Assembly: GCA_021604505.1 (NCBI GenBank)
Contig: BQJC01000002.1
Span: forward strand, 248,001 to 312,000
Source: Nitrospinaceae bacterium
GTDB lineage: Bacteria > Nitrospinota > Nitrospinia > Nitrospinales > VA-1
Length of the DNA stretch: 64,000 nucleotides
Direction of reading: 5' to 3'
The position numbers and the translations under genes are program-made. The notes beneath the pieces were generated by a model. It made no database searches. It saw only the letters and a list, made by a program, of their open reading frames with translations, and was not told the DNA's origin. Shown in pieces: positions 1-64,000 of the stretch; positions within the stretch are counted from its first letter, which is position 1; the number at the start of each line of letters is the position of its first letter.

Positions 1-474
1 CATCAAAAATCCCGCCGCCTGCCTGGTCCGCGCAAAAACGATCACCCCGGTGGTGCCGACATCCAGGCGCTGAACCGGGCGCGGAACTTCATCAGGATAG
101 ACGTCCTTAAGAAGCTCCGTCATGCTGTTCTTAAAATAGCGGCCGCTCGGATGCACGGGGATCGGGGCGGCCTTATTGAATATTCTAAGATGCTTATCGG
201 AATAAATAACCCTGAGCTCACGGTTAGCCGGCGGTTCCGTGCGCAACCCTGCCCGGGTAATGATTTTATCCTGTTCACGGACAATCACCCCCGGTATCGC
301 GGTTTTTCCGTTGAGGGTGATCCTGCCCTCCTCGATTTGCCTGACCCATTCCTGCTCAGTTTGGTAACTGAACCGGGCGACAAAATATTTTTCTATGGGA
401 ACCCCATCAAACCGGGGAGGAACACAGGATTGGTAAATCTGTTCCGTTGCGGGAAGGATGTGCAATCTTGCCAT
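1..474 (-). CDS. RluA-family 23S rRNA/tRNA pseudouridine synthase, partial (3' end beyond left edge)
   Basis: The conceptual translation from an ATG at 474 reads as an RluA-type pseudouridine synthase cut off by the window edge. It has an N-terminal S4-like RNA-binding segment (about residues 25-75, including RITLNGK). After this comes the catalytic core with QRLDVGTTGVIVFAR at about residue 134, which is the RluA motif II containing the catalytic Asp. In RluA/RluD enzymes this Asp isomerises specific uridines in 23S rRNA or tRNA. The motif reads QRLD where most family members have HRLD. The frame is open further upstream, so the exact start is uncertain. The target nucleotide cannot be assigned from this fragment. 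Confidence 0.8.
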   Translation of the reverse strand, partial: MARLHILPATEQIYQSCVPPRFDGVPIEKYFVARFSYQTEQEWVRQIEEGRITLNGKTAIPGVIVREQDKIITRAGLRTEPPANRELRVIYSDKHLRIFNKAAPIPVHPSGRYFKNSMTELLKDVYPDEVPRPVQRLDVGTTGVIVFARTRQAAGFLM

Positions 475-538
475 CGAATCAGACAGGGTCAGGGGAGAAG
501 GACGCGAAAACGCACAATACGCCTGTATAGACTAAAAA

Positions 539-1102
539 TTAATTCAGCTGAGGGTTGACAGGCGCGTTGATCAAATACTCGTATTCTTTTCCCAGAGATT
601 TCACCACCCCCGGCCAGATACGGTCCAGATTATTTTCAAAGACAAAACCTTCATTGGCCTCACAGGTGAGCCAGCTTCGTTGTTCCATCTCACCCGCCAA
701 CTGTCCCGCTCCCCAACCGGAATACCCAAGAAAAAATCGAATATTTTGTTCCGGATCCGGAATGCGGTCCAGAACATTTTCCAGAAAATTCCAGTCCATT
801 CCAAGGTGGACCCCGTCACAGATTTGATCCAATTCCGGAATGGGTTCCTGGGACCGGCAAATATAAAACATCTGTGACTGGGACACTGGACCGCCGACAT
901 AGACCCGGCCTTTGTAGGAGCTCAACAAGTCAATTTCAGAAAATATTTCAGCCGGTTGTAATTCGGCCTCGCGGTTGACCACCAGACCAAAAGATCCATG
1001 CTCGTCGTGATTGCAAAGCAATACCACCGTCCGGGAGAAATTGGGATCGGGCAGTACCGGATTGGCAATCAAAAAAAATCCTTTTCCGTATTGATCATTC
1101 AT
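539..1102 (-). CDS. YqgE/AlgH family protein (UPF0301)
   Basis: This 187-residue protein has the usual AlgH/YqgE length. The family's opening motif appears as FFLIANPVLPDPNFSRTVVLL, shortened here to its core ANPVLPDPNFSRTVVLL, followed by HGSFGLVVNR and VYVGGPV. The later FFLGYSGWGAGQLAGE motif is also clear. Family members are small cytosolic proteins of unsettled function, linked to alginate regulation in Pseudomonas. The gene lies downstream of the LRR gene on the same strand and 64 bp upstream of the RluA-family gene. It may share a transcript with either; no promoter was identified. Confidence 0.9.
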   Translation of the reverse strand: MNDQYGKGFFLIANPVLPDPNFSRTVVLLCNHDEHGSFGLVVNREAELQPAEIFSEIDLLSSYKGRVYVGGPVSQSQMFYICRSQEPIPELDQICDGVHLGMDWNFLENVLDRIPDPEQNIRFFLGYSGWGAGQLAGEMEQRSWLTCEANEGFVFENNLDRIWPGVVKSLGKEYEYLINAPVNPQLN

Positions 1103-1178
1103 GCCGATTCATTGGTAAAGCGGGTTTCACAATCGAGCGTCTCTTTGAAAAAAACACTGCGCCGCTCACACAGTATAC

Positions 1179-1799
1179 TTACAAATTCAAAGACTGCAGT
1201 TTTTTAAAATTAGGCGCCTGCCTGGCTTCTTCATTAGCCTCCGCCGAGGCAAAGTTATTATCGAAATACGCTGCCACCAGATTGGGAAACGCCTTGGAAT
1301 CGGCCAGGGCCAAAAGCCCCGTGTCCCCGATTTCATTTTGCGCCAGATCCATTTCCTCGATCTTCGACAATTTATTCTCTGCAGCGAAAATCACAGCACC
1401 CTCGTCCTTCAAAAAATTACGGTACAAATTCAGCGTTTTAACTTTGGCAAACACTTTGGAATTCACCAACGCCCGAATGCCTGCCGGTCCAATATCGTTT
1501 CCACCAAGTTCCAACCAATTCACCTTGGCAAATAAAGACGCCTCGGCAAGAAGCTTCACGCCTTCATCGCCGATCCGATTTCCACCAAGGTTCAGCCGCT
1601 TGACGTTTGCGACCCGGTCATCCAGGGTGATCACGCTCATTCCCCGCCACCCCACACAATACCCTTTGAGGCTGAGTTCTTTGCCGTCCTTAGAAAGACA
1701 CTCGGAAACGATGCGGTCCATCGTTTCCCGTAGCTGTTCCCCGGAAAGGTTGCAAGGCTCGGCGGGTTTGTAAATATCAAAATGGGATATCGAAGGCAT
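1179..1799 (-). CDS. leucine-rich repeat protein (ribonuclease-inhibitor type)
   Basis: This is a 206-residue protein without a signal peptide. From about residue 65 it carries about four 28-residue repeats of the ribonuclease-inhibitor type, seen in VKRLNLGGNRIGDEGVKLLA, VNWLELGGNDIGPAGIRALV, VKTLNLYRNFLKDEGA and IEEMDLAQNEIGDTGLLALA. Such repeats build a curved protein-binding surface. The first 60 residues, with a DRIVSECLSKDGKELSLKG segment, look non-repetitive. It is divergent to hisI across a 180-bp intergenic region. The partner is unknown, so only the fold is assigned. Confidence 0.75.
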   Translation of the reverse strand: MPSISHFDIYKPAEPCNLSGEQLRETMDRIVSECLSKDGKELSLKGYCVGWRGMSVITLDDRVANVKRLNLGGNRIGDEGVKLLAEASLFAKVNWLELGGNDIGPAGIRALVNSKVFAKVKTLNLYRNFLKDEGAVIFAAENKLSKIEEMDLAQNEIGDTGLLALADSKAFPNLVAAYFDNNFASAEANEEARQAPNFKKLQSLNL

Positions 1800-1927
1800 A
1801 AACCCTCCCTTTTTAGCAAATAAGGGGACAATCCATCAGAACCCCCCGGTATCAATCGATTAGGCGAAAAACCCCTTAACCCCGGGAGTTTTCCTACTAT
1901 TATAGTTTTCAACAGGCTATTATAAGG

Positions 1928-1956
1928 TTGACAGAAAATCAATTATAATTTAGATT
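1928..1956 (+). promoter_or_regulatory. sigma70-type promoter upstream of hisI
   Basis: TTGACA at 1928-1933 is followed by a 17-nt spacer and TAGATT at 1951-1956. The hisI ATG at 1980 has an AGGAGA ribosome-binding site just upstream, so the leader would be very short. A perfect TATAAT also sits at 1944-1949 but only 10 nt from the -35 box. Confidence 0.5.
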
Positions 1957-1979
1957 TCCCAGTTTCACTAGGAGAGACC

Positions 1980-2357
1980 ATGAAGTTGGATTTTGACAAA
2001 ATGGGGGGGTTGGTTCCCGCCATCATTCAGGATGCCGAATCCGGCAAGGTGCTGATGCTGGCTTACATGAATCCGGTTGCCTGGGAAAAAACCCTGGAAA
2101 CCGGAAAAGCTTGGTTTTATAGCCGGTCTCGCGACAAACAGTGGATGAAAGGCGAAGAAAGCGGCAACGTCCAGATCGTCAAGGAAGTGTTCGTCGACTG
2201 CGATGACGACACCGTCCTTTTAAAGGTGGAACAGGTTGGAAAAGCCGCCTGCCACAAAGGATACACGAGCTGTTTTTTCAGAAAACTCAACGGCGAGGTC
2301 AAAGTGGTCGAGGAAAAAATATTTGACCCCGAAAAAGTTTATAAAAAGTCCTCCTAA
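1980..2357 (+). CDS. hisI: phosphoribosyl-AMP cyclohydrolase HisI
   Basis: HisI opens the adenine ring of phosphoribosyl-AMP in the third step of histidine biosynthesis. This 125-residue monofunctional form lacks a fused HisE domain. The metal and substrate signature is visible: [14 protein letters not shown], then [14 protein letters not shown], with the conserved Cys and His residues. [19 protein letters not shown] is the usual central motif. The start is supported by AGGAGA just upstream. hisG follows 32 bp downstream, so the two form a small his operon separate from the rest of the pathway, which is not in this window. Confidence 0.95.
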
Positions 2358-2389
2358 GCCAACTCCAAACCCGGAAAGAAAAAAAAGTA

Positions 2390-3268
2390 ATGAGCGGTTA
2401 TGTTTTAAAATTGGGAATACCCAAAGGAAGCCTGGAAGAAGCCACGGTCAAGTTGTTTGCCAAAGCAGGTTATGATGTCAAAATTAAAAGCCGGTCCTAT
2501 TTCCCCACCATCGATGACGACGAAATCGAATGCATGCTGATACGCGCGCAGGAAATTGCTCGCTATGTGGCGGACGGAGTTTTGGACGCCGGGTTGACCG
2601 GTAAGGACTGGGTCATGGAAAACCGCGCCGACGTGGTCGAGATCGCCGACCTAGTCTACTCGAAACAATCCTCAAAGCCTGTTAAATGGGTGCTAGCGGT
2701 TCCCAACGAGTCTTCCATTCAAACCGTAAAGGATCTGCAAGGCAAACGCATCGCCACGGAAGCCGTCAACATGACGGTCGATTACCTCAAAAAACACGGA
2801 GTGACGGCACACGTCGAGTTTTCCTGGGGAGCCACGGAAGTCAAGCCCCCGAAGCTGGTGGACGCCATCGTTGAAATCACCGAAACCGGTAGTTCGCTTC
2901 GGGCAAATAATCTCAGGATCGTTGACACTTTAATGGAATCCACCACCAAATTTATCATGAATCAGGATTCCTATAAGGATGAATGGAAAAAAGACAAGGT
3001 CCACCGGCTCGTTCTCATGCTGCAAAGCGCTATGGCGGCCAATGGCAAAGTGGGCCTGATGATGAACGTCCCCAAATCTCAATTGGATGCCGTCATGAAA
3101 ATACTGCCGCAAGAAAAAAAACCGACCATTGCCGAATTGAGCGACAAGAACTGGATTGACTTGAGTGTCATACTGGAGGATAAACTGGTGCGAGAGATCG
3201 CCCCCGATCTGAAGAAGGCAGGCGCTGAAGATATCGTAGAATATCCACTCAACAAAATTATCCACTGA
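2390..3268 (+). CDS. hisG: ATP phosphoribosyltransferase HisG, long form
   Basis: HisG condenses ATP and PRPP, the first committed and feedback-controlled step of histidine synthesis. At 292 residues it is the long, HisZ-independent type. The N-terminal half has [11 protein letters not shown] and DAGLTGKDW. The PRPP loop is [18 protein letters not shown] at about residue 163. A C-terminal regulatory region (about 215-290, HRLVLML through [10 protein letters not shown]) is the ACT-like domain that binds histidine in characterised long-form enzymes. It is downstream of hisI in an apparent two-gene operon. Confidence 0.95.
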
Positions 3269-3406
3269 GCTTAGAATTCAGACGGCGGTGGATCGAACCA
3301 GAACCCGGAAGAAAATCCGCAGGGAGATTGTTTCCAATATTTAATTTCGCTGGGTATCAGGTCAGATCCGGTTTGTTTCCCCTTGCCCCGTGATTGCCAT
3401 ATAATT

Positions 3407-4981
3407 ATGACGAAAAAAAGCGGTAAACCCAAATCCAGCACGAAACAAAAAGTTTCCAGGAAATCCTCCAAAACGGAAAAAGAAAAACCCGGCAAGCAGG
3501 AGGAAATCAAAGATTCAGAAAAAACTGCTGAATCCAAGGAACCCCCTAAGGCTTCAAAAATCGAACCCCCGCCTGAAAAAACCAGCCAGCCCAGTGGTGC
3601 AGAAGACCCCAAAAAGGGGAAACAGTCTCCAGCAAAAGCCAAAAAAGAAACCTCTCAGACTCCCCCCCCGACTGATATAGAGAGCGCTGATAAAAAAAAG
3701 GCCGAGACCGAAAAAACCGATCTTCCCCTGTTCGATCATGAAGAACCCGCCAAAGAAAAAACAGAAGACAAAATACAGGAACCGAAGGAACCCGAAGTTT
3801 CCGAGCAAAAACCCCAGGCCTTGGAAACCGAAAAAGCGGACCCACAAGAAATAGAAACCTCCGAAACGAAAGAAGAGCCTTCACAAGAACAGAAAAAATC
3901 CGCCTTCCGATTTGCCGGCCTTTTCATGTTCCTGCTCCTCATTGGCGCGGCGGTCGCTGTTTTTAACCTGACCAAACAGGAGAAAACACCGGCGAGTCGA
4001 CCCGCAACCAGCGTCATCCCGCCAAAGCCTGAAGTTAGCCCCCCGCCTCCTGAAATGGCGGAAACTCCAGAACTTCCGGTTGAAGAAGCAGAACCGGACG
4101 AAGTAGAACCGCCGGAGGAGACAGCTATTGAGCTCCCTTCGATGGCTGCTGAGTCTGCCAAAGAAGAGTTGCCGGAAGAAGAAAATCATATCAGCGGCGT
4201 TCCAGAAACCACGGGTGAAGAAGAGGACGCCTCAGAAGAAGAAATCCCTTCCACGAACCATGTCAGCGGAGCCGAGGTCACAGCCGATAGCGAACCGGGC
4301 GCAGAGCATATCAGTGGAGTGGCCGTCGATGATGCGGAGATAACCGAGGAAGTCAAAGAAGACAACGAACCAGCCACTTCGGAAGACCAGGCCATCGAAG
4401 ACATTGACGACTCCGAGATCGCCATGGCCCCGGAAGAAACAACCGAGGAACCTCCTCAAGAAGAAACCGAAACGACAGAAGGTGAAACACCCGCCACGGA
4501 TGAAGAAACCGACGGCGCCGAACCCACTGCTGAAGAAACGCCTGAAACCGAAGCTTCCTCTGAATTGGTCGAGGAACCGTCTCCTGAAGAACCACCCGTG
4601 GAAGAAACTTCAACTGAAGAATCCTCCAATGTCGAGGCCCCTATTGAATTAACGCAAGAACCGGCCTCTGAGAAACCCTCTGTTGAAGAAACCCCAACGG
4701 AAGAATCTGCAGTAACAGAAGAAGTTGCCGAAGAGACTCCTGCCCCTGCCGAAGACGAGGTCTTTGAAGAGCCCGCCACGGAAACGGTTGAAGAAGAACC
4801 TGTAGAAGTCGCGGAAGTGGCAGAAGCCGCTCCACAAGAGCATGAAGAATCCCAGATCGAACGATCCAAGGCCGTACGAAATTACCTGGATTTCATCGAG
4901 ACTTCTGCGAAGAAATTCCTCGAATTACTTGGGACGGCCTTTACAAAATCCCGCGATTACCTTTCGGATTTGACCAAATAA
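3407..4981 (+). CDS. acidic, low-complexity single-pass membrane protein of unknown function
   Basis: I do not recognise this protein. From the ATG at 3407 it is 524 residues. Residues 1-165 are Lys/Glu/Pro-rich and highly charged. One transmembrane helix lies at about 167-188 (FAGLFMFLLLIGAAVAVF). A roughly 270-residue Glu/Pro/Thr-rich tail follows, and the last 45 residues look helical (VRNYLDFIETSAKKFLELLG). The short motif H-(I/V)-S-G-(V/A) recurs three times in the tail (NHISGV, NHVSGA, EHISGV). An in-frame TTG at 3383 would add eight residues. Neither start has a strong ribosome-binding site. With the basic N-terminus inside, the acidic tail would lie in the periplasm. It could be a spacer or scaffold protein; no enzymatic domain is visible. 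Confidence 0.7.
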   Translation: MTKKSGKPKSSTKQKVSRKSSKTEKEKPGKQEEIKDSEKTAESKEPPKASKIEPPPEKTSQPSGAEDPKKGKQSPAKAKKETSQTPPPTDIESADKKKAETEKTDLPLFDHEEPAKEKTEDKIQEPKEPEVSEQKPQALETEKADPQEIETSETKEEPSQEQKKSAFRFAGLFMFLLLIGAAVAVFNLTKQEKTPASRPATSVIPPKPEVSPPPPEMAETPELPVEEAEPDEVEPPEETAIELPSMAAESAKEELPEEENHISGVPETTGEEEDASEEEIPSTNHVSGAEVTADSEPGAEHISGVAVDDAEITEEVKEDNEPATSEDQAIEDIDDSEIAMAPEETTEEPPQEETETTEGETPATDEETDGAEPTAEETPETEASSELVEEPSPEEPPVEETSTEESSNVEAPIELTQEPASEKPSVEETPTEESAVTEEVAEETPAPAEDEVFEEPATETVEEEPVEVAEVAEAAPQEHEESQIERSKAVRNYLDFIETSAKKFLELLGTAFTKSRDYLSDLTK

Positions 4982-4992
4982 GGTTTGACCCG

Positions 4993-5808
4993 TTAAACGG
5001 CGACAAACCTTAAGGGATGTTTTTCAGGGATCAGGCCCTGCCCGTAGCACAATTCCTGAAAGAGTTTCATGCCTTCCAGTTCCTGTTCTCCAATATCGTA
5101 AATGATTTTATGTTGCAGGTAATCTTCGCAAACCCCTAAATCCAATCCTCTGGGTTCAGCGAAGTCTTTCACAATGGCTGGCAGGTTTTGCAGTCCTTCA
5201 TGCCGGGCGGACTGAATAACATCACAAATTTCCTTTTCTAAACTCACTCCCGCTCGAACTGCAAGAACGGCGTGCACAAAAGGTTTTTTAGTCTTTAAAA
5301 ACCAATCCTCGCTGAGATCATAAATCTCGGTCTCCTTTGAGAGTGACGGCAAAGAAAAGTTCTGGTCGCCGATGATAAGAGCCGCATCGTGAGCCTCGAG
5401 CATGGCTTCAGGGTCTGGAGGAGAAGGGTCAAAAAGAATTTCTGGAGAAAATCTTTTTGCAAACAGAATTTTAAGAAGCGCCACCGATGTCCGGGAACGC
5501 TCGTCCAAAGCCAGAGTTTTGATCTCCTGCACGGGAACCTGGGAAATCAGTAAAACCGTGCCCACCTTATCCCGCGAGGCAATGCAAACCCCTTCAACCA
5601 GGCGGTAACTCTCCGCCCTCCTCAGGTACTCGACAGTGGGGATCATCGCCAGATCCAAGGTCTGGGAATTCATCATTTCCGCCAATTGAGAAGGAACATC
5701 GATCACCATTTCAATCCCGGCTTTCTCAGCTCTTTTGAGAAGGGGGACCAGCAGGGGCTGGGCATTGAGAAAATCATGCAAGCCAAACCGAAGGGTTTTA
5801 GAAGACAT
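4993..5808 (-). CDS. mqnA: chorismate dehydratase MqnA (futalosine pathway)
   Basis: MqnA dehydrates chorismate to 3-[(1-carboxyvinyl)oxy]benzoate, the entry step of the futalosine menaquinone route. The 271-residue protein has the periplasmic-binding-like fold signature: [14 protein letters not shown] at the start, then [24 protein letters not shown] and [19 protein letters not shown] later [11 protein letters not shown] completes the pattern. MqnA and MqnD share this fold, but the N-terminal N-A-Q-P segment fits MqnA better. No other mqn gene is in the window. The start codon is only 14 nt from the hppA terminator hairpin. Confidence 0.85.
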
Positions 5809-5821
5809 GGAGGAACCTTTA

Positions 5822-5857
5822 AAAATAAAAAAGGGATGGGGTCAACCCCCATCCCTT
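5822..5857 (-). terminator. intrinsic terminator after hppA
   Basis: On the minus strand an 11-bp perfect stem (AAGGGATGGGG with CCCCATCCCTT) and a 5-nt loop is followed by a T-rich run ending near 5822. It lies 23 bp beyond the hppA stop and just before the mqnA ribosome-binding site. Confidence 0.85.
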
Positions 5858-5880
5858 CTAAAAACCAAATTCAAAACAAA

Positions 5881-7956
5881 TCAGAGAAACAACGGAGCCA
5901 TCACCAGAGACACGATGGACATCAGTTTGATCAGGATGTTCATCGCCGGTCCGGAAGTGTCCTTCAAGGGATCGCCAACCGTGTCGCCGACAACCGTGGC
6001 ATGATGCGCCTCGGAGCCTTTTCCACCGAGATTGCCTGCTTCGACATATTTTTTGGCATTGTCCCAGGCGCCGCCGCCGTTAGACATAAAAAGCGCCAGC
6101 AACACGCCTGAAAGGGTCGCCCCGACCAGCATGCCGCCCAGTGCTTCGGCGCCAAAAATCGAGCCGATCAACAGAGGCATCGCAAAAGCCACAATGCCGG
6201 GCGCTATCATTTCTTTAAGCGCCGCTTTCGTGCTGATGTCAATGCACCGGGCACTGTCCGGTTTTCCGGTGCCTTCCATGAGTCCTGGAATTTCCCTAAA
6301 CTGCCTGCGAATTTCTTCCACCATCTCCATCGCGGCCTTGCCAACAGACGTCATGGTGAGAGCCGCAACATAAAAGGGAACCACTCCACCGATCAACACA
6401 CCGATAATAACCGTGGTTTTGGTGATATCGATGGATTCAATCCCTGCCGCCTGGGTGAAGGCCGAAAACAGCGCCAGCGCAGTCAATGCCGCAGAACCAA
6501 TCGCAAAGCCCTTACCAATCGCCGCCGTGGTGTTACCCACCTGGTCCAGCCCGTCGGTGATTTTACGAGTTTCTTCCCCGAGACCCGCCATCTCCGAAAT
6601 ACCACCGGCGTTATCGGCGATGGGGCCATAAGCATCCACCGACATGGTGATGCCAACCGTCGCCAGCATGCCCACTGCCGCCAGTGCCACGCCATACAAT
6701 CCAGCAAACTCCGCTCCGAAGAAAATAGCCGCGGCAATGAGGAGAACAGGAAGCACGGTGCTCTCCATCGCCACTGCCAGCCCGGTGATCATGACCGTGG
6801 CGACGCCTGTCTCACTGGATTCGGCAATTTTTATGACCGGTGACCCCGCAGTGTAGTATTCGGTGATCAAACCGATTCCGATTCCCGCCACGCATCCTAC
6901 CAGTAGCGCGACAAATACTCCTGATGGCAGACCCATGATTTTGATGACGAAGAAAGCCACGAACAACATAGCGCCGGCGGCGATGAACGTGCAATTTCTA
7001 AGAGCGGCGGCGGGGTCCTGATCGGCCAGGTTGTTCATGGCTCGAATTCCCACAATAGATGCGATCAATCCCACCATAGCCACGATCACAGGAAGCGCCA
7101 TATACTCAAAACGCATGGTCGCCATGCTGGCGGCAATCGCGATGGTGGCGATCATGGATCCGCAGTAAGACTCAAAGATATCCGCCCCTAAACCCGCGGT
7201 ATCCCCCACACAATCGCCAACATTATCCGCGATGACTCCCGGATTTCTGGGGTCGTCTTCGGGAATACCCGCTTCGACTTTACCGACAAGGTCGGAACCC
7301 ACATCGGCGGTTTTGGTATAAATTCCACCCCCCACACGGGCGAATAAAGCAATGGAACTCGCGCCCATCGCAAATCCGCTGATGACACTCACCGAGTCTC
7401 CGCGTGCAAACAGAAGAAACAATCCTCCCACTCCCACAAGCCCTAAGCTCGCGACACAAAGTCCCATCACCGCGCCGCCGTTAAAAGCGATATTCAGGGC
7501 CTTTGCCTGACCGCCATCGGTGGCGGCCTGCGAAGTGCGGACATTGGCGGTGGTGGCCGCGTTCATGCCAAAAAAGCCTGCCAGCATGGAACACCCGGCC
7601 CCGACGGCATAAGCGACTCCCGTCCAGAATCCGATCCAGATGCCCTTTTGCGTGGAAATGACGATGACGAGAAGGAAAAATACCGCGCCAACGAAATACC
7701 CTAAAATTTTATATTCCCTGGAAAGAAATACCATTGCGCCTTCATGGATGGCATCGGCGATTTCCGTCATTTTTTCGTTTCCAGCGGGCTGGTCGTCCAT
7801 TTTCTCGAATATTTTCCAGGCAATCACCAGGCCGAAAAACCCGAATATAACTCCCATATAGGCAAAATTTTGCGATGCGTCGAAGGTGGCCATTAATAAA
7901 TAGATCACCATGGAAATGCCGACAAAGATCAGCTCTCCTGTGTATTCCTTTAACAT
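5881..7956 (-). CDS. hppA: membrane-bound ion-translocating pyrophosphatase, K+-dependent type
   Basis: This 691-residue integral membrane enzyme couples hydrolysis of pyrophosphate to pumping of H+ or Na+. It has many hydrophobic helices. The substrate-site motifs are [20 protein letters not shown] (about residue 235), [10 protein letters not shown] and [15 protein letters not shown] near the C-terminus. The subfamily marker at about residues 473-480 reads GNTTAAIG: Ala where K+-independent enzymes carry Lys, so this is the K+-dependent type. Whether the coupling ion is H+, Na+ or both is not decided here. It starts 5 bp after pth and ends at a strong terminator, so it is the last gene of the prs-rplY-pth block. 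Confidence 0.95.
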
Positions 7957-7961
7957 TCCGT

Positions 7962-8519
7962 TTATTCCTCCGTTTGTAGTGTTCTGTTTTTCAATTCCGA
8001 AAGCGTGGACTCGATCACACGCACCGCCTGTTCAATCACATCATTAAAGGTTTCAACCTCTTCCTCTTCGAAAGGAGATAAAACGTAGTCGACGATTTCA
8101 TCCCGGTGCTCCGGCCTGCCAATACCGACCCGAACACGGTAAAACTCTCCCGTTCCCAGCAATTCGATGATCGACCTGAGCCCCCGCTGGCCGGCATCTC
8201 CACCTTTGGTTCTTATTTTGATCTTTCCCAAAGGCAGGTCGATTTCGTCGTAAACAACAATGATCCGTTCCGGTTTGATCTGTAATGCGGAAAGAATGGC
8301 TTTAGCTGATTTTCCGCTCTCATTCATATAGGTCATGGGTTTGGCAACCATGACCCTCGCGCCGCAAATTTCCCCCTCCCCATACTGACAGCGGTATTTG
8401 TGATGGGTCAATGGAATCCGGTGCTTAGCGGCCAAATGATCCACAACGAGAAACCCGGCGTTATGGCGCGTCAGCTCATAACGCGGCCCGGGGTTACCTA
8501 GGCCCAGGATAAGAAACAC
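7962..8519 (-). CDS. pth: peptidyl-tRNA hydrolase Pth
   Basis: Pth releases tRNA from peptidyl-tRNAs that drop off the ribosome. The 185 residues show the expected motifs: [20 protein letters not shown] with the catalytic His at about residue 20, [10 protein letters not shown], and [11 protein letters not shown] with the catalytic Asp. The usual GGHxGHNGL segment reads [12 protein letters not shown], so the second His and Asn of the E. coli enzyme are Gln and Arg. This looks like a tolerated family variant rather than loss of function. It sits between rplY and hppA, as it follows rplY in many proteobacteria. Confidence 0.95.
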
Positions 8520-8537
8520 AGTGGGGATATCAATCCT

Positions 8538-9200
8538 TTATTTAGTGGCTGTTGGTTTTTCTTCCTTCTCCTCTGATGAAGCCGCTGCCGCAGCCTCTTC
8601 ACCTTCCGCGGCCTCTTCACCTTCCGCAGGAGCCTCTTCTTTTACTTTCTCCACATAGACACTAACAACGGTGGTGCCAGGGTCTTCCAAAATGACGATA
8701 TTGTCAGAAACCGAAAGATCCTTAACATGAACGACGTCCCCTAACTGCACATCCGGCATATTGACTTCAATTGCTTCGGGGATATCGCCCGGCAGGCATT
8801 CCACTTCAATTTCCCTGGTGGCTTGGTTGACCAACCCCCCCAGTTTTTCACCCGGTGAATGCCCCACAAACTTGACGGGAACAAAAACCCGGGTTTTTTT
8901 GTTCATATCGATTTCCAGAAAGTCGACATGCAACCACTCCCGGCGCAACGGGTGCTTTTGGAAATCTTTCAAAATGACCTGGCGCTGGCCTGCGCCATCG
9001 CCTTCAATATTCAAGGCGATCAGAACATTGTGGCCATGCTTTTCCATAATTTTATTCATTTCCTTAGGATTGACCTTGAGAGAAAGGTTATCCTTCAGGC
9101 CATAAAGAACCGCCGGAAGGAACTCTTCCCGCCGGACCTTACGGGCCGCGGATTTCCCGCCCTGTTCCCGCATTTTCCCACTCAATGTCACAGATGCCAT
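8538..9200 (-). CDS. rplY: 50S ribosomal protein L25/TL5/CTC, long form
   Basis: L25 binds 5S rRNA in the large ribosomal subunit. At 220 residues this is the two-domain CTC/TL5 form. The N-terminal 5S-binding domain is seen in KSAARKVRREEFLPAVLYG and FQKHPLRREWLHVDFLEID. The beta-rich C-terminal domain runs from about residue 95 to 185. An Ala/Glu-rich tail (EEAPAEGEEAAEGEE) follows. It lies 16 bp downstream of prs and 18 bp upstream of pth, in the conserved order prs-rplY-pth. Confidence 0.95.
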   Translation of the reverse strand: MASVTLSGKMREQGGKSAARKVRREEFLPAVLYGLKDNLSLKVNPKEMNKIMEKHGHNVLIALNIEGDGAGQRQVILKDFQKHPLRREWLHVDFLEIDMNKKTRVFVPVKFVGHSPGEKLGGLVNQATREIEVECLPGDIPEAIEVNMPDVQLGDVVHVKDLSVSDNIVILEDPGTTVVSVYVEKVKEEAPAEGEEAAEGEEAAAAASSEEKEEKPTATK

Positions 9201-9216
9201 GTTGTCAAACTCCCAA

Positions 9217-10182
9217 TCAATCGAATAATGAACTTACCGATGTTTCGCGGTGAATTCTGAGAATCGCTTCCCCAAGAAGGGGAGCGACAGATAAAATCTT
9301 TATCTTCGGACTGTCGTTCAATTCCGCGGGCAAAGGAATCGAATTGGTGGTCACAATCGTTTTGATCGGCGACTCACGAATCCTCTCTGGCGCCGGCCCT
9401 GAGAACACAGGATGCGAACAACAGGCGTGCACCTCCCTGGCGCCTTCTTTCAACAAGGCGTTAGTGGCCTCCATCAACGTCCCGGCGGTATCGATCATAT
9501 CGTCTACAATAAACGCCACTTTGCCTTTTACATCACCAATGATATTCATGGCCTTTGCCTCATTAGCCACTTCCCGGCGTTTGTCAATGATGGCCAAAGA
9601 AGCCTCCAATCGTTTGGCAAACGCACGTGCCCGCTCAACCCCCCCGGCATCCGGGGAAATAACGATCAGGTTTTCCAGATTGAGTCCCTTAATATATTTG
9701 ACCATTACGTTCATGGCAAATAAATCATCCACGGGAACATTAAAAAACCCCTGGATTTGACCGGCATGCAAATCGACGGTCAGCACCCGGTCGGTTCCTG
9801 CCGTCTCCAACAGTTTTGCGACCAGCTTGGCGGTGATCGGAACCCTCGGTTCGACTTTCCGATCCTGCCGGGCATACCCGTAATAGGGCAGGACCGCAGT
9901 GATCCGCTTGGCAGATGACCGGCGGAGCGCATCGATCATGATGAGCATTTCCATCAGATTGGTGTTCCCTGGGTTGCTGGTCGATTGAATGACAAAGACA
10001 TCCCCACCGCGGACGTTTTCGTCGATCTTCACGAAGATCTCCTGGTCCGAAAAGTCGCGAATCCCCGATTTTCCCAGCGGGACATTCATATAACGGCAAA
10101 TATCTTCTGCTAATTTCGGATTGGCTCTGCCTGAAAAGACCAAAACCTTACCGTTCCCATTATCACCCATAGGTTTGCGCAT
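9217..10182 (-). CDS. prs: ribose-phosphate pyrophosphokinase (PRPP synthetase)
   Basis: Prs makes PRPP from ribose 5-phosphate and ATP, feeding nucleotide, His and Trp synthesis. The 321-residue protein has the class I pattern: DQEIFVKIDENVRGGDVFV, the Arg-rich PYYGYARQDRK loop, VDLHAGQIQGFF, and the PRPP-binding VAFIVDDMIDTAGT motif. An alternative start at the fifth residue (MGDNGNG) is possible. It begins 12 bp after the 3' end of tRNA-Gln. hisG and other PRPP users lie in the same window but in separate operons. Confidence 0.95.
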   Translation of the reverse strand: MRKPMGDNGNGKVLVFSGRANPKLAEDICRYMNVPLGKSGIRDFSDQEIFVKIDENVRGGDVFVIQSTSNPGNTNLMEMLIMIDALRRSSAKRITAVLPYYGYARQDRKVEPRVPITAKLVAKLLETAGTDRVLTVDLHAGQIQGFFNVPVDDLFAMNVMVKYIKGLNLENLIVISPDAGGVERARAFAKRLEASLAIIDKRREVANEAKAMNIIGDVKGKVAFIVDDMIDTAGTLMEATNALLKEGAREVHACCSHPVFSGPAPERIRESPIKTIVTTNSIPLPAELNDSPKIKILSVAPLLGEAILRIHRETSVSSLFD

Positions 10183-10194
10183 CCACCAAATTAA

Positions 10195-10266
10195 CTGGGG
10201 CGGGAGGATTCGAACCTCCGCATGCAGGAATCAAAATCCTGTGACTTACCGCTTGTCGACGCCCCA
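10195..10266 (-). tRNA. tRNA-Gln (anticodon TTG)
   Basis: The 72-nt minus-strand sequence folds as a cloverleaf. The acceptor stem TGGGGCG pairs fully with CGCCCCA. The anticodon arm is CAGGA-TTTTGAT-TCCTG with TTG in the loop. The T arm is GGAGG-TTCGAAT-CCTCC and the discriminator is G. The CCA end is not encoded. It lies just upstream of prs, as tRNA-Gln does in several proteobacteria. Confidence 0.97.
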
Positions 10267-10469
10267 ATGGTTTAAGTAATTCCTTAATATTGTAAAGCAC
10301 CACCCGGATTCCCCTGGAAAAACCTTGACCTGAGTCTGGGGAAAAAGCATCTAATCCAGACGGAATCTTATGAATTGAATACTAAATGAGATGGAAACTG
10401 AATTTTGGGGAGGGGTTTGGATTTTTGCGATAAGAGCCATCCCAAAATATCGATGCGATCTTCACCCTC

Positions 10470-11366
10470 TTAAGGGTAGCTCAACATTTCCTGCGGCCAA
10501 AACTCGGAAAAGCTAGAAACCGTTTCCGTCAAGAACACTCCCCCGTTCCCTTTGTTAAATTTGGCGTACGCACTTTTTGCGCGATCAGGGTTGTCAAAAA
10601 TAGCAAAGACCGTAGAGCCGCTTCCAGATAGAAGACACCCATCGGCTCCCAAGCCAGACAGTTCTTCTCTGATGGCCTGAATCGCAGGATACCTTTTAAA
10701 AACAACAGGTTCCAAATCATTCTCCAGGCACTCCCCCAAGCAGGCAACCTGCGATTCCAATAAAAATTTTTGCAAAATGCTAATATTATTTTTCCGCTTT
10801 GTCAACTTCAATTTTAGGTTCTGATAGACCCAGGAAGTGGCGATGGAAACCCCGGGATAAATAAGCAAAACGTAAAATTTTGCAGTGGTTTGCACCGGCG
10901 CCATCTCATCACCGCGCCCCTTTCCCAAAGCGCAGGGAGCGGTGAGGAAAAAAGGCACATCGGACCCCAGTTTTTGCGCCAGGGGAACCAGGTCTTCCCG
11001 GCTCAATTTCATATCCCAAAACACATTCAGTCCCATGAGAGCTCCCGCCGCATTGCCACTGCCCCCTCCCAACCCGGCTCCTGACGGAATATTTTTTTGC
11101 AAACCGATCCTAACCCCTCGCTTCTCTCCTGGATAGGCCTCCTGAAGCAAATGGGCCGCCTGCAACACCAAATTGGTGTGGTCTTTTGGAATTTCCGGGG
11201 CATCACATTGCAATTCGACTCCCGAGGGGATAGTTTCCAGGGAAATCGAGTCGAACAGGGTGACCATTTGCAACAAGGTGATCAAATCATGGTATCCGTC
11301 CTCCCGTCTGCCGAGGATACGAAGCGCAAGATTAATTTTTGCCGGGGTTTTAAAAGACAGTTTCAT
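10470..11366 (-). CDS. ispE: 4-diphosphocytidyl-2-C-methyl-D-erythritol kinase IspE
   Basis: IspE phosphorylates CDP-ME in the MEP isoprenoid pathway. From the ATG at 11366 the protein is 298 residues, typical for the family. GHMP-kinase motifs are present: TPAKINLALRILGRREDGYH at the N-terminus, NIPSGAGLGGGSGNAAGAL (ATP-binding loop) at about residue 85, and the C-terminal LSGSGSTVFAIF. An in-frame TTG eight codons upstream is less likely because it would overlap the preceding gene. The 8-bp gap to the LolB-like gene suggests one transcript. Confidence 0.95.
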   Translation of the reverse strand: MKLSFKTPAKINLALRILGRREDGYHDLITLLQMVTLFDSISLETIPSGVELQCDAPEIPKDHTNLVLQAAHLLQEAYPGEKRGVRIGLQKNIPSGAGLGGGSGNAAGALMGLNVFWDMKLSREDLVPLAQKLGSDVPFFLTAPCALGKGRGDEMAPVQTTAKFYVLLIYPGVSIATSWVYQNLKLKLTKRKNNISILQKFLLESQVACLGECLENDLEPVVFKRYPAIQAIREELSGLGADGCLLSGSGSTVFAIFDNPDRAKSAYAKFNKGNGGVFLTETVSSFSEFWPQEMLSYP

Positions 11367-11374
11367 GAAACCCG

Positions 11375-12205
11375 CTAATTTTGCAGCCAAGAGAGATCAA
11401 AACTGGATGGAGAAAGCCGAAAAGCATCGTCCGAAATCCCAGCATTGATGACGGGATCGGAAAAAACCAGAGTCAAACGCTCGTTTTGCGAGGGGAATTC
11501 AATGATGACTTGATGGGGGAAATTTCGTCCTGCAATATCACGGTAATCCTGCCACTGAATGCGGATGGTTTTTTCGGTATTCAGGGTACGTATCATCTGA
11601 TTAGGAAGCAGCGAATAGGCATCGACTTCGATTTCCACCCGGCTTTTGTCCTTTGGGTCCATGCCGACCAGCCAGTAAACGGCTTCTTCCTTGCTCAGTG
11701 TGCCACCTGTCATTTTCAAAGAGTCAAGCCGTGGAATATGCCCGTAAAATGCGCTTATGTACTCGCCCAGGTTCAAATCCATTCCAAGGGTCTTTAACAG
11801 CGCCTCCTGGACCTCGTTGCCGAGAAGGATTTGCTTGTGGCGGGGATCATACAGGATGGACCGGCGGCCTTCGATATTCCGGCCATTGAAAATATAAACC
11901 CCAAGGGACTGGCCAAGCACGCTCAGGGTTTCAATGCGGATCGAATCGGCCTCGCGGACGATCAAAGCCTGCCGGAAGGAACGCTTGCGATCTTTGTTTT
12001 CAAAGGTCGTGTAGATAAAAGATTTCAAGTCGGTCAACCCGCTCTGCTTAAAAATCAACCGTTTGCGTAAATCTTCCAGAGATATGGTCTGTTGATTCAA
12101 ATGCGAGGTGGGGGTGACCCCGGATTGACAGGAAGCAAGGAGACATCCGGCCAGCAAGAGCCAACCGGCCAGCCATAGAGGGCTTGATGAAAAACGGGTC
12201 TGCAT
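11375..12205 (-). CDS. LolB/DUF4292-like outer-membrane lipoprotein
   Basis: The 276-residue protein starts with a type II signal peptide and lipobox (LLAGCLLASC, Cys at about 26). The mature part is predicted beta-rich, for example VREADSIRIETLSVLGQSLG, which resembles the convex-sheet fold of LolB, LolA and DUF4292 proteins. In gammaproteobacteria lolB lies directly upstream of ispE, and this gene occupies exactly that position. A role in inserting lipoproteins into the outer membrane is therefore plausible. Sequence alone does not separate LolB from related folds. Confidence 0.65.
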   Translation of the reverse strand: MQTRFSSSPLWLAGWLLLAGCLLASCQSGVTPTSHLNQQTISLEDLRKRLIFKQSGLTDLKSFIYTTFENKDRKRSFRQALIVREADSIRIETLSVLGQSLGVYIFNGRNIEGRRSILYDPRHKQILLGNEVQEALLKTLGMDLNLGEYISAFYGHIPRLDSLKMTGGTLSKEEAVYWLVGMDPKDKSRVEIEVDAYSLLPNQMIRTLNTEKTIRIQWQDYRDIAGRNFPHQVIIEFPSQNERLTLVFSDPVINAGISDDAFRLSPSSFDLSWLQN

Positions 12206-12227
12206 CCTGATTTCTTTCGGCAGAAAG

Positions 12228-14066
12228 TTAATAACTTTCCCGGAGCAATCGATCCACTTTATTTATTTTTTCCGCAAGAGTTTTTTCGTCGGGCATTTCA
12301 CCGCCATCGGGATCATCCATTTTGACCCGGGTCAGCGACAAGCTGGTTTTCCAGGCGCCGTGCGCTTCTTCATAATTCTTCAAAGCAAACAGGACATCCC
12401 CCAGGTGGTCATACAGGACGGGGTCAGGCGACGTGTAGACCATCGCCTTTTTTATTTCCGTCAACGCCTTTTCCGAATCTCCCTGTTTAAAATAGATCCA
12501 GCCCAGGCTGTCCAGAAAATATCCATTGCGCGGCTGAATGGAAAGCGCTTTCTTTAAATGCGCCAGAGCCTTGTCGAGATCGCGTCCTTCCTGAGCGTAC
12601 ATGTAGCCGATAAAATTGTGTGCATTCGAATGCATGGGGTTTATTTCAATGGCGCGCTGCATATTTTCAATGGCGTCGGAATATTTTCCCGACCGTTCTA
12701 AAAGAGCACCCAGTTCAAAGTAATAGGAGTCTTTGGTGTCATTCAAAGTGATCGCCGTGCGCATGCTCTCAATGGCAAGGTCATACTTTTCTTCCGCCAT
12801 GTACGCCAGGGACAGGGAATGGTAGAGAGAGTCGTTTTCAGGCTGCAGGGCAACCGCTTTCTCCATCAACCGGACAGCTTCTCCCGGTTGCTTGTTCAGG
12901 CTGTAAAGTCTGGCAGTGTAGCGGATGATATCCACCGACTCCGCATCCATCGTTCGCAGTTTTTCGAACTCCTCTATCGCTTTGTCCAGCCGTCCCAGGA
13001 TTTCATAAATCCTGGACATGAGCATATGAGGTTCTTTTCTGTCCTCATTGATCAAGGCCAGTTGGAACTCATCCAGAGCTTTCAGGTAAATGGCCTGTTC
13101 ATAAAAAATGGCCGCGATATTCATATGGATGTCGATCGGAACTTTCAGGTCCTCGGGAACTTTCTCGGACTGTATAGACGAAATCTGTGAGGAGGAGGAT
13201 CCTTCCTTAAGGTTCTCAAGATAACCGCGGACTTTTTTATTGCGAGGGTCCAGTTTGATGAGCAACTTCAATTCCCGGGTCGCCGGTTCGGTTTTTCCCA
13301 GCTTCAACAGCACCCAGGCGAGATGCTCTCTGGCTTGAATAAAATTTGGCCTGAGAGAAACGGCCTTACCCAAACTCACTTCGGCGGCTTCCAACTCACC
13401 TTGACGGATTTGTGCCTGACTCAGGAAATGGTGACCCAAAGGGTTCGACGGTTCGGCCAGAGCCACCTGTTGGTACATTTCCCTGGCCTGATCGTATTGC
13501 TTCAGGGCATCGTACACGGTGCCCATGAGCAGATAGGCGCGGGACCCTCCGGGGTCAGCTTCCGTCACCTTGCGATAATGTTTAATCGCTCCATAATGAT
13601 CTTTGCGGGCCGCCAACACATCCGCCATGATCATATTGATGGCCGGGTTATCGGGAAACTGCTCCAGAGAACTCCGGCAAACCTTGAGCAGTTCGTCCCA
13701 TTGACCGGACCTGAGAAGCAGGGTCGCCAGGGTTTCGTGCATTTCCTCTGCATCGGGGTCGTTTTTCACCACTTCCCGGTAATGCGAGGCTGCAAGTTCA
13801 AATTGCGATTCACTTTCTGCTCTCAGCGCCAGAAGAAAATGGTAATACGCTCGAGGATCCTTGGAAACGGTTTGGGTGGCGGCCTTTTTTAATTTCACAC
13901 TTTTTACCGCATACGAGGAGTCGAGGTCACTACTGGAAGAGGGTTTTTCAACCGGCAAAGTGCTACAGTTGGCGATAATCATCCACCCGGCAAGTATCAA
14001 CGGGACCCGAAAAGTTTTTCCCTTGTGTCGGGACGGGGTGCTGTTAGAAGTAAGAGCTTTTATCAT
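12228..14066 (-). CDS. TPR-repeat lipoprotein-like protein
   Basis: This 612-residue protein has an N-terminal hydrophobic segment ending in IIANC, a near-consensus lipobox with Asn at -1. It is followed by more than ten tetratricopeptide repeats, for example HYREVVKNDPDAEEMHETLA and HLKKALSIQPRNGYFLDSLG. TPR arrays are protein-interaction scaffolds. A large TPR protein precedes lolB-ispE in Pseudomonas-type genomes, so this is probably its positional counterpart. It ends 22 bp before the LolB-like gene. Its molecular partner is unknown; an envelope location is inferred from the leader. Confidence 0.8.
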   Translation of the reverse strand: MIKALTSNSTPSRHKGKTFRVPLILAGWMIIANCSTLPVEKPSSSSDLDSSYAVKSVKLKKAATQTVSKDPRAYYHFLLALRAESESQFELAASHYREVVKNDPDAEEMHETLATLLLRSGQWDELLKVCRSSLEQFPDNPAINMIMADVLAARKDHYGAIKHYRKVTEADPGGSRAYLLMGTVYDALKQYDQAREMYQQVALAEPSNPLGHHFLSQAQIRQGELEAAEVSLGKAVSLRPNFIQAREHLAWVLLKLGKTEPATRELKLLIKLDPRNKKVRGYLENLKEGSSSSQISSIQSEKVPEDLKVPIDIHMNIAAIFYEQAIYLKALDEFQLALINEDRKEPHMLMSRIYEILGRLDKAIEEFEKLRTMDAESVDIIRYTARLYSLNKQPGEAVRLMEKAVALQPENDSLYHSLSLAYMAEEKYDLAIESMRTAITLNDTKDSYYFELGALLERSGKYSDAIENMQRAIEINPMHSNAHNFIGYMYAQEGRDLDKALAHLKKALSIQPRNGYFLDSLGWIYFKQGDSEKALTEIKKAMVYTSPDPVLYDHLGDVLFALKNYEEAHGAWKTSLSLTRVKMDDPDGGEMPDEKTLAEKINKVDRLLRESY

Positions 14067-14101
14067 TTCTAAATTTCCTTTTTCATCTTTCTGATTGTCA
14101 T

Positions 14102-14464
14102 CTATTTTTTAAAGACAGGGGTATAGGCGGAGGATCTACTTAGAGCTGGGGCCGGGACCACCTTAAATATGATCCGGGACAACTCCCCACAACCCGTTTG
14201 CTGCCTGATTTCCCCAATAATCTGTTCATGCAACGCTTTTAAAGCTGGAAGCCATTCTTTCTCAATAACATCAATATAAAGCGTTTTCGGAGAAATTTTT
14301 TTCACCCGAGAAACCGCAGCGATTTCCTTCCCGACAATGAGAGTCCAGCGGGTCGATATCAGGTTCAAGGAATCTTTAGGATCGATCGCAACCTGTTTCA
14401 ACGAATTCGAAAGAACGGATCGAATTCCTGACCAGGCAAGTTCACCATCGCGTTGTCGGCTCAT
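14102..14464 (-). CDS. DUF721/DciA-like protein
   Basis: The 120-residue protein matches the DUF721 pattern: a central RWTLIVGKEIAAVSRVKKI, then KTLYIDVIEKEWLPALKAL with the conserved Trp and Leu spacing, and a final RIIFKV strand. DUF721 includes DciA, the helicase loader of bacteria that lack DnaC, so a role in replication initiation is possible. It lies 35 bp upstream of the TPR gene on the same strand. The function is inferred from the family only. Confidence 0.65.
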   Translation of the reverse strand: MSRQRDGELAWSGIRSVLSNSLKQVAIDPKDSLNLISTRWTLIVGKEIAAVSRVKKISPKTLYIDVIEKEWLPALKALHEQIIGEIRQQTGCGELSRIIFKVVPAPALSRSSAYTPVFKK

Positions 14465-14937
14465 AAATAACTCATGTGATCATTTTATCCGCTTCCATTT
14501 TAACTGTGTTGTTTGGCAAGATAAAGTTTTATTTTATAGCTCATTCGGCAAATTAACGACATGATTCCAATGGATTTCATCTCACCTTCCAGCCTGTTTT
14601 CAAATGGAAAACCCTCCTCCTTAAAAATTTCTGACATTTATATCCCGTGAAACTTTCTATTCGATTGCAAACCCCGTCACTTTCTCCTGAGTTAAAAACC
14701 GCAATCCCCTGCGAAACTCGCCCTGTGACCGGGTCAATCTGTGTTCGAGAATCATTGCCTAACCCTTGCGGCCTGACAGTATTTTTCATGATATTCTTGA
14801 AAAACCCAGGGTTGTGATGCAGGAAATAAAAGGGTTCAAAGCCCGTTCAAAAGGCACAAATTTATTTAAACTCTTGGGGTTAGGAAGGAAAATGTTCTAT
14901 AATAAAAGATTAATGACTATTTGAAAAATAGGGCTTT
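14465..14937. other. intergenic region between divergent genes, no gene seen
   Basis: About 470 bp separate the DUF721 gene from the RsbW-like gene. The only open frame (minus, about 70 codons) has no family features or ribosome-binding site and is not called. The right end carries the promoter listed at 14874-14903. Confidence 0.5.
14874..14903 (+). promoter_or_regulatory. sigma70-type promoter for the kinase-STAS-mla operon
   Basis: TTGGGG at 14874-14879, an 18-nt spacer and a perfect TATAAT at 14898-14903 lie 35 bp upstream of the ATG at 14938. Confidence 0.55.
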
Positions 14938-15366
14938 ATGACAGAATCGGTCAAACTCACCATTCCCAGCAACCCCAAATACCTGTGCCTCGTCCGTAAA
15001 GTTCTTCACCATTTACTGGGTGACCATCAGGTAACCGAAGAAACCTGTCAGAGGTTGATCCTTTGTGTGGACGAGGCATGCTCGAATATTATCAAATACA
15101 GTTACGCGGGCTGCCCCGATCAACCGATTGAAATCTCCTTCTCACTCGAGCAGGATTCGTTTCGCGTGAAGATTCGCGACTATGGGGAGCAATGCGATTC
15201 CAAAAAAATAAAACCACGCCCTCTGGACCGGGTAGAACCGGGAGGTTTGGGAACTTACTTTATCAATGAAATCATGGATGAGGTCAGTTATTGCACCAAT
15301 CGTGAAACCGGGACCCTGCTCACGATGTGCAAACATCTGAAAGACGAATTGACCTCCTCTAATTAG
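14938..15366 (+). CDS. RsbW-like anti-sigma factor / serine kinase (HATPase_c_2)
   Basis: This 142-residue GHKL ATPase domain resembles RsbW and SpoIIAB. The N box is LCVDEACSNIIKYSY, G1 is IRDYGEQCD and G2 is PGGLGTYFINEIMDEVSY. Family members bind a sigma factor or another partner and phosphorylate a STAS-domain antagonist on Ser. The next gene, 16 bp downstream, encodes just such a STAS protein, so the two probably form a partner-switching pair. No sigma factor gene is adjacent; the Mla transporter genes follow. Confidence 0.85.
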   Translation: MTESVKLTIPSNPKYLCLVRKVLHHLLGDHQVTEETCQRLILCVDEACSNIIKYSYAGCPDQPIEISFSLEQDSFRVKIRDYGEQCDSKKIKPRPLDRVEPGGLGTYFINEIMDEVSYCTNRETGTLLTMCKHLKDELTSSN

Positions 15367-15382
15367 CAGACCAGGATAACGC

Positions 15383-15724
15383 ATGGATATTGAACTTCAA
15401 TCCAGTCAGAACGGTAACGGAGCCGTCACACTCAGGATACAGGGGGACATCGACATGAACACCTCCACCGAAGTGCGCACGCACCTGACGGATTTATTTA
15501 AAAAAAATCAAAAGGCGATTGTGGTCGATCTGTCCGAGGTGTCCTACATCGACAGCTCCGGGATCGCGACTCTGGTGGAAGGATTGCAATGGAGTCACAA
15601 CAACAACACCAAATTCCGGCTGACCAACCTGACCCCTATGGTCAAGGATGTTTTTGAAATCGCCCGTTTGCTGACGGTTTTCGAAGTTTACGATTCGAAA
15701 GAAGAAGCCTTGAAGGGGGTTTAA
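15383..15724 (+). CDS. STAS-domain anti-sigma factor antagonist (RsbV/SpoIIAA-like)
   Basis: The 113-residue single STAS domain has the classic phosphorylation motif VVDLSEVSYIDSSGIATLVE, with the target Ser in DSSG at about residue 56. In the SpoIIAA/RsbV family the unphosphorylated form sequesters the RsbW-type kinase. The protein could also serve as the STAS subunit of the Mla transporter (MlaB role), since mlaE begins 171 bp downstream. E. coli MlaB has Thr at the matching site, so the Ser here favours control by the upstream kinase. Confidence 0.85.
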   Translation: MDIELQSSQNGNGAVTLRIQGDIDMNTSTEVRTHLTDLFKKNQKAIVVDLSEVSYIDSSGIATLVEGLQWSHNNNTKFRLTNLTPMVKDVFEIARLLTVFEVYDSKEEALKGV

Positions 15725-15871
15725 CAAAACCGCGCCTCAAAGGTGAAAATTGAAGAACGACGGCGTAAAACCCGGCATCCCTCCCGACCATAAAATTTGT
15801 TTTTCCAGAAGGGGTGTTCATCATTCCTGGCTTTTCACCTTTAAGAACCGTTTTTCCCTCCGGGAGGCAAT

Positions 15872-15895
15872 ATGTCTGTCTGGGCAATAAATTAG
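15872..15895 (+). CDS. possible 7-codon leader peptide before mlaE
   Basis: A tiny frame encodes MSVWAIN. It has the best ribosome-binding site of the region (GGAGG, 4 nt upstream), and its TAG stop abuts the mlaE ATG in the same frame. mlaE itself lacks a close Shine-Dalgarno sequence. Translation of mlaE by reinitiation is a reasonable inference. Expression of the peptide is unproven. Confidence 0.35.
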   Translation: MSVWAIN

Positions 15896-16711
15896 ATGAA
15901 AAGTTTTTTTGGTTACATTGGGCGAAGGAGCTACCAAACCCGGGACAACGCGATTGATTTCTTCAGGGAAATCAGCGGGCTTTTCTACCTGACCCGGGCC
16001 ACTCTGTACTGTACATTCGTTGAGCCCCTGCGTGGCAGGCCCAACAAATGGGGCCCCGTATGGACCCAGATGGAAGAGGTGGGCGTCAAGTCCATCGGCA
16101 TTGTGTTTTTAATTTCTTTCCTCATCGGGGTTATTTTAGCGTTTCAGTCAGCGTATCAGATGTCACGGCTGGGCGCCCTTGATTACGTCGGGGCTCTGGT
16201 GGGGGTTGCGGTGATCAGGGAACTCGGCCCTTTAATGACCGCTTTGGTCATGGCGGGCCGGGTCGGAGCGTCGTTCACCGCGGAAATGGGAACCATGAAA
16301 GTCTCTGACGAAATTCTCGCCTTGGAAACCATGGCCTTGAACCCGGTGAAATTTCTCATCACTCCGCGTTTTTTGGCGCTTCTCATCATGCTTCCCTGTT
16401 TGACGATCATGGCGGACCTGATGGGGATTCTGGGCGGATACATTGTCGGGGTGACGACACTGGGCATCGATTCGACCCCTTACATCAATCATTCCCTGGA
16501 CGCCATGAAGGTCAAGGATGTCGTCACCGGATTGATCAAAAGCAGTGTGTTTGCCGTGATCATCGTCATGGTCGGCAGTTACATGGCGTTCATTATCGAG
16601 GGCGGCGCGGAAAAAGTGGGACAAAACACGCGGACCGCTGTGGTTATTTCCATGATTCTGATCATCATTGCGGATTTATTATTCACCTCATTATTTTATT
16701 TCATCACCTGA
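15896..16711 (+). CDS. mlaE: phospholipid ABC transporter permease MlaE
   Basis: MlaE is the membrane subunit of the Mla system that moves phospholipids between the inner and outer membrane. The 271 residues contain the family helices. The conserved core is VAVIRELGPLMTALVMAGR followed by VGASFTAEMGTMKVSDEI and ALETMALNP. An in-frame TAG directly upstream fixes the earliest start at 15896. Its stop overlaps the mlaF start (TGATG), so the two are translationally coupled. Confidence 0.95.
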   Translation: MKSFFGYIGRRSYQTRDNAIDFFREISGLFYLTRATLYCTFVEPLRGRPNKWGPVWTQMEEVGVKSIGIVFLISFLIGVILAFQSAYQMSRLGALDYVGALVGVAVIRELGPLMTALVMAGRVGASFTAEMGTMKVSDEILALETMALNPVKFLITPRFLALLIMLPCLTIMADLMGILGGYIVGVTTLGIDSTPYINHSLDAMKVKDVVTGLIKSSVFAVIIVMVGSYMAFIIEGGAEKVGQNTRTAVVISMILIIIADLLFTSLFYFIT

Positions 16712-17514
16712 TGATCCAGGCAAACGGTCTTTATAAATCCTTCGGAGAAGGCGATAAAAAACTGGTGGTGCTCGAAGACTTCCATGCCAGCTTTGAACGG
16801 GGGAAAATCACCTCGATCATCGGCGGCAGCGGCAGCGGCAAAAGCACCATCCTCAAACTTCTCATCGGCGCATATCGTGCCGATTCGGGCCAGATTCTGA
16901 TCGACGGGGAAGACATCACCCAATTGAACAACGAAGAAATGAACCGGGTGCGCAAAAAATTCGGAATCATGTTCCAGAGCGGCGCCTTGTTCAACTCTCT
17001 CACCGTCGAGGAAAACGTCGCCCTGCCGCTTCGCGAACACACCGACTTGAACGACAACACCATCCGCATCATGGTCAAAATGAAACTGGAGATGGTCGGT
17101 TTGCGAGGCGCGGAACATTTAAAACCCGCCCAGTTGTCCGGAGGCATGATCAAGCGCATCGCGCTGGCAAGGGCCATCGCGCTGGACCCCAAAATCGTTT
17201 TTTACGATGAGCCGTCCGCCGGCCTCGACCCTATTTCCATCGGCGTGATCGACAAATTGATCATGGACCTCAGCCGGAAAATGTGGATCACGTCCATCGT
17301 GGTCACCCATGAAATTCCCAGCGCCATGCGAATCTCTGATAAAATTATTATGCTGTTCAAAGGAAAAATCATCGCTCAGGGGTCGCCCGAAGAACTTAAA
17401 GCCAGCAACGACCCCAGGGTTGTGCAATTTATCAAAGGAGCCCCGGACGGGCCCATCCCCTTCAGCAAAAGTAAGGTGGATTACGGGGAAGAACTGAAGG
17501 AAATGACCTTTTAA
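16711..17514 (+). CDS. mlaF: phospholipid ABC transporter ATPase MlaF
   Basis: This is the ATP-binding subunit of the Mla transporter, 267 residues. It shows Walker A GGSGSGKST (about residue 38), the Q-loop region FGIMFQSGALFNSLT, the ABC signature LSGGMIKRIALARA, Walker B IVFYDEPSAGLDP, and the switch His in VVTHE. ATP hydrolysis on this subunit drives lipid movement through MlaE. It lies between mlaE (1-bp overlap) and mlaD (5 bp). Confidence 0.95.
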   Translation: MIQANGLYKSFGEGDKKLVVLEDFHASFERGKITSIIGGSGSGKSTILKLLIGAYRADSGQILIDGEDITQLNNEEMNRVRKKFGIMFQSGALFNSLTVEENVALPLREHTDLNDNTIRIMVKMKLEMVGLRGAEHLKPAQLSGGMIKRIALARAIALDPKIVFYDEPSAGLDPISIGVIDKLIMDLSRKMWITSIVVTHEIPSAMRISDKIIMLFKGKIIAQGSPEELKASNDPRVVQFIKGAPDGPIPFSKSKVDYGEELKEMTF

Positions 17515-17519
17515 CTACT

Positions 17520-18647
17520 ATGGAATACCGATCCTCTGAATACAAAGTCGGCCTGTTTATTTTCCTGAGTCTGGTCACGCTCGTGGTGTTTATATTTTTT
17601 CTCGGTGACGTGAAGGAACGTTTCAAGCCGAAAAAAAATATCCACGTCGTATTTAACTTCACCGGTGATCTGGCGGTAGGAGCCCCGGTCCGTTATGCAG
17701 GGCTTCTTGTGGGACGGGTGGGTGAAATTGATTTGCTCAATTCCATTAAAGAAAAGGCCATGGACCGCGTGACCGTCATGGTTGAGATCAACCCGGCCAT
17801 CAAGGTCAGGCGGGACTCCATCGCCAGCATCAAAACCGCCGGCCTGATGGGGGGACCCTACATAGACATCCGGCCGGGAAGTTCCGCCTCCCCGGTTCTT
17901 AAAGAAGGCGAACAACTCCTGGGCCAGGACGCCTTTCAATTCACCGAAATGGGGGATATGGTGGAGGAGGTGGTGCTCCAGGTACGCAAATTCACGCAGT
18001 TGGCGGAAAGCCTCACCACCGACTCCAGAGAAACCCTGCAGGCGTTTAAAGCTTCGCTGGACAGCGTGAACGGGATCCTGGTAGACAATCGTGGGGAAAT
18101 CAGGGACAACTTAAAAAACCTGGTCCTCATCTCCGCCGAAATATCCTCCATTTTAGAAGGCAACGGCGATAAGATCGGCGAAACGTTCAAACATATCCAC
18201 TCCCTCTCTCAAAAGGCCGACCGCTTGATCACTGAGAAGGAGCAGAGTTTTGTCGAAATCATCGACCAGACCGAAAGCCTGACCGAAGAGCTGGAAACTC
18301 TGCTCAAGGAAAACCGGGAAGGCATCACCCAGCTGGTCAGCGCCATGAAAAGGGATACGGCGAGCATCGCAAAAAACATCGATTCCGCCTCGGCCAGCCT
18401 CGACCAGACGCTTCATCAAACCAGCGGTATCCTGGTCGAAAACCGCCGCAACCTTCTGGAACTCATTCAGAATCTCAATGAATCGTCCCGCAACCTCAAG
18501 GACATCACCGGGGATCTGAAACGAAATCCATGGAAGTTGGTCAGGAAATCGCCTGAAAAAGACCCTGAATCCAAAAACGGTTTGTCGCCTGTTTTAAAAC
18601 CCAGCGAAATTCGTATGCAACGGTTGGATAAAGTCTCGAAAAATTAA
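17520..18647 (+). CDS. mlaD: MCE-domain substrate-binding protein MlaD, long form
   Basis: MlaD is anchored in the inner membrane and forms the periplasmic lipid-binding ring. It has an N-terminal membrane helix (about 10-30, KVGLFIFLSLVTLVVFIFF) and one MCE domain at about 38-120, including VRYAGLLVGRVGEIDLL and GLMGGPYIDIRPG. A long C-terminal helical region (about 140-350) makes it 375 residues, about twice E. coli MlaD. Such helical tails in other MCE proteins form tunnels or needles toward the outer membrane. A periplasm-spanning role is thus possible here. Confidence 0.9.
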   Translation: MEYRSSEYKVGLFIFLSLVTLVVFIFFLGDVKERFKPKKNIHVVFNFTGDLAVGAPVRYAGLLVGRVGEIDLLNSIKEKAMDRVTVMVEINPAIKVRRDSIASIKTAGLMGGPYIDIRPGSSASPVLKEGEQLLGQDAFQFTEMGDMVEEVVLQVRKFTQLAESLTTDSRETLQAFKASLDSVNGILVDNRGEIRDNLKNLVLISAEISSILEGNGDKIGETFKHIHSLSQKADRLITEKEQSFVEIIDQTESLTEELETLLKENREGITQLVSAMKRDTASIAKNIDSASASLDQTLHQTSGILVENRRNLLELIQNLNESSRNLKDITGDLKRNPWKLVRKSPEKDPESKNGLSPVLKPSEIRMQRLDKVSKN

Positions 18648-18659
18648 CTTGGAAATAAT

Positions 18660-19571
18660 ATGCCGAGTAAATCTTCAACAGGACATAGGCGGTTCATTTG
18701 CATTTTGCTGACGGCATGGCTATTGCCAGCCTGCTTCAATAAGCCGGCTCCCGTAGAAAGTCATTACAACCGGGGTGTGGAACTTTATGACCAGGGCAAA
18801 TACGCGGAAGCCATCGACGCCTATAAACTGGCGTTGCGCAAAGATCCCAAAGACCTGTTTGCCAAATACAACCTGGCCGTCGCTTATCAGGATCAGGGAA
18901 AAAACGATCTGGCGATCGATCTGTATCAACAAATCCTTCAGGATACGGAAGACACCAACAGCCGCATCAATATCGCCGCGATTTTTTACGAACGCGGTGA
19001 TCACGAACTGGCGATCAAGGAACTTGAAACCGCCGCAAAAAACAACGGCGACAGCGCAGAACCTCTCAGCGCCTTAGGAGAATACCTTGAGCGGGAAGAA
19101 AAGCTGGACCTGGCCGAACAACATTACAGAAAGGGCCTGACCATTGACGACCAGCACGCTCTCACCTATTACCGGCTGGGCAGGCTTTATTGCAATCAGA
19201 AAAAGACCGGCCCCTGCCTGGAAAATTTGAAAAAAGCCGTCGAGTTGAATCCCGAAACCCCCATTTACCTGGAAGCCCTGGCGATCCAGCATGAAAAGCA
19301 GGGAAACCACCTTGAGGCCATCGGTTTGTTGGAACGGGTTTCCGTCCTCGAGCCGGACCGTGTGGACCTGTATATCTGGCTGGGAAATTTGTATAAATCG
19401 GAAAAACTTTACAAAAATGCCATCCAACGGTATTGGTCCGCGATCGCTATACGCGACGATGACCCCGGCGTCCACCGGAGCCTGGCGGAAATCTATGGTG
19501 TGCTGAGCGAAATTGAGATGCAGGGGCTGGAAAAACTGGAAGACCAAGAGTCCCTTGCCAAAAGTCCGTAG
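18660..19571 (+). CDS. TPR-repeat lipoprotein
   Basis: The 303-residue protein has a type II signal (LLTAWLLPAC, Cys about residue 22) and about seven TPR units, for example YNRGVELYDQGKYAEAIDAY and YNLAVAYQDQGKNDLAIDLY. It begins 12 bp after mlaD on the same strand, so it is probably made with the Mla transporter. It may scaffold envelope complexes. No enzymatic domain is visible. Confidence 0.8.
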   Translation: MPSKSSTGHRRFICILLTAWLLPACFNKPAPVESHYNRGVELYDQGKYAEAIDAYKLALRKDPKDLFAKYNLAVAYQDQGKNDLAIDLYQQILQDTEDTNSRINIAAIFYERGDHELAIKELETAAKNNGDSAEPLSALGEYLEREEKLDLAEQHYRKGLTIDDQHALTYYRLGRLYCNQKKTGPCLENLKKAVELNPETPIYLEALAIQHEKQGNHLEAIGLLERVSVLEPDRVDLYIWLGNLYKSEKLYKNAIQRYWSAIAIRDDDPGVHRSLAEIYGVLSEIEMQGLEKLEDQESLAKSP

Positions 19572-19586
19572 ATCAGGAGACCCCGG

Positions 19587-19664
19587 ATGATGGCAAAACC
19601 CGACAAACTCAAAAAACCCGGCCTCGATTCCGAAGGTTTGATTCCTCGCAAGTCTTCTCTTTAG
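19587..19664 (+). CDS. possible 25-residue small protein
   Basis: A short frame begins MMAKPDKLKK and ends PRKSSL. A good AGGAG site lies 7 nt upstream of its first ATG. It fills the gap between the TPR lipoprotein and the glycosyltransferase on the same strand. There is no hydrophobic segment and no known family. It could be a real small basic protein or chance. Confidence 0.3.
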   Translation: MMAKPDKLKKPGLDSEGLIPRKSSL

Positions 19665-19684
19665 CGAATTCACTTTCCAGCCCA

Positions 19685-21208
19685 ATGCCCTCTCACCGTC
19701 GGTTACTTATTTTAGGAATACCCAGCCTGGTGTTGTATGGACTACTGACGGTTCTTTCCCGCCAGTTCAACTGGGGAGAGGGTTATGCGGACCGGCCCAT
19801 TCTCACCTACCTGGCGGTTTACTTCGCCCTGTTCATCCTCTACGCTCTGGCCTGCCGGGCGGTTATTAAAAAATCCGGACCTTCCTCTCCCCTTTGGCTC
19901 ATCATTGTGTTGGGGCTTCTGTTTCGGGCGGGCATCCTGCCGGCAAATCAAATTCAGGAAGACGATGTTTACCGGTATCTCTGGGATGGCAAAGTGTTTG
20001 CCAATGGAGTCAACCCTTACAAGTACGCGCCGGAAGAAACCAACCAGTACCTGGCTTATAAAATTCAGGACCTGGAAAATTTTGAAAAACGATACACTCC
20101 TGAAAACCGCAAAGACCTCGATCTTTTAAACGGATTGAAATGGCAAAACGAGGAAGCATTGCGAACGCTGGAGCGCGTCAACCACCCGGATGTTCCGACC
20201 ATTTATCCTCCCATGGCGCAGTTTATTTTCCGCGCCGTCGCCACCGTTCAACCGGACAGTATTCTGGCCATGCGGTTGACTTTTCTCTTTTTCGATTTGG
20301 CGGCGCTCTTATTCATCATCAAAATCCTGGACGCACTGGGTAAGAGCCGCAGTCTCTCCTTAATTTATTTCTGGTCCCCCCTGGTCATTAAGGAAACGTT
20401 CAATTCCACGCATCTGGACGTGCTGGGAATCGCCTTTTTATGCGCGGCCATTTATTTTTTAATCGTTCACCGCCACTTTTTAGCCCATGTGTTGCTGGCA
20501 TGCGGTTTTTTAGTCAAACTTTATCCAGCCATCCTCCTGCCTTTGTTTCTGCAGCAGGCCGCCATAAAAAGCCAGCAGGAAGGAAAACCGATTTGGCTGG
20601 CGCCGCTTTTTCTTCTCCTTGTGTTTGGCGGCCTGGTGGTCCTTTGCTACCTGCCGTTCATGGACTCGGGTTTCAAAACGTTTGAAGGATTGAAAACATT
20701 TTCCACTTATTGGCAAAGCAATGACAGCTTGTTTTCCCTGTTGGTTTATTTTTATGGAAAAATACTTGGGTTGAAAAATGTGGAGCAAACTTTTTTTTCC
20801 AACGATCTGCCGACGTTTTTAAGCAAGTTGACGGTGGCAACGTTTCTCATCGGGGCCGTCATTTACCTGGTTCTAAAAAAGGGATTCTTGGAGAAATCCA
20901 AAGAAACGTTGCTGCGCGATATTTTTATTCTGATGAGTCTGGTCTTTCTTCTCAGCCCGGTACAAAACCCCTGGTACCTGTCCTGGGTAGTCCCGTTCCT
21001 TTGTCTGTTCCATTTCCGATCCTGGATTTTATTGACCGGGCTGATGGGCCTCTACTACCTTGATTTTTACTTCGATTATCAAGACATTCCCCAATATTCC
21101 GTTTGGATTCCCTGGCTGGAATACCTGCCTTTTTATATTTATCTCACCTTTGAACTCTATAAAAACCGGGCCAAAAAAATAGAAACAACCCAAATCGATT
21201 CACAATAA
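19685..21208 (+). CDS. GT-C (GT87/DUF2029-like) membrane glycosyltransferase
   Basis: This 507-residue polytopic protein has about eleven hydrophobic helices. The family hallmark occurs in the first periplasmic loop: EDDVYRYLWDGKVFANGVNP at about residue 97, where the acidic pair is the presumed catalytic site. NHPDVPTIYPPMAQF follows at about 174. Such enzymes transfer a sugar, often mannose, from a polyprenyl-phosphate donor on the outer face of the inner membrane. It may be the last gene of the mla-linked operon. Donor and acceptor are unknown. Confidence 0.8.
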   Translation: MPSHRRLLILGIPSLVLYGLLTVLSRQFNWGEGYADRPILTYLAVYFALFILYALACRAVIKKSGPSSPLWLIIVLGLLFRAGILPANQIQEDDVYRYLWDGKVFANGVNPYKYAPEETNQYLAYKIQDLENFEKRYTPENRKDLDLLNGLKWQNEEALRTLERVNHPDVPTIYPPMAQFIFRAVATVQPDSILAMRLTFLFFDLAALLFIIKILDALGKSRSLSLIYFWSPLVIKETFNSTHLDVLGIAFLCAAIYFLIVHRHFLAHVLLACGFLVKLYPAILLPLFLQQAAIKSQQEGKPIWLAPLFLLLVFGGLVVLCYLPFMDSGFKTFEGLKTFSTYWQSNDSLFSLLVYFYGKILGLKNVEQTFFSNDLPTFLSKLTVATFLIGAVIYLVLKKGFLEKSKETLLRDIFILMSLVFLLSPVQNPWYLSWVVPFLCLFHFRSWILLTGLMGLYYLDFYFDYQDIPQYSVWIPWLEYLPFYIYLTFELYKNRAKKIETTQIDSQ

Positions 21209-21233
21209 ACACGTTCTTCCGAATTTATAGGAA

Positions 21234-21262
21234 TTGTCAAATTTTCAGTTAAAGGTTATATT
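21234..21262 (+). promoter_or_regulatory. sigma70-type promoter for the pentapeptide-repeat gene
   Basis: TTGTCA at 21234-21239, a 17-nt spacer and TATATT at 21257-21262. Transcription would start near 21269. An upstream ATG at 21272 would then be almost leaderless, which favours the ATG at 21338 with its AAAGG site. Confidence 0.65.
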
Positions 21263-21337
21263 GGCCTCCCAATGAGCGCATGCATGGGTATCTTCTTAAC
21301 TCCGAAAAGAGATCCCATAATAAGAAAGGCAATCCAC

Positions 21338-21847
21338 ATGGCAAATATCACCGTCGCCAAAATAAAAGCAATGTTAAAGGAAGACACACGGCCCCATTTA
21401 ATAGACATTGATCTTTCAGGGCTCGATCTTTCCGGCCTGGATTTCAGTGGGGTGACCTGTGTCAAGGCCAACTTCAGTAAAACCGCCCTGGTAAAAACCA
21501 AATTTGAAAAAGCCTTTCTTTCCGATTCCAATTTCAGGGAGTCCGATCTAAACAGCGCCAATTTTTCAGAAGCGAGATTGGAACGAGCCGATTTCAGCAG
21601 GGCAAATTTACTCAATGTTTCTCTCAGCCGGGCGAACCTGACTTCCGCGAAATTCTTCAAGGCAAACCTTACGGAGGCAAGCCTAACCTTTGCAAACCTG
21701 TCCAATTCCAACCTGCAGGGAGCCAATCTAAGCGCCGCCTCCTTTTTCGGAGCCGACCTGACCAAAGCCGATCTGACCCAGGCCAGAACCGACAAAGCCA
21801 CTTTCTCTAAGGCCAAACTCGACGGTGTCATCGGTTACAAACCCTAG
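21338..21847 (+). CDS. pentapeptide-repeat protein
   Basis: From the ATG at 21338 the protein is 169 residues. After a short N-terminal helix (ITVAKIKAMLKEDTRPHLID) nearly the whole chain is made of A(N/D)(L/F)xx repeats, such as LSGLDLSGLDFSG and ADLTKADLTQA. These wind into a right-handed square beta-helix. Some such proteins mimic DNA and protect gyrase; most have no known role. The repeats here are not diagnostic of the Qnr or MfpA type. Confidence 0.85.
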   Translation: MANITVAKIKAMLKEDTRPHLIDIDLSGLDLSGLDFSGVTCVKANFSKTALVKTKFEKAFLSDSNFRESDLNSANFSEARLERADFSRANLLNVSLSRANLTSAKFFKANLTEASLTFANLSNSNLQGANLSAASFFGADLTKADLTQARTDKATFSKAKLDGVIGYKP

Positions 21848-21858
21848 AACGGAAAGGC

Positions 21859-22551
21859 TCACACCATCTCCATAAAAGTGCGTACTTTGGCCGATGAAAA
21901 GTTTGCATGCCGGTCGCTTCGATCAATCAGGATGGCATCGACACCAACTTTTCTCGCCCCCTCAATGTCTGTCAAGGGTTCATCGCCGATGTGACAGGCT
22001 TCCTCCCCACGGACCCCGCTCAACTTCAACGCTTCCTCAAATATCTTTTGATCCGGCTTGGCTGATCCCACCACCGTGGAAGCCAGAACAAAATTGAAAT
22101 ACCTGGCCAGTCCAATATCATTGAGAGTATCTTCGAGACGCGAATCCCAATTGGACACGACTCCTAAAACGACGCCCCTGTTTTGCAATTTTTCCAGAAT
22201 GCCCGACTCCACGACATCTTCATAAACGCGCCAGCATTCCTTTTTTCTGAAAACATCGTAGATGTGCTCGAAATAACTTTCAAAATCCTGTAATCCGCCA
22301 AAGTGTTCAAACACACGAAAAACCAGATCCCGCCAGAACTTTTTTTCAATCGTCATCCCGCTTTGACGACCCAGTGATTCAATGCCCCCCATTGCCTTCC
22401 ACTGAACGCGAAATTGCTTATCAACTTCTTTGGCTTCGCCTGAAAACCCGTGCCCACGGGCGTACCGGGCATAAACCTCGCCGACCGAGGGATGGACCCG
22501 AAGCAAAGTTCCTCCCACATCAAAAAACACGGCTCTGTATTTTTCTAACAT
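21859..22551 (-). CDS. HAD-family hydrolase (HDHD3/REG-2-like)
   Basis: From the ATG at 22551 (AAGGA upstream) the protein is 230 residues. HAD motifs are FFDVGGTLL (I), GVVSNWDSRL (II), KPDQKIFEEAL (III) and HIGDEPLTDIEGA (IV), with a cap domain between I and II. Motif I reads DxGGT, so the usual second Asp is Gly, as in HDHD3/REG-2-type members. That may reduce phosphatase activity. The substrate is unknown. It is convergent with the pentapeptide gene. Confidence 0.85.
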   Translation of the reverse strand: MLEKYRAVFFDVGGTLLRVHPSVGEVYARYARGHGFSGEAKEVDKQFRVQWKAMGGIESLGRQSGMTIEKKFWRDLVFRVFEHFGGLQDFESYFEHIYDVFRKKECWRVYEDVVESGILEKLQNRGVVLGVVSNWDSRLEDTLNDIGLARYFNFVLASTVVGSAKPDQKIFEEALKLSGVRGEEACHIGDEPLTDIEGARKVGVDAILIDRSDRHANFSSAKVRTFMEMV

Positions 22552-22807
22552 CAAAGTTCCTTTTTGAAATACAAACGGATCCCCATTCACACAAATTTCA
22601 CCGCGGCTCAATAAAAACCACAAACGCAAAAATCAGGCGCAAAAAAAACAAAACCCTTTCAAAAAAATTTTATTCTGGCTTTGGATTTTTTACTTCTCAA
22701 TTCAAATTTTGTTTCCTCCTTCATACATATTTTGATAAGTTAACATAAATGCAAAAATAAAATTTGGATTCATTTCAAAATGAAATCGCTAAAACTCGGC
22801 CTGGCGA

Positions 22808-23875
22808 ATGATTTCCCGGTTGCGGAAAATACCCATTCAAAATGTCAGTGGAAAAATTTTGAAGGTAAAAAATATAAAATTCAACCTGTGGTGGGCAGGG
22901 GTTCTAATATTTTTGATATTCGCGGGAGAAGCATCCGCGGATAAAATCCTGATGAAAAATGGAGATCGTTTTCAGGGAACCCTCAAAAAAATGAAGGACG
23001 GTGTTCTGACCCTTTCTACGGACTATTCCGAGACCATCCAATTGCAAACCTCGGAAGTAAAAAGGATCCTCACCAGGGAACCCGCCAAAATTGTCCTCAC
23101 CAACGGAAAAACCCTTAAAGGAAGAATTCTTCCCTCAACGCCTGGCCAAATCAAGGTGGCGTCGCCGTCCGGCAGAAACTACGCGCTCCTCGCCTGGGAA
23201 CAAATAAAATCCATCAACCCGCCTCCTCAAAAATGGACAGGCTCGCTTTCTTTTGGAGGTTCCAAAGATTCCGGGAACACGGACCGGTTGAGCGCTTCAC
23301 TCGGCGGGGAATTAAACCGGAAATTTAAAAAAAATGCTGTTGAATTTGAATTCCTGTTCAACTACTCCGAGGAAGACGGCAAGGTGACAACGCGAAACAC
23401 TTACGGAGCATCGAAATTTTCTCACTCTTTCAGCCCAAAATGGTACGTCTACCTGGCTTTGGAGTTCCTAAGCGACACCTTCAGGGACCTCGACCTGAGA
23501 ACCACCGTCGGTCCCGGTTTCGGTTATAAAGTCTGGGAGGATGAGATAAAATCCTTGTTTATTGAAGGAGGTATCTCCTATATCTTAGACAATCAAAAAG
23601 TGGGTGAGGACGATGAAAACGCCAACGCCCGATTTGCTTCAAAATTTTCCTACAGAATAATTCCGCGGATAGTGTTTGCCAATCACGTGGTTATCTTTCC
23701 CAGCATTGAGGAGCAAGGGGAATTCACACTCAGAAATCAGGCGTCATTGAAAACCGATTTAGGCAACGGCTGGAATCTGAAACTATCCAATGTGATTGAT
23801 CATGACAGTAACCCTGGGCCTGACGTGAAGAAAAACGATGTTCACTGGATTTTAGCCCTGGGATACGCGTTTTAA
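22808..23875 (+). CDS. DUF481 (YdiY-like) outer-membrane beta-barrel protein
   Basis: This 355-residue exported protein has a long n-region and a signal core WAGVLIFLIFAGEASA, with cleavage predicted near residue 44. Two repeats of an N-G-x4-G motif follow (LMKNGDRFQGTLK and LTNGKTLKGRILP, about 48-120). A C-terminal beta-barrel from about 140 begins WTGSLSFGGSKDSGNTDRLS and ends in LALGYAF, with the terminal Phe typical of outer-membrane barrels. DUF481 includes salt-induced outer-membrane proteins; transport activity is not established. Confidence 0.8.
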   Translation: MISRLRKIPIQNVSGKILKVKNIKFNLWWAGVLIFLIFAGEASADKILMKNGDRFQGTLKKMKDGVLTLSTDYSETIQLQTSEVKRILTREPAKIVLTNGKTLKGRILPSTPGQIKVASPSGRNYALLAWEQIKSINPPPQKWTGSLSFGGSKDSGNTDRLSASLGGELNRKFKKNAVEFEFLFNYSEEDGKVTTRNTYGASKFSHSFSPKWYVYLALEFLSDTFRDLDLRTTVGPGFGYKVWEDEIKSLFIEGGISYILDNQKVGEDDENANARFASKFSYRIIPRIVFANHVVIFPSIEEQGEFTLRNQASLKTDLGNGWNLKLSNVIDHDSNPGPDVKKNDVHWILALGYAF

Positions 23876-23893
23876 AGAACGCATTTCGTTTGA

Positions 23894-24643
23894 TCAACCG
23901 TAAACATCCCGATGCTTTTCAAAATGATCCAGCGCGTGTTCGTATTCTTCCTGGGTATCGATTTCAAAACAACCCGCCTCTGAAGTTATCCAGGGAGTGA
24001 GATCCACACCGCGCGCAAAATCGGTGAATGGAATTTCCCAAAGCAGCTTTTCGTATTCGGCTTCATGCCTCTCGTACAAATCCACAAATTTTTCCACGTT
24101 GGCTTGAGACAATTTGAAAAATCCGATCGCTTCCCCGGCAAACTCGTATCCGTTTTTCTCTTCTTCGGTGATTTGCCGTTTGGTGATAAACGCATGGATC
24201 GCTCCTGAGGGTTTCAGCAACACCTTCGCACATTCTTCATTGTCGATGTCGACGGGAGTCACAGCAAAAGAGGAGGGAGCCGAAGTCCGCGCGTAATTCA
24301 TCAAAACCCGACGGGGATAAACGACATCCGCATCCAGAATAAGAACGTCTCCCGAACTTTGCCGGAGCCCTAAAACCATGGACAGCGTATTTCCGGTGGT
24401 CAGGTACAACGCGTTGTCGATGAAGTTGACGGCAAGGTCGAGTTTCAAACTGTGGACATACGCTATCAGCTTTTCCTTATTGTGGCCCAGAACCAGGTGC
24501 GCACGGGAGATCCCCAGTTCCTGTAAACAGGAGAGATGCCGGGAAAGAAGTGTGTCATTGCCAAAAGGCAATAAAGCTTTATGGGGAATGTCCTGCCGAT
24601 TCAGGCGGGACCCGTATCCGGCGAGAAGAATGATCGCTTCCAT
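23894..24643 (-). CDS. sugar-phosphate / phosphocholine-type nucleotidyltransferase
   Basis: This 249-residue protein has the NTP_transferase fold. The N-terminal nucleotide loop is MEAIILLAGYGSRLN, with KALLPFG supplying the conserved Lys. The metal-binding DADVVY lies at about residue 98. The overall length and the pattern of a LicC-like enzyme (TTGNTLSMVLGL) suggest transfer of a nucleotide to a small phosphorylated substrate, possibly phosphocholine or a sugar phosphate. It lies 62 bp downstream of the terpene-cyclase-like gene, probably on the same transcript. Confidence 0.75.
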   Translation of the reverse strand: MEAIILLAGYGSRLNRQDIPHKALLPFGNDTLLSRHLSCLQELGISRAHLVLGHNKEKLIAYVHSLKLDLAVNFIDNALYLTTGNTLSMVLGLRQSSGDVLILDADVVYPRRVLMNYARTSAPSSFAVTPVDIDNEECAKVLLKPSGAIHAFITKRQITEEEKNGYEFAGEAIGFFKLSQANVEKFVDLYERHEAEYEKLLWEIPFTDFARGVDLTPWITSEAGCFEIDTQEEYEHALDHFEKHRDVYG

Positions 24644-24705
24644 GAACTGACTTGTGTTTGATTCCGGCGGGATTGGAAAAACGGTCCGCCTGCGACGAAA
24701 ACCGT

Positions 24706-25674
24706 TTACTTGCTGTAGGCCCAGAAATGAGACATGGGCTCTCCAGAACAGAATCTTTTGAACTTAAGAAGTGTATCCAGGCCATCTGCCGTGCGTTCGA
24801 CATTGCTGGGCTCTCCTGGAAAATCGCCCCAGCCCATCTCGTTTTTTTCGTCCATGAGCCAGCGGACGCCTTTTTCAATGATAGGAGCGTATTTATCCCG
24901 CTTCTTAAACGTATCGGAAACCAGCATGAGATTGCGGCAGGCGTCCATCGTATGGTCCATGTTTTCCTGATCCCAGGACCCATTGGACGCTTGCTCGCCC
25001 GCCAGTGAGTCGGCGGCATCCATACAAAGCTTTTCTGCATAATCGATCTTGTCCATGAAATACGCAGGGACAAGGGTGTATTGCATCAGGTGAGCGGTGG
25101 TTTCAATGCCGGCAGGGTGAAAGGTATTGTCCTTCCATAATCCGGAATCCTGTTGCCAGCCCTTGATAAAATCGAATCCTCCGATTCTCGCCTTGTTGAT
25201 TCGCTCTTCATCCTGCTTGTCGTGCGTCACCTGGTAAATGGTCAGAAAACAGGTCACCGAACAGGTGGTGTCTAAATGAGACCATTCCGGGTCGCTCCAA
25301 TGACCGTCGGGTTCCTGAGTGGAAAGCACGTATTCCAGTGCCCGTTGAATGGCCGCCTCGATGGCCGGATCCTGTAAAATGACGTTGCCCCGGCAAAGTT
25401 TCAGAGCCACAAACGTCGTGATCCACATGGAAGTCTGATTGGCATGCGACTCCTTGGACCAGCCGCCATCAGGGTTTTGCACCTTCACACACTCTCGAAA
25501 TTCATTTCCCAGAGGCTGGGTTCTCTCCAGATGGAGAATACATCTTAAAATATGTTCCAGGACCTCCATATCCTGTTCGCCCTTAAGGAGGCTCCATTCT
25601 CCTTTTTTAGAATCCAGGTAGTCCCATTCACTTTCAATCAATTGATCGAGTTTTTCCTGCACAATCGTGGTCAT
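24706..25674 (-). CDS. terpene cyclase/prenyltransferase-repeat protein, DxDD lacking
   Basis: The 322-residue protein is an alpha/alpha barrel-type domain with QW-like repeats: VQNPDGGWSK, TQEPDGHWSD, WQQDSGLWKD and EQASNGSWDQ. These are the signature of squalene-hopene cyclases and related repeats. It is about half the length of a full cyclase. The protonating DxDD motif is not seen; the nearest match is HLDTTCS at about residue 132. It may be a single-barrel homologue with another role. A good promoter lies upstream, and the nucleotidyltransferase gene follows. Confidence 0.7.
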   Translation of the reverse strand: MTTIVQEKLDQLIESEWDYLDSKKGEWSLLKGEQDMEVLEHILRCILHLERTQPLGNEFRECVKVQNPDGGWSKESHANQTSMWITTFVALKLCRGNVILQDPAIEAAIQRALEYVLSTQEPDGHWSDPEWSHLDTTCSVTCFLTIYQVTHDKQDEERINKARIGGFDFIKGWQQDSGLWKDNTFHPAGIETTAHLMQYTLVPAYFMDKIDYAEKLCMDAADSLAGEQASNGSWDQENMDHTMDACRNLMLVSDTFKKRDKYAPIIEKGVRWLMDEKNEMGWGDFPGEPSNVERTADGLDTLLKFKRFCSGEPMSHFWAYSK

Positions 25675-25718
25675 GATAAAATCTCTAAATTAAAATTTGG
25701 GTTAAGGGATGCGGGGGA

Positions 25719-25747
25719 ATTATATTATGAGTCCGTTTTTTACTCAA
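25719..25747 (-). promoter_or_regulatory. sigma70-type promoter for the terpene-cyclase-like gene
   Basis: On the minus strand TTGAGT (25747-25742) is followed by a 17-nt spacer and a perfect TATAAT (25724-25719), 45 bp upstream of the start codon. Confidence 0.7.
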
Positions 25748-25835
25748 CCCCATGCGAACTTTTTCAAACGCAACTCCGCCTCGAAAATAAGTAGGAGTGA
25801 AAGCCTCAGCGCTTTAGATCGCAAAGCTGGGGAAG

Positions 25836-27155
25836 TTATTCCATCAGACGCGCATATTTCTTGGAAATCCAACCCGTTTGACCGTCTGAAAATTCAACCT
25901 GGTACCAGCCATTCTGCTCTGTCACCACGGAGGCTGTAGAGCCCTTGGCCATCGTAGCGAGAACCCGGGAATAAAGAGAAGGTTCCTCCCGGACTCTGAG
26001 CGGATCTCTTCGGGTGACAATTTCCACAATCCTTTTAAGTGCCTGCTCCTCTTTGGGAGAGTTCTCCATAACAGAGCTGGCGATCTCCGGGTCCGGAGTC
26101 GGAAAAAGATCGGCACCGGTGGAAGGTTTTGGTTCCGGTTGTGTGGCAATTTCAACAGGCCTGGCGGGTGTGCGTAGCGCTTCTTTAGGTTGCTCAGGGA
26201 CAATTCCTCCACCAGGATTTGCAACCGCAGGGGTTTCGTCAGCCATAGCGTCCAACGCAGTCGTCTGCTCAGCCGCATCATCTTTCGCCATGGGGCCATC
26301 TTCTACCATGCGGCCTTTGTCCGCGCTCTCCCAGCCCGAGTCTTCCACCGTGGAGGAAGTTTGCGGCGAGTCTTCCCGTTCCATTTCCAGCGCCGCTTCC
26401 GCCTTTCGAGTCTCAGGCAGGGGATCGATTCCCGGATCCTCTGTTTTGTCCATCGCGGGTATCGGTGCAAGTTCTTCCTCGGGCACATCATTCATGGCAG
26501 TTTCGGCCATCATCGGATCCCTCGGCTTCAACCCCTCTATCTTCATCCGCGCTTCATCGGCATTTTTTGTGCTGGTCGGAAAACGTTTGAGAAAACTTTC
26601 ATACGCTTCCATCGTGTTGGCCTGTTTGGCCTGCTCGAAAACTTTACCCTCGAACTTTTCAATAATAAAACCAATTTTCTCCTTTTCCCTGGGGGAGGAG
26701 ACTTCCTGCGCACGCTTCAGGGTATCGACTGCGCCATTGTAATCGCTGGCTTCATTGAGCAGAGTCGCCTTGAACTTGAGCACGCGAACCAGATTTTTTT
26801 TAATTTTCTCGTCATTGGGTTCTAACGACAAGGCGGTTTCAAACGCGGTGATGGAAGGATCGATCTGATCGTCCTCAAAATAAACCAGGCCCAGGTTATT
26901 ATGAGCTTCAAAGGATCGCGGGTGTCTTTGCAGAAATTGTTTCCAGACCTTGATGGCCGCCGGTATCCGGTTGTTTTCCTGACGGAACAAGGCCCGGTCG
27001 AATAGGTCTCGATCGGCGCGGGTCATTTGTGCCTGCGGCTCCTCAAAGTAAGGCTTTTCAAAAATTTGGCCGAGGGGATTGCTGGCGCAGGCCTGAATCA
27101 AAATCAGCAACCCGAATATAAGAAATCTACTTAACGTTTTTAAATTCATAGTCAT
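25836..27155 (-). CDS. TPR lipoprotein with C-terminal SH3 domain
   Basis: The 439-residue protein starts with a lipoprotein signal (FLIFGLLILIQAC, Cys at about 23). Two or three TPR units follow at about 50-150 (AHNNLGLVYFEDDQIDPSIT). A long acidic, Pro-rich linker lies at about 200-365. A bacterial SH3 domain closes the protein at about 375-439, with LRVREEPSLYSRVLATMAKG and GWYQVEFSDGQTGWIS. SH3b domains often bind peptidoglycan. An envelope or cell-wall role is inferred. The start could also be two codons later. Confidence 0.8.
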   Translation of the reverse strand: MTMNLKTLSRFLIFGLLILIQACASNPLGQIFEKPYFEEPQAQMTRADRDLFDRALFRQENNRIPAAIKVWKQFLQRHPRSFEAHNNLGLVYFEDDQIDPSITAFETALSLEPNDEKIKKNLVRVLKFKATLLNEASDYNGAVDTLKRAQEVSSPREKEKIGFIIEKFEGKVFEQAKQANTMEAYESFLKRFPTSTKNADEARMKIEGLKPRDPMMAETAMNDVPEEELAPIPAMDKTEDPGIDPLPETRKAEAALEMEREDSPQTSSTVEDSGWESADKGRMVEDGPMAKDDAAEQTTALDAMADETPAVANPGGGIVPEQPKEALRTPARPVEIATQPEPKPSTGADLFPTPDPEIASSVMENSPKEEQALKRIVEIVTRRDPLRVREEPSLYSRVLATMAKGSTASVVTEQNGWYQVEFSDGQTGWISKKYARLME

Positions 27156-27162
27156 AGTTTAA

Positions 27163-27191
27163 ATTATCACTCTTTTTTAAAATTCCGTCAA
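27163..27191 (-). promoter_or_regulatory. sigma70-type promoter for the TPR-SH3 gene
   Basis: Minus strand: TTGACG (27191-27186), a 17-nt spacer and GATAAT (27168-27163). It lies within 10 bp of the start codon, so the transcript would be nearly leaderless. It abuts the thiamine riboswitch promoter region on the other strand. Confidence 0.5.
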
Positions 27192-27231
27192 TAATTCTTG
27201 ACTTAAAAGTAAAACTGCCTAATGCTATACC

Positions 27232-27319
27232 CTTCACTAGGGGTGTTGTTCCAACTGAGATTTCCGTAAGGATGACCCTTGGAACCTGATCTGGATTATG
27301 CCAGCGAAGGGAAGTGAAG
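27232..27319 (+). promoter_or_regulatory. TPP riboswitch (THI element)
   Basis: The conserved THI-box parts are present in order. P1 pairs CTTCACT (27232-27238) with AGTGAAG (27313-27319). The core has GGGGTG, ACTGAGA, GACCCTTGGAACCTGATCTGG, here abbreviated to ACCCTTGGAACCTGATC, then GGATTATGCCAGCGAAGGG. Thiamine pyrophosphate binding is expected to lower expression of thiS-thiG-thiE-thiC downstream. A TTGACT box at 27198 may belong to its promoter, but a matching -10 is unclear. Confidence 0.95.
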
Positions 27320-27506
27320 CGATCTAAGTTTTGATATGCTGCCATTCCTTCAAGCTGTTATCTCGATCACCGGGTTGCAGCTTTCGTTTTAAAAGTCGTT
27401 TCAAAGAAATCTCACCGGCAACAACACACCAAAACGTTTCAGTTACTGTTTTCAATCTAAGTGTAAAAGTTTGAAATTCATAACTATTAAGTTAACGCGG
27501 GAGTGT

Positions 27507-27528
27507 CCTTGGAAACAAGGTTTTATTT
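27507..27528 (+). terminator. candidate riboswitch-linked terminator
   Basis: A 5-bp stem (CCTTG/CAAGG) capped by GAAA is followed by TTTTATTT. It lies about 190 nt after the riboswitch and 107 nt before thiS. A weaker 6-bp AAGCTG/CAGCTT stem with TCGTTTT lies at 27352-27390. Either could be the expression platform; the distance is long. Confidence 0.45.
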
Positions 27529-27634
27529 CCCGGTTGCTAAAACGGTATTTGGGTGACGGCTTTTTATAATCCAACGCACGCTCAAATCCGTTCGATCAAA
27601 GAAATACAATAACAATTTAAACCGGGACATCTTG

Positions 27635-27838
27635 ATGAAACTGACTATAAACGGCAAAGAACGTGACATCCGCTCCAGCCAGACCGTGACCGAACTGGTT
27701 ACGGAACTGAATATTGTCGTCCCCAACATTGCCGTTGCCGTCAACCATCAGGTCGTTCCCAAATCGCAGTACCCGACCACATCCGTTAAAGAGGGAGATA
27801 CCATAGAGATCGTCCACGCGGTGGGAGGCGGAGTTTAA
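27635..27838 (+). CDS. thiS: sulfur carrier protein ThiS
   Basis: ThiS carries sulfur as a C-terminal thiocarboxylate for thiazole synthesis. The 67-residue beta-grasp protein begins [12 protein letters not shown] and ends [10 protein letters not shown]. The final Val means that the Gly-Gly motif is not at the extreme C-terminus, as the adenylation chemistry requires. An in-frame TTG one codon earlier is less likely as the start. The gene is the first after the TPP riboswitch and precedes thiG by 38 bp. Confidence 0.9.
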
Positions 27839-27876
27839 CCGGATTAAAAACACGTTTGGGAGGAATATCAATTCCC

Positions 27877-28674
27877 ATGGCAAATACAACAGCCACAGAA
27901 GAAAAAACTAGTTTTACAATCGGCGATAAAACCCTGAATTCGCGCTTGATCGTCGGCACGGGGAAATACGCATCCTTTGACGAAACGCGGAAGGCCATTG
28001 AAATTTCCGGCGCGGAAATCGTGACGGTTGCCGTCCGCCGCATCGAGCTGGACACCACTAAAGAGTCCATTCTCAATTACCTCGATCCCCAAAAATACAC
28101 CTTTTTACCGAACACCGCCGGCTGCTACAACGTGAAGGAAGCGGTCATGACCTGTCAGCTGGCCAGGGAAGCGGGTCTGGGAAATTTCGTTAAAGTGGAA
28201 GTGATCGGCGACGAAAAAACCTTATTTCCCGATAACGAAGCTACCCTTGAAGCTTCGAAGTTACTGGTCGAAGACGGCTTTCAGGTATTGCCTTATTGCA
28301 CCGACGATGTCGTGCTGTGTAAAAAACTCGAAGACATAGGATGCGTGGCAGTCATGCCCTTGGCCGCTCCCATCGGATCCGGGCTTGGAATTCGAAACCC
28401 ATACAATATTAAACTCATATTAGAAGCGGTCCGCGTTCCGGTGATCATCGATGCCGGCGTTGGAACCGCATCCGACGCCAGCCGGGCCATGGAACTCGGG
28501 GTGACTGGACTATTGATGAACACCGCCATCGCCGGTGCCAGGGACCCTTTAAAAATGGCTTTGGCCATGAAGCTCGCGGTTGAGAGCGGACGTCTGGCTT
28601 TTGAGGCGGGACGCATTCCCAAAAAACTGTACGCATCCGCCAGCAGTCCTCTCGAAGGATTGATCGATATTTAA
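27877..28674 (+). CDS. thiG: thiazole synthase ThiG
   Basis: ThiG builds the thiazole phosphate from deoxyxylulose 5-phosphate, dehydroglycine and ThiS thiocarboxylate. From the ATG at 27877 (GGGAGGA upstream) the protein is 265 residues. Its TIM-barrel motifs are [51 protein letters not shown] with the catalytic Lys, and [20 protein letters not shown]. It belongs to the riboswitch-controlled thi operon. Confidence 0.95.
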
Positions 28675-28711
28675 CGGGCAACCTGGATCGCATCATTTTA
28701 AAAAGGTAAAT

Positions 28712-31341
<2,630 letters not shown>

Positions 31342-31419
31342 GCTGTAAATTCAAGGTCCGATCGGGATATCCACGAGCCAACGGCGGGACGGGAAACCCT
31401 CCCCGCCACATGACTCTGC

Positions 31420-31447
31420 TTGACAAATGACGGTTTCCCTCTAAAAT
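31420..31447 (+). promoter_or_regulatory. promoter for tRNA-Val
   Basis: A perfect TTGACA (31420-31425), a 16-nt spacer and TAAAAT (31442-31447) lie 19 bp upstream of the mature tRNA 5' end. Confidence 0.75.
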
Positions 31448-31466
31448 AAGCAACCATAACAAATTC

Positions 31467-31538
31467 AGGCACGTAGCTCAGGGGTAGAGTACTTGCTTGA
31501 CATGCAAGGGGTCGGCGGTTCGAAACCGCCCGTGCCTA
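31467..31538 (+). tRNA. tRNA-Val (anticodon GAC)
   Basis: The 72-nt cloverleaf has acceptor AGGCACG paired with CGTGCCT and discriminator A. The anticodon arm is CTTGC-TTGACAT-GCAAG with GAC. The T arm is GGCGG-TTCGAAA-CCGCC. CCA is not encoded, and a T6 run follows directly and may end the transcript. Confidence 0.97.
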
Positions 31539-31747
31539 TTTTTTCGTTCCCCCAGGGTAACCCGAAACACCAGTCCGAACGCAAAGCCCGCACAGGCTAA
31601 AAAAGCGTTCAAGGCCAGCTGTGAGTTTCGCCTTCCTCTATGGAAATCCCTACAACCCAGCGGGTCATGTCAAGTGCGCCGGTGACGATTCAGGAACCGG
31701 CCAGTAACGAGTAAAAATAAAGAACGCGGGAAACGACAGGAAAAAGA

Positions 31748-33499
31748 ATGAGCAAGGGAAGTGACAAATTCGATCTGGAAACCATCCGCCACAGCGCCGC
31801 CCACCTGATGGCGCAGGCGGTCAAACAGCTGTTCCCGGAAACCAAGGTAACAATAGGTCCGGTGATTGAGGACGGGTTCTACTACGATTTTTTCCGCGAA
31901 CAACCGTTTGTCCCGGAGGATCTCGAGAAAATCGAAGCCCTGATGAAAGAGATCGCGAAAAAGGACCTCAAGGTCGTCCGCCAGGAAATTCCGCGCGAAG
32001 ACGCGCTCAAGATGTTCGACCAGATGGGCGAATCATTCAAACACGAAATCATTGCAGGCATCGATTCCAACGATCCCATTTCGGTTTACTCACAGGGAGA
32101 GTTCACCGATCTCTGCCGTGGCCCGCACGTCGAATCCACCAAGGATATTAAATCGTTCAAACTGCTGCACACCTCTGCCGCCTACTGGCGCGGGGACGAA
32201 CGCAACCCGGTACTGCAGAGAATATACGGCACCGCCTGGCATAATGATAAAGAGCTTCGCCAGTACCTGAACCGGCTGGAAGAAGCCAAAAAACGCGACC
32301 ACCGCAAACTCGGCAAGGAACTGGATTTATTTTCCGTGACCGATGAAATCGGTCCGGGGTTGATTCTTTGGCATCCCAAGGGTTCCAGGGTCCGTGGTCT
32401 CATCGAGGATTTCTGGAAAAAAGAGCACTATAAAAACGGTTATGAAATGGTCCACAGCCCGCACGCCGCAAAAATTGACCTGTGGAAAACCAGCGGACAC
32501 ACGAATTTTTACAAGGACAACATGTTTTCGCCCATGGAAATCGAGGGCAAAGAATATGTGATGAAACCCATGAACTGTCCGTTTCATATCCAGATTTTCC
32601 AGAGCCGTTTGCGAAGTTACCGCGATCTTCCCGTGCGCTTCGGCGAACTGGGCACCGTTTACCGGTACGAGCGTTCCGGGGTGCTTCATGGTCTGCTCAG
32701 GGTCCGCGGATTCACTCAGGATGACGCCCATCTGTTCTGTCGCCCCAGCCAGATCGAAGAAGAACTGGTCAAGGTTTTAAATTTCATTCTGCTTATTCTG
32801 CGATCCTTCGGATTCAACGAATACAAGGTGTATCTCAGCACCCAGCCGGAAAAATTTGTCGGAGAACAGGAGGACTGGGAAAAAGCCACCCTCGCCCTGA
32901 AAGGGGCGCTTGAAAAAACCGAGCTGGATTATGAAGTCGATCCCGGCGAAGGAGTGTTTTATGGCCCAAAAATCGATATCAAGATCAAAGACAGCTTAAA
33001 CCGCTACTGGCAGGTTTCTACCGTACAGGTGGATTTTAACCTTCCCCAGCGATTCAACATAAGCTATATTGAGGAAAACGGTCAACGTCTGCAACCCATC
33101 ATGCTCCATAGGGCTCTGATGGGATCCCTGGAACGGTTTTTTGGCTGTCTGATCGAGCATTACGGAGGTGCATTCCCCACGTGGCTTGCGCCCACCCAGG
33201 TCATTCTGCTTCCGATCACCGATAACCAGCTCCCCTATGTGGAAGAACTGGCCAAACGGCTGGAAGCTGAAGATATTAGGGTAGAAAAAGACTTGCGTAA
33301 TGAAAAGATTGGGTTCAAAATCAGGGAAGCCCAGCTACAAAAAATCCCCTATATGATTGTTTTAGGGGACAAAGAGGTTGAATCCAAAACGCTTTCCGTC
33401 AGAAAGCGCCGGTCCAAGGAATCCAGGACGATGGATCTGGACTCTTTTCTGGATGAAATTAATATCCAGATCCGGGAAAAAACCATCGACTGTTTATAA
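31748..33499 (+). CDS. thrS: threonyl-tRNA synthetase lacking the N-terminal TGS domain
   Basis: ThrS charges tRNA-Thr. The 583-residue protein begins directly at the editing domain (ETIRHSAAHLMAQAVKQLFP); the 60-residue TGS domain of the E. coli form is missing. The HxxxH and CRGPHVEST motifs of the Ser-editing site are intact. The class II core has MNCPFHIQIF (motif 1-2 region), VYRYERSGVLHGLLRVRGFT and HRALMGSLERFFG. The anticodon-binding domain is C-terminal. It leads the operon thrS-infC-rpmI-rplT. Confidence 0.96.
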   Translation: MSKGSDKFDLETIRHSAAHLMAQAVKQLFPETKVTIGPVIEDGFYYDFFREQPFVPEDLEKIEALMKEIAKKDLKVVRQEIPREDALKMFDQMGESFKHEIIAGIDSNDPISVYSQGEFTDLCRGPHVESTKDIKSFKLLHTSAAYWRGDERNPVLQRIYGTAWHNDKELRQYLNRLEEAKKRDHRKLGKELDLFSVTDEIGPGLILWHPKGSRVRGLIEDFWKKEHYKNGYEMVHSPHAAKIDLWKTSGHTNFYKDNMFSPMEIEGKEYVMKPMNCPFHIQIFQSRLRSYRDLPVRFGELGTVYRYERSGVLHGLLRVRGFTQDDAHLFCRPSQIEEELVKVLNFILLILRSFGFNEYKVYLSTQPEKFVGEQEDWEKATLALKGALEKTELDYEVDPGEGVFYGPKIDIKIKDSLNRYWQVSTVQVDFNLPQRFNISYIEENGQRLQPIMLHRALMGSLERFFGCLIEHYGGAFPTWLAPTQVILLPITDNQLPYVEELAKRLEAEDIRVEKDLRNEKIGFKIREAQLQKIPYMIVLGDKEVESKTLSVRKRRSKESRTMDLDSFLDEINIQIREKTIDCL

Positions 33500-33524
33500 G
33501 AATTTATTTAGAGGAGGACCCTTA

Positions 33525-34052
33525 ATTAACACCACCAAGCAACGCATCAACAAAATGATTCGGGTCAAAGAAGTCAGTGTGATCGGCGACGACGGAGAGC
33601 AAATGGGAGTGTTTCCCACGGAAGAGGCTATCAATATCGCGCAAGATCAAAATTTGGACCTTGTGGAAGTGGCTCCTCAGGCAAATCCTCCGGTTTGCCG
33701 GATTATGGATTTCGGCAAGTTCAAATACCGTCAGAGCAAACGAGCCCACGAGGCCAAGAAAAATCAGAAAATCGTACACCTGAAAGAAGTCAAGTTTAGG
33801 CCCAATACCGACCAGCATGACTACGATTTTAAGCTAAAACACGTCATACGGTTTCTTGAAGCGGGAGACAAAGCCAAAGTCGTGATCTTTTTCAAGGGCC
33901 GGGAAATCGTTCACCGCGAAAACGGTGAAAAACTGCTCGAACGGGTTGTGACCGACACGGAAGAAATTGCCATGGTTGAGTCCGCCGCAAAACAGGAAGG
34001 CCGGACGCTGGTCATGATCCTTGCCCCGAAGGGTAAAAAAAAGGGCCAATGA
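33525..34052 (+). CDS. infC: translation initiation factor IF-3 with ATT start codon
   Basis: IF-3 keeps ribosomal subunits apart and checks the start codon. With the ATT at 33525 as start the protein is 175 residues. A GAGGAGG site sits 7 nt upstream, and translation gives MNTTKQRINKMIRVKEV, the normal IF-3 opening. Further motifs are LDLVEVAPQANPPVCRIMDF and the C-terminal KHVIRFLEAGDKAKVVIFF. AUU at this gene is the known basis of IF-3 autoregulation in E. coli. No ATG with a good site exists before the conserved N-terminus. Confidence 0.95.
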   Translation: MNTTKQRINKMIRVKEVSVIGDDGEQMGVFPTEEAINIAQDQNLDLVEVAPQANPPVCRIMDFGKFKYRQSKRAHEAKKNQKIVHLKEVKFRPNTDQHDYDFKLKHVIRFLEAGDKAKVVIFFKGREIVHRENGEKLLERVVTDTEEIAMVESAAKQEGRTLVMILAPKGKKKGQ

Positions 34053-34096
34053 CGATAACCTCATTTATTTGAACAAAAATCACCGAGAGAAATTGC

Positions 34097-34291
34097 ATGC
34101 CCAAAATGAAAACCAACAAAGGCGCTGCCAAGCGTTTCAGAAAAACCGGTACAGGGAAGATAAAATTTAACAGCGCCTATACCAGCCATATTCTGACGAG
34201 CAAAAGCACCAAGAGGAAAAGAAATTTAAGAAAATCCAAGATCATGGCCCCGGGAGACGCCAAACGCATTAAAGTCATGCTGCCCTACTAG
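34097..34291 (+). CDS. rpmI: 50S ribosomal protein L35
   Basis: This small basic protein (64 residues) is part of the large ribosomal subunit. [20 protein letters not shown] is the family N-terminus, and [18 protein letters not shown] matches the conserved middle. The order infC-rpmI-rplT is widely conserved. Confidence 0.97.
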
Positions 34292-34321
34292 AGGCGCCAA
34301 ACAACAAACAGGAGAGAGTGA

Positions 34322-34678
34322 ATGCCCCGCGCAGTAAATGGTACCGTTTCAAGAAGAAGAAGAAAAAAAGTACTCAAAATGGCCTCCGGTTACCGGAGCA
34401 TCCGCAGCCGAGCCTATCGAAAAGCCAGAGAGTCCGTTGAAAAGGGGCTGACCTACGCCTACCGGGATCGCAAAGTACGTAAACGCGATTTTCGACGCCT
34501 GTGGATCGCCCGTATCAATGCTGCCGTCAGGGCCAACGGATTGACCTACAGCAAATTCATGCACGGCTTGAAACTTGCCAATATCGACCTGGACCGCAAA
34601 GTTCTTTCCGACCTTGCCATCCACAACCAGGACGCGTTTCAGGCGTTGACCAAAACCGCCCAGGCCCAGCTGGCTTGA
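34322..34678 (+). CDS. rplT: 50S ribosomal protein L20
   Basis: The 118-residue basic protein has the expected long N-terminal helix ([20 protein letters not shown]) and the globular end from [21 protein letters not shown]20 binds 23S rRNA early in assembly and in other bacteria represses rpmI-rplT translation. GGAGAG lies close to its ATG. A terminator follows at 34717. Confidence 0.97.
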
Positions 34679-34716
34679 CTCCTTCGCGGAGGGCGAGCTT
34701 GCTAACGACGGGCAAC

Positions 34717-34744
34717 GCTCTTTAGTTTGGATTAGAGCTTTTTT
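34717..34744 (+). terminator. intrinsic terminator after rplT
   Basis: A 5-bp stem GCTCT/AGAGC with a 12-nt loop is followed by a T6 run. It separates the thrS-infC-rpmI-rplT operon from pheS. Confidence 0.6.
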
Positions 34745-34840
34745 CTATTCTTCGCACTCTCCTGCAAAGTGTGGATTTGCCATCAACCCCGGATAATCTT
34801 TGGGTACAAGGGAAACTTTTTATTCCTCAAAAATCCACCA

Positions 34841-34908
34841 AACGTTAATTTTGGGTCCAGCGTCACGCTGGTCACACGTTAATATTTGACCCAGCCCCAG
34901 GCTGGTGG
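34841..34908 (+). repeat. two-unit array of a 34-bp hairpin repeat
   Basis: Two adjacent 34-bp units (34841-34874 and 34875-34908) share the frame (A/C)ACGTTAAT-TTKG-CCAG-CTGGT. Unit 1 has the stem CCAGCG-TCA-CGCTGG and unit 2 has CCAGCC-CCA-GGCTGG, both perfect 6-bp stems with 3-nt loops. The same two unit types recur, in the opposite order, at 59081-59148. Unit 2 reaches to within 5 nt of the pheS ATG. Confidence 0.85.
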
Positions 34909-34913
34909 CCTTT

Positions 34914-35930
34914 ATGATTGAAAAAATCCAGCAGCACCGACAGGAATTTGATAATCAAATTAACGACAGTTCTTCCCTCAGCCAGTTAAAACAGATTCGC
35001 ATCGATTTTCTCGGGAAAAAAGGCTGTATCTCTCAGATCATGAAAGACCTGCGCGATCTGCCAGCCGAAGAAAAACCTCTCCTGGGAAAGTATATCAACG
35101 GGCTAAAAAGTCACATCGAACAAACCCTGGAGGCAAAAACCCAGGCACTGGAACAAAAAGGCCAGGGAATTCCGGAGTCTCTCAAAGGCTTCGACCCCAG
35201 CCTCCCCGGAAGAAAAGAAATCCCTGGGTCCATCCACCCCATCTCGCAAATTTTAGAGGAAATCACCTCGATTTTTTTCAGTCTGGGATTTCAGGTAGAA
35301 GAAGGGCCCGAAATAGAATCCGATTATTACAATTTCGAAGCCTTGAATATTCCAAAGGATCACCCGGCCCGGGACATGCAGGACACTTTCTATATCGATG
35401 ATGAGGTGGTTTTACGCACACACACTTCTCCCGTGCAAATCCACGTCATGGAAAACCAGGAACCTCCTCTGCGCATCATCGCACCGGGGAAAGTGTACCG
35501 CTGTGATTCGGATATCTCCCACACACCGATGTTTCACCAGATCGAAGGGTTGATGATCGACGAAAACATTTCCTTCAGCCATCTCAAAGGCGTGATCAAC
35601 ATATTCGTTCATCAGGTATTTGGAAAAGACACTCAGACTCGTTTCCGGCCAAGCTTTTTTCCCTTCACCTGTCCCAGCGCCGAGGTGGACATTCAGTGCG
35701 TCATGTGTTCCGGGAAAGGCTGCCGCGTGTGTTCACAATCCGGTTGGCTGGAAATTCTTGGCGCGGGGATGGTGGACCCGGCGGTGTTTAAAGCTGTGAA
35801 CTACGATTCTGAAAAATGGACCGGCTTCGCCTTCGGAATGGGCATCGAACGCATCGCCATGCTCAAGTACGGAATCAACGACATTCGCCTGTTTTTTGAG
35901 AACGACCTAAGGTTTCTCAAACAGTTTTAG
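34914..35930 (+). CDS. pheS: phenylalanyl-tRNA synthetase alpha subunit
   Basis: PheS is the catalytic subunit of the (alpha-beta)2 Phe-tRNA synthetase. From the ATG at 34914 it is 338 residues. It has the N-terminal coiled coil (to about 80). The class II core contains FQVEEGPEIESDYYNFEALN, LRTHTSPVQIH, GKVYRCDSDISHTPMFHQIE and the terminal GMGIERIAMLKYGINDIRLF. A GTG at 34905 is an alternative start. The beta subunit gene pheT, normally next, is absent; the next gene is a convergent chemoreceptor. The ribosome-binding region overlaps a hairpin repeat. Confidence 0.96.
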   Translation: MIEKIQQHRQEFDNQINDSSSLSQLKQIRIDFLGKKGCISQIMKDLRDLPAEEKPLLGKYINGLKSHIEQTLEAKTQALEQKGQGIPESLKGFDPSLPGRKEIPGSIHPISQILEEITSIFFSLGFQVEEGPEIESDYYNFEALNIPKDHPARDMQDTFYIDDEVVLRTHTSPVQIHVMENQEPPLRIIAPGKVYRCDSDISHTPMFHQIEGLMIDENISFSHLKGVINIFVHQVFGKDTQTRFRPSFFPFTCPSAEVDIQCVMCSGKGCRVCSQSGWLEILGAGMVDPAVFKAVNYDSEKWTGFAFGMGIERIAMLKYGINDIRLFFENDLRFLKQF

Positions 35931-35968
35931 CCCCTTTTTTCCCTACAACCTCACAGACCCCTCTAAAC

Positions 35969-36009
35969 AAAAAGAGGGAACAAGACCTTTCGGCCCGTCC
36001 CCTCTTTTT
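35969..36009. terminator. bidirectional terminator between pheS and the chemoreceptor gene
   Basis: A perfect 10-bp stem, AAAAAGAGGG (35969-35978) with CCCTCTTTTT (36000-36009), gives a T-run on either strand between the convergent genes. Confidence 0.8.
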
Positions 36010-36035
36010 AAACTCCTATTTTCTTCAGGTCTTTT

Positions 36036-39000
36036 TTACACTTTAAACTGACTGACCAGGCTCTGCAGTTCCGCCGCCATTTTTGACAGCTCAGCCGATG
36101 CATTCTGCGTATCGGTTGCGCCCTGAGTGGTGCTTTGCGCCGCCTGGGCAACCCCCGTGATATTTTGCGCAATCTCCGAGGTGCCTCTGGCGGCCTCGCC
36201 GACATTGCGACCGATCTCTGCGGTAGTCGCCGTCTGCTCTTCCACCGCGCTGGCGATGGTGTTGGATATGTCACTGATCTTATTGATCACCTCGGATATC
36301 TCTGCAATCGCTGTGACCGAGTTTTGCGTGTCAGACTGAATGGCGCCGATTTTACCGCTGATCTCCTCAGTAGCCTTGGCCGTCTGGTTGGCCAAATCCT
36401 TCACCTCATTTGCAACCACCGCAAACCCCTTACCTGCTTCACCCGCTCTTGCCGCCTCAATCGTAGCGTTCAAGGCCAGCAGATTCGTCTGTTCTGCAAT
36501 GGATGTGATGACTTTCACCACCTGCCCGATCTCCGCCGAACTCTCACCCAGTTTACTGATCGTCGTATTGGTCGATTCCGCGACTCTCACTGCTTCGCTG
36601 GCAACTCGCGACGCCTCAGTGGCATTTTGCGAAATCTCCTTGATGCTGGCGCTCATTTCTTCAGCGCCGGTGGCGACCGTCTGCACGTTTTTACTGACCT
36701 CTTCAGAAGCTGCGGAAACCACACCCGACTGCGCCGCGGTCTCTTCCGCGTTGCCTGCCATTTGCTGGCTGACCGATGTCATTTCCTCGGATGAGGAGGC
36801 AAGCGTTTCTGCATTGTGCCCGATGGCCTGAACATTGGTTCTCATCTTTTTCAGAAACGCTGATAAACCTTCTCCCATCCGCCCAATGGCGTCACTGCCG
36901 CTGACCGAGACTTCCTGGGTCAGGTCGCCTTCGGCCGCCGCGGACACCACCTCCAGCATGCTGTCGACCTTGGTCCTCAAATCTTCTGCATGTTTCTGTT
37001 CGCGCTCAGCCGCTTCTTTAGCGTTTCTTTCGTTATTCACCAGTTCCGTGACCACCCCCCAGCCCGCCATATAGCCGATGAGTTCCCCACTCTGGTCGGA
37101 AATGGCGGCAACGTTGAGATCGAGAATCTCATCACCCAAATGGATCTGGGTATGATGTGGGAGGTTTTTAGGGTCCGCCAGAAACTTGCGCTGGTGCTCC
37201 GGTTTTTGGTGGAAAACATCGATACATTGACCCAGGACTTGATCGGCCTTAACGGGCAAAAGATGTTCGATTTGCTTAAAGGTTTTTGCAGAAGCCGGGT
37301 TTACATACTGAATTTTCAATTCCCGGTCGGCGTACATGATATTGGTCGTCATACTTTCGACGATCTGGCTGATCCTGGCGGTTTCCGCGTCGGCTTTTTG
37401 TTTTTCCACGGCCTGATCCAGCATCCTGGAAAGTGAAACATTAAAGTCGCCACTGAACCCTGGACCGACCTCCTTACGGCTACCGTTTAAAATCTCTTCC
37501 GAGTTGTCGATAAAGCCTTTCAGTTGATCCGACATTCGATTAAATATATTGCCCAATAGACCCAGCTCATCAGAAGAATTGATCACCAGTTTATCCTGTT
37601 TCAAGTTGCCGTCCGCTATATCGCCGGCGCGGGAAACCAGGTTTAAAATAGGCTTTGAAAACCAACCTGCGACAAACATGGCTCCAACAACCAAAACAGC
37701 AATGAGTGCGAAAATAATGTAAGAGGTAAATGTTCTCAGGGCGTCCCGAGTCGCGAAAGCCTCCGCCTCGTCGATCTCCGCCAGGATTCCCCACTGCAAT
37801 CCCAGAATATCGAGAGGGCTGTAGGCCCCGAGAACCAGCGACCCCCGGTAATCCTCATAAATAGCAAAGCCGCTTTCGCCCTTAAGAGCCGCCTCGGTTC
37901 CCTGGGTTTTGATCGCATTCATTCCAATGGAGGTTTTCAACGCCTCGGATTTCTCTGCCAGAGCTTTTTCCACCCCGATCTCTGCCAACGCCTTGAAATA
38001 GGCTTCCGGCTGTTCGATCAAAAAACGCGAATTGTTGCGCATTTTAAAATCGGACCCAACCATGTACACTTCACCGGAATCGCCCAGACCCACTTTTTTC
38101 CATGCTTTGTTACTGGTCATCACCGCATCGATCCGGTCGATGGGCGCTTGAAAAATGAGAACTCCGACTTTTTTCTCGCCTTCAAAAATTGGCGAGGCAA
38201 TGAAAGCCGCCGCCCCATTGTAAGAAGGTGAATAGGGAGCAAAGTCATCGAGAACGACAAAGTCACTTTTGTTTGAGTTCAACGCCGCTTTAAAAGCCCG
38301 CCCGATTCCGGTGTCGGCATAAGGTCCATCCTTCAAACTGGTGGCGTAGTCCACCTCCTTGAACACGGAATACACGATATATCCTGTATCCGGCTCCACC
38401 AGAAAAATATCGTAGTAACCGAATTTTTCCAGATAATCACGAATGATGGGGTGGTATTTTTGATGGATTTGGCTATAGGTGCTGGAGTCGGAAGCTGCAT
38501 CCAACTTCTCTTTTTCCCCAATGGGATGGGGATTTTCGGAAATATAAAGGGATTGCAATAATTTGGAAGTCGCATTCTTCGGAAGCCAGCGCGAGACCGC
38601 ATCGCTGGGAGCACCGGGGGTATTTTTTTGCTGGTATCGATAGCGCTCTGCAAGACGGCTTTCTTCTCCCGATCCGTATAGGCTCACCGATTGGGCTTCC
38701 AATGCCCCAAACCCGGAAGTAAACTTTTGCACAGCATCAACCATCATCCGGCTTTCAGAAAACGTGAGGACCTGCCCCTCGATCTGCTTGAAGTAATTTT
38801 CGATCTGGAGCTTCTTTTCCTCCCGAAGCGATACCAGACGATCTTTATTTATATTTACGAGGGCTTGACTTATCTGAGCCATCGAAAACCAGGCAAATAC
38901 TCCGAGCGGGATCAAACTGCCTAGCAAAAGGATCATGATCATTTTTTTGCGAATGGTCCAGCGTAAATTGCGGGTTTGGTTCTGGGAGTGGCTCGAAGTG

Positions 39001-39050
39001 GTGGGCTCTTTATAAATAGATTCCATCGAGGGCCGGTTCATTTGATTCAT
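36036..39050 (-). CDS. methyl-accepting chemotaxis protein with Cache-like sensor and PAS domain
   Basis: This 1004-residue chemoreceptor signals to CheA/CheW. The first membrane helix is at about 37-58 (ILLLGSLIPLGVFAWFSM). A large periplasmic double-Cache-like sensor covers about 60-435, with YDIFLVEPDTGYIVYSVFKE and KVGLGDSGEVYMVG. The second helix is at about 440-463, then HAMP. A cytosolic PAS domain (about 555-670, YADRELKIQYVNPAS) and a second HAMP-like segment (AAAEGDLTQEV) follow. The signalling domain has the hairpin tip EQTNLLALNATIEAARAGEA near 850. The C-terminus lacks a CheR pentapeptide. No other chemotaxis gene is nearby. Confidence 0.92.
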   Translation of the reverse strand: MNQMNRPSMESIYKEPTTSSHSQNQTRNLRWTIRKKMIMILLLGSLIPLGVFAWFSMAQISQALVNINKDRLVSLREEKKLQIENYFKQIEGQVLTFSESRMMVDAVQKFTSGFGALEAQSVSLYGSGEESRLAERYRYQQKNTPGAPSDAVSRWLPKNATSKLLQSLYISENPHPIGEKEKLDAASDSSTYSQIHQKYHPIIRDYLEKFGYYDIFLVEPDTGYIVYSVFKEVDYATSLKDGPYADTGIGRAFKAALNSNKSDFVVLDDFAPYSPSYNGAAAFIASPIFEGEKKVGVLIFQAPIDRIDAVMTSNKAWKKVGLGDSGEVYMVGSDFKMRNNSRFLIEQPEAYFKALAEIGVEKALAEKSEALKTSIGMNAIKTQGTEAALKGESGFAIYEDYRGSLVLGAYSPLDILGLQWGILAEIDEAEAFATRDALRTFTSYIIFALIAVLVVGAMFVAGWFSKPILNLVSRAGDIADGNLKQDKLVINSSDELGLLGNIFNRMSDQLKGFIDNSEEILNGSRKEVGPGFSGDFNVSLSRMLDQAVEKQKADAETARISQIVESMTTNIMYADRELKIQYVNPASAKTFKQIEHLLPVKADQVLGQCIDVFHQKPEHQRKFLADPKNLPHHTQIHLGDEILDLNVAAISDQSGELIGYMAGWGVVTELVNNERNAKEAAEREQKHAEDLRTKVDSMLEVVSAAAEGDLTQEVSVSGSDAIGRMGEGLSAFLKKMRTNVQAIGHNAETLASSSEEMTSVSQQMAGNAEETAAQSGVVSAASEEVSKNVQTVATGAEEMSASIKEISQNATEASRVASEAVRVAESTNTTISKLGESSAEIGQVVKVITSIAEQTNLLALNATIEAARAGEAGKGFAVVANEVKDLANQTAKATEEISGKIGAIQSDTQNSVTAIAEISEVINKISDISNTIASAVEEQTATTAEIGRNVGEAARGTSEIAQNITGVAQAAQSTTQGATDTQNASAELSKMAAELQSLVSQFKV

Positions 39051-39515
39051 GTGTAAAAATCCTCAATTGAGAAGTGCATTGAAAAAGCTTCAACAAGGTC
39101 AGCCTCAGCGTAGAACCAATTATTTCGGCATTTCAAACTAATAAACACAGTAAATGTTACAGAATTAAATTAACCCATTGTTTTATAAAAATCAACCTGT
39201 TTTTAACGTTTTTGCAATGTAATTCCCATATCCATATAAATAAAGGTTTTCCTGAAAACAAACCCAGAGTTTCCCCTTCCGTGAACCAACGGCGGACTAT
39301 AACTCTCTTTTCGCAACAAACAAGGAAACGGACTTTTTCACCGATTCTCAAATATTTTCGATTAAAACTTTATGGCATGACAGTAAATTGTCGGCTGTGT
39401 GCGGATTTCCGCCAAACGTTGAACGCCAAGAAGACAGGATGACAGATTGAAAAGCGAGAAAAACTTTTTATGTCTCTAGGAGCTGTGAGGCGTTACCTGG
39501 AGGCAGGATTTTCCT
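39051..39515. other. intergenic region, no gene seen
   Basis: About 465 AT-rich bases lie between fabI and the chemoreceptor start. I see no credible coding frame, tRNA or strong terminator. A weak TTGATT-17-TAATTT promoter-like pair on the minus strand near 39170 could serve the chemoreceptor. Confidence 0.4.
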
Positions 39516-40319
39516 TCACTCAGGCTTCATTGCCCGCTTCACGATGCCCTGGTCGAAATAGTTGACGGACATGCCGGCGTCGAGGACGATCCCCTGGGCA
39601 TTGATGCCGCCGGACCGCTCGCTGAGTAAGAACACCGCCGTATTCGCCACCTCCGGAGTGGTCAACGCTTTTTTCCGCAGGGTGAGTTGTTCGGCGTAGA
39701 GGTAGGAATCGATGTAACCGGGAATCCCGGCGGAGGCGGAAGTCTTGAGCAGACCGGCATTGACCGAGTTGAAGCGGATATTAGAAAAGGAACTGAACGA
39801 TTTTGCCAGAAAACACAGGGAGGAATCGAGGGCGGCCTTGGCCGGGGCCATGTAACCGTAGTTTTCAGCGGCCATGCGTGTTGTGGAAATGGAAACAGTC
39901 ACGATCGAGGCCTTTTTATCCAGTAGATCCTTAAAGGCGTTGGCAAGCTGTATCAGGGAAAAGCAGGTGATGTCGATGGATTGCAGAAAGTCGGCCTTTT
40001 CTGTTTCGTGAAAGGGACGGTTGCCGCTTGAATAATTGGCGAAGGCGATGGAATGCACCATCCCGTGCAAAATTTGTCGATCTTGCCCCACCTCTGCTCT
40101 GAGACGGTCGATATCTTCCTTGTTTTCTACATCGCACACATACACAGGGGCGTCGCCCAGGAGCTTGAGGACGGATTTCTTGCGGTCTTTGGAACGCACG
40201 CTGTAAATCACATCAGCGCCTTCCTCCTTTAAAGTTTGGCCGATGTGATACGCCACACTCTTTTTGTTGGCGACCCCCAAAAGGAGAATCGTCTTGCCTT
40301 TTAGATCCAGAAAACTCAT
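39516..40319 (-). CDS. enoyl-ACP reductase, FabI type, last gene of the FAS-like cluster
   Basis: The 267-residue SDR has FabI features. The N-terminal cofactor loop [15 protein letters not shown] matches the FabI GVAxKxSIAxxI pattern. The catalytic pair is Y-x6-K in [14 protein letters not shown] (about residue 155). [20 protein letters not shown] matches the FabI substrate loop. FabI reduces the enoyl double bond in the last step of acyl chain extension. It starts 73 bp after the dehydratase gene. It might be the cell's main FabI or one dedicated to this cluster. Confidence 0.88.
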
Positions 40320-40392
40320 TCGTGACCGGCCTCGTTCTTCCCGTTAACGATGTCGTGCATCAAAAGCGTTTTGCATTGTCGGCTTGAAAAGC

Positions 40393-40818
40393 TCATTGGA
40401 TGTCTTCCACCAGCATGACGGCAAAATCGACAGTGACCGCCGTTTTGGAATTCACAATAACCCGGCCCGATAAGAAACACGCAGGCTCCACCCGTTCCTT
40501 GACCGTCACTTCAATCTCCATCACATCGCCCGGAAAAACGGCATGCTTGAATTTGGCCTGATTCACGCGCGTGATCACCGGGATACGGTTTTCCAGGCTC
40601 TCGACGCCTTTTCCCATCAAAATGGCGCCTGTCTGAAACACCGATTCCAGAATCAACACTCCCGGCATGATGGGCCGGCCAGGATAATGCCCCTCAAAAA
40701 AAGGCTCTTCCTGTTTGACATCTTTCTCGGTTTTGATGCGGTCTTCAGTCGCTTCAACCACGCGATCCACGAACAGGAAGGGGGGACGATGCGGAATATA
40801 TTGCAGAAAACCGTCCAT
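40393..40818 (-). CDS. 3-hydroxyacyl-ACP dehydratase, FabZ type
   Basis: From the ATG at 40818, 4 nt after the ketoreductase stop, the protein is 141 residues, a usual FabZ length. The hot-dog motifs are IPHRPPFLFVDRV and EGHYPGRPIMPGVLILES, which hold the catalytic His and Glu. VNQAKFKHAVFPGD is the conserved later loop. It dehydrates 3-hydroxyacyl-ACP. Its close coupling to the ketoreductase shows that the two act in sequence. Confidence 0.9.
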   Translation of the reverse strand: MDGFLQYIPHRPPFLFVDRVVEATEDRIKTEKDVKQEEPFFEGHYPGRPIMPGVLILESVFQTGAILMGKGVESLENRIPVITRVNQAKFKHAVFPGDVMEIEVTVKERVEPACFLSGRVIVNSKTAVTVDFAVMLVEDIQ

Positions 40819-40822
40819 GAAA

Positions 40823-41566
40823 CTATAAACCGCCGGTGACTTCGTTGACCGTGCCGGTGATATAAGACGATTCTTTCGCGGCGAGAAATAAAACCGAATG
40901 CGCCACGTCCAAAGCCGTGCCAAAACGTTTCATGGGCACCTGGCTGATATAGGCTTTCCGCTGTTCCTCTGAAAGGTCGGCAATAAAATCCGTCTCTATA
41001 AAACCTGGGGACACGCAGTTGACCGTGATTTTGCGGCTCGCCACTTCTTTTGACAATGAGCGTGTAAACGCCACCTGCCCGGCCTTCGATGCGGCGTAAT
41101 TGGACTGCCCGGCAAACCCGAATTTCCCAATCGGTGAAGTGATCAGGATGATCCGGCCATAACGCTGGCGCATGAGGTTTTGCACCGCCAGTTTACAGAC
41201 ATTAAACGTACCCGTAAGATTGGTATCGATCACCTGGCTCCAATCCGATTCCTTCATCAAGCCCACCACCGAGTCACGCCGAATGCCCGAACTGTTGACC
41301 AGTATGTGGAATGCACCGTGCGTCTTTTCCACATACTGGAAAAATGCCTCAACCTCGGCGTACTGGCTGACATCGAATTTTTGGAGATCCAATCGGTTGG
41401 CAACGTCCTCGTGGGCGTCTTTAAACTCCTGGGCGGCAGAGTCGTTGGATTGGTAGGAGGCGATCACTTTCGCGCCGGATGTAAGAAAAGCTTCGGAAAC
41501 CGCCCGCCCAATTCCCCGCGTGCCGCCAATCACAATGGCGGTTTGGCCTGTGAAATCAAATTGCAT
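40823..41566 (-). CDS. 3-oxoacyl-ACP reductase, FabG-like SDR
   Basis: The 247-residue short-chain dehydrogenase has the nucleotide loop GGTRGIGRAV and the catalytic YAASK at about residue 152, with Ser in ITSP. VSPGFIETDF is present near 185. The structural NNAG motif reads NSSG at about 88, an uncommon substitution. FabG-type enzymes reduce 3-ketoacyl-ACP with NADPH. It lies 31 bp after the second FAD oxidoreductase gene and overlaps no neighbour. Confidence 0.9.
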   Translation of the reverse strand: MQFDFTGQTAIVIGGTRGIGRAVSEAFLTSGAKVIASYQSNDSAAQEFKDAHEDVANRLDLQKFDVSQYAEVEAFFQYVEKTHGAFHILVNSSGIRRDSVVGLMKESDWSQVIDTNLTGTFNVCKLAVQNLMRQRYGRIILITSPIGKFGFAGQSNYAASKAGQVAFTRSLSKEVASRKITVNCVSPGFIETDFIADLSEEQRKAYISQVPMKRFGTALDVAHSVLFLAAKESSYITGTVNEVTGGL

Positions 41567-41597
41567 GAATACGATTAAATACAGGGATCGTTGCGGT

Positions 41598-43043
41598 TCA
41601 AACGGATGCTGAGATCAATTCTTTTTTGGATTCCATGGAGCGGACAAACTTGTCCACCTCGTTGGCTACGATGACGCCATAATTGGCCGCACCCAGCCAG
41701 CCGGACATGATGATCCCCACCGATCCGGAATGAAACAATCCGCTTATTTGTTTGGGCAAATCGCGGCTGATTTTCAATCCTTCAAACTTGGTTCCAAAAG
41801 AAGTCCCGCTTGGGTGCAGAGTATAGCGCTTGAACGTTTTTGGCGTGGCCGCTTCCACATGGTCGATTTTTTTCCGGACACCCGGGAGGTATTTTTCAAG
41901 GGAGTTCAGGGTGTTTTCAATCAGACGGTTCTTTTCTATCTGGTAGTTTTTTTCATCCAGATGCGCCCAGTCGTCGTACTTCGCGTTGGTGGAAGCGACA
42001 ATGGAATAGCGGCCGGTGCCTGGCCGAATCTCGGGGTAATAAAAAGAAAACGTGCGGCTGGTGACATCTTGACTCAAAATCTTTTCCGTATTGTATTCGT
42101 CCGCATCGGACGAAAACAGAAGGTCTCCCCGGTAATCGATTTTTTCTCCCTTTCTGATTCCCATATACACCTGACAACTCGAATTATTCAGGCGGACTTT
42201 TTTCACTTCTTCAATGAATTCGGGAGTGAAGTTTTCATCCCCCGCTAACCGGTGCACGGTGTTCAGCAGGTTGGAGTTGGAGAGAACCGTGTTACAACCG
42301 ATATTCTTTCCATTGATCCTCACCCCTTGAACAGCACGGTCCTCTATGAGGATCTTCTCAACCAAGCAGTGGTTACGGATTTCAACCCCGTTTTTCAGCA
42401 GCTCCTTTTTCATTTTTTTGATCAGCTGATCCGTCCCGCCCTGATAGGTGAAAACTCCCTTGTCCATGAAATTGGAAAACACGATCCCATAGGTCAAAGC
42501 CGGATCGTCCAGGGTGGAACCATTGGCGTAGGTGATCGGTTCCATGAGAAAACGCCAGACGTCTTTTCTGCCCGGAAAGAATTTTTCGAACAATTCTCCG
42601 GTGGTCATGACCAGATCGTCATAAAAGTTCATCCCTCGCACGGTCGTGAAAAAATCGTCGATCACATGTTTCATGATGCCGAAATGATCGCGCAAAATAC
42701 GGGTGAAATCGATTTTGTCGAATGTCGTGTTCAGGGTAAACTGCGGGTTGTCGAAATGGACCCCTTTGAGCTGGATGACCGAATCCGCAATTTCGCGGGT
42801 CCAGTATTTGCGAAAGGTTTTGATCATCCCCACCGGAAATCCGTGCAGGGAAATATCGAGGATGTGTCCGCCCCGGCGTTTGAACCAGGTGGCCATGCCC
42901 CCCAGATTATAGTGGTGTTCCGCCAGGAGAACCCGATGGCCAAGACGTGCCAGAAGATTGGCCGAGGTCATTCCCGCCAGGCCGCTGCCGATGACGACCA
43001 CGTCATAAAAAGATTTCGCTCCCTTTAGCCAGTCTCTTGCCAT
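41598..43043 (-). CDS. CrtI/phytoene-desaturase-like FAD oxidoreductase (second copy)
   Basis: The 481-residue protein has an N-terminal FAD-binding Rossmann motif, [21 protein letters not shown], here given as [17 protein letters not shown], followed by [13 protein letters not shown]. The C-terminal FAD-contact segment is [20 protein letters not shown]. The overall layout is that of carotenoid desaturase, isomerase and amine oxidase proteins. The position inside a fatty-acid gene set suggests that the substrate is an acyl-ACP rather than a carotenoid. It is 24 bp after its paralogue. Confidence 0.85.
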
Positions 43044-43067
43044 AAGATTTTATTTTTGGTGGTTAAA

Positions 43068-44465
43068 TTAAGGCTCGACGGCCTTCTGCAGAACATGCAG
43101 GTTTGCCATGGAAATACCGCTCAAGGTGGCGCCGACGATTCCCAGAAATCCCTGATCCGTCCCGCAAATGAACAGATTTTTTACCGGCGTCACGCCATTC
43201 TTTATTTTCCTTGGAGATCCGTAAACCGCACCGTTCAAATGCCCCGTGTATTTATGGATCGTCTTGGGCGTAAACGCGTCTAAAAATACCACAGAATCAC
43301 TAAAATCGGGGAAAAATGTAAAAAGCGACTGAAGCGCCCGGGCCCGGCATTCTTTTTTTGCCTGGACATATTCCTTTCGAGAAGGCTCGTTCCATAGTTT
43401 GGCGCTGGCGAGATTGGTCAACCTGAGGATGCCGTCGGAAAGCGGCTTGGGGTAATCAAAATTGTTGGAACAGCACAAAACCCCGCTGGTCACGTCGATC
43501 AATTCATCCGGAACGCGGTATTCAAACCGCGGCCGGGTGCTGAAAAAAACGATGCTTTTATCGTACCCCAGTTCCCTTGGCTCCCGGTCGAGAACGAATA
43601 TGGATTCCATAAACGACAACTGTCCTACCGGCCATTGTTCCTCCTCCGGCTCTACGGGCTGGCACCGCCTGAGCGTTTCCACCGTTCCCATCGATGAAAT
43701 CACCGTATCGGCGGCAATGCACTCTCCGTCCTTCAACGTCACTGACCGCACCTGTCCCTGATCGGCGTCAATCGACTCCACCTCCGCCCCCATCCTGAGT
43801 TCCCCACCCAACATTTTGTATTTTTCCACCAGAAGGGAGAGAAGAAACCGCATGCCCTTCAAAGGCTTGGCGAAGCCTTCCATGAAGATACTTTTAAACA
43901 TGATGACGAATTGATAAAAGTCCATATCGCGTTCCCGGGCGTTTCCGTAATACATGATCGGACAGCACAACATATCGATCAGCAGGGGATCGGAGATATG
44001 GCTTTTCAACACTTCCAGTGTGGAGGTTCTAGTATCCCCGTCCAACGAAAGCTCATCAAATTCTTCGATTTTTCGAACCAGTTTTAGAAAACCATCGATT
44101 TGACCGGGAAACTGCTCCGCCACCTCCTGTTTTAAAAATTCAAAATCATTAGAAAAACGCAGGGATTTTTCCGGAAAACGGATTTCCGACATCTGTTGCG
44201 GACATAGCTGGAAGTCTTCGTGACGAAAGCGCAGTTGTTTGAGCAATTTGCCGAGAGGAGAGCGCCTTACACCCTTGGGAGTGTAGTTGGTCATGGCATG
44301 GAGACCCACATCAAACGTCCTGTTTTTACGCATATAAAAGGAGTTCAACCCCCCCACCTCCACGTGCTTTTCGACGATACACACCTTTTTGTCGAAAAGC
44401 GCCAGGCGAATCCCCGCCGCCAGTCCGGACAAACCGGACCCTATAATCAAAGCATCGTAACGCAT
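43068..44465 (-). CDS. CrtI/phytoene-desaturase-like FAD oxidoreductase (first copy)
   Basis: From the ATG at 44465 the protein has 465 residues; a GTG four codons upstream is possible. It shows the dinucleotide motif YDALIIGSGLSGLAAGIRLA, then EKHVEVGGLNSFY. The C-terminal motif is NLFICGTDQGFLGIVGATLS. It is clearly related to, but diverged from, the next gene, so the pair may form a heteromer or act in succession. A DVGLHAMTNY segment near residue 55 resembles the second copy's [10 protein letters not shown]. The substrate is unknown. Confidence 0.85.
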   Translation of the reverse strand: MRYDALIIGSGLSGLAAGIRLALFDKKVCIVEKHVEVGGLNSFYMRKNRTFDVGLHAMTNYTPKGVRRSPLGKLLKQLRFRHEDFQLCPQQMSEIRFPEKSLRFSNDFEFLKQEVAEQFPGQIDGFLKLVRKIEEFDELSLDGDTRTSTLEVLKSHISDPLLIDMLCCPIMYYGNARERDMDFYQFVIMFKSIFMEGFAKPLKGMRFLLSLLVEKYKMLGGELRMGAEVESIDADQGQVRSVTLKDGECIAADTVISSMGTVETLRRCQPVEPEEEQWPVGQLSFMESIFVLDREPRELGYDKSIVFFSTRPRFEYRVPDELIDVTSGVLCCSNNFDYPKPLSDGILRLTNLASAKLWNEPSRKEYVQAKKECRARALQSLFTFFPDFSDSVVFLDAFTPKTIHKYTGHLNGAVYGSPRKIKNGVTPVKNLFICGTDQGFLGIVGATLSGISMANLHVLQKAVEP

Positions 44466-44523
44466 AGTTTCAAACACAAAAGAGCGGATTTATTAAACCC
44501 TGTCCGGCAGGGGGTTTGCACAG

Positions 44524-44558
44524 GAAAAAACAGTCCCCGGAGCAAAACGCAACCGGGG
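44524..44558 (-). terminator. candidate attenuator between the ACP and oxidoreductase genes
   Basis: Minus strand: stem CCCCGG/CCGGGG with a 12-nt loop, then ACTG and a T6 run. It lies between the ACP stop and the first oxidoreductase start. It could lower expression of the five distal genes relative to the synthase and ACP. Confidence 0.5.
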
Positions 44559-44625
44559 AAGGTATTATATAGGGTTGTTGGCTTAATTATGTGAAAAACG
44601 GCGGGAGAAAAAGCGGGAACAAATT

Positions 44626-44889
44626 TCAACCGGCAAGCTGTCGGTCCTTCAATAGCGGTTGCAGATAGGTGATGCAACTGGCCATGGTGGCCAGGTGACC
44701 ATAATCCTTCTCAGGCACTTCAATATTAAAGCGTTTTCTCAGCTCCATGACGATATCGAGAAAATCCATGGAATCCAGATCAATCTGGTCCCTAAGGTTA
44801 TCCTGGTCATTGATGGAACTGACATCCTCATCAGGAGCAATATCAACGAGTATGTCGATTATGGCTGCTCTGACATCTTCTCCTGTCAT
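44626..44889 (-). CDS. acyl carrier protein of the FAS-like cluster
   Basis: This 87-residue acidic helical protein has the phosphopantetheine site in QIDLDSMDFLDIV, with the Ser at about residue 40. A strong AGGAGGAG site precedes the ATG. It differs from housekeeping AcpP, which reads GADSLD, so it is a specialised carrier. It is directly downstream of the ketosynthase gene (57 bp), which marks it as that enzyme's partner. Confidence 0.9.
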   Translation of the reverse strand: MTGEDVRAAIIDILVDIAPDEDVSSINDQDNLRDQIDLDSMDFLDIVMELRKRFNIEVPEKDYGHLATMASCITYLQPLLKDRQLAG

Positions 44890-44946
44890 CAGGCTCCTCC
44901 TAAATTTCTGATTTTATGGAAAATAGTTTCTAATTTCAATAACAAA

Positions 44947-46197
44947 CTAGCCCTGAAACCGTTTCACGATAAGGACCGAGTTGATTCCAAACATACCAAA
45001 TGAATTGTTCATTATATAGTTCACAACTTCAAGTTTTTTCGGCTCATTTGCGACAATATTATCGAGAGCGCAATCCGGGTCGAGCCTGTCAAGGTTGATG
45101 GTCGGGTGGACCCAGTTGTCCTCAAACGCAGGCAGATTGCCGGAAAGCTCCAGCGTGCCCGCCGCTCCCATCGTATGACCGATAAAACTTTTCGTGTTGT
45201 TGATCCAGACCCCTTTTTCCCCGGCGAACACATCGCGAACAGCGGTGCATTCCTGAATATCTCCCAACTTGGTCGCCGTCGCATGGGTATTTAAGATATC
45301 GATATCTCCCGGTTGCAATCCGGCTTTTTTGAGCGCCAATCGGATGCACTCTGCCTGCCTGACCGGTTCCGGGAGAATAAAATCATGCGCGTCGGAATTG
45401 GTCGAATACCCGACAATTTCACCGTATATTTTTGCGCCGCGCTTTTCGGCATCCGGCAACCGCTCCAAGGTATAGACGCAACCTCCCTCGGAACAAACGA
45501 TGCCATTTCGATCCACATCAAAAGGCCGGCTGGCTTTCGCCGGGTCCTCATGCCTTGCCAGTGCTCCTTCGCTGTTGAAGCTCGCGAAAATTCCGAACGT
45601 GTGGATGCTTTCCGAAATGCCTCCGGCCAGAGCCCGGTCCACCTCCCCCAGGCGGAGCATCTGCAAACCCTGGATGACCCCCATATTGCCAGCCGCACAG
45701 GCCGCCCCGATCGTATAATGCGGCCCGGTGATCTTCATGTTCAGAGTCACTTCACCGGCGGGGTTGTTGGCCACCGTCCGCGGGTTGTGATGGTGCGACC
45801 AGAACTTTACATCATTATCATACTGGCTGAGGTTATAAACCTCGTTTTCCGTCTCGACATTGCCGTGCTCGGTGACACCAAGATAAACACCAATACGCGA
45901 GCGGTCCATCTGTTCCAGATTCCATCCCGCGTCCGCCACCGCTTCCTGAGCGCAATAAATGGAAACCGACCCGGCCCGGGTTCCGCGTCTTAGCACCTTT
46001 TTTTTCTGATACTTTAATTCATCAAAATCACAAACCCCTGCGGGGACTTCCCCCATATACCGGGTTTCAAACTTCTTAACGCCCGATTTCCCCTCCAGCA
46101 GGCTTTTTCTAAATTCCTTCAGGTTATTACCATTCGGAGCCGTGAGTCCGATGCCGGTAATGACGATACGCTGTTCAGGGCCGACCTGATGTTCCAT
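44947..46197 (-). CDS. beta-ketoacyl-ACP synthase II-like (first gene of the FAS-like cluster)
   Basis: The 416-residue thiolase-fold enzyme has the full Cys-His-His triad. The nucleophile is in TIGAACAAGNMGV (about residue 165). The His residues are in NTHATATKLGD (about 302) and SFIGHTMGAAGTLELS (about 340). The N-terminal RIVITGIGLTAPNG is typical of FabF. It elongates acyl chains by condensation with malonyl-ACP. A specialised role is suggested by its ACP and desaturase-like neighbours. It is 255 bp downstream of ispF on the same strand; no strong promoter was seen between. Confidence 0.92.
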   Translation of the reverse strand: MEHQVGPEQRIVITGIGLTAPNGNNLKEFRKSLLEGKSGVKKFETRYMGEVPAGVCDFDELKYQKKKVLRRGTRAGSVSIYCAQEAVADAGWNLEQMDRSRIGVYLGVTEHGNVETENEVYNLSQYDNDVKFWSHHHNPRTVANNPAGEVTLNMKITGPHYTIGAACAAGNMGVIQGLQMLRLGEVDRALAGGISESIHTFGIFASFNSEGALARHEDPAKASRPFDVDRNGIVCSEGGCVYTLERLPDAEKRGAKIYGEIVGYSTNSDAHDFILPEPVRQAECIRLALKKAGLQPGDIDILNTHATATKLGDIQECTAVRDVFAGEKGVWINNTKSFIGHTMGAAGTLELSGNLPAFEDNWVHPTINLDRLDPDCALDNIVANEPKKLEVVNYIMNNSFGMFGINSVLIVKRFQG

Positions 46198-46452
46198 TCC
46201 AAATATAATTAAAGGGGATCTATCGTTGCCAGACCCAAAGGGGGGATAAAATCATGGACAACCGAAATATTTAAACGATTAACTTATATCTATTCCGATA
46301 CTGGCGGTTTTCCAAGCGGAATTATATTGATTTGACCGGAAAGCCCAGTAATGTAGCACAAATCCAAGGTCAAGAAAAGTCAAAACCTCACCACGGTATC
46401 CCTTGCCTCAAAACCCCAAAACCTGCCAATAAAAACAATGGCCTGCAAAATT

Positions 46453-46938
46453 TCAAATCAAATCGTTTGTTTGCAAAAGAGCCACAGCATAAGCGGCCAT
46501 GCCTTCCTCGCGGCCAACGTAGCCCAAAGTTTCCGTCGTCGTGGCCTTGACGTTGACCTGCTCCGGATCAATGTTCAAGGCATCGGCAATGTTTTTCCCC
46601 ATCGCTTCAATATAAGGCGCGATTTTGGGTTTTTGCGCCGCGATAATAGAATCGATGTTGGAAACGGAGAACCCCCGCTCTTGACACATTTCCCCCACTT
46701 TTTTGAGCAAAACAAGACTGGAGACACCCTTCCACTCAGGGTCGGTGTCAGGGAAATATTTTCCGATATCGCCGCATCCCAACGCACCCAATAGCGCGTC
46801 GCAAATTGCGTGCAACAGCGCATCCGCATCGGAGTGCCCATCCAGACCAAGCGCATGCGGAATCTCCACACCGCCCAGAACCAGTTTCCTGCCTGCCACC
46901 AGGCGGTGAACATCGTAACCATTTCCGATTCTGAACAT
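46453..46938 (-). CDS. ispF: 2-C-methyl-D-erythritol 2,4-cyclodiphosphate synthase IspF
   Basis: IspF cyclises CDP-ME 2-phosphate in the MEP pathway. The 161-residue protein begins [20 protein letters not shown] with the zinc-binding D-x-H, then [35 protein letters not shown] and [20 protein letters not shown]. It starts 29 bp after dxr, so two successive MEP-pathway genes share a transcript. Confidence 0.97.
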
Positions 46939-46967
46939 AAACTTTAGAAAGAAGCCCGCTAATCTGG

Positions 46968-48119
46968 CTAATGGGCGACCGTGATCAGTTTTCTGGTCTC
47001 TTCCCGGGTCCAGCGATCCGCCTCAAGAACGTCTTCCAGTTCACTCACCGGGCGGCTCTTGTGGTTATCCATCGTCATACGAATCATTTCGGGAATTTCC
47101 TTAAAGGAGATGACCTCGTCGAGAAAGGCTTGCACGGCCACTTCATTGGCGGCGTTTAAAACAGCGGGCATCGTTTGCCCGGCATCGAGCGCATCGATGG
47201 CCAGTTTCAGGCAGGGAAATTTTTCAGTGTCGGGCGGCTCAAAAGTCAGCTTGGACAATTGCGACAGATCAAGCGACGGCAACTGGCAATCCAACCGGTC
47301 AGGGTAAGAAAGCGCGTAAGCGATAGGAACCCGCATGTCTGGAATGCCCAACTGGGCCATAATCGAAGTGTCGACGAATTCGATCATCGAATGGATAATG
47401 CTTTGCGCGTGAATGATGACGTCGACCTCGACATCCAGCCCGAACAGCCATTTGGCTTCGATGTATTCCAGACCCTTGTTCATCATCGTTGCTGAATCGA
47501 TGGTGATCTTGTTGCCCATGGACCAGTTCGGGTGATTGAGCGCCTGTTCCACCGTCACGTGTTCCATCTGCTCACGGGTAAAAGTCCGAAACGGCCCGCC
47601 GGATGCGGTCAGAATGATCTTTTTGATCTGCTCTCTTTTTTCCCCGTTCAGGGCCTGAAAAATGGCACTGTGCTCGCTGTCGATGGGAATGATGGCGACC
47701 TTGTCTTTCGCGGCTTTAAGAACCAACTCCCCGGCCACCACCAAAGTCTCTTTGTTGGCAAGGGCCAGATTTTTTCCGGCTTCAATGGCCTTGAGCGCTG
47801 GGACCAGCCCGGCGGAACCCACCATTCCTGAAACCACCAGATCGGAGTCCGGATAGGTCGCGATTTGCACCGACCCTTCTTGGCCTGAAAAAATTTCCAC
47901 ATCCAGCCCGGCGAGTTGTTCTCTCAGCAAACCTGCTTTTGACGGATCAAAAAGCGACACAGCTCGGGGTTTGAATTTTTTCACCTGCTCAGCCAACAGG
48001 TCGACATTGCTTCCCGCCGAAAGAGCGCAGACTTCAAACCTCTCCGGGTTGCGTGCCACCACATCGAGCGTGTTGACACCAATGGACCCGGTCGAACCCA
48101 AAAGGGAAATTTTTCTCAT
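46968..48119 (-). CDS. dxr: 1-deoxy-D-xylulose 5-phosphate reductoisomerase
   Basis: Dxr converts DXP to MEP, the first committed MEP step. The 383 residues include the NADPH loop [32 protein letters not shown], the metal and substrate site [14 protein letters not shown], and [20 protein letters not shown]. It occupies its classic position after cdsA. Confidence 0.97.
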
Positions 48120-48211
48120 AGGCCTTTATTTTTAATGAGGAGCAAATTCCGGGGTTCGGTCCAGAAAACCGGACCATCCAGCGCCACGAAACCCGGTAGA
48201 AAGGGGATTTC

Positions 48212-49000
48212 TTAAAAAAACAATCGATAATAAAGATAAAGTGCAGGGCCTGCAAACAACAAACTGTCGACACGGTCCAAAACCCCGCCGTGCCCTGGTA
48301 TCAACGCACCGGAATCCTTGACTCCAGCATATCGTTTTAATACCGACTCTGCCAAATCCCCGAATTGACCGATAATACCGCAAAACAGAGGTACAAGCAA
48401 ACAATGCACCAGTGGAGTTCCTTGAAAAAACGTTAATTTTGCAATTATTCCGCCTGCAAGACTGCCCGCCAGGCCAAAAAGGGCCCCCTCTATGGTTTTT
48501 CCGGGGCTGATTTCGGGGGCCAGGGGTCGGCGTCCGAATTTTCTGCCTCCGTAATACGCGGCGCTGTCTCCAAGCCAGATGATCAGGAATAAAAAGACGA
48601 TCCACAGCCTGCCGTTTTCCAGACCCTGAACCAGGATAAAATAACCAGAAAGGCCCGCAACGTAGAAGACCCCCAGGAGTGTGTAGGAGATTTGGTCCAC
48701 CGCAACTTTGACATTTTTATCCTTAAGCGCCCAGGCAAAAAACAGGGCAAAAAGAGAGACGACTCCCCATTCCAAAAGATACCAGCCGTCGAATTTAAAA
48801 CTGAGAAGAAGGAGCAGGCTCAATAAGGCGGCAACGATTGGGTACCCTTCGACCCCGACCCGATCCGTCATGACAAAAAATTCGTGCCCCCCCGCCAAAA
48901 CAACTGCGGCGATTAAAGCAAAAAACAACCATTCGGAACCGTACAGCACAATGCCCAGCACGATGGGAATTGCGATGGCTCCGCTTAAAACGCGCCTCAA
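48212..49000 (-). CDS. cdsA: phosphatidate cytidylyltransferase CdsA
   Basis: CdsA makes CDP-diacylglycerol for phospholipid synthesis. This 262-residue polytopic membrane protein has the family's C-terminal signature, GDSAAYYGGRKFGRRPLAP, then SPGKTIEGA, and further on IPGHGGVLDRVDSLLFA. It follows uppS and precedes dxr. Confidence 0.96.
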   Translation of the reverse strand: MRRVLSGAIAIPIVLGIVLYGSEWLFFALIAAVVLAGGHEFFVMTDRVGVEGYPIVAALLSLLLLLSFKFDGWYLLEWGVVSLFALFFAWALKDKNVKVAVDQISYTLLGVFYVAGLSGYFILVQGLENGRLWIVFLFLIIWLGDSAAYYGGRKFGRRPLAPEISPGKTIEGALFGLAGSLAGGIIAKLTFFQGTPLVHCLLVPLFCGIIGQFGDLAESVLKRYAGVKDSGALIPGHGGVLDRVDSLLFAGPALYLYYRLFF

Positions 49001-49163
49001 GAGTTGGCCCTCATGGTCACAAAAGGGAAAATGACAATGGCGGGATTGGGGCCCGGCGAATGGACCTCTGAGTTTTCAGATTCAGCGCTGGAACTAAAGG
49101 TTAGCTTCATCACAAAAACCTTGCGGTCAAAAGGGAACAGAAACCATTTTTGGTTAAAAACGG

Positions 49164-49964
49164 TCAGGCTTTAACGATTTGCTCCTGGGTCAGACCAAAC
49201 CTTCTTTCTCGCTTTTGAAAGTCGATGAGGGCCTTCAACAAATCGTTTTCGGAAAAGTCCGGCCACAACACCGGAGTGTAGTGAAGTTCCGTGTATGCAA
49301 TCTGATACAAAAGAAAGTTACTGATCCTGAGTTCCCCGCTGGTACGGATCAGGAGGTCGGGATCGGGAAGCGGATGCGAAGATAAAAAACTGGCAAACGC
49401 GGGAGAATCTATTTCCTCAACGCTCAGGTACCCGGCTTTCACCTTTTCCGCGATTTTTTTTACCGCATCGAGAATCTCCTGACGCCCTCCATAACTCAAT
49501 GCCAGAGTCAGGACCATTCCGTCGTTTTCCCTGGTGATCTCCTCGGCGTTGCGAACGATTTTCTGAATGTCTTCCTGCAAATCGTCGATGCGACCGATGG
49601 TGTTGAACCGGATGTTTTCCGATTGCATCCGCTTGAGCTCTTTTTTCAAGTAAAAATCCAGAATTTTCATGAGAGCGCTTATTTCAACAGGCGGGCGGTT
49701 CCAGTTTTCATCGGAAAAAGCATACAAGGTGAGAGCTTCGATCTTAAGGCGCCGGCACAACGTCACGATTCGATCCACCGCCTTGACTCCCTCACGATGG
49801 CCTTCGACGCGGGGCCGGAAATTTTTCTTCGCCCAGCGGCCGTTTCCATCCATGATAATGGCGATGTGGCGCGGCAAACGCGTGCTATCGATTTCGGCCT
49901 GTAAATTCGGGTCAATCAAGGAAACCTCTCCAGTATCTCCATTGAGGTGGGGCGGATGGGTCAT
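49164..49964 (-). CDS. uppS: undecaprenyl diphosphate synthase UppS
   Basis: This cis-prenyltransferase makes the C55 lipid carrier for wall polymers. The 266 residues have HIAIIMDGNGRWAKKNF with the catalytic Asp, then RVEGHREGVKAVD, LYAFSDENWNRP and the C-terminal DLLIRTSGELRISNFLLYQ. An N-terminal extension of about 30 residues precedes the core, so a later start is possible. It follows frr by 57 bp. Confidence 0.96.
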   Translation of the reverse strand: MTHPPHLNGDTGEVSLIDPNLQAEIDSTRLPRHIAIIMDGNGRWAKKNFRPRVEGHREGVKAVDRIVTLCRRLKIEALTLYAFSDENWNRPPVEISALMKILDFYLKKELKRMQSENIRFNTIGRIDDLQEDIQKIVRNAEEITRENDGMVLTLALSYGGRQEILDAVKKIAEKVKAGYLSVEEIDSPAFASFLSSHPLPDPDLLIRTSGELRISNFLLYQIAYTELHYTPVLWPDFSENDLLKALIDFQKRERRFGLTQEQIVKA

Positions 49965-50021
49965 CGCGTTTTCAAGAACTCTGAAACCCAGCGTGTTATG
50001 GAAAAGCGGTTCAGAAACGAC

Positions 50022-50582
50022 TCAAACCTCTAAAATATCCTTTTCTTTTTCTTGCGCCTTTTTATCGACCTGGCCAATCTGCTGGTCGGTTATTTTCTGC
50101 ATCTTGTCGATGTACTTGTGACTTTCATCTTCGGAAATTTCATGCTTTTTTTCTCGCGCCTTGACCTTATCATTAAAGTCCCGGCGGATGTTGCGGATCG
50201 CCACCCGGCATTCTTCGGCATATTTTTTAACGACCTTCACCAACTGCTGACGCCTTTCCTGGGTGAGCGGAGGGATTTGCAATCGCACCAGCTTACCGTC
50301 GTTGTTGGGAGTGATTCCTAAATCCGATGTCTGCAGGGCCCTTTCGATGTCTTTTAAAATAGAAGCATCCCAGGGTTGCACCGTGATCGTGCTGCTGTCC
50401 GGGACTCCCAATGTCGCCACCTGATTCAACGGCGTCGGGGTTCCATAGTAATCCATCTTGATGCCTTCCAGAATGGCGAGAGACGCCCTACCGGTCCTGA
50501 GCTTGGCCATTTCCTGAAGTAAATGGTCCAGCGAGTAACCCATTTTATCCTGGCTTTCGGTTAAAAGTTTTTCCAGGTCCAT
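50022..50582 (-). CDS. frr: ribosome recycling factor
   Basis: Frr splits post-termination ribosomes with EF-G. From the ATG at 50582 the protein is 186 residues and largely helical. Motifs are LRTGRASLAILEGIKMDYYG, TPLNQVATLGVPD and the ERRQQLVKVVKKYAEECRVA helix. Its ATG overlaps the pyrH stop (TGATG), giving translational coupling. Confidence 0.97.
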   Translation of the reverse strand: MDLEKLLTESQDKMGYSLDHLLQEMAKLRTGRASLAILEGIKMDYYGTPTPLNQVATLGVPDSSTITVQPWDASILKDIERALQTSDLGITPNNDGKLVRLQIPPLTQERRQQLVKVVKKYAEECRVAIRNIRRDFNDKVKAREKKHEISEDESHKYIDKMQKITDQQIGQVDKKAQEKEKDILEV

Positions 50583-51301
50583 CACACCCCCACCGTGGTG
50601 CCGATCTTTTCACCCAGCAACACACGCTTGATGCTGCTTTTTTGCCGGACATTGAAAATAACCATCGGCAGTTTATTGTCCATGCAAAGCGAGACCGAAG
50701 TCGAATCCATCACTTTCAAGCCTTTCTGTAAAACCTCAAGATACGACACTTCGTTGAATTTGACGGCGTTTTCATCTTTCATCGGGTCCGAAGAATAAAC
50801 CCCGTCCACCTTGGTGGCTTTAAAAATAACCTCCGCGCCGATTTCCATCGCCCGAAGGGATGCCGCCGTGTCGGTGGTAAAATAGGGGTTTCCCGTGCCG
50901 CCGGCGAAAATAATAACCCGCCCTTTTTCAAGGTGGCGGATGGCCCGGCGGCGTACATAAGGCTCCGCCAGCTGGTGAATCTCAATGGCGGTCTGCACGC
51001 GGGTGTCTATCCCCTGCGCCTCAAGGGCATGCTGCAGAGCCAGACTGTTGATGACGGTCGCCAGCATCCCCATGTAGTCCGCCGTCGCCCGTTCCATTCC
51101 CAAAGCGCTGGCGGTGGCGCCGCGGAAAATGTTGCCGCCGCCGATGACGATGGCGATCTCCACCCCCAGCTGTTTGGCTTCACGGATTTCGAGGGCGATA
51201 TTTTCAATGGCCTGCTGGTCAATGCCAAAAGCCCCGTCCTCTGCCGCCAAACTTTCGCCACCCAGCTTAAGAAGAACTCTCTTGTAAATCGATTGATTCA
51301 T
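50582..51301 (-). CDS. pyrH: UMP kinase PyrH
   Basis: PyrH phosphorylates UMP. This 239-residue amino-acid-kinase-fold protein has [56 protein letters not shown] and [14 protein letters not shown]. It lies between tsf and frr, in the conserved order. Confidence 0.97.
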
Positions 51302-51321
51302 GAATTGGTTGAGCCTGAGTT

Positions 51322-51915
51322 CTATTTGGAAATTTCAAAGCGAGTGAAATTCCCTACGGTTATATTTTCACCGAGAATGGCGATTCTTTGTTTGATCATT
51401 TCACCCACGGTGATACCGGGCTCTTTGATAAACGGCTGGTCCAGAAGGCAGTTTTCTTCAAAAAACTTTTCCATTTTGCCGTCCACAATTTTGTCGATAA
51501 TATTTTCCGGCTTTCCGGACTCCTTAGCCTGGTGAGCGAAAATCTCGCGTTCTTTATCCAGATCTTCCTGGGTCACCTCTTCCCGGGTGATGTACCGGCT
51601 TTTCGCGGCGGCAATGTGCATGCAAACATCTTTCAACAGGTCCTGGAAATCGGGGGTGTTGGCCACAAAATCGGTTTCACAATGCAGTTGCACCATCACC
51701 CCGATTTTATTTCCAGGATGAATATAGGTTCCGATCGCGCCGTCCCCGGTTTCCCGCCCGGATTTTTTACCCGCTTTGGCCAACCCCTTCTTTCTCAAAA
51801 AAGTAACAGCTTCTTCGACGTCCCCGTTCGCCTCTTTTAAGGCGCCCTTACATTCCATGATACCCGCGCCCGATTTTGAACGCAGTTCCTTTACCATTGC
51901 TGCAGTGATTTCCAT
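51322..51915 (-). CDS. tsf: elongation factor Ts, short form
   Basis: EF-Ts exchanges nucleotide on EF-Tu. The protein is 197 residues, the short type found in Thermus and many other bacteria, against about 283 in E. coli. The N-terminal UBA-like domain has [20 protein letters not shown], and the core has [15 protein letters not shown]. It is 218 bp downstream of rpsB. Confidence 0.96.
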
Positions 51916-52133
51916 CCTTGATTAGCTCCTCATAGCACGAATTAGTTTATCGTTTTTATAAAATTGTATTTCCTGAAGCTTCTGAGTCCGCACCCCATCC
52001 TGCCCGGACGGGCGTCTCAAAAAGCCTGGGGAATCCTGGGTGAGTTTCCTTAGTCGGGGGAATCCCAAGCTGACAGGAACAGGCGGTCCAATCGAGCCAA
52101 TTCACACAAGGTCGACGATTGGATCAGCCGAGG

Positions 52134-52946
52134 TCAGCCTGCATTTTGACCACCTGAATCCGATCCACCCTCATTGACAGGCTCCTCTGCAATGGCTCCA
52201 TCCCCCCCCGCCGCCACAGGCTCTTGCTCGGAGGCTGCTTCCTCATCTTTCTGGCGGGCCTTTTTCATTTCCTGCTCTTCCACCAATAGATCGGAGATGC
52301 GCTGCGTGAACAGTTTTATGGAGCGAATGGCATCATCATTTCCAGGAATGGGGAAGTCGATTCCCTCGGGATCACAATTAGTATCCACAAGAGCCATGAT
52401 TTTAATCCCCAGTTTTCTGGCCTCTGCCAGGGCGATTCTTTCCTTACGGGTATCGACAATAAAAAGCGCATCGGGAAGCTGTTTCATGGATTTGATGCCG
52501 CGGAAAAATTTATTGAGCTTTTCAATTTCCCGATGTTTCCTCAACGCTTCTTTCTTATGCAACCGGTCGAATTCGTGCTCCTCCTCCATCCGTTCCAGTT
52601 CCCGCAACCGTTCGATACTTTTTCTTATGGTTGTGAAATTCGTCATGGTGCCGCCCAGCCACCGTTGGTTGATATAAAACATTCCGCATCGGGTGGCTTC
52701 CTGAGCGATCAGCTCCTGCGCCTGTTTTTTGGTGGCGACGAATAAAATCGTCTTGCCCGTGTGGGCCAACTCCTTGACAAATTTCTCAGCTTCCTGAAAT
52801 TTTTTCAGCGTTTTTTGAAGGTCGACAATATGGATTCCATTTCGGGTCCCATAAATGTACTTCTTCATCTTGGGGTTCCACCGGGTCGTTTGATGACCAA
52901 AATGCACCCCCGCCTGCAACAGACTTTTCATGGTTACTTCTGACAT
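52134..52946 (-). CDS. rpsB: 30S ribosomal protein S2
   Basis: From the ATG at 52946 (AGGAG a few bases upstream) S2 is 270 residues. Family motifs include [34 protein letters not shown] and [20 protein letters not shown], the last starting as [10 protein letters not shown] here. A C-terminal extension of about 40 residues is Glu/Ala/Gly-rich and low in complexity. An open frame continues upstream, but the conserved start fits 52946. Confidence 0.96.
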
Positions 52947-53179
52947 TGACAACTCCTTCTCATGGTTTGGCCACCGTTGCCATCTTTTCAGACCAGGAAC
53001 CCAAAAGGCCACCTCTGGCTCGATCCGGCAACGTGCGTAATAATAGGGAAGCTCAAAAAATCGCTTTTTTTGGCTTTTGCCTTCTCCGGCCCCGGATTTT
53101 GGGGGTTGGATCACAGCTCAAGCTGAATTTTTAAGAGATGCCCTTATGGTTTTAACGGAATTTCCACCTATGGTCGGCT

Positions 53180-53208
53180 AGATTAGCACACTGTTTTTTA
53201 AGTGACAA
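53180..53208 (-). promoter_or_regulatory. sigma70-type promoter for the rpsB cluster
   Basis: Minus strand: TTGTCA (53208-53203), a 17-nt spacer and TAATCT (53185-53180) with an upstream TG. It leaves a leader of more than 200 nt before rpsB, room for S2 autoregulation, which is known for rpsB in other bacteria. Confidence 0.65.
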
Positions 53209-53230
53209 GAAATAAACCAGACCCTTAGGC

Positions 53231-54325
53231 TTATCTCCCCAGGCTGATCCCGATGGATTCCGCGCACTGGATCAATTGCGAGTGGGGGGGGATTCTCCGC
53301 ACCGTTCCGGCCAGGGATTGAAACGGCACCAGGGAAATGTCGGGGGTTTTCAGAGCCACCAAATTGCCAAATTGACCCTTCGCCGCCGCCTGCACCGCGT
53401 AGGCGCCAAGACGTGTGCCGAGCACCCGGTCGAAGCAGTTCGGAGTCCCGCCTCTCTGGGTATGCCCTAAAACCGTGCAACGGACCTCGAGGTCGATGAC
53501 CTGGCTGATTTTCTCTGCCAGATAATTACCCACTCCGCCGTAATGCACGGCCCCCTGCAACCGGTCCGAGGCGCTTTTGAGGATGATTTCGTGACCGCCC
53601 ATCTCCTTTGCCCCTTCGGCAACGACGATGATGCTGTAGGGGTTCCCATCGGATTCCCGTTGTTTGATCTTTTCCAAAACCTTGTCAGGTTTGTAGGGGA
53701 TTTCAGGAATAAGGATGATGTGGGCGCCGCCGGCAATTCCGGATTCCAGAGCGATCCACCCGGCGCTCCGACCCATCACCTCCAGAATCATCACCCGTTG
53801 ATGACTTTTTCCTGTGGTCTTTAGACGATCCAAAGCATCGCAGGCCACCTGCACTGCGGTTTGAAACCCAAAAGTATAGTCGGTCCCTTCCAGGTCGTTG
53901 TCTATGGTCTTGGGAATTGCGATGACGGGAAGGCCCATTGCAAATAATTTGTACGCGATTTGCAAGGTCCCGTCACCGCCGACCACAAACAGGCAGTCCA
54001 GTTCAAGTCGTCTGAAGTTGACCAGAACCTTTTGCGAAAGATCCTGCTCCCGGATTCCGCCCTGCTCATCATATTCCCTATAAGCAAACGGATTGCCCTT
54101 ATTGGTGGTTCCTAAAATGGTGCCGCCCAGGGTGAGAATGTCGCGGGTGGTGTCGAGGGTCAGTTCCTGATTCCAATCAAAAACCAAACCGTCGAATCCT
54201 CTCTCGATGCCGATGACCCGGCATCCGTGCTGAATCACCGCCGCCTGGGTCACACTGCGGATCACCGCGTTCAAGCCGGAGCAATCCCCGCCGCCGGTCA
54301 ATATCCCTACGCGTTTGAGTGGCAT
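53231..54325 (-). CDS. pfkA: 6-phosphofructokinase
   Basis: Pfk phosphorylates fructose 6-phosphate. From the ATG at 54325 the protein is 364 residues. It has VGILTGGGDCSGLNAVIRS, FVVGGDGTLQIAY, IPKTIDNDLEGTDYTFG and MGRSAGWIALESG. Gly follows GGD, where PPi-dependent enzymes have Asp, so ATP use is likely. Lys in PKTIDND is the type shared with PPi-dependent and actinobacterial-like PFKs. It lies 89 bp after rimO. Confidence 0.93.
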   Translation of the reverse strand: MPLKRVGILTGGGDCSGLNAVIRSVTQAAVIQHGCRVIGIERGFDGLVFDWNQELTLDTTRDILTLGGTILGTTNKGNPFAYREYDEQGGIREQDLSQKVLVNFRRLELDCLFVVGGDGTLQIAYKLFAMGLPVIAIPKTIDNDLEGTDYTFGFQTAVQVACDALDRLKTTGKSHQRVMILEVMGRSAGWIALESGIAGGAHIILIPEIPYKPDKVLEKIKQRESDGNPYSIIVVAEGAKEMGGHEIILKSASDRLQGAVHYGGVGNYLAEKISQVIDLEVRCTVLGHTQRGGTPNCFDRVLGTRLGAYAVQAAAKGQFGNLVALKTPDISLVPFQSLAGTVRRIPPHSQLIQCAESIGISLGR

Positions 54326-54414
54326 GGACAATTAGAGGTCTAAAGAGGAAGGATGTTGAATCTTTTCCATAGGCTTGCAAGGGTTCGCTTGAAAAAGAGG
54401 AACCGCTTATTGCA

Positions 54415-55755
54415 TTATTCTATCCTGGTGGCCACCACATCGTAATCGGTGGCGGAAGTGATGCGCATGGGAACGATTTGACCCGGCTCGACATCACTGG
54501 CTTCGATGATCACCTGGCCGTCGATTTCCGGGGCCTGGGTGGGCAGACGACCGGTCATCAGGTAGCCTTCCTCCGAGTCAAGACCTTCCACCAGAACGGG
54601 ATGAACTTCGCCAACGCGGGCCTGGTTGCGGCGCAAGCTGATTTCCTTCTGAGCGTTCATCAATTCCGCTTTGCGCCCTTCCTTGACCGTTGCCGGAACA
54701 TCATCAGGATAATTGAAGGCGGTGGTCCCTTCTTCATGGGAATACGTGAATGCGCCAACATGGTCGAACTCAATTTCCTTAACGAAATCCAGCATGTGCT
54801 GAAAGTGAGCCTCCGTTTCACCGGGAAAACCGGTAATGAACGTGGTTCTAAGAGCAACATCGGGAATCCGGGCGCGGATTTCTTCAAGCATGGCCCGCAC
54901 CCTATTCTCCCTTTCCTGGCGTTTCATTTTCGCCAGCATCTCGTCATGCGTGTGCTGAAGCGGGACATCTATGTAGGGAACCACCTTTTTTTCCGCCGCG
55001 ATGAACTCGATCAAGTCGGTATTAATAAACGTCGGGTAGCAATAAAACAGGCGAATCCATTCAATCCCCCGGACGTTGGCCAATGATTCCAGAAGGCGGA
55101 TCAAACCGTCCTTCATTCTAAGATCAAATCCGTACATGGTGGTGTCCTGGGAAACCAGGTTCAACTCCACCACCCCCCGGTCCGCCAACTGTTCAGCCTC
55201 AGTGAGCAGGGATTTCAAAGGTTGACTGCGGATATTGCCCCGCATCTTAGGGATAATGCAGAAGGCGCATTTATTGGAGCAGCCCTCCGCAATTTTTAAA
55301 TAGGCCGAGTAAAAAGGGGTGGTCAGTATCCGGTTGGCGTAGGGTTCAAAATACTCTGCTGGACCGTGCATCTGATTGCGCGCCTGCGTTCCATTTGAGG
55401 AAGCGTCCGCATGAAGAAGGGTTTTCAACCGTGGATATTCGTTGACCCCCATCATGTGGTCTATCTCTGGAATTTCCTTGAGAAGCTCCTCGCTGTAGCG
55501 CTCGGACAGGCACCCGGTGACGATCAGTTTCTGACACTTGCCTGCAGTTTTTAAGCGAGCCATCGCCAAAATAGCGTCGATCGATTCGCGCTTGGCCGAT
55601 TCGATAAACCCGCAAGTATTGACCACCAGGACTTCCGCTTCCTCCTGTTCGGGAGTGATTTCGTAGCCGGTATTCACCAGATCGCCCAACAGGTATTCGG
55701 TATCCACCGCATTTTTAGGGCAACCCAGGCTGACGATGCCGATTTTTTTAATCAA
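54415..55755 (-). CDS. rimO: ribosomal protein S12 methylthiotransferase RimO
   Basis: RimO adds a methylthio group to an Asp of S12. The 446 residues have the UPF0004 domain (GIVSLGCPKNAVDTEYLLG), the radical SAM cluster CSNKCAFCIIP (CxxxCxxC), and a TRAM domain at the end. The N-terminal LGCPKN motif and ISQDTTMYG-like LVSQDTTMYG favour RimO over MiaB. It follows mlaC by 17 bp. Confidence 0.95.
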   Translation of the reverse strand: MIKKIGIVSLGCPKNAVDTEYLLGDLVNTGYEITPEQEEAEVLVVNTCGFIESAKRESIDAILAMARLKTAGKCQKLIVTGCLSERYSEELLKEIPEIDHMMGVNEYPRLKTLLHADASSNGTQARNQMHGPAEYFEPYANRILTTPFYSAYLKIAEGCSNKCAFCIIPKMRGNIRSQPLKSLLTEAEQLADRGVVELNLVSQDTTMYGFDLRMKDGLIRLLESLANVRGIEWIRLFYCYPTFINTDLIEFIAAEKKVVPYIDVPLQHTHDEMLAKMKRQERENRVRAMLEEIRARIPDVALRTTFITGFPGETEAHFQHMLDFVKEIEFDHVGAFTYSHEEGTTAFNYPDDVPATVKEGRKAELMNAQKEISLRRNQARVGEVHPVLVEGLDSEEGYLMTGRLPTQAPEIDGQVIIEASDVEPGQIVPMRITSATDYDVVATRIE

Positions 55756-55772
55756 TGCTCCACTCCATCCAT

Positions 55773-56384
55773 TTATGATTTCGTTTCTTCCAGCTTTTTT
55801 TTCATGCGGCTGACCAATTCGCCAAAATCGTCTTTGGCAATGATTTTATAAAACTGACTTCTCAGGTTGTTGCGCATGCTCACTCCATCCAGATGCACAT
55901 CCACAACTTTCCAATCGCTGGAATTCAACTCCAGAAAGAAATCAATTTGAATTTCCCCTTCGTCCTTGTGCGTCAATTGTATGGGAACCAGGGCCTGGCT
56001 CTTGTCGATTTCCACTTCCCTGTAAACCCAATCGAGATCGGCAAAAAATTTCCCTGAACTTGGAAAGGCCACGGTGATAAACAACTCACTCAACAATTGG
56101 GCAAACTGTTCTTTTTCTTCCTGCGTTCGTTTGCTCCAATATTTTCCTAAAGTCCTTTGACTGATCACTGAAATATTTAAACGCTCCAGAGCTTTTTCCG
56201 AGAGAACGCGGTTTTCTTTTTTCTTTTCGGCAGGCAATTTGTCCTCTTCCTTAATTTTCTGGATCGTCCCCAGCAATTCCTGCACACGCTCTTTCGGCGA
56301 ACCTTTGGCAGCAAAAACCGTACTGGCAAAGAAAACCAGCGCCGTAAAAACAACAAAACAAATCGTTTTGGTAACTCGTATCAT
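55773..56384 (-). CDS. mlaC: periplasmic phospholipid carrier MlaC
   Basis: MlaC shuttles phospholipids across the periplasm to MlaD. The 203-residue protein has a signal peptide (FVVFTALVFFASTVFA, cleavage about residue 25). The family fold is seen in KEQFAQLLSELFITV and WKVVDVHLDGVSMRNNLRSQ, with the conserved end SFYKII-like SQFYKIIAKDDFGELV. It is unlinked to the mlaEFD operon 38 kb away and lies with rimO and pfkA. Confidence 0.9.
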   Translation of the reverse strand: MIRVTKTICFVVFTALVFFASTVFAAKGSPKERVQELLGTIQKIKEEDKLPAEKKKENRVLSEKALERLNISVISQRTLGKYWSKRTQEEKEQFAQLLSELFITVAFPSSGKFFADLDWVYREVEIDKSQALVPIQLTHKDEGEIQIDFFLELNSSDWKVVDVHLDGVSMRNNLRSQFYKIIAKDDFGELVSRMKKKLEETKS

Positions 56385-56546
56385 AATTGTGATAATTTAT
56401 TCAGACAGGCTTCCAATCTGTGAACGACAAAGAATGGATTCAAAAAACCCTAATCTTCAATCAGACCATTTCCGCATGGCAATGTAAAGCACGAATAAAC
56501 AGATTATCATTGCCGCCCATTGTTTGAAAAGAGGTTAACTGAAAAC

Positions 56547-57323
56547 ATGACCCGCAATTTGATTCTCAGCCCACTTTTAATATTCGTCCTGGCCGCAAAG
56601 GGAATCGGGCCAATTTCCATAGAGAGCCTCGACCGCCATTTTCAATCCGCCCAAAGCACGATGGAGGGGTTGCTGCAATCCGAATCCATGATAAAAGAGG
56701 CGTTAAAACAATCGGACCCATCAGAGCCATTGACCTGGCGGCTGGCAAGAACCTATTATAGGCTTGGAAATGTTTCCAACGAGGAAACGGCCAAAGACCA
56801 TTTTCATCGCTGTATCGAACAGGCCGATCAAGCGATCCAACTCAACGGCCAGTCCGCCTGGGGGTATTTTCTTCGCGGCCTGTGCCGGGGAAAACTCGGA
56901 GAAATGCAGGGGATCTGGAAAAGCCTGGCGCTGATCAAACCGTTAAAGCGGGATTTATTGGCGGCGATGCAATTGGACCCCGCAATCGACGAGGGCGGCC
57001 CGCATCGCGCGCTGGGCAAATTGTACCTTGAATTGCCGGTGTTACTTGGCGGCAGCGTCGATAAATCCGTGGACCATTTGAAACAAGCGGTCGCTTTGGG
57101 CCCCGAATTCACAGACAATCATCTTTTTCTCGCCCAGGCACTTTACGAAAAGGGAGATTATCGTTTAGCGAAAAAAACTCTTTTAAACTTATTAGAGATC
57201 ACCAAAAAATCAGACAGCCTTCCCAAAGTTCAACAAACCCGTCAGAAAGCTCGTCACCTGATGGAAAAAATCAATCCCTGGATTGAAGCCCAAACTCTCG
57301 ATGCTCAAAGAAATCAAAATTAG
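56547..57323 (+). CDS. TatT-like TPR protein (TRAP_TatT family)
   Basis: From the ATG at 56547 the protein is 258 residues; a TTG at 56520 could add nine. An N-terminal hydrophobic stretch (LILSPLLIFVLAAKG) may be a signal or anchor. The core resembles TatT, a periplasmic partner of some TRAP transporters, with GGPHRALGKLYLELPVLLGG and helical TPR-like pairs. No TRAP transporter gene is nearby. It overlaps recN by 23 bp. Confidence 0.65.
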   Translation: MTRNLILSPLLIFVLAAKGIGPISIESLDRHFQSAQSTMEGLLQSESMIKEALKQSDPSEPLTWRLARTYYRLGNVSNEETAKDHFHRCIEQADQAIQLNGQSAWGYFLRGLCRGKLGEMQGIWKSLALIKPLKRDLLAAMQLDPAIDEGGPHRALGKLYLELPVLLGGSVDKSVDHLKQAVALGPEFTDNHLFLAQALYEKGDYRLAKKTLLNLLEITKKSDSLPKVQQTRQKARHLMEKINPWIEAQTLDAQRNQN

Positions 57324-58995
57324 CAACTTCGCCATCATCGAAAACCTCAGAGTGGAGTTTCACCCTGGGCTCAACGTGCTAACGGGCGAAACCGGCGCCG
57401 GCAAATCCATCCTGATGAATGCGCTCAATCTCATTCTGGGCGGCCGCGCCGACACGGATTTCATCCGTTCCGGGGAATCAACCGCCACGGTGGAAGCGGT
57501 GTTCGAGACAACAGACTCCGCCCTTTTGGGCGAAATCCACTCTTTAGGAATCGACCCCGGAGAGGGAGAGTTGCTGATCAAGCGCAACGTATCGCATGCC
57601 GGAAAAAGCCGCTGCTTTTTAAATGACAGCAGTGTCACCGTAGCCACTTTAGCTAAAATAGGCAATCGCCTGGTCGACATCCACGGCCAACACGATCACC
57701 AGGCCCTGCTTCGCACCGAAACCCACGTCGACCTTTTGGACCGCTATGGAAAAACGCTTAAAACCCGGCAGGATTTTGGCCAGGAATTTCTGGAATACCA
57801 AAACTGCCAAAAAAATCTGGAAGCCATGCGCTCAAAGGAAATGAACCGCAAGGAACGGCTGGAATTGCTCCAGTTTCAACTCACCGAAATCGAGCAAGCG
57901 CAACTTTCTCCAGAAGAAGAGGACGAGTTAAAATATGAAAAAAATAAATTGCGCCACGCAGAAAAACTTCACCAGTCCCTTGAGAGCACCTTGAACCGGT
58001 TGACCGAAACCGATGGGTCCGCCCTGGAGCAAGTGGGCCGGGCGCAAAAAGAAATAGAATCACTGTTGGACATTGACCCGGGGTTGGAAAAGCAGGCGGA
58101 ACGGGCACAAACCGCCTATTGTGAACTGGAAGAATTGAGTGATGAATTGCGAAATTATCTTGGCTCGATTGAATTCAATCCGCCGCGTCTCGAGGAAATC
58201 GATGACCGCCTGGCTGAGATCAACGGGCTCAAGCGAAAATACGGAATGGCTATCGAGGCCATTTTGGAGGAGCGGGGGAAAATCGCCGCCGAACTCGATT
58301 CCTTAAGTTCCAACCAGGAAAAAATGGATGACTTGAAAAAGGAAATCAGCGTCCGGGAAAAAAGTCTTGCCGAACAGGCCATCGCATTGGCGGAAAAAAG
58401 AGAGAAAACGGCGAAAAATTTGAAGAAAAATGTGGAAAAAGAACTGCGGGATTTAAACATGGCCCAGGTCCAATTGGGCGTCCGCTTCGATTATCCCGAG
58501 GCCCCCGAAGGGTTCGTTAGGTTCCGCGGTGAACCCGTCAAACTGTATCCGACGGGAATTGGAACCGTCGAACTCCTTTTTTCTCCCAACCCGGGTGAAG
58601 AGCTCCGCCCCCTGGCCAAAATCGCATCGGGAGGCGAATTGTCCCGCGTCATGCTGGCGATAAAATCCATTCTCCATGAACAGGACCCGGTCCCGGTGAT
58701 GGTCTTTGACGAGGTGGATACAGGAATCGGCGGCCAAGTGGCAGAGAAAGTGGGGTTGAAGCTCGCAAAAGTTGCTGAAGGAAAGCAGGTTTTCTGCATC
58801 ACCCATCTACCGCAAATCGCCGGCATGGCCTCGGCCCATTATCTGGTGCAAAAAACCGTTAAAGATAACCGGACCCATTCCACCATCGGGGAATTAAATT
58901 ATGACAATCGGGTGGCAGAAATCGCCCGCATGTCCGGCGGCGAAAGGATCACCCAGGCCACTTTGAAGTTCGCCAAAGAAATGATCAAAAAATAA
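57301..58995 (+). CDS. recN: DNA repair protein RecN
   Basis: RecN is an SMC-like ATPase acting in double-strand break repair. From the ATG at 57301 it is 564 residues. Motifs are LKEIKISNFAIIENL, Walker A TGETGAGKSILMNAL and SRCFLNDSSVTV. Two coiled-coil arms lie at about 150-400. The signature IASGGELSRVMLAIKS and Walker B VMVFDEVDTGIGGQVAE complete the head domain. It overlaps the TatT-like gene, so the two are co-translated. Confidence 0.96.
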   Translation: MLKEIKISNFAIIENLRVEFHPGLNVLTGETGAGKSILMNALNLILGGRADTDFIRSGESTATVEAVFETTDSALLGEIHSLGIDPGEGELLIKRNVSHAGKSRCFLNDSSVTVATLAKIGNRLVDIHGQHDHQALLRTETHVDLLDRYGKTLKTRQDFGQEFLEYQNCQKNLEAMRSKEMNRKERLELLQFQLTEIEQAQLSPEEEDELKYEKNKLRHAEKLHQSLESTLNRLTETDGSALEQVGRAQKEIESLLDIDPGLEKQAERAQTAYCELEELSDELRNYLGSIEFNPPRLEEIDDRLAEINGLKRKYGMAIEAILEERGKIAAELDSLSSNQEKMDDLKKEISVREKSLAEQAIALAEKREKTAKNLKKNVEKELRDLNMAQVQLGVRFDYPEAPEGFVRFRGEPVKLYPTGIGTVELLFSPNPGEELRPLAKIASGGELSRVMLAIKSILHEQDPVPVMVFDEVDTGIGGQVAEKVGLKLAKVAEGKQVFCITHLPQIAGMASAHYLVQKTVKDNRTHSTIGELNYDNRVAEIARMSGGERITQATLKFAKEMIKK

Positions 58996-59080
58996 TTTTC
59001 ACCCCACGGCGCGGGGAGGAAACTATTGAAGGATGGAAAATTCTGCACGATACAAAATCAAGCCAGCCAGAAACCCATCG

Positions 59081-59148
59081 CACGTCAATACTTGGCCCAA
59101 CCCCAGGTTGGTCGCACGCCAATATTGGGTCCAGCGTCACACCGGTCC
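59081..59148 (+). repeat. second two-unit array of the 34-bp hairpin repeat
   Basis: Units at 59081-59114 and 59115-59148 match the array at 34841-34908 with the unit types in reverse order. Unit 3 has the stem CCAACC-CCA-GGTTGG, in which both arms changed together relative to CCAGCC-CCA-GGCTGG. Unit 4 keeps CCAGCG-TCA but has a decayed right arm, which overlaps the last codons and stop of gpmA. Confidence 0.85.
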
Positions 59149-59889
59149 GCCTTTCGCCTGCTGGGCCACCTTTTCCGCGGCTTTTTTGGCGGCTTCCGGG
59201 TCTCCCAGATAATAATGCCTGATCGGCTTTAAGTCCTCATCCAATTCATACACCAGGGGAATGCCCGTGGGTATATTCAAAGAGACAATCTCCTCCTCGC
59301 TGATACCGTCCAGATGTTTAACAAGAGCCCTGAGGCTGTTGCCGTGCGCGCAGATCAAAACTTTTTTGCCTTTTTTCAGGACCGGGATGATCTCCTCGGA
59401 CCAATAAGGCAAAAAGCGTGTCACCGTATCGTTCAGAGCTTCGGTCCTCGGCAGATGTTCTTTGGCAAGACCGGCATAGCGGGGGTCGTTATCCGGCAAC
59501 CGGTCATCGCCCTCCTCCAAAGCCGGCGGCGGCTTCGAATAACTGCGTCTCCAGATCAAAACCTGGTCCGCCCCGTGTTTAGCGGCGGTTTCGGATTTAT
59601 TGAGCCCCTGCAGGCCACCATAATGCCGTTCGTTCAATCGCCAGGACCGCACCACCGGAATCCACATCAAATCCATGCCGTCCAAAACCATCCAGAGCGT
59701 CCGTATGGCCCGCTTGAGCACTGAAGTGAAGGCGATATCAAAGCGATAACCTTCTGCCTGCAGAAGTTTGGCGGCGTTCTCCGCCTCTTGCCTGCCCTGG
59801 GGGGTGAGGTCCACATCCGTCCAGCCGGTGAAGCGGTTTTCCAGATTCCATTGACTTTCTCCATGGCGTAGCAGAACCAGTTTCAACAT
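59137..59889 (-). CDS. gpmA: 2,3-bisphosphoglycerate-dependent phosphoglycerate mutase
   Basis: GpmA interconverts 3- and 2-phosphoglycerate. From the ATG at 59889 the protein is 250 residues. The phospho-His motif is [32 protein letters not shown] and the second catalytic His in [17 protein letters not shown] are present. The last residues, KGGPV, and the TGA stop lie within hairpin repeat unit 4. It is convergent with recN. Confidence 0.96.
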
Positions 59890-60066
59890 CCTCAAGCGTC
59901 TCCTGAATTGTAATATTTGTGTTCAAGTCGGGCCGGAAGTGGCGCCGCCCCTTCCTTCAAAGGCCCCCATTTAAACATATTTTTTGCCAGGCGTTAAATT
60001 CATTTAAGAAAACCTGAAGATCGGCCGTAAAGGTTTCCACAACCCCGGCACAAAACAAGCAACTCG

Positions 60067-60095
60067 TTGACTTACAATGGTTTATCAATTATCCT
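60067..60095 (+). promoter_or_regulatory. sigma70-type promoter for the HD-GYP-like gene
   Basis: TTGACT (60067-60072), a 17-nt spacer and TATCCT (60090-60095), 94 bp upstream of the ATG at 60189. Confidence 0.55.
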
Positions 60096-60188
60096 GAAAC
60101 GGAATATCGACTTGTTTCAGGCATGTAAAAGAATGGATTGCTTCAAGAATCGCCGGTTTTTCAACAAAATGACGCAGGTTCGCAACCT

Positions 60189-61175
60189 ATGACGGATTCG
60201 ATCGCTAATTATTTCCGGGAGATAAATCTCGATTTCCTCTCCAGGGCTTTGCGAGATGGTCCTACAGTGGACTTTGAACTTTTCTATAAAACCAACGGCG
60301 ACGAAAAAGAACCCGTATTTCTAAAATTCGGTTCTTACGACCGCAAAAATAAAGAAAAAATCCAAAAGTTGATAGAAGCCGAAAACAGCCACACCCTTTT
60401 CATCCACGAAACGGACCTGGTCAAGTACTACGATGAATTTTTAGTCACCAAACTTCGAAAAAATATAGATTATGGGGACCCCTTTGAACAAATCCTGGCA
60501 GATGCCTACCAGATAAATAAAAATATTTTACACGAGTATTTTGAAAATATCGGGTCGACAAGAATCCTCAAAAGCCTGGACGATGTGGTCCGCATCATGA
60601 TTCGGTGCGTGGACGAAGGTAAATTGGATGCCGGTGATATTTTTAATATCATCCACAAAGACAACGCTCATCCTTCACATTGTTCAAACGCCGGTCTTTA
60701 TAATATATTTTTCGGGGTCCAGTTAAAACTGCCGCCGGATGAAATCCACGAGCTGGGTATTGGGGGAATGCTCTTTGATATCGGTAAGAAAGGAATTCCG
60801 CCAGCCGTTCTGGAGAAAAAAGAAGGACTCTCCCCAGAAGATTGGCAGGACATCCGTAAACACCCCAGCGCCGGCAGAAAAGTGTTGAACGAAATGAAAT
60901 GTCACAGTCAAAACATTCTGCAAATGGCGGCAGAACACCACGAGAAACACGACGGATCAGGCTACCCCTTTGGGCTCCCAGGCAACAAAATTTCGTTCCC
61001 GGCCAAGGTGTGCACCATTTCCGATGTCTTTAACGCTCAGGTTTGCAAACGCAATTATCGCGAACCCCGGACGGCTTTTGAAGCCTTAATGGAAATGAAA
61101 AACAACATGCCCGGCCATTTCGACCCCAAGGTTATGTCTAATTTTATAAAAGCCTTTGTCGGCTCCCAGAAGTAA
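60189..61175 (+). CDS. HD-GYP-like protein with altered HD motif
   Basis: From the ATG at 60189 the protein is 328 residues; a TTG at 60138 is an alternative. The N-terminal 130 residues resemble the variable domain found with HD-GYP proteins. The C-terminal half aligns with HD-GYP c-di-GMP phosphodiesterases: AEHHEKHDGSGYPFGLPG and ISFPAKVCTISDVFNAQV are near-perfect. The HDIGK metal site, however, reads FDIGK in GGMLFDIGKKGIPP (about residue 200), losing a ligand His. Catalysis is probably weak or absent, leaving a binding or sensing role. Confidence 0.8.
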   Translation: MTDSIANYFREINLDFLSRALRDGPTVDFELFYKTNGDEKEPVFLKFGSYDRKNKEKIQKLIEAENSHTLFIHETDLVKYYDEFLVTKLRKNIDYGDPFEQILADAYQINKNILHEYFENIGSTRILKSLDDVVRIMIRCVDEGKLDAGDIFNIIHKDNAHPSHCSNAGLYNIFFGVQLKLPPDEIHELGIGGMLFDIGKKGIPPAVLEKKEGLSPEDWQDIRKHPSAGRKVLNEMKCHSQNILQMAAEHHEKHDGSGYPFGLPGNKISFPAKVCTISDVFNAQVCKRNYREPRTAFEALMEMKNNMPGHFDPKVMSNFIKAFVGSQK

Positions 61176-61315
61176 CCATCAATTTTCTTCGCGAAACCCA
61201 ATTTTCCTATCCGGGAAAATCCCCGGCCGGTCATCATGCCAACCCCTCAAGCTCCTATGCAAGATGTGTCGAGTTCGTGATACTATCAAGAAATTCGACT
61301 TAAGGCGGTGGTAAA

Positions 61316-61672
61316 ATGTTTATCGATGTAGAACCCAACCCAAACACCGAAATCAGTTTTAATATGGTTTACCGGGATGTTTCCACGCCCAGAGAGGTGT
61401 TCTCCATCAAATACCAGGTGGGCAAAGAAGATCAGCCCGTGCAGATCACCGGCTGGGACGCCGAAACCAACACTCCCTGCCCCGCTTTCGCCTGCAAGGT
61501 TGAAGAATCGGGCGACGGCATGGCGCTTTTGATCTATGGCGGATCGGGGGGCATCCGCATGAAGCCCCTGGAAGACGAATCCGCCTGGGACGCAGCGTCT
61601 TCCAACCAGTGGGGGGAATCTCACCTCGTCTACCCCGTTGACAGCTTCATCGTTTACAAAGATGAGATTTAA
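61316..61672 (+). CDS. conserved-looking small cytosolic protein of unknown function
   Basis: I do not recognise this 118-residue protein. It is acidic, has no signal peptide or membrane segment, and looks beta-rich (FSIKYQVGKEDQPVQITGWD, MALLIYGGSGGIRM). The ATG has an AGGCGGTGG purine-rich site about 5 nt upstream, and base use is like its neighbours, so it is likely real. It stands alone between the HD-GYP-like gene and convergent tlyA. Confidence 0.6.
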   Translation: MFIDVEPNPNTEISFNMVYRDVSTPREVFSIKYQVGKEDQPVQITGWDAETNTPCPAFACKVEESGDGMALLIYGGSGGIRMKPLEDESAWDAASSNQWGESHLVYPVDSFIVYKDEI

Positions 61673-61744
61673 AAAATCTGCCCCTCTCTCCACGGCTCCT
61701 TTGAACGCATAGTTTCAACCGCTAAAAACATCCTCATCTTCTAA

Positions 61745-62541
61745 TCACGATAAAACCCGTTTTTGGATTTCATCTTCACCGACCGTCTCACCCCGCTCCC
61801 GGGTAACACAGTGAATGAAGAATTCCCTGTTCCCCTTTTGCCCTAATATCGGCGAAACGGTGAGAGAACGCATCACCCACCCCTGGTCCTGAATAAACGT
61901 TTTTAAAGTATGCAGGACGGTGAGATGCTTGACGGGGTCCTTGATAATGCCCTTGTTTTCGACTTCATCTTTTCCCACTTCGAATTGCGGTTTCACCAGA
62001 GCCAGAAGATCGCCGTCGGGTTTCAGCACTTTCAAAACAGGGGGTATAATAAGTTTGAGCGAGATAAAGGATACATCGATCACCGCCAGGTCGACGGATT
62101 CGCCGAATTCGTTCGGAGCTAAATAGCGCACGTTTTTTCTTTCCAGACAGACGACGCGAGGATCCTTCCTAAGTTTCCAATCCAGTTGCCCGTAACCGAC
62201 ATCGACCGCGAATACTTTTTTGGCGGCGTTTTTAAGCAAACAGTCGGTGAAGCCGCCGGTGGAAGCGCCGATATCGGCGGCGGTTTTTTCCTTCGGGTTA
62301 ATTTGAAACTCTTTGAGAGCACCTTCCAGCTTGACCCCGCCGCGGCTCACATAAGGGTGAAGGTCTTCCAGAATAGAAACAGGATGGCCTTCCAAAACCA
62401 TTCGGCCGGGTTTATCGGCCACCTCATCGCCCAACCGGACTTTACCGGCAAGAATCAGCCCTTGAGCCCGCTCCCGCGAGGACACGAGTTTTTTTTTACC
62501 AGCAACTGGTCGAGCCGGATTTTTTTAGGGTCACTCGGCAT
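61745..62541 (-). CDS. tlyA: TlyA-family rRNA 2'-O-methyltransferase with an apparent frameshift
   Basis: TlyA methylates ribose in 16S and 23S rRNA. The downstream frame (61745-62485) has the S4 remainder SSRERAQGLILAGKV, the FtsJ-type SAM site ADIGASTGGFTDCLLK and VDLAVIDVSFISLKLI. The normal N-terminus (ATG at 62541, IRLDQLLVKK) is in a different frame, joined through an A9 run at 62497-62489. One extra A would restore LLVKKKLVSSRERAQ. Without it the first frame stops within about 30 codons. A sequencing error, true mutation or slippage are all possible. The start overlaps the xseB end by 11 bp. Confidence 0.85.
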
Positions 62542-62773
62542 CGTCTTCCTTTTCCACAGGGAATAATTCCGTGATCAACTCGCCTTTCTGGTTTTTGGTG
62601 AGTTTTTCTATTTTCGCTTCCGCTTCGTTGAGCTTTTTGGAGCAAAGCCGGGACATCTTGATACCCTCTTCAAATATTTCCAGGGACTTGTCGATGTCCA
62701 GTTCGCCTTTCTCCAGTTCCTCGACGATATCCTCCAAGCGCTTCATTGCTTTTTCCAGTTTCATTTCCGCCAT
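62531..62773 (-). CDS. xseB: exodeoxyribonuclease VII small subunit
   Basis: The 80-residue helical protein has the XseB pattern: AMKRLEDIVEELEKGELDID, then LEIFEEGIKMSRLCSKKLNE. XseB binds the XseA coiled coil to form exonuclease VII. It starts 27 bp after xseA and overlaps the tlyA start, giving an xseA-xseB-tlyA operon. Confidence 0.95.
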   Translation of the reverse strand: MAEMKLEKAMKRLEDIVEELEKGELDIDKSLEIFEEGIKMSRLCSKKLNEAEAKIEKLTKNQKGELITELFPVEKEDDAE

Positions 62774-62800
62774 GATTCACCTTAATAAATATTGTGAGTT

Positions 62801-64000
62801 TTATTTGTTAACTTTCTCGCTGGTCTCATCCACCGTGCAATCCAGTCGGCCTTTGGAAAGCCTGACTTGAACCGAATCTCCGGGCTTCACGTCCTGGTTG
62901 GATTTTACGGCTTTTCCCTCCCGTGTGGTGATGCTGTAACCCCGGTCGAGGATGGTCAACGGACTGAGCGACTGCAGATTTTTTACGACCCCATTGAAAC
63001 GGTTCTTCTCAAGTTGCACCAGAGACCGGGTTTTTTCAGTCAGACGATGGTTGAGAGAAAATCGCCTTTCCTCAAGACGCTGGACTGCTTTTTTGGGGGA
63101 CGCCTGTATCAGTCGCTCAACCCGACCCTGCAGACGCTGATGGTGAAGAACCACCCCCTGGCCCAATCCACGCAGCAGCCGGAGGCTCAGTTCGCGCAAC
63201 CGCTCCTCATAACGCTCTATCGCCTTTTTGGGCGATGTCTGAAACAGCCGTTCGACCCGGCTTTCCAACCAGTGTTTTTGCAGAACCACCCCCTGGTTCA
63301 AGCCGCGGACAAGACGCAAGTTTAAATCGTCCAATCGTTGAGCCAACGGCGCAAAAATGTGCAGGGGATCGCGGAAAAACCGCCGGTCGGTGAGTCTTTT
63401 TAAATGCACCCGGTGATCTTCGATGGGCCGTTTCGCCGAAACCATTAACTGCCGGGTCAGATAGACCAATTGCTCGAGAACATCGTCCAATACCGGAACC
63501 GTGAGCTCCGCTGCGGCAGAAGGCGTCGGCGCACGCAGATCCGCCACAAAATCTGCGATGGTGAAATCGATCTCGTGCCCGACGGCCGAGACCACGGGAA
63601 TTTCAGACGCCGAAATCGCGCGTGCCACCACTTCTTCGTTAAACGCCCACAAATCTTCGATCGACCCGCCGCCGCGCCCGACGATCAACACATCGACATC
63701 CCCTACCCGGTTCATCTCATTTATAGCGTCAGCGATTTCCTGCGCCGATCCTTCCCCCTGGACTTTCACTGGGTTTATCAATACGGAAACTTTTGGGTTC
63801 CTCCGGCGAATGACATTCAAAATATCGCGCACCGCAGCACCCGTGGGAGACGTGACCACCCCCACCTTCCAGGGAAACTCTGGAATCGGTTTTTTGCGCG
63901 CTTCATCGAACAAACCTTCCTTCGACAGTTTTTCCTTCAATTGTTCAAAAGCTTTTTGCAGAGCCCCGAGCCCAACCGGTTCCAGCATCTCCACTACGAT
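62801..64000 (-). CDS. xseA: exodeoxyribonuclease VII large subunit, partial (5' end beyond right edge)
   Basis: The visible 399 residues cover the nuclease domain and C-terminal region; the OB-fold start lies outside. Motifs are [59 protein letters not shown] and [15 protein letters not shown]. The coiled-coil region holds two 45-residue near-repeats beginning [14 protein letters not shown] and [14 protein letters not shown], each with SPKKA(I/V)-R-EER at its end. The C-terminal [12 protein letters not shown] motif is intact. Confidence 0.96.

Follow-up and report, generated by a model that had tools for sequence, protein, structure and literature searches.

A dispersed, hairpin-ended, REP-like repeat family at gene ends in Nitrospinota and other bacteria

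The question raised by this locus is what two arrays of a 34-bp unit, each with two units, represent in a 64,000-nucleotide stretch of a Nitrospinaceae genome (the window). The first-pass annotation described them as a hairpin family with compensatory stem changes, comparable to REP/BIME elements. Both arrays are present, with units starting at 34842 and 34876 and at 59082 and 59116, and the order of the unit types is indeed A-B in the array at 34841-34908 and B-A in the array at 59081-59148. Four matches to the 20-base unit consensus were found in the window, all of them in the two arrays, and 100 shuffles gave none. The statement that the stems are always paired is true for three of the four units; the fourth, whose stem was not listed in that annotation, has two broken pairs (Table 1). 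The 34-bp sequence is not the natural unit; it arises where the 3' end of a longer element has been partly duplicated in tandem.

Table 1. Coordinates of the two elements in the window and of their parts.
Feature	Position	Strand	Description
Element 1	34679..34874	+	First base past the rplT stop (TGA 34676-34678) through the first 3' hairpin
Element 1, initial small hairpin	34679-34691	+	CTCC-ttcgc-GGAG
Element 1, 3' end	34827-34874	+	Covariance model R1, 57.4 bits
3' hairpin, type A	34857..34871	+	CCAGCG-TCA-CGCTGG, fully paired, tag TTGGGT 5' of it; folded
Second 34-bp unit, type B	34876..34908	+	CCAGCC-CCA-GGCTGG (stem-loop 34891-34905), fully paired, tag TTTGAC; 28.7 bits
Element 2	59002..59111	+	5' cap CCCCACGGCGCGGGGAGGAAA to type B hairpin CCAACC-CCA-GGTTGG (59097-59111), fully paired; 50.9 bits
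Second 34-bp unit, decayed type A	59112..59145	+	CCAGCG-TCA-CACCGG (59131-59145), two broken pairs

The variable middle of element 1 may be a mosaic of repeats. The ATG of pheS (34914) is located 3' of its second unit. Element 2 starts six bases past the stop (TAA 58993-58995) of an SMC/RecN-like ATPase gene, and the loop of its decayed unit, TCA at 59137-59139, is the TGA stop of a converging phosphoglycerate-mutase-like gene (59137-59895, minus strand), which thus gets its stop from the element.

Many copies in the genus have the structure 5'-CCCCAC-TAC-GTGGGG-AGGAAAAG ... AAACCCATCGCACGTTAATATTGGGT-CCAGCG-TCA-CGCTGG-3' and a length of about 60-290 nt. The aligned copies give the consensus CCATAAACCCATCGCACGTTAATATTGGGTCCAGCGTCACGCTGG, and a second small hairpin 5' of the consensus, for example CCCCACTACGTGGGGAGGAAAAG or CCCCGCAACGCGGGGAGGAAAAG, opens many of them. 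The body between the end hairpins is variable and sometimes contains other repeats. The 3' end is defined and consists of GGGT, a 6-bp stem and a 3-nt loop, with the consensus tag TTGGGT; in relatives the hairpin is also found alone, in 21-bp tandem copies.

The covariation of the stems that was proposed from the units of the window is real in the family as a whole but modest. In 94 distinct copies there are 23 cells changed on both sides, compared with 5.2 in shuffles (none of 500 as high), and 95% of the stem cells are paired compared with 89% in shuffles; the covariation counts lean towards the model because the alignment was fitted to it. The innermost pair accounts for 19 of the 23 two-sided changes, G-C having become C-G in 17 copies, and in Intestinimonas copies the outermost stem pair is flipped as well (GGGTGCAGCGTCACGCTGC). 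Slid controls on the 94 copies failed the covariation test. A second helix proposed by RNAalifold, ACCCA/TGGGT 5' of the core, had zero covariation support and was rejected, and the folding of whole elements was no more stable than that of shuffles. The evidence therefore covers the end hairpins and no larger RNA fold.

Copies were sought with BLAST and with a covariance model of 48 positions built from 19 copies. The genome to which the window belongs (3.64 Mb, below the own genome) has about 35 copies at E<0.01, so that the family is not restricted to the two loci in the window, and the copies are mostly found outside genes or at gene ends, in support of a dispersed palindromic family. Four congeners have 35-103 copies, and matches were obtained in 37 of 60 relatives and copies in 41 of 77 Nitrospinota genomes, where reversed controls gave 0-1. 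Near-identical elements with the same upstream sequence are located on named Nitrospinota/Nitrospinaceae contigs. An element with upstream sequence of the Nitrospinota type is also present on a contig labelled Planctomycetota (JAESQQ010000208.1, locus L160), which may be mis-binned.

The same 3' core, GGGTCCAGCGTCACGCTGG, was found in Nitrospinota, Verrucomicrobiota and Oscillospirales, with a 19-base hairpin sequence common to the phyla. An exact scan of 84,980 genomes for TTGGGTCCAGCGTNACGCTGG gave at least 120 stretches; among the matches listed, Nitrospinota are in the majority, followed by Clostridia/Oscillospirales and Verrucomicrobiota, while some are labelled Nitrospirota and one Planctomycetota. 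The core is constant between lineages and the 5' flank lineage-specific; because the scan was exact and the 120 stretches listed need not be all, the phyla named are a sample, and the constant core is in part a product of how the copies were selected. With up to three mismatches, as many as 331 core copies were found per bearer genome and 0 or 1 copies of the reversed pattern; a few Clostridia have a single core copy each. Searches of plasmid, phage and E. coli collections gave nothing beyond short, chance-like matches. There is high confidence that the family is real, dispersed and hairpin-ended.

Most REPs have been sorted into the GTAG and CGTC families, and the CGTC REPs have no dedicated transposase (Di Nocera et al. 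2013, PMC3733652). The present family is a REP in the broad sense, a palindrome of 20-40 bp with many dispersed, mainly extragenic copies, and its whole element is longer. The likeness to REP/BIME elements pointed out in the first-pass annotation holds for the form, that is dispersed palindromes, paired stems and compensatory changes, but not for linkage to RAYT genes. The family shares with the CGTC REPs the short high-copy palindromes, the occurrence in several phyla, the position mostly downstream of genes and that no dedicated transposase was found. CGTC REPs have an unpaired CGTC (or TGTC/CCTC) tag, a stem of 8-9 bp, a loop of 4-5 nt and CCA-type tails (PMC3733652), whereas in this family the tag is GGGT, the stem 6 bp and the loop 3 nt long, the body is longer and a different second hairpin lies at the 5' end; CGTC is found in it only inside the stem or loop. 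With the GTAG REPs and REPINs with RAYT the family has in common the tag beside the hairpin and, in one Verrucomicrobium, REPIN-like inverted pairs. Unlike these, the family has neither an unpaired GTAG tag (the tag is TTGGGT) nor RAYT-flanking copies, and the Nitrospinota copies are asymmetric with unlike end hairpins. REPIN-like inverted pairs were found in 4 of 10 Verrucomicrobial cores, 0 of 36 cores of other Nitrospinota, 1 of 23 in B2T1L10 and 1 of 21 Clostridial cores. In the Verrucomicrobia Tous-C9LFEB (L135, L142, L113, L173) unlike hairpins are inverted, for example GCAACGTGACGTTGC-ATCCA ... TTGGGT-CCAGCGTCACGCTGG, over about 80 nt. Another long palindromic repeat, CGTCATCGCGAGC...GCTCGCAATGACG, resembling the CGTC type, is located inside or beside some elements (upstream regions of L025 and L352).

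Non-autonomous elements derived from IS200/IS605 have no genes and carry different hairpins near their two ends. The family agrees with them in the unlike end hairpins and in having no gene, and no parent transposon with the ends of the family was found. The remark that it is not known from a described list still stands, as there was no Rfam match for the window and seven bearer loci and no paper with the core sequence in the open-access literature searched. A text search of RepRanger (PMC12306157) found no mention of Verrucomicrobia, Clostridia or Nitrospinota. The repeat family is thus REP-like in form and probably in working and is placed outside the GTAG and CGTC families, with no cognate transposase found among the Y1_Tnp genes examined.

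The sequences flanking 60 copies of two congeners were placed on C1:1-800000 and C2:1-452000 of the own genome. Presence and absence at orthologous sites, a mark of MITEs and other non-autonomous transposons, were found: at L347, L348, L352, L359, L370, L383, L384 and L385 the own genome has both neighbour genes but not the element. The filled and empty sites differ in size by about 90-290 nt; the coding sequence is kept and, in most pairs, also the position of the stop, as for argJ in L384. Gain is the simpler reading of these sequence pairs, although loss is possible for each. Between rplT and pheS, each of the four congeners examined has one or two copies; in the other genera that were read this gap is short and has none. 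No target-site duplication was seen by eye in the filled/empty pairs, and the intergenic sequence between species is too diverged to place the 5' junction to the base. Confidence that the family is mobile is good.

For the contact between copies and genes, opposite-strand ORFs of 90 codons or more that ended up to 250 nt beyond or up to 60 nt inside the 3' end were considered, and the longest was taken for each copy. The gap from the stop of the converging gene to the last hairpin base is zero in 29 of 192 cases (18/73 in the genus, 11/119 in other lineages), and in 24 of 192 (8/73 and 16/119, respectively) the TGA in the hairpin loop is the stop of the gene. At random sites in the same loci the corresponding numbers are 6 (0.6%) and 2 (0.2%) of 1062. 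Each gap of 1-8 nt is represented by a few copies at most. The in-loop class is partly built in, as one of the three frames in which a gene can enter the element necessarily ends at the loop TGA; it is still over-represented, with 24 of 38 read-through cases compared with the one third expected. This does not apply to the zero-gap class. Nine of ten zero-gap genes tested matched a Pfam family, several of them to the natural C-terminus, and the full proteins that abut the hairpin include ArgJ, Fpg, YidC, a MoaA-like protein and lumazine synthase. At the other end, the 5' cap is flush with a sense stop in 8 of 58 copies with a perfect stem, and any other offset is found in at most 2.

All seven tRNAs detected beside the core in Oscillospirales loci abut it exactly: three end directly at the core, and in the other four the CCA of the hairpin serves as the 3' CCA of the tRNA. 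Because these loci were picked for a visible tRNA, the seven show exactness and not frequency. The hairpin's first three bases are the tRNA 3' CCA on the Clostridial contigs L064, L108, L120 and L139. A plain TAA/TAG/TGA target was also considered; before copies without an abutting called gene, the enrichment of these trinucleotides is only weak (15/201), and a plain DNA target motif therefore fails to explain the contact with stops.

Four rival explanations were compared with these data. In one, the family is a REP mobilised in trans by a RAYT or another Y1 transposase of the IS200/IS605 type, in agreement with its REP-like size, its tag and hairpin, the REPIN-like inverted pairs in a Verrucomicrobium and the RAYTs present in several bearers. 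Two RAYT-type Y1 transposase genes that closely resemble each other, one of them shortened, lie in tandem in the own genome (C1:1443524-1444836; L023, about 8913-10867), but the proposed proximity to such genes was not supported, since no family copy was found in the 20 kb around them. They are set in a different repeat, GTAGTCAAGAAAAGACTTGACCCC, and constitute with it a separate RAYT/REP system in the same genome; in other Nitrospinota the RAYTs occur among GGGGTCAAGTCTTGAC repeats. Family copies did not convincingly flank any of 30 Y1_Tnp loci taken from bearers; the single good match adjoins a weak partial hit, and the genome concerned has about 27 copies and 18 Y1 matches. In the 77 Nitrospinota genomes Y1_Tnp does not track copy number (11/33 bearers vs 17/44 others, p=0.76), and it was not detected in genomes with 61-113 copies; as some assemblies are incomplete, absence from a single genome is weak evidence and it is the absence of a trend that counts. 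A mover of this kind is therefore quite unlikely. That the junctions with stop codons and tRNA 3' ends are exact, and that element length varies, would also suit a retro-inserted RNA, where an RNA 3' end (a tRNA CCA or an mRNA cut at the stop) is joined to the element RNA or primes its copying. This is very unlikely, as RVT_1 does not track copy number in the 77 genomes either (7/33 vs 7/44, p=0.38) and was not detected in the genome with 261 copies, and as the 5' end of the element is flush with sense stops too. A search for a common protein family near the element at 160 loci gave nothing mobility-like, the main shared sets coming from related phage contigs.

It is rather unlikely that the family is primarily a functional 3'-UTR element under selection, with a post-stop hairpin acting on translation termination, mRNA 3' ends or convergent transcription and with spread as a secondary property. 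Contact without a gap to real stop codons, seen in three lineages, and the compensatory stem changes are consistent with such a function, as are the E. coli REPs that, located within 15 nt of a stop, are reported in work cited in RepRanger (PMC12306157) to stall ribosomes. The family resembles those REPs in having a hairpin close 3' of the stop codon but differs in having no gap at all or in carrying the stop within the hairpin loop. Selection for nearness predicts gaps of 0-15 nt, whereas each gap of 1-8 nt has a few copies at most; orthologous genes in sister species are without the element, the host genes are unrelated, and a genome-wide habit of hairpins after stop codons was rejected since the own genome has no general excess of them. 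The least probable explanation is that ordinary intrinsic terminators have converged on one sequence. Some Clostridial copies do adjoin tRNAs near T-rich terminator hairpins (read by eye), but neither in the window nor in most copies is the core followed by a T-run, and an exact 19-base core across phyla, together with lineage-specific flanks, would not be expected.

The family is thus probably mobile, a dispersed non-coding repeat with hairpin ends that behaves as a REP/BIME or MITE does. The element, which has no gene, would be moved by machinery supplied in trans, and the terminal hairpins would be what this machinery recognises, because the paired ends are conserved and the middle is variable. 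Movement, rather than repeated loss, appears to be behind most of the presence/absence polymorphism. The copies may have settled at gene ends because an insertion there would do almost no harm if it directly follows a stop or tRNA end or itself provides the stop or the CCA, and a hairpin left directly after a stop may at the RNA level affect mRNA ends or termination. Confidence is moderate for the reason for the placement at gene ends and low for the mover. Harmlessness of the site does not by itself account for a gap of exactly zero. A system common to Nitrospinota, Verrucomicrobiota and Oscillospirales whose integration senses real gene 3' ends (translated stops and mature tRNA ends) and not DNA sequence, for example via RNA 3' ends, is conceivable but unlikely.

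A REP-like family that belongs to neither the GTAG nor the CGTC group, that keeps an identical core in different phyla and for which no mover was found would raise the question of what mobilises orphan REPs. How small repeats find or tolerate the ends of genes could be tested through the zero-gap contact with stops and tRNA ends, and where a copy supplies the stop of a gene, these repeats become a source of new C-termini.

Several related phages with common proteins near the core are represented by the viral contigs L178, L187, L191, L192, L202, L205 and L209. In one group of phage contigs the core reads as LGPASRW ahead of a ClpP-like protease. Elsewhere in the window, a TPP riboswitch at 27229-27329 (plus strand) precedes a cluster of thiamine genes that includes thiC (29425-31341).
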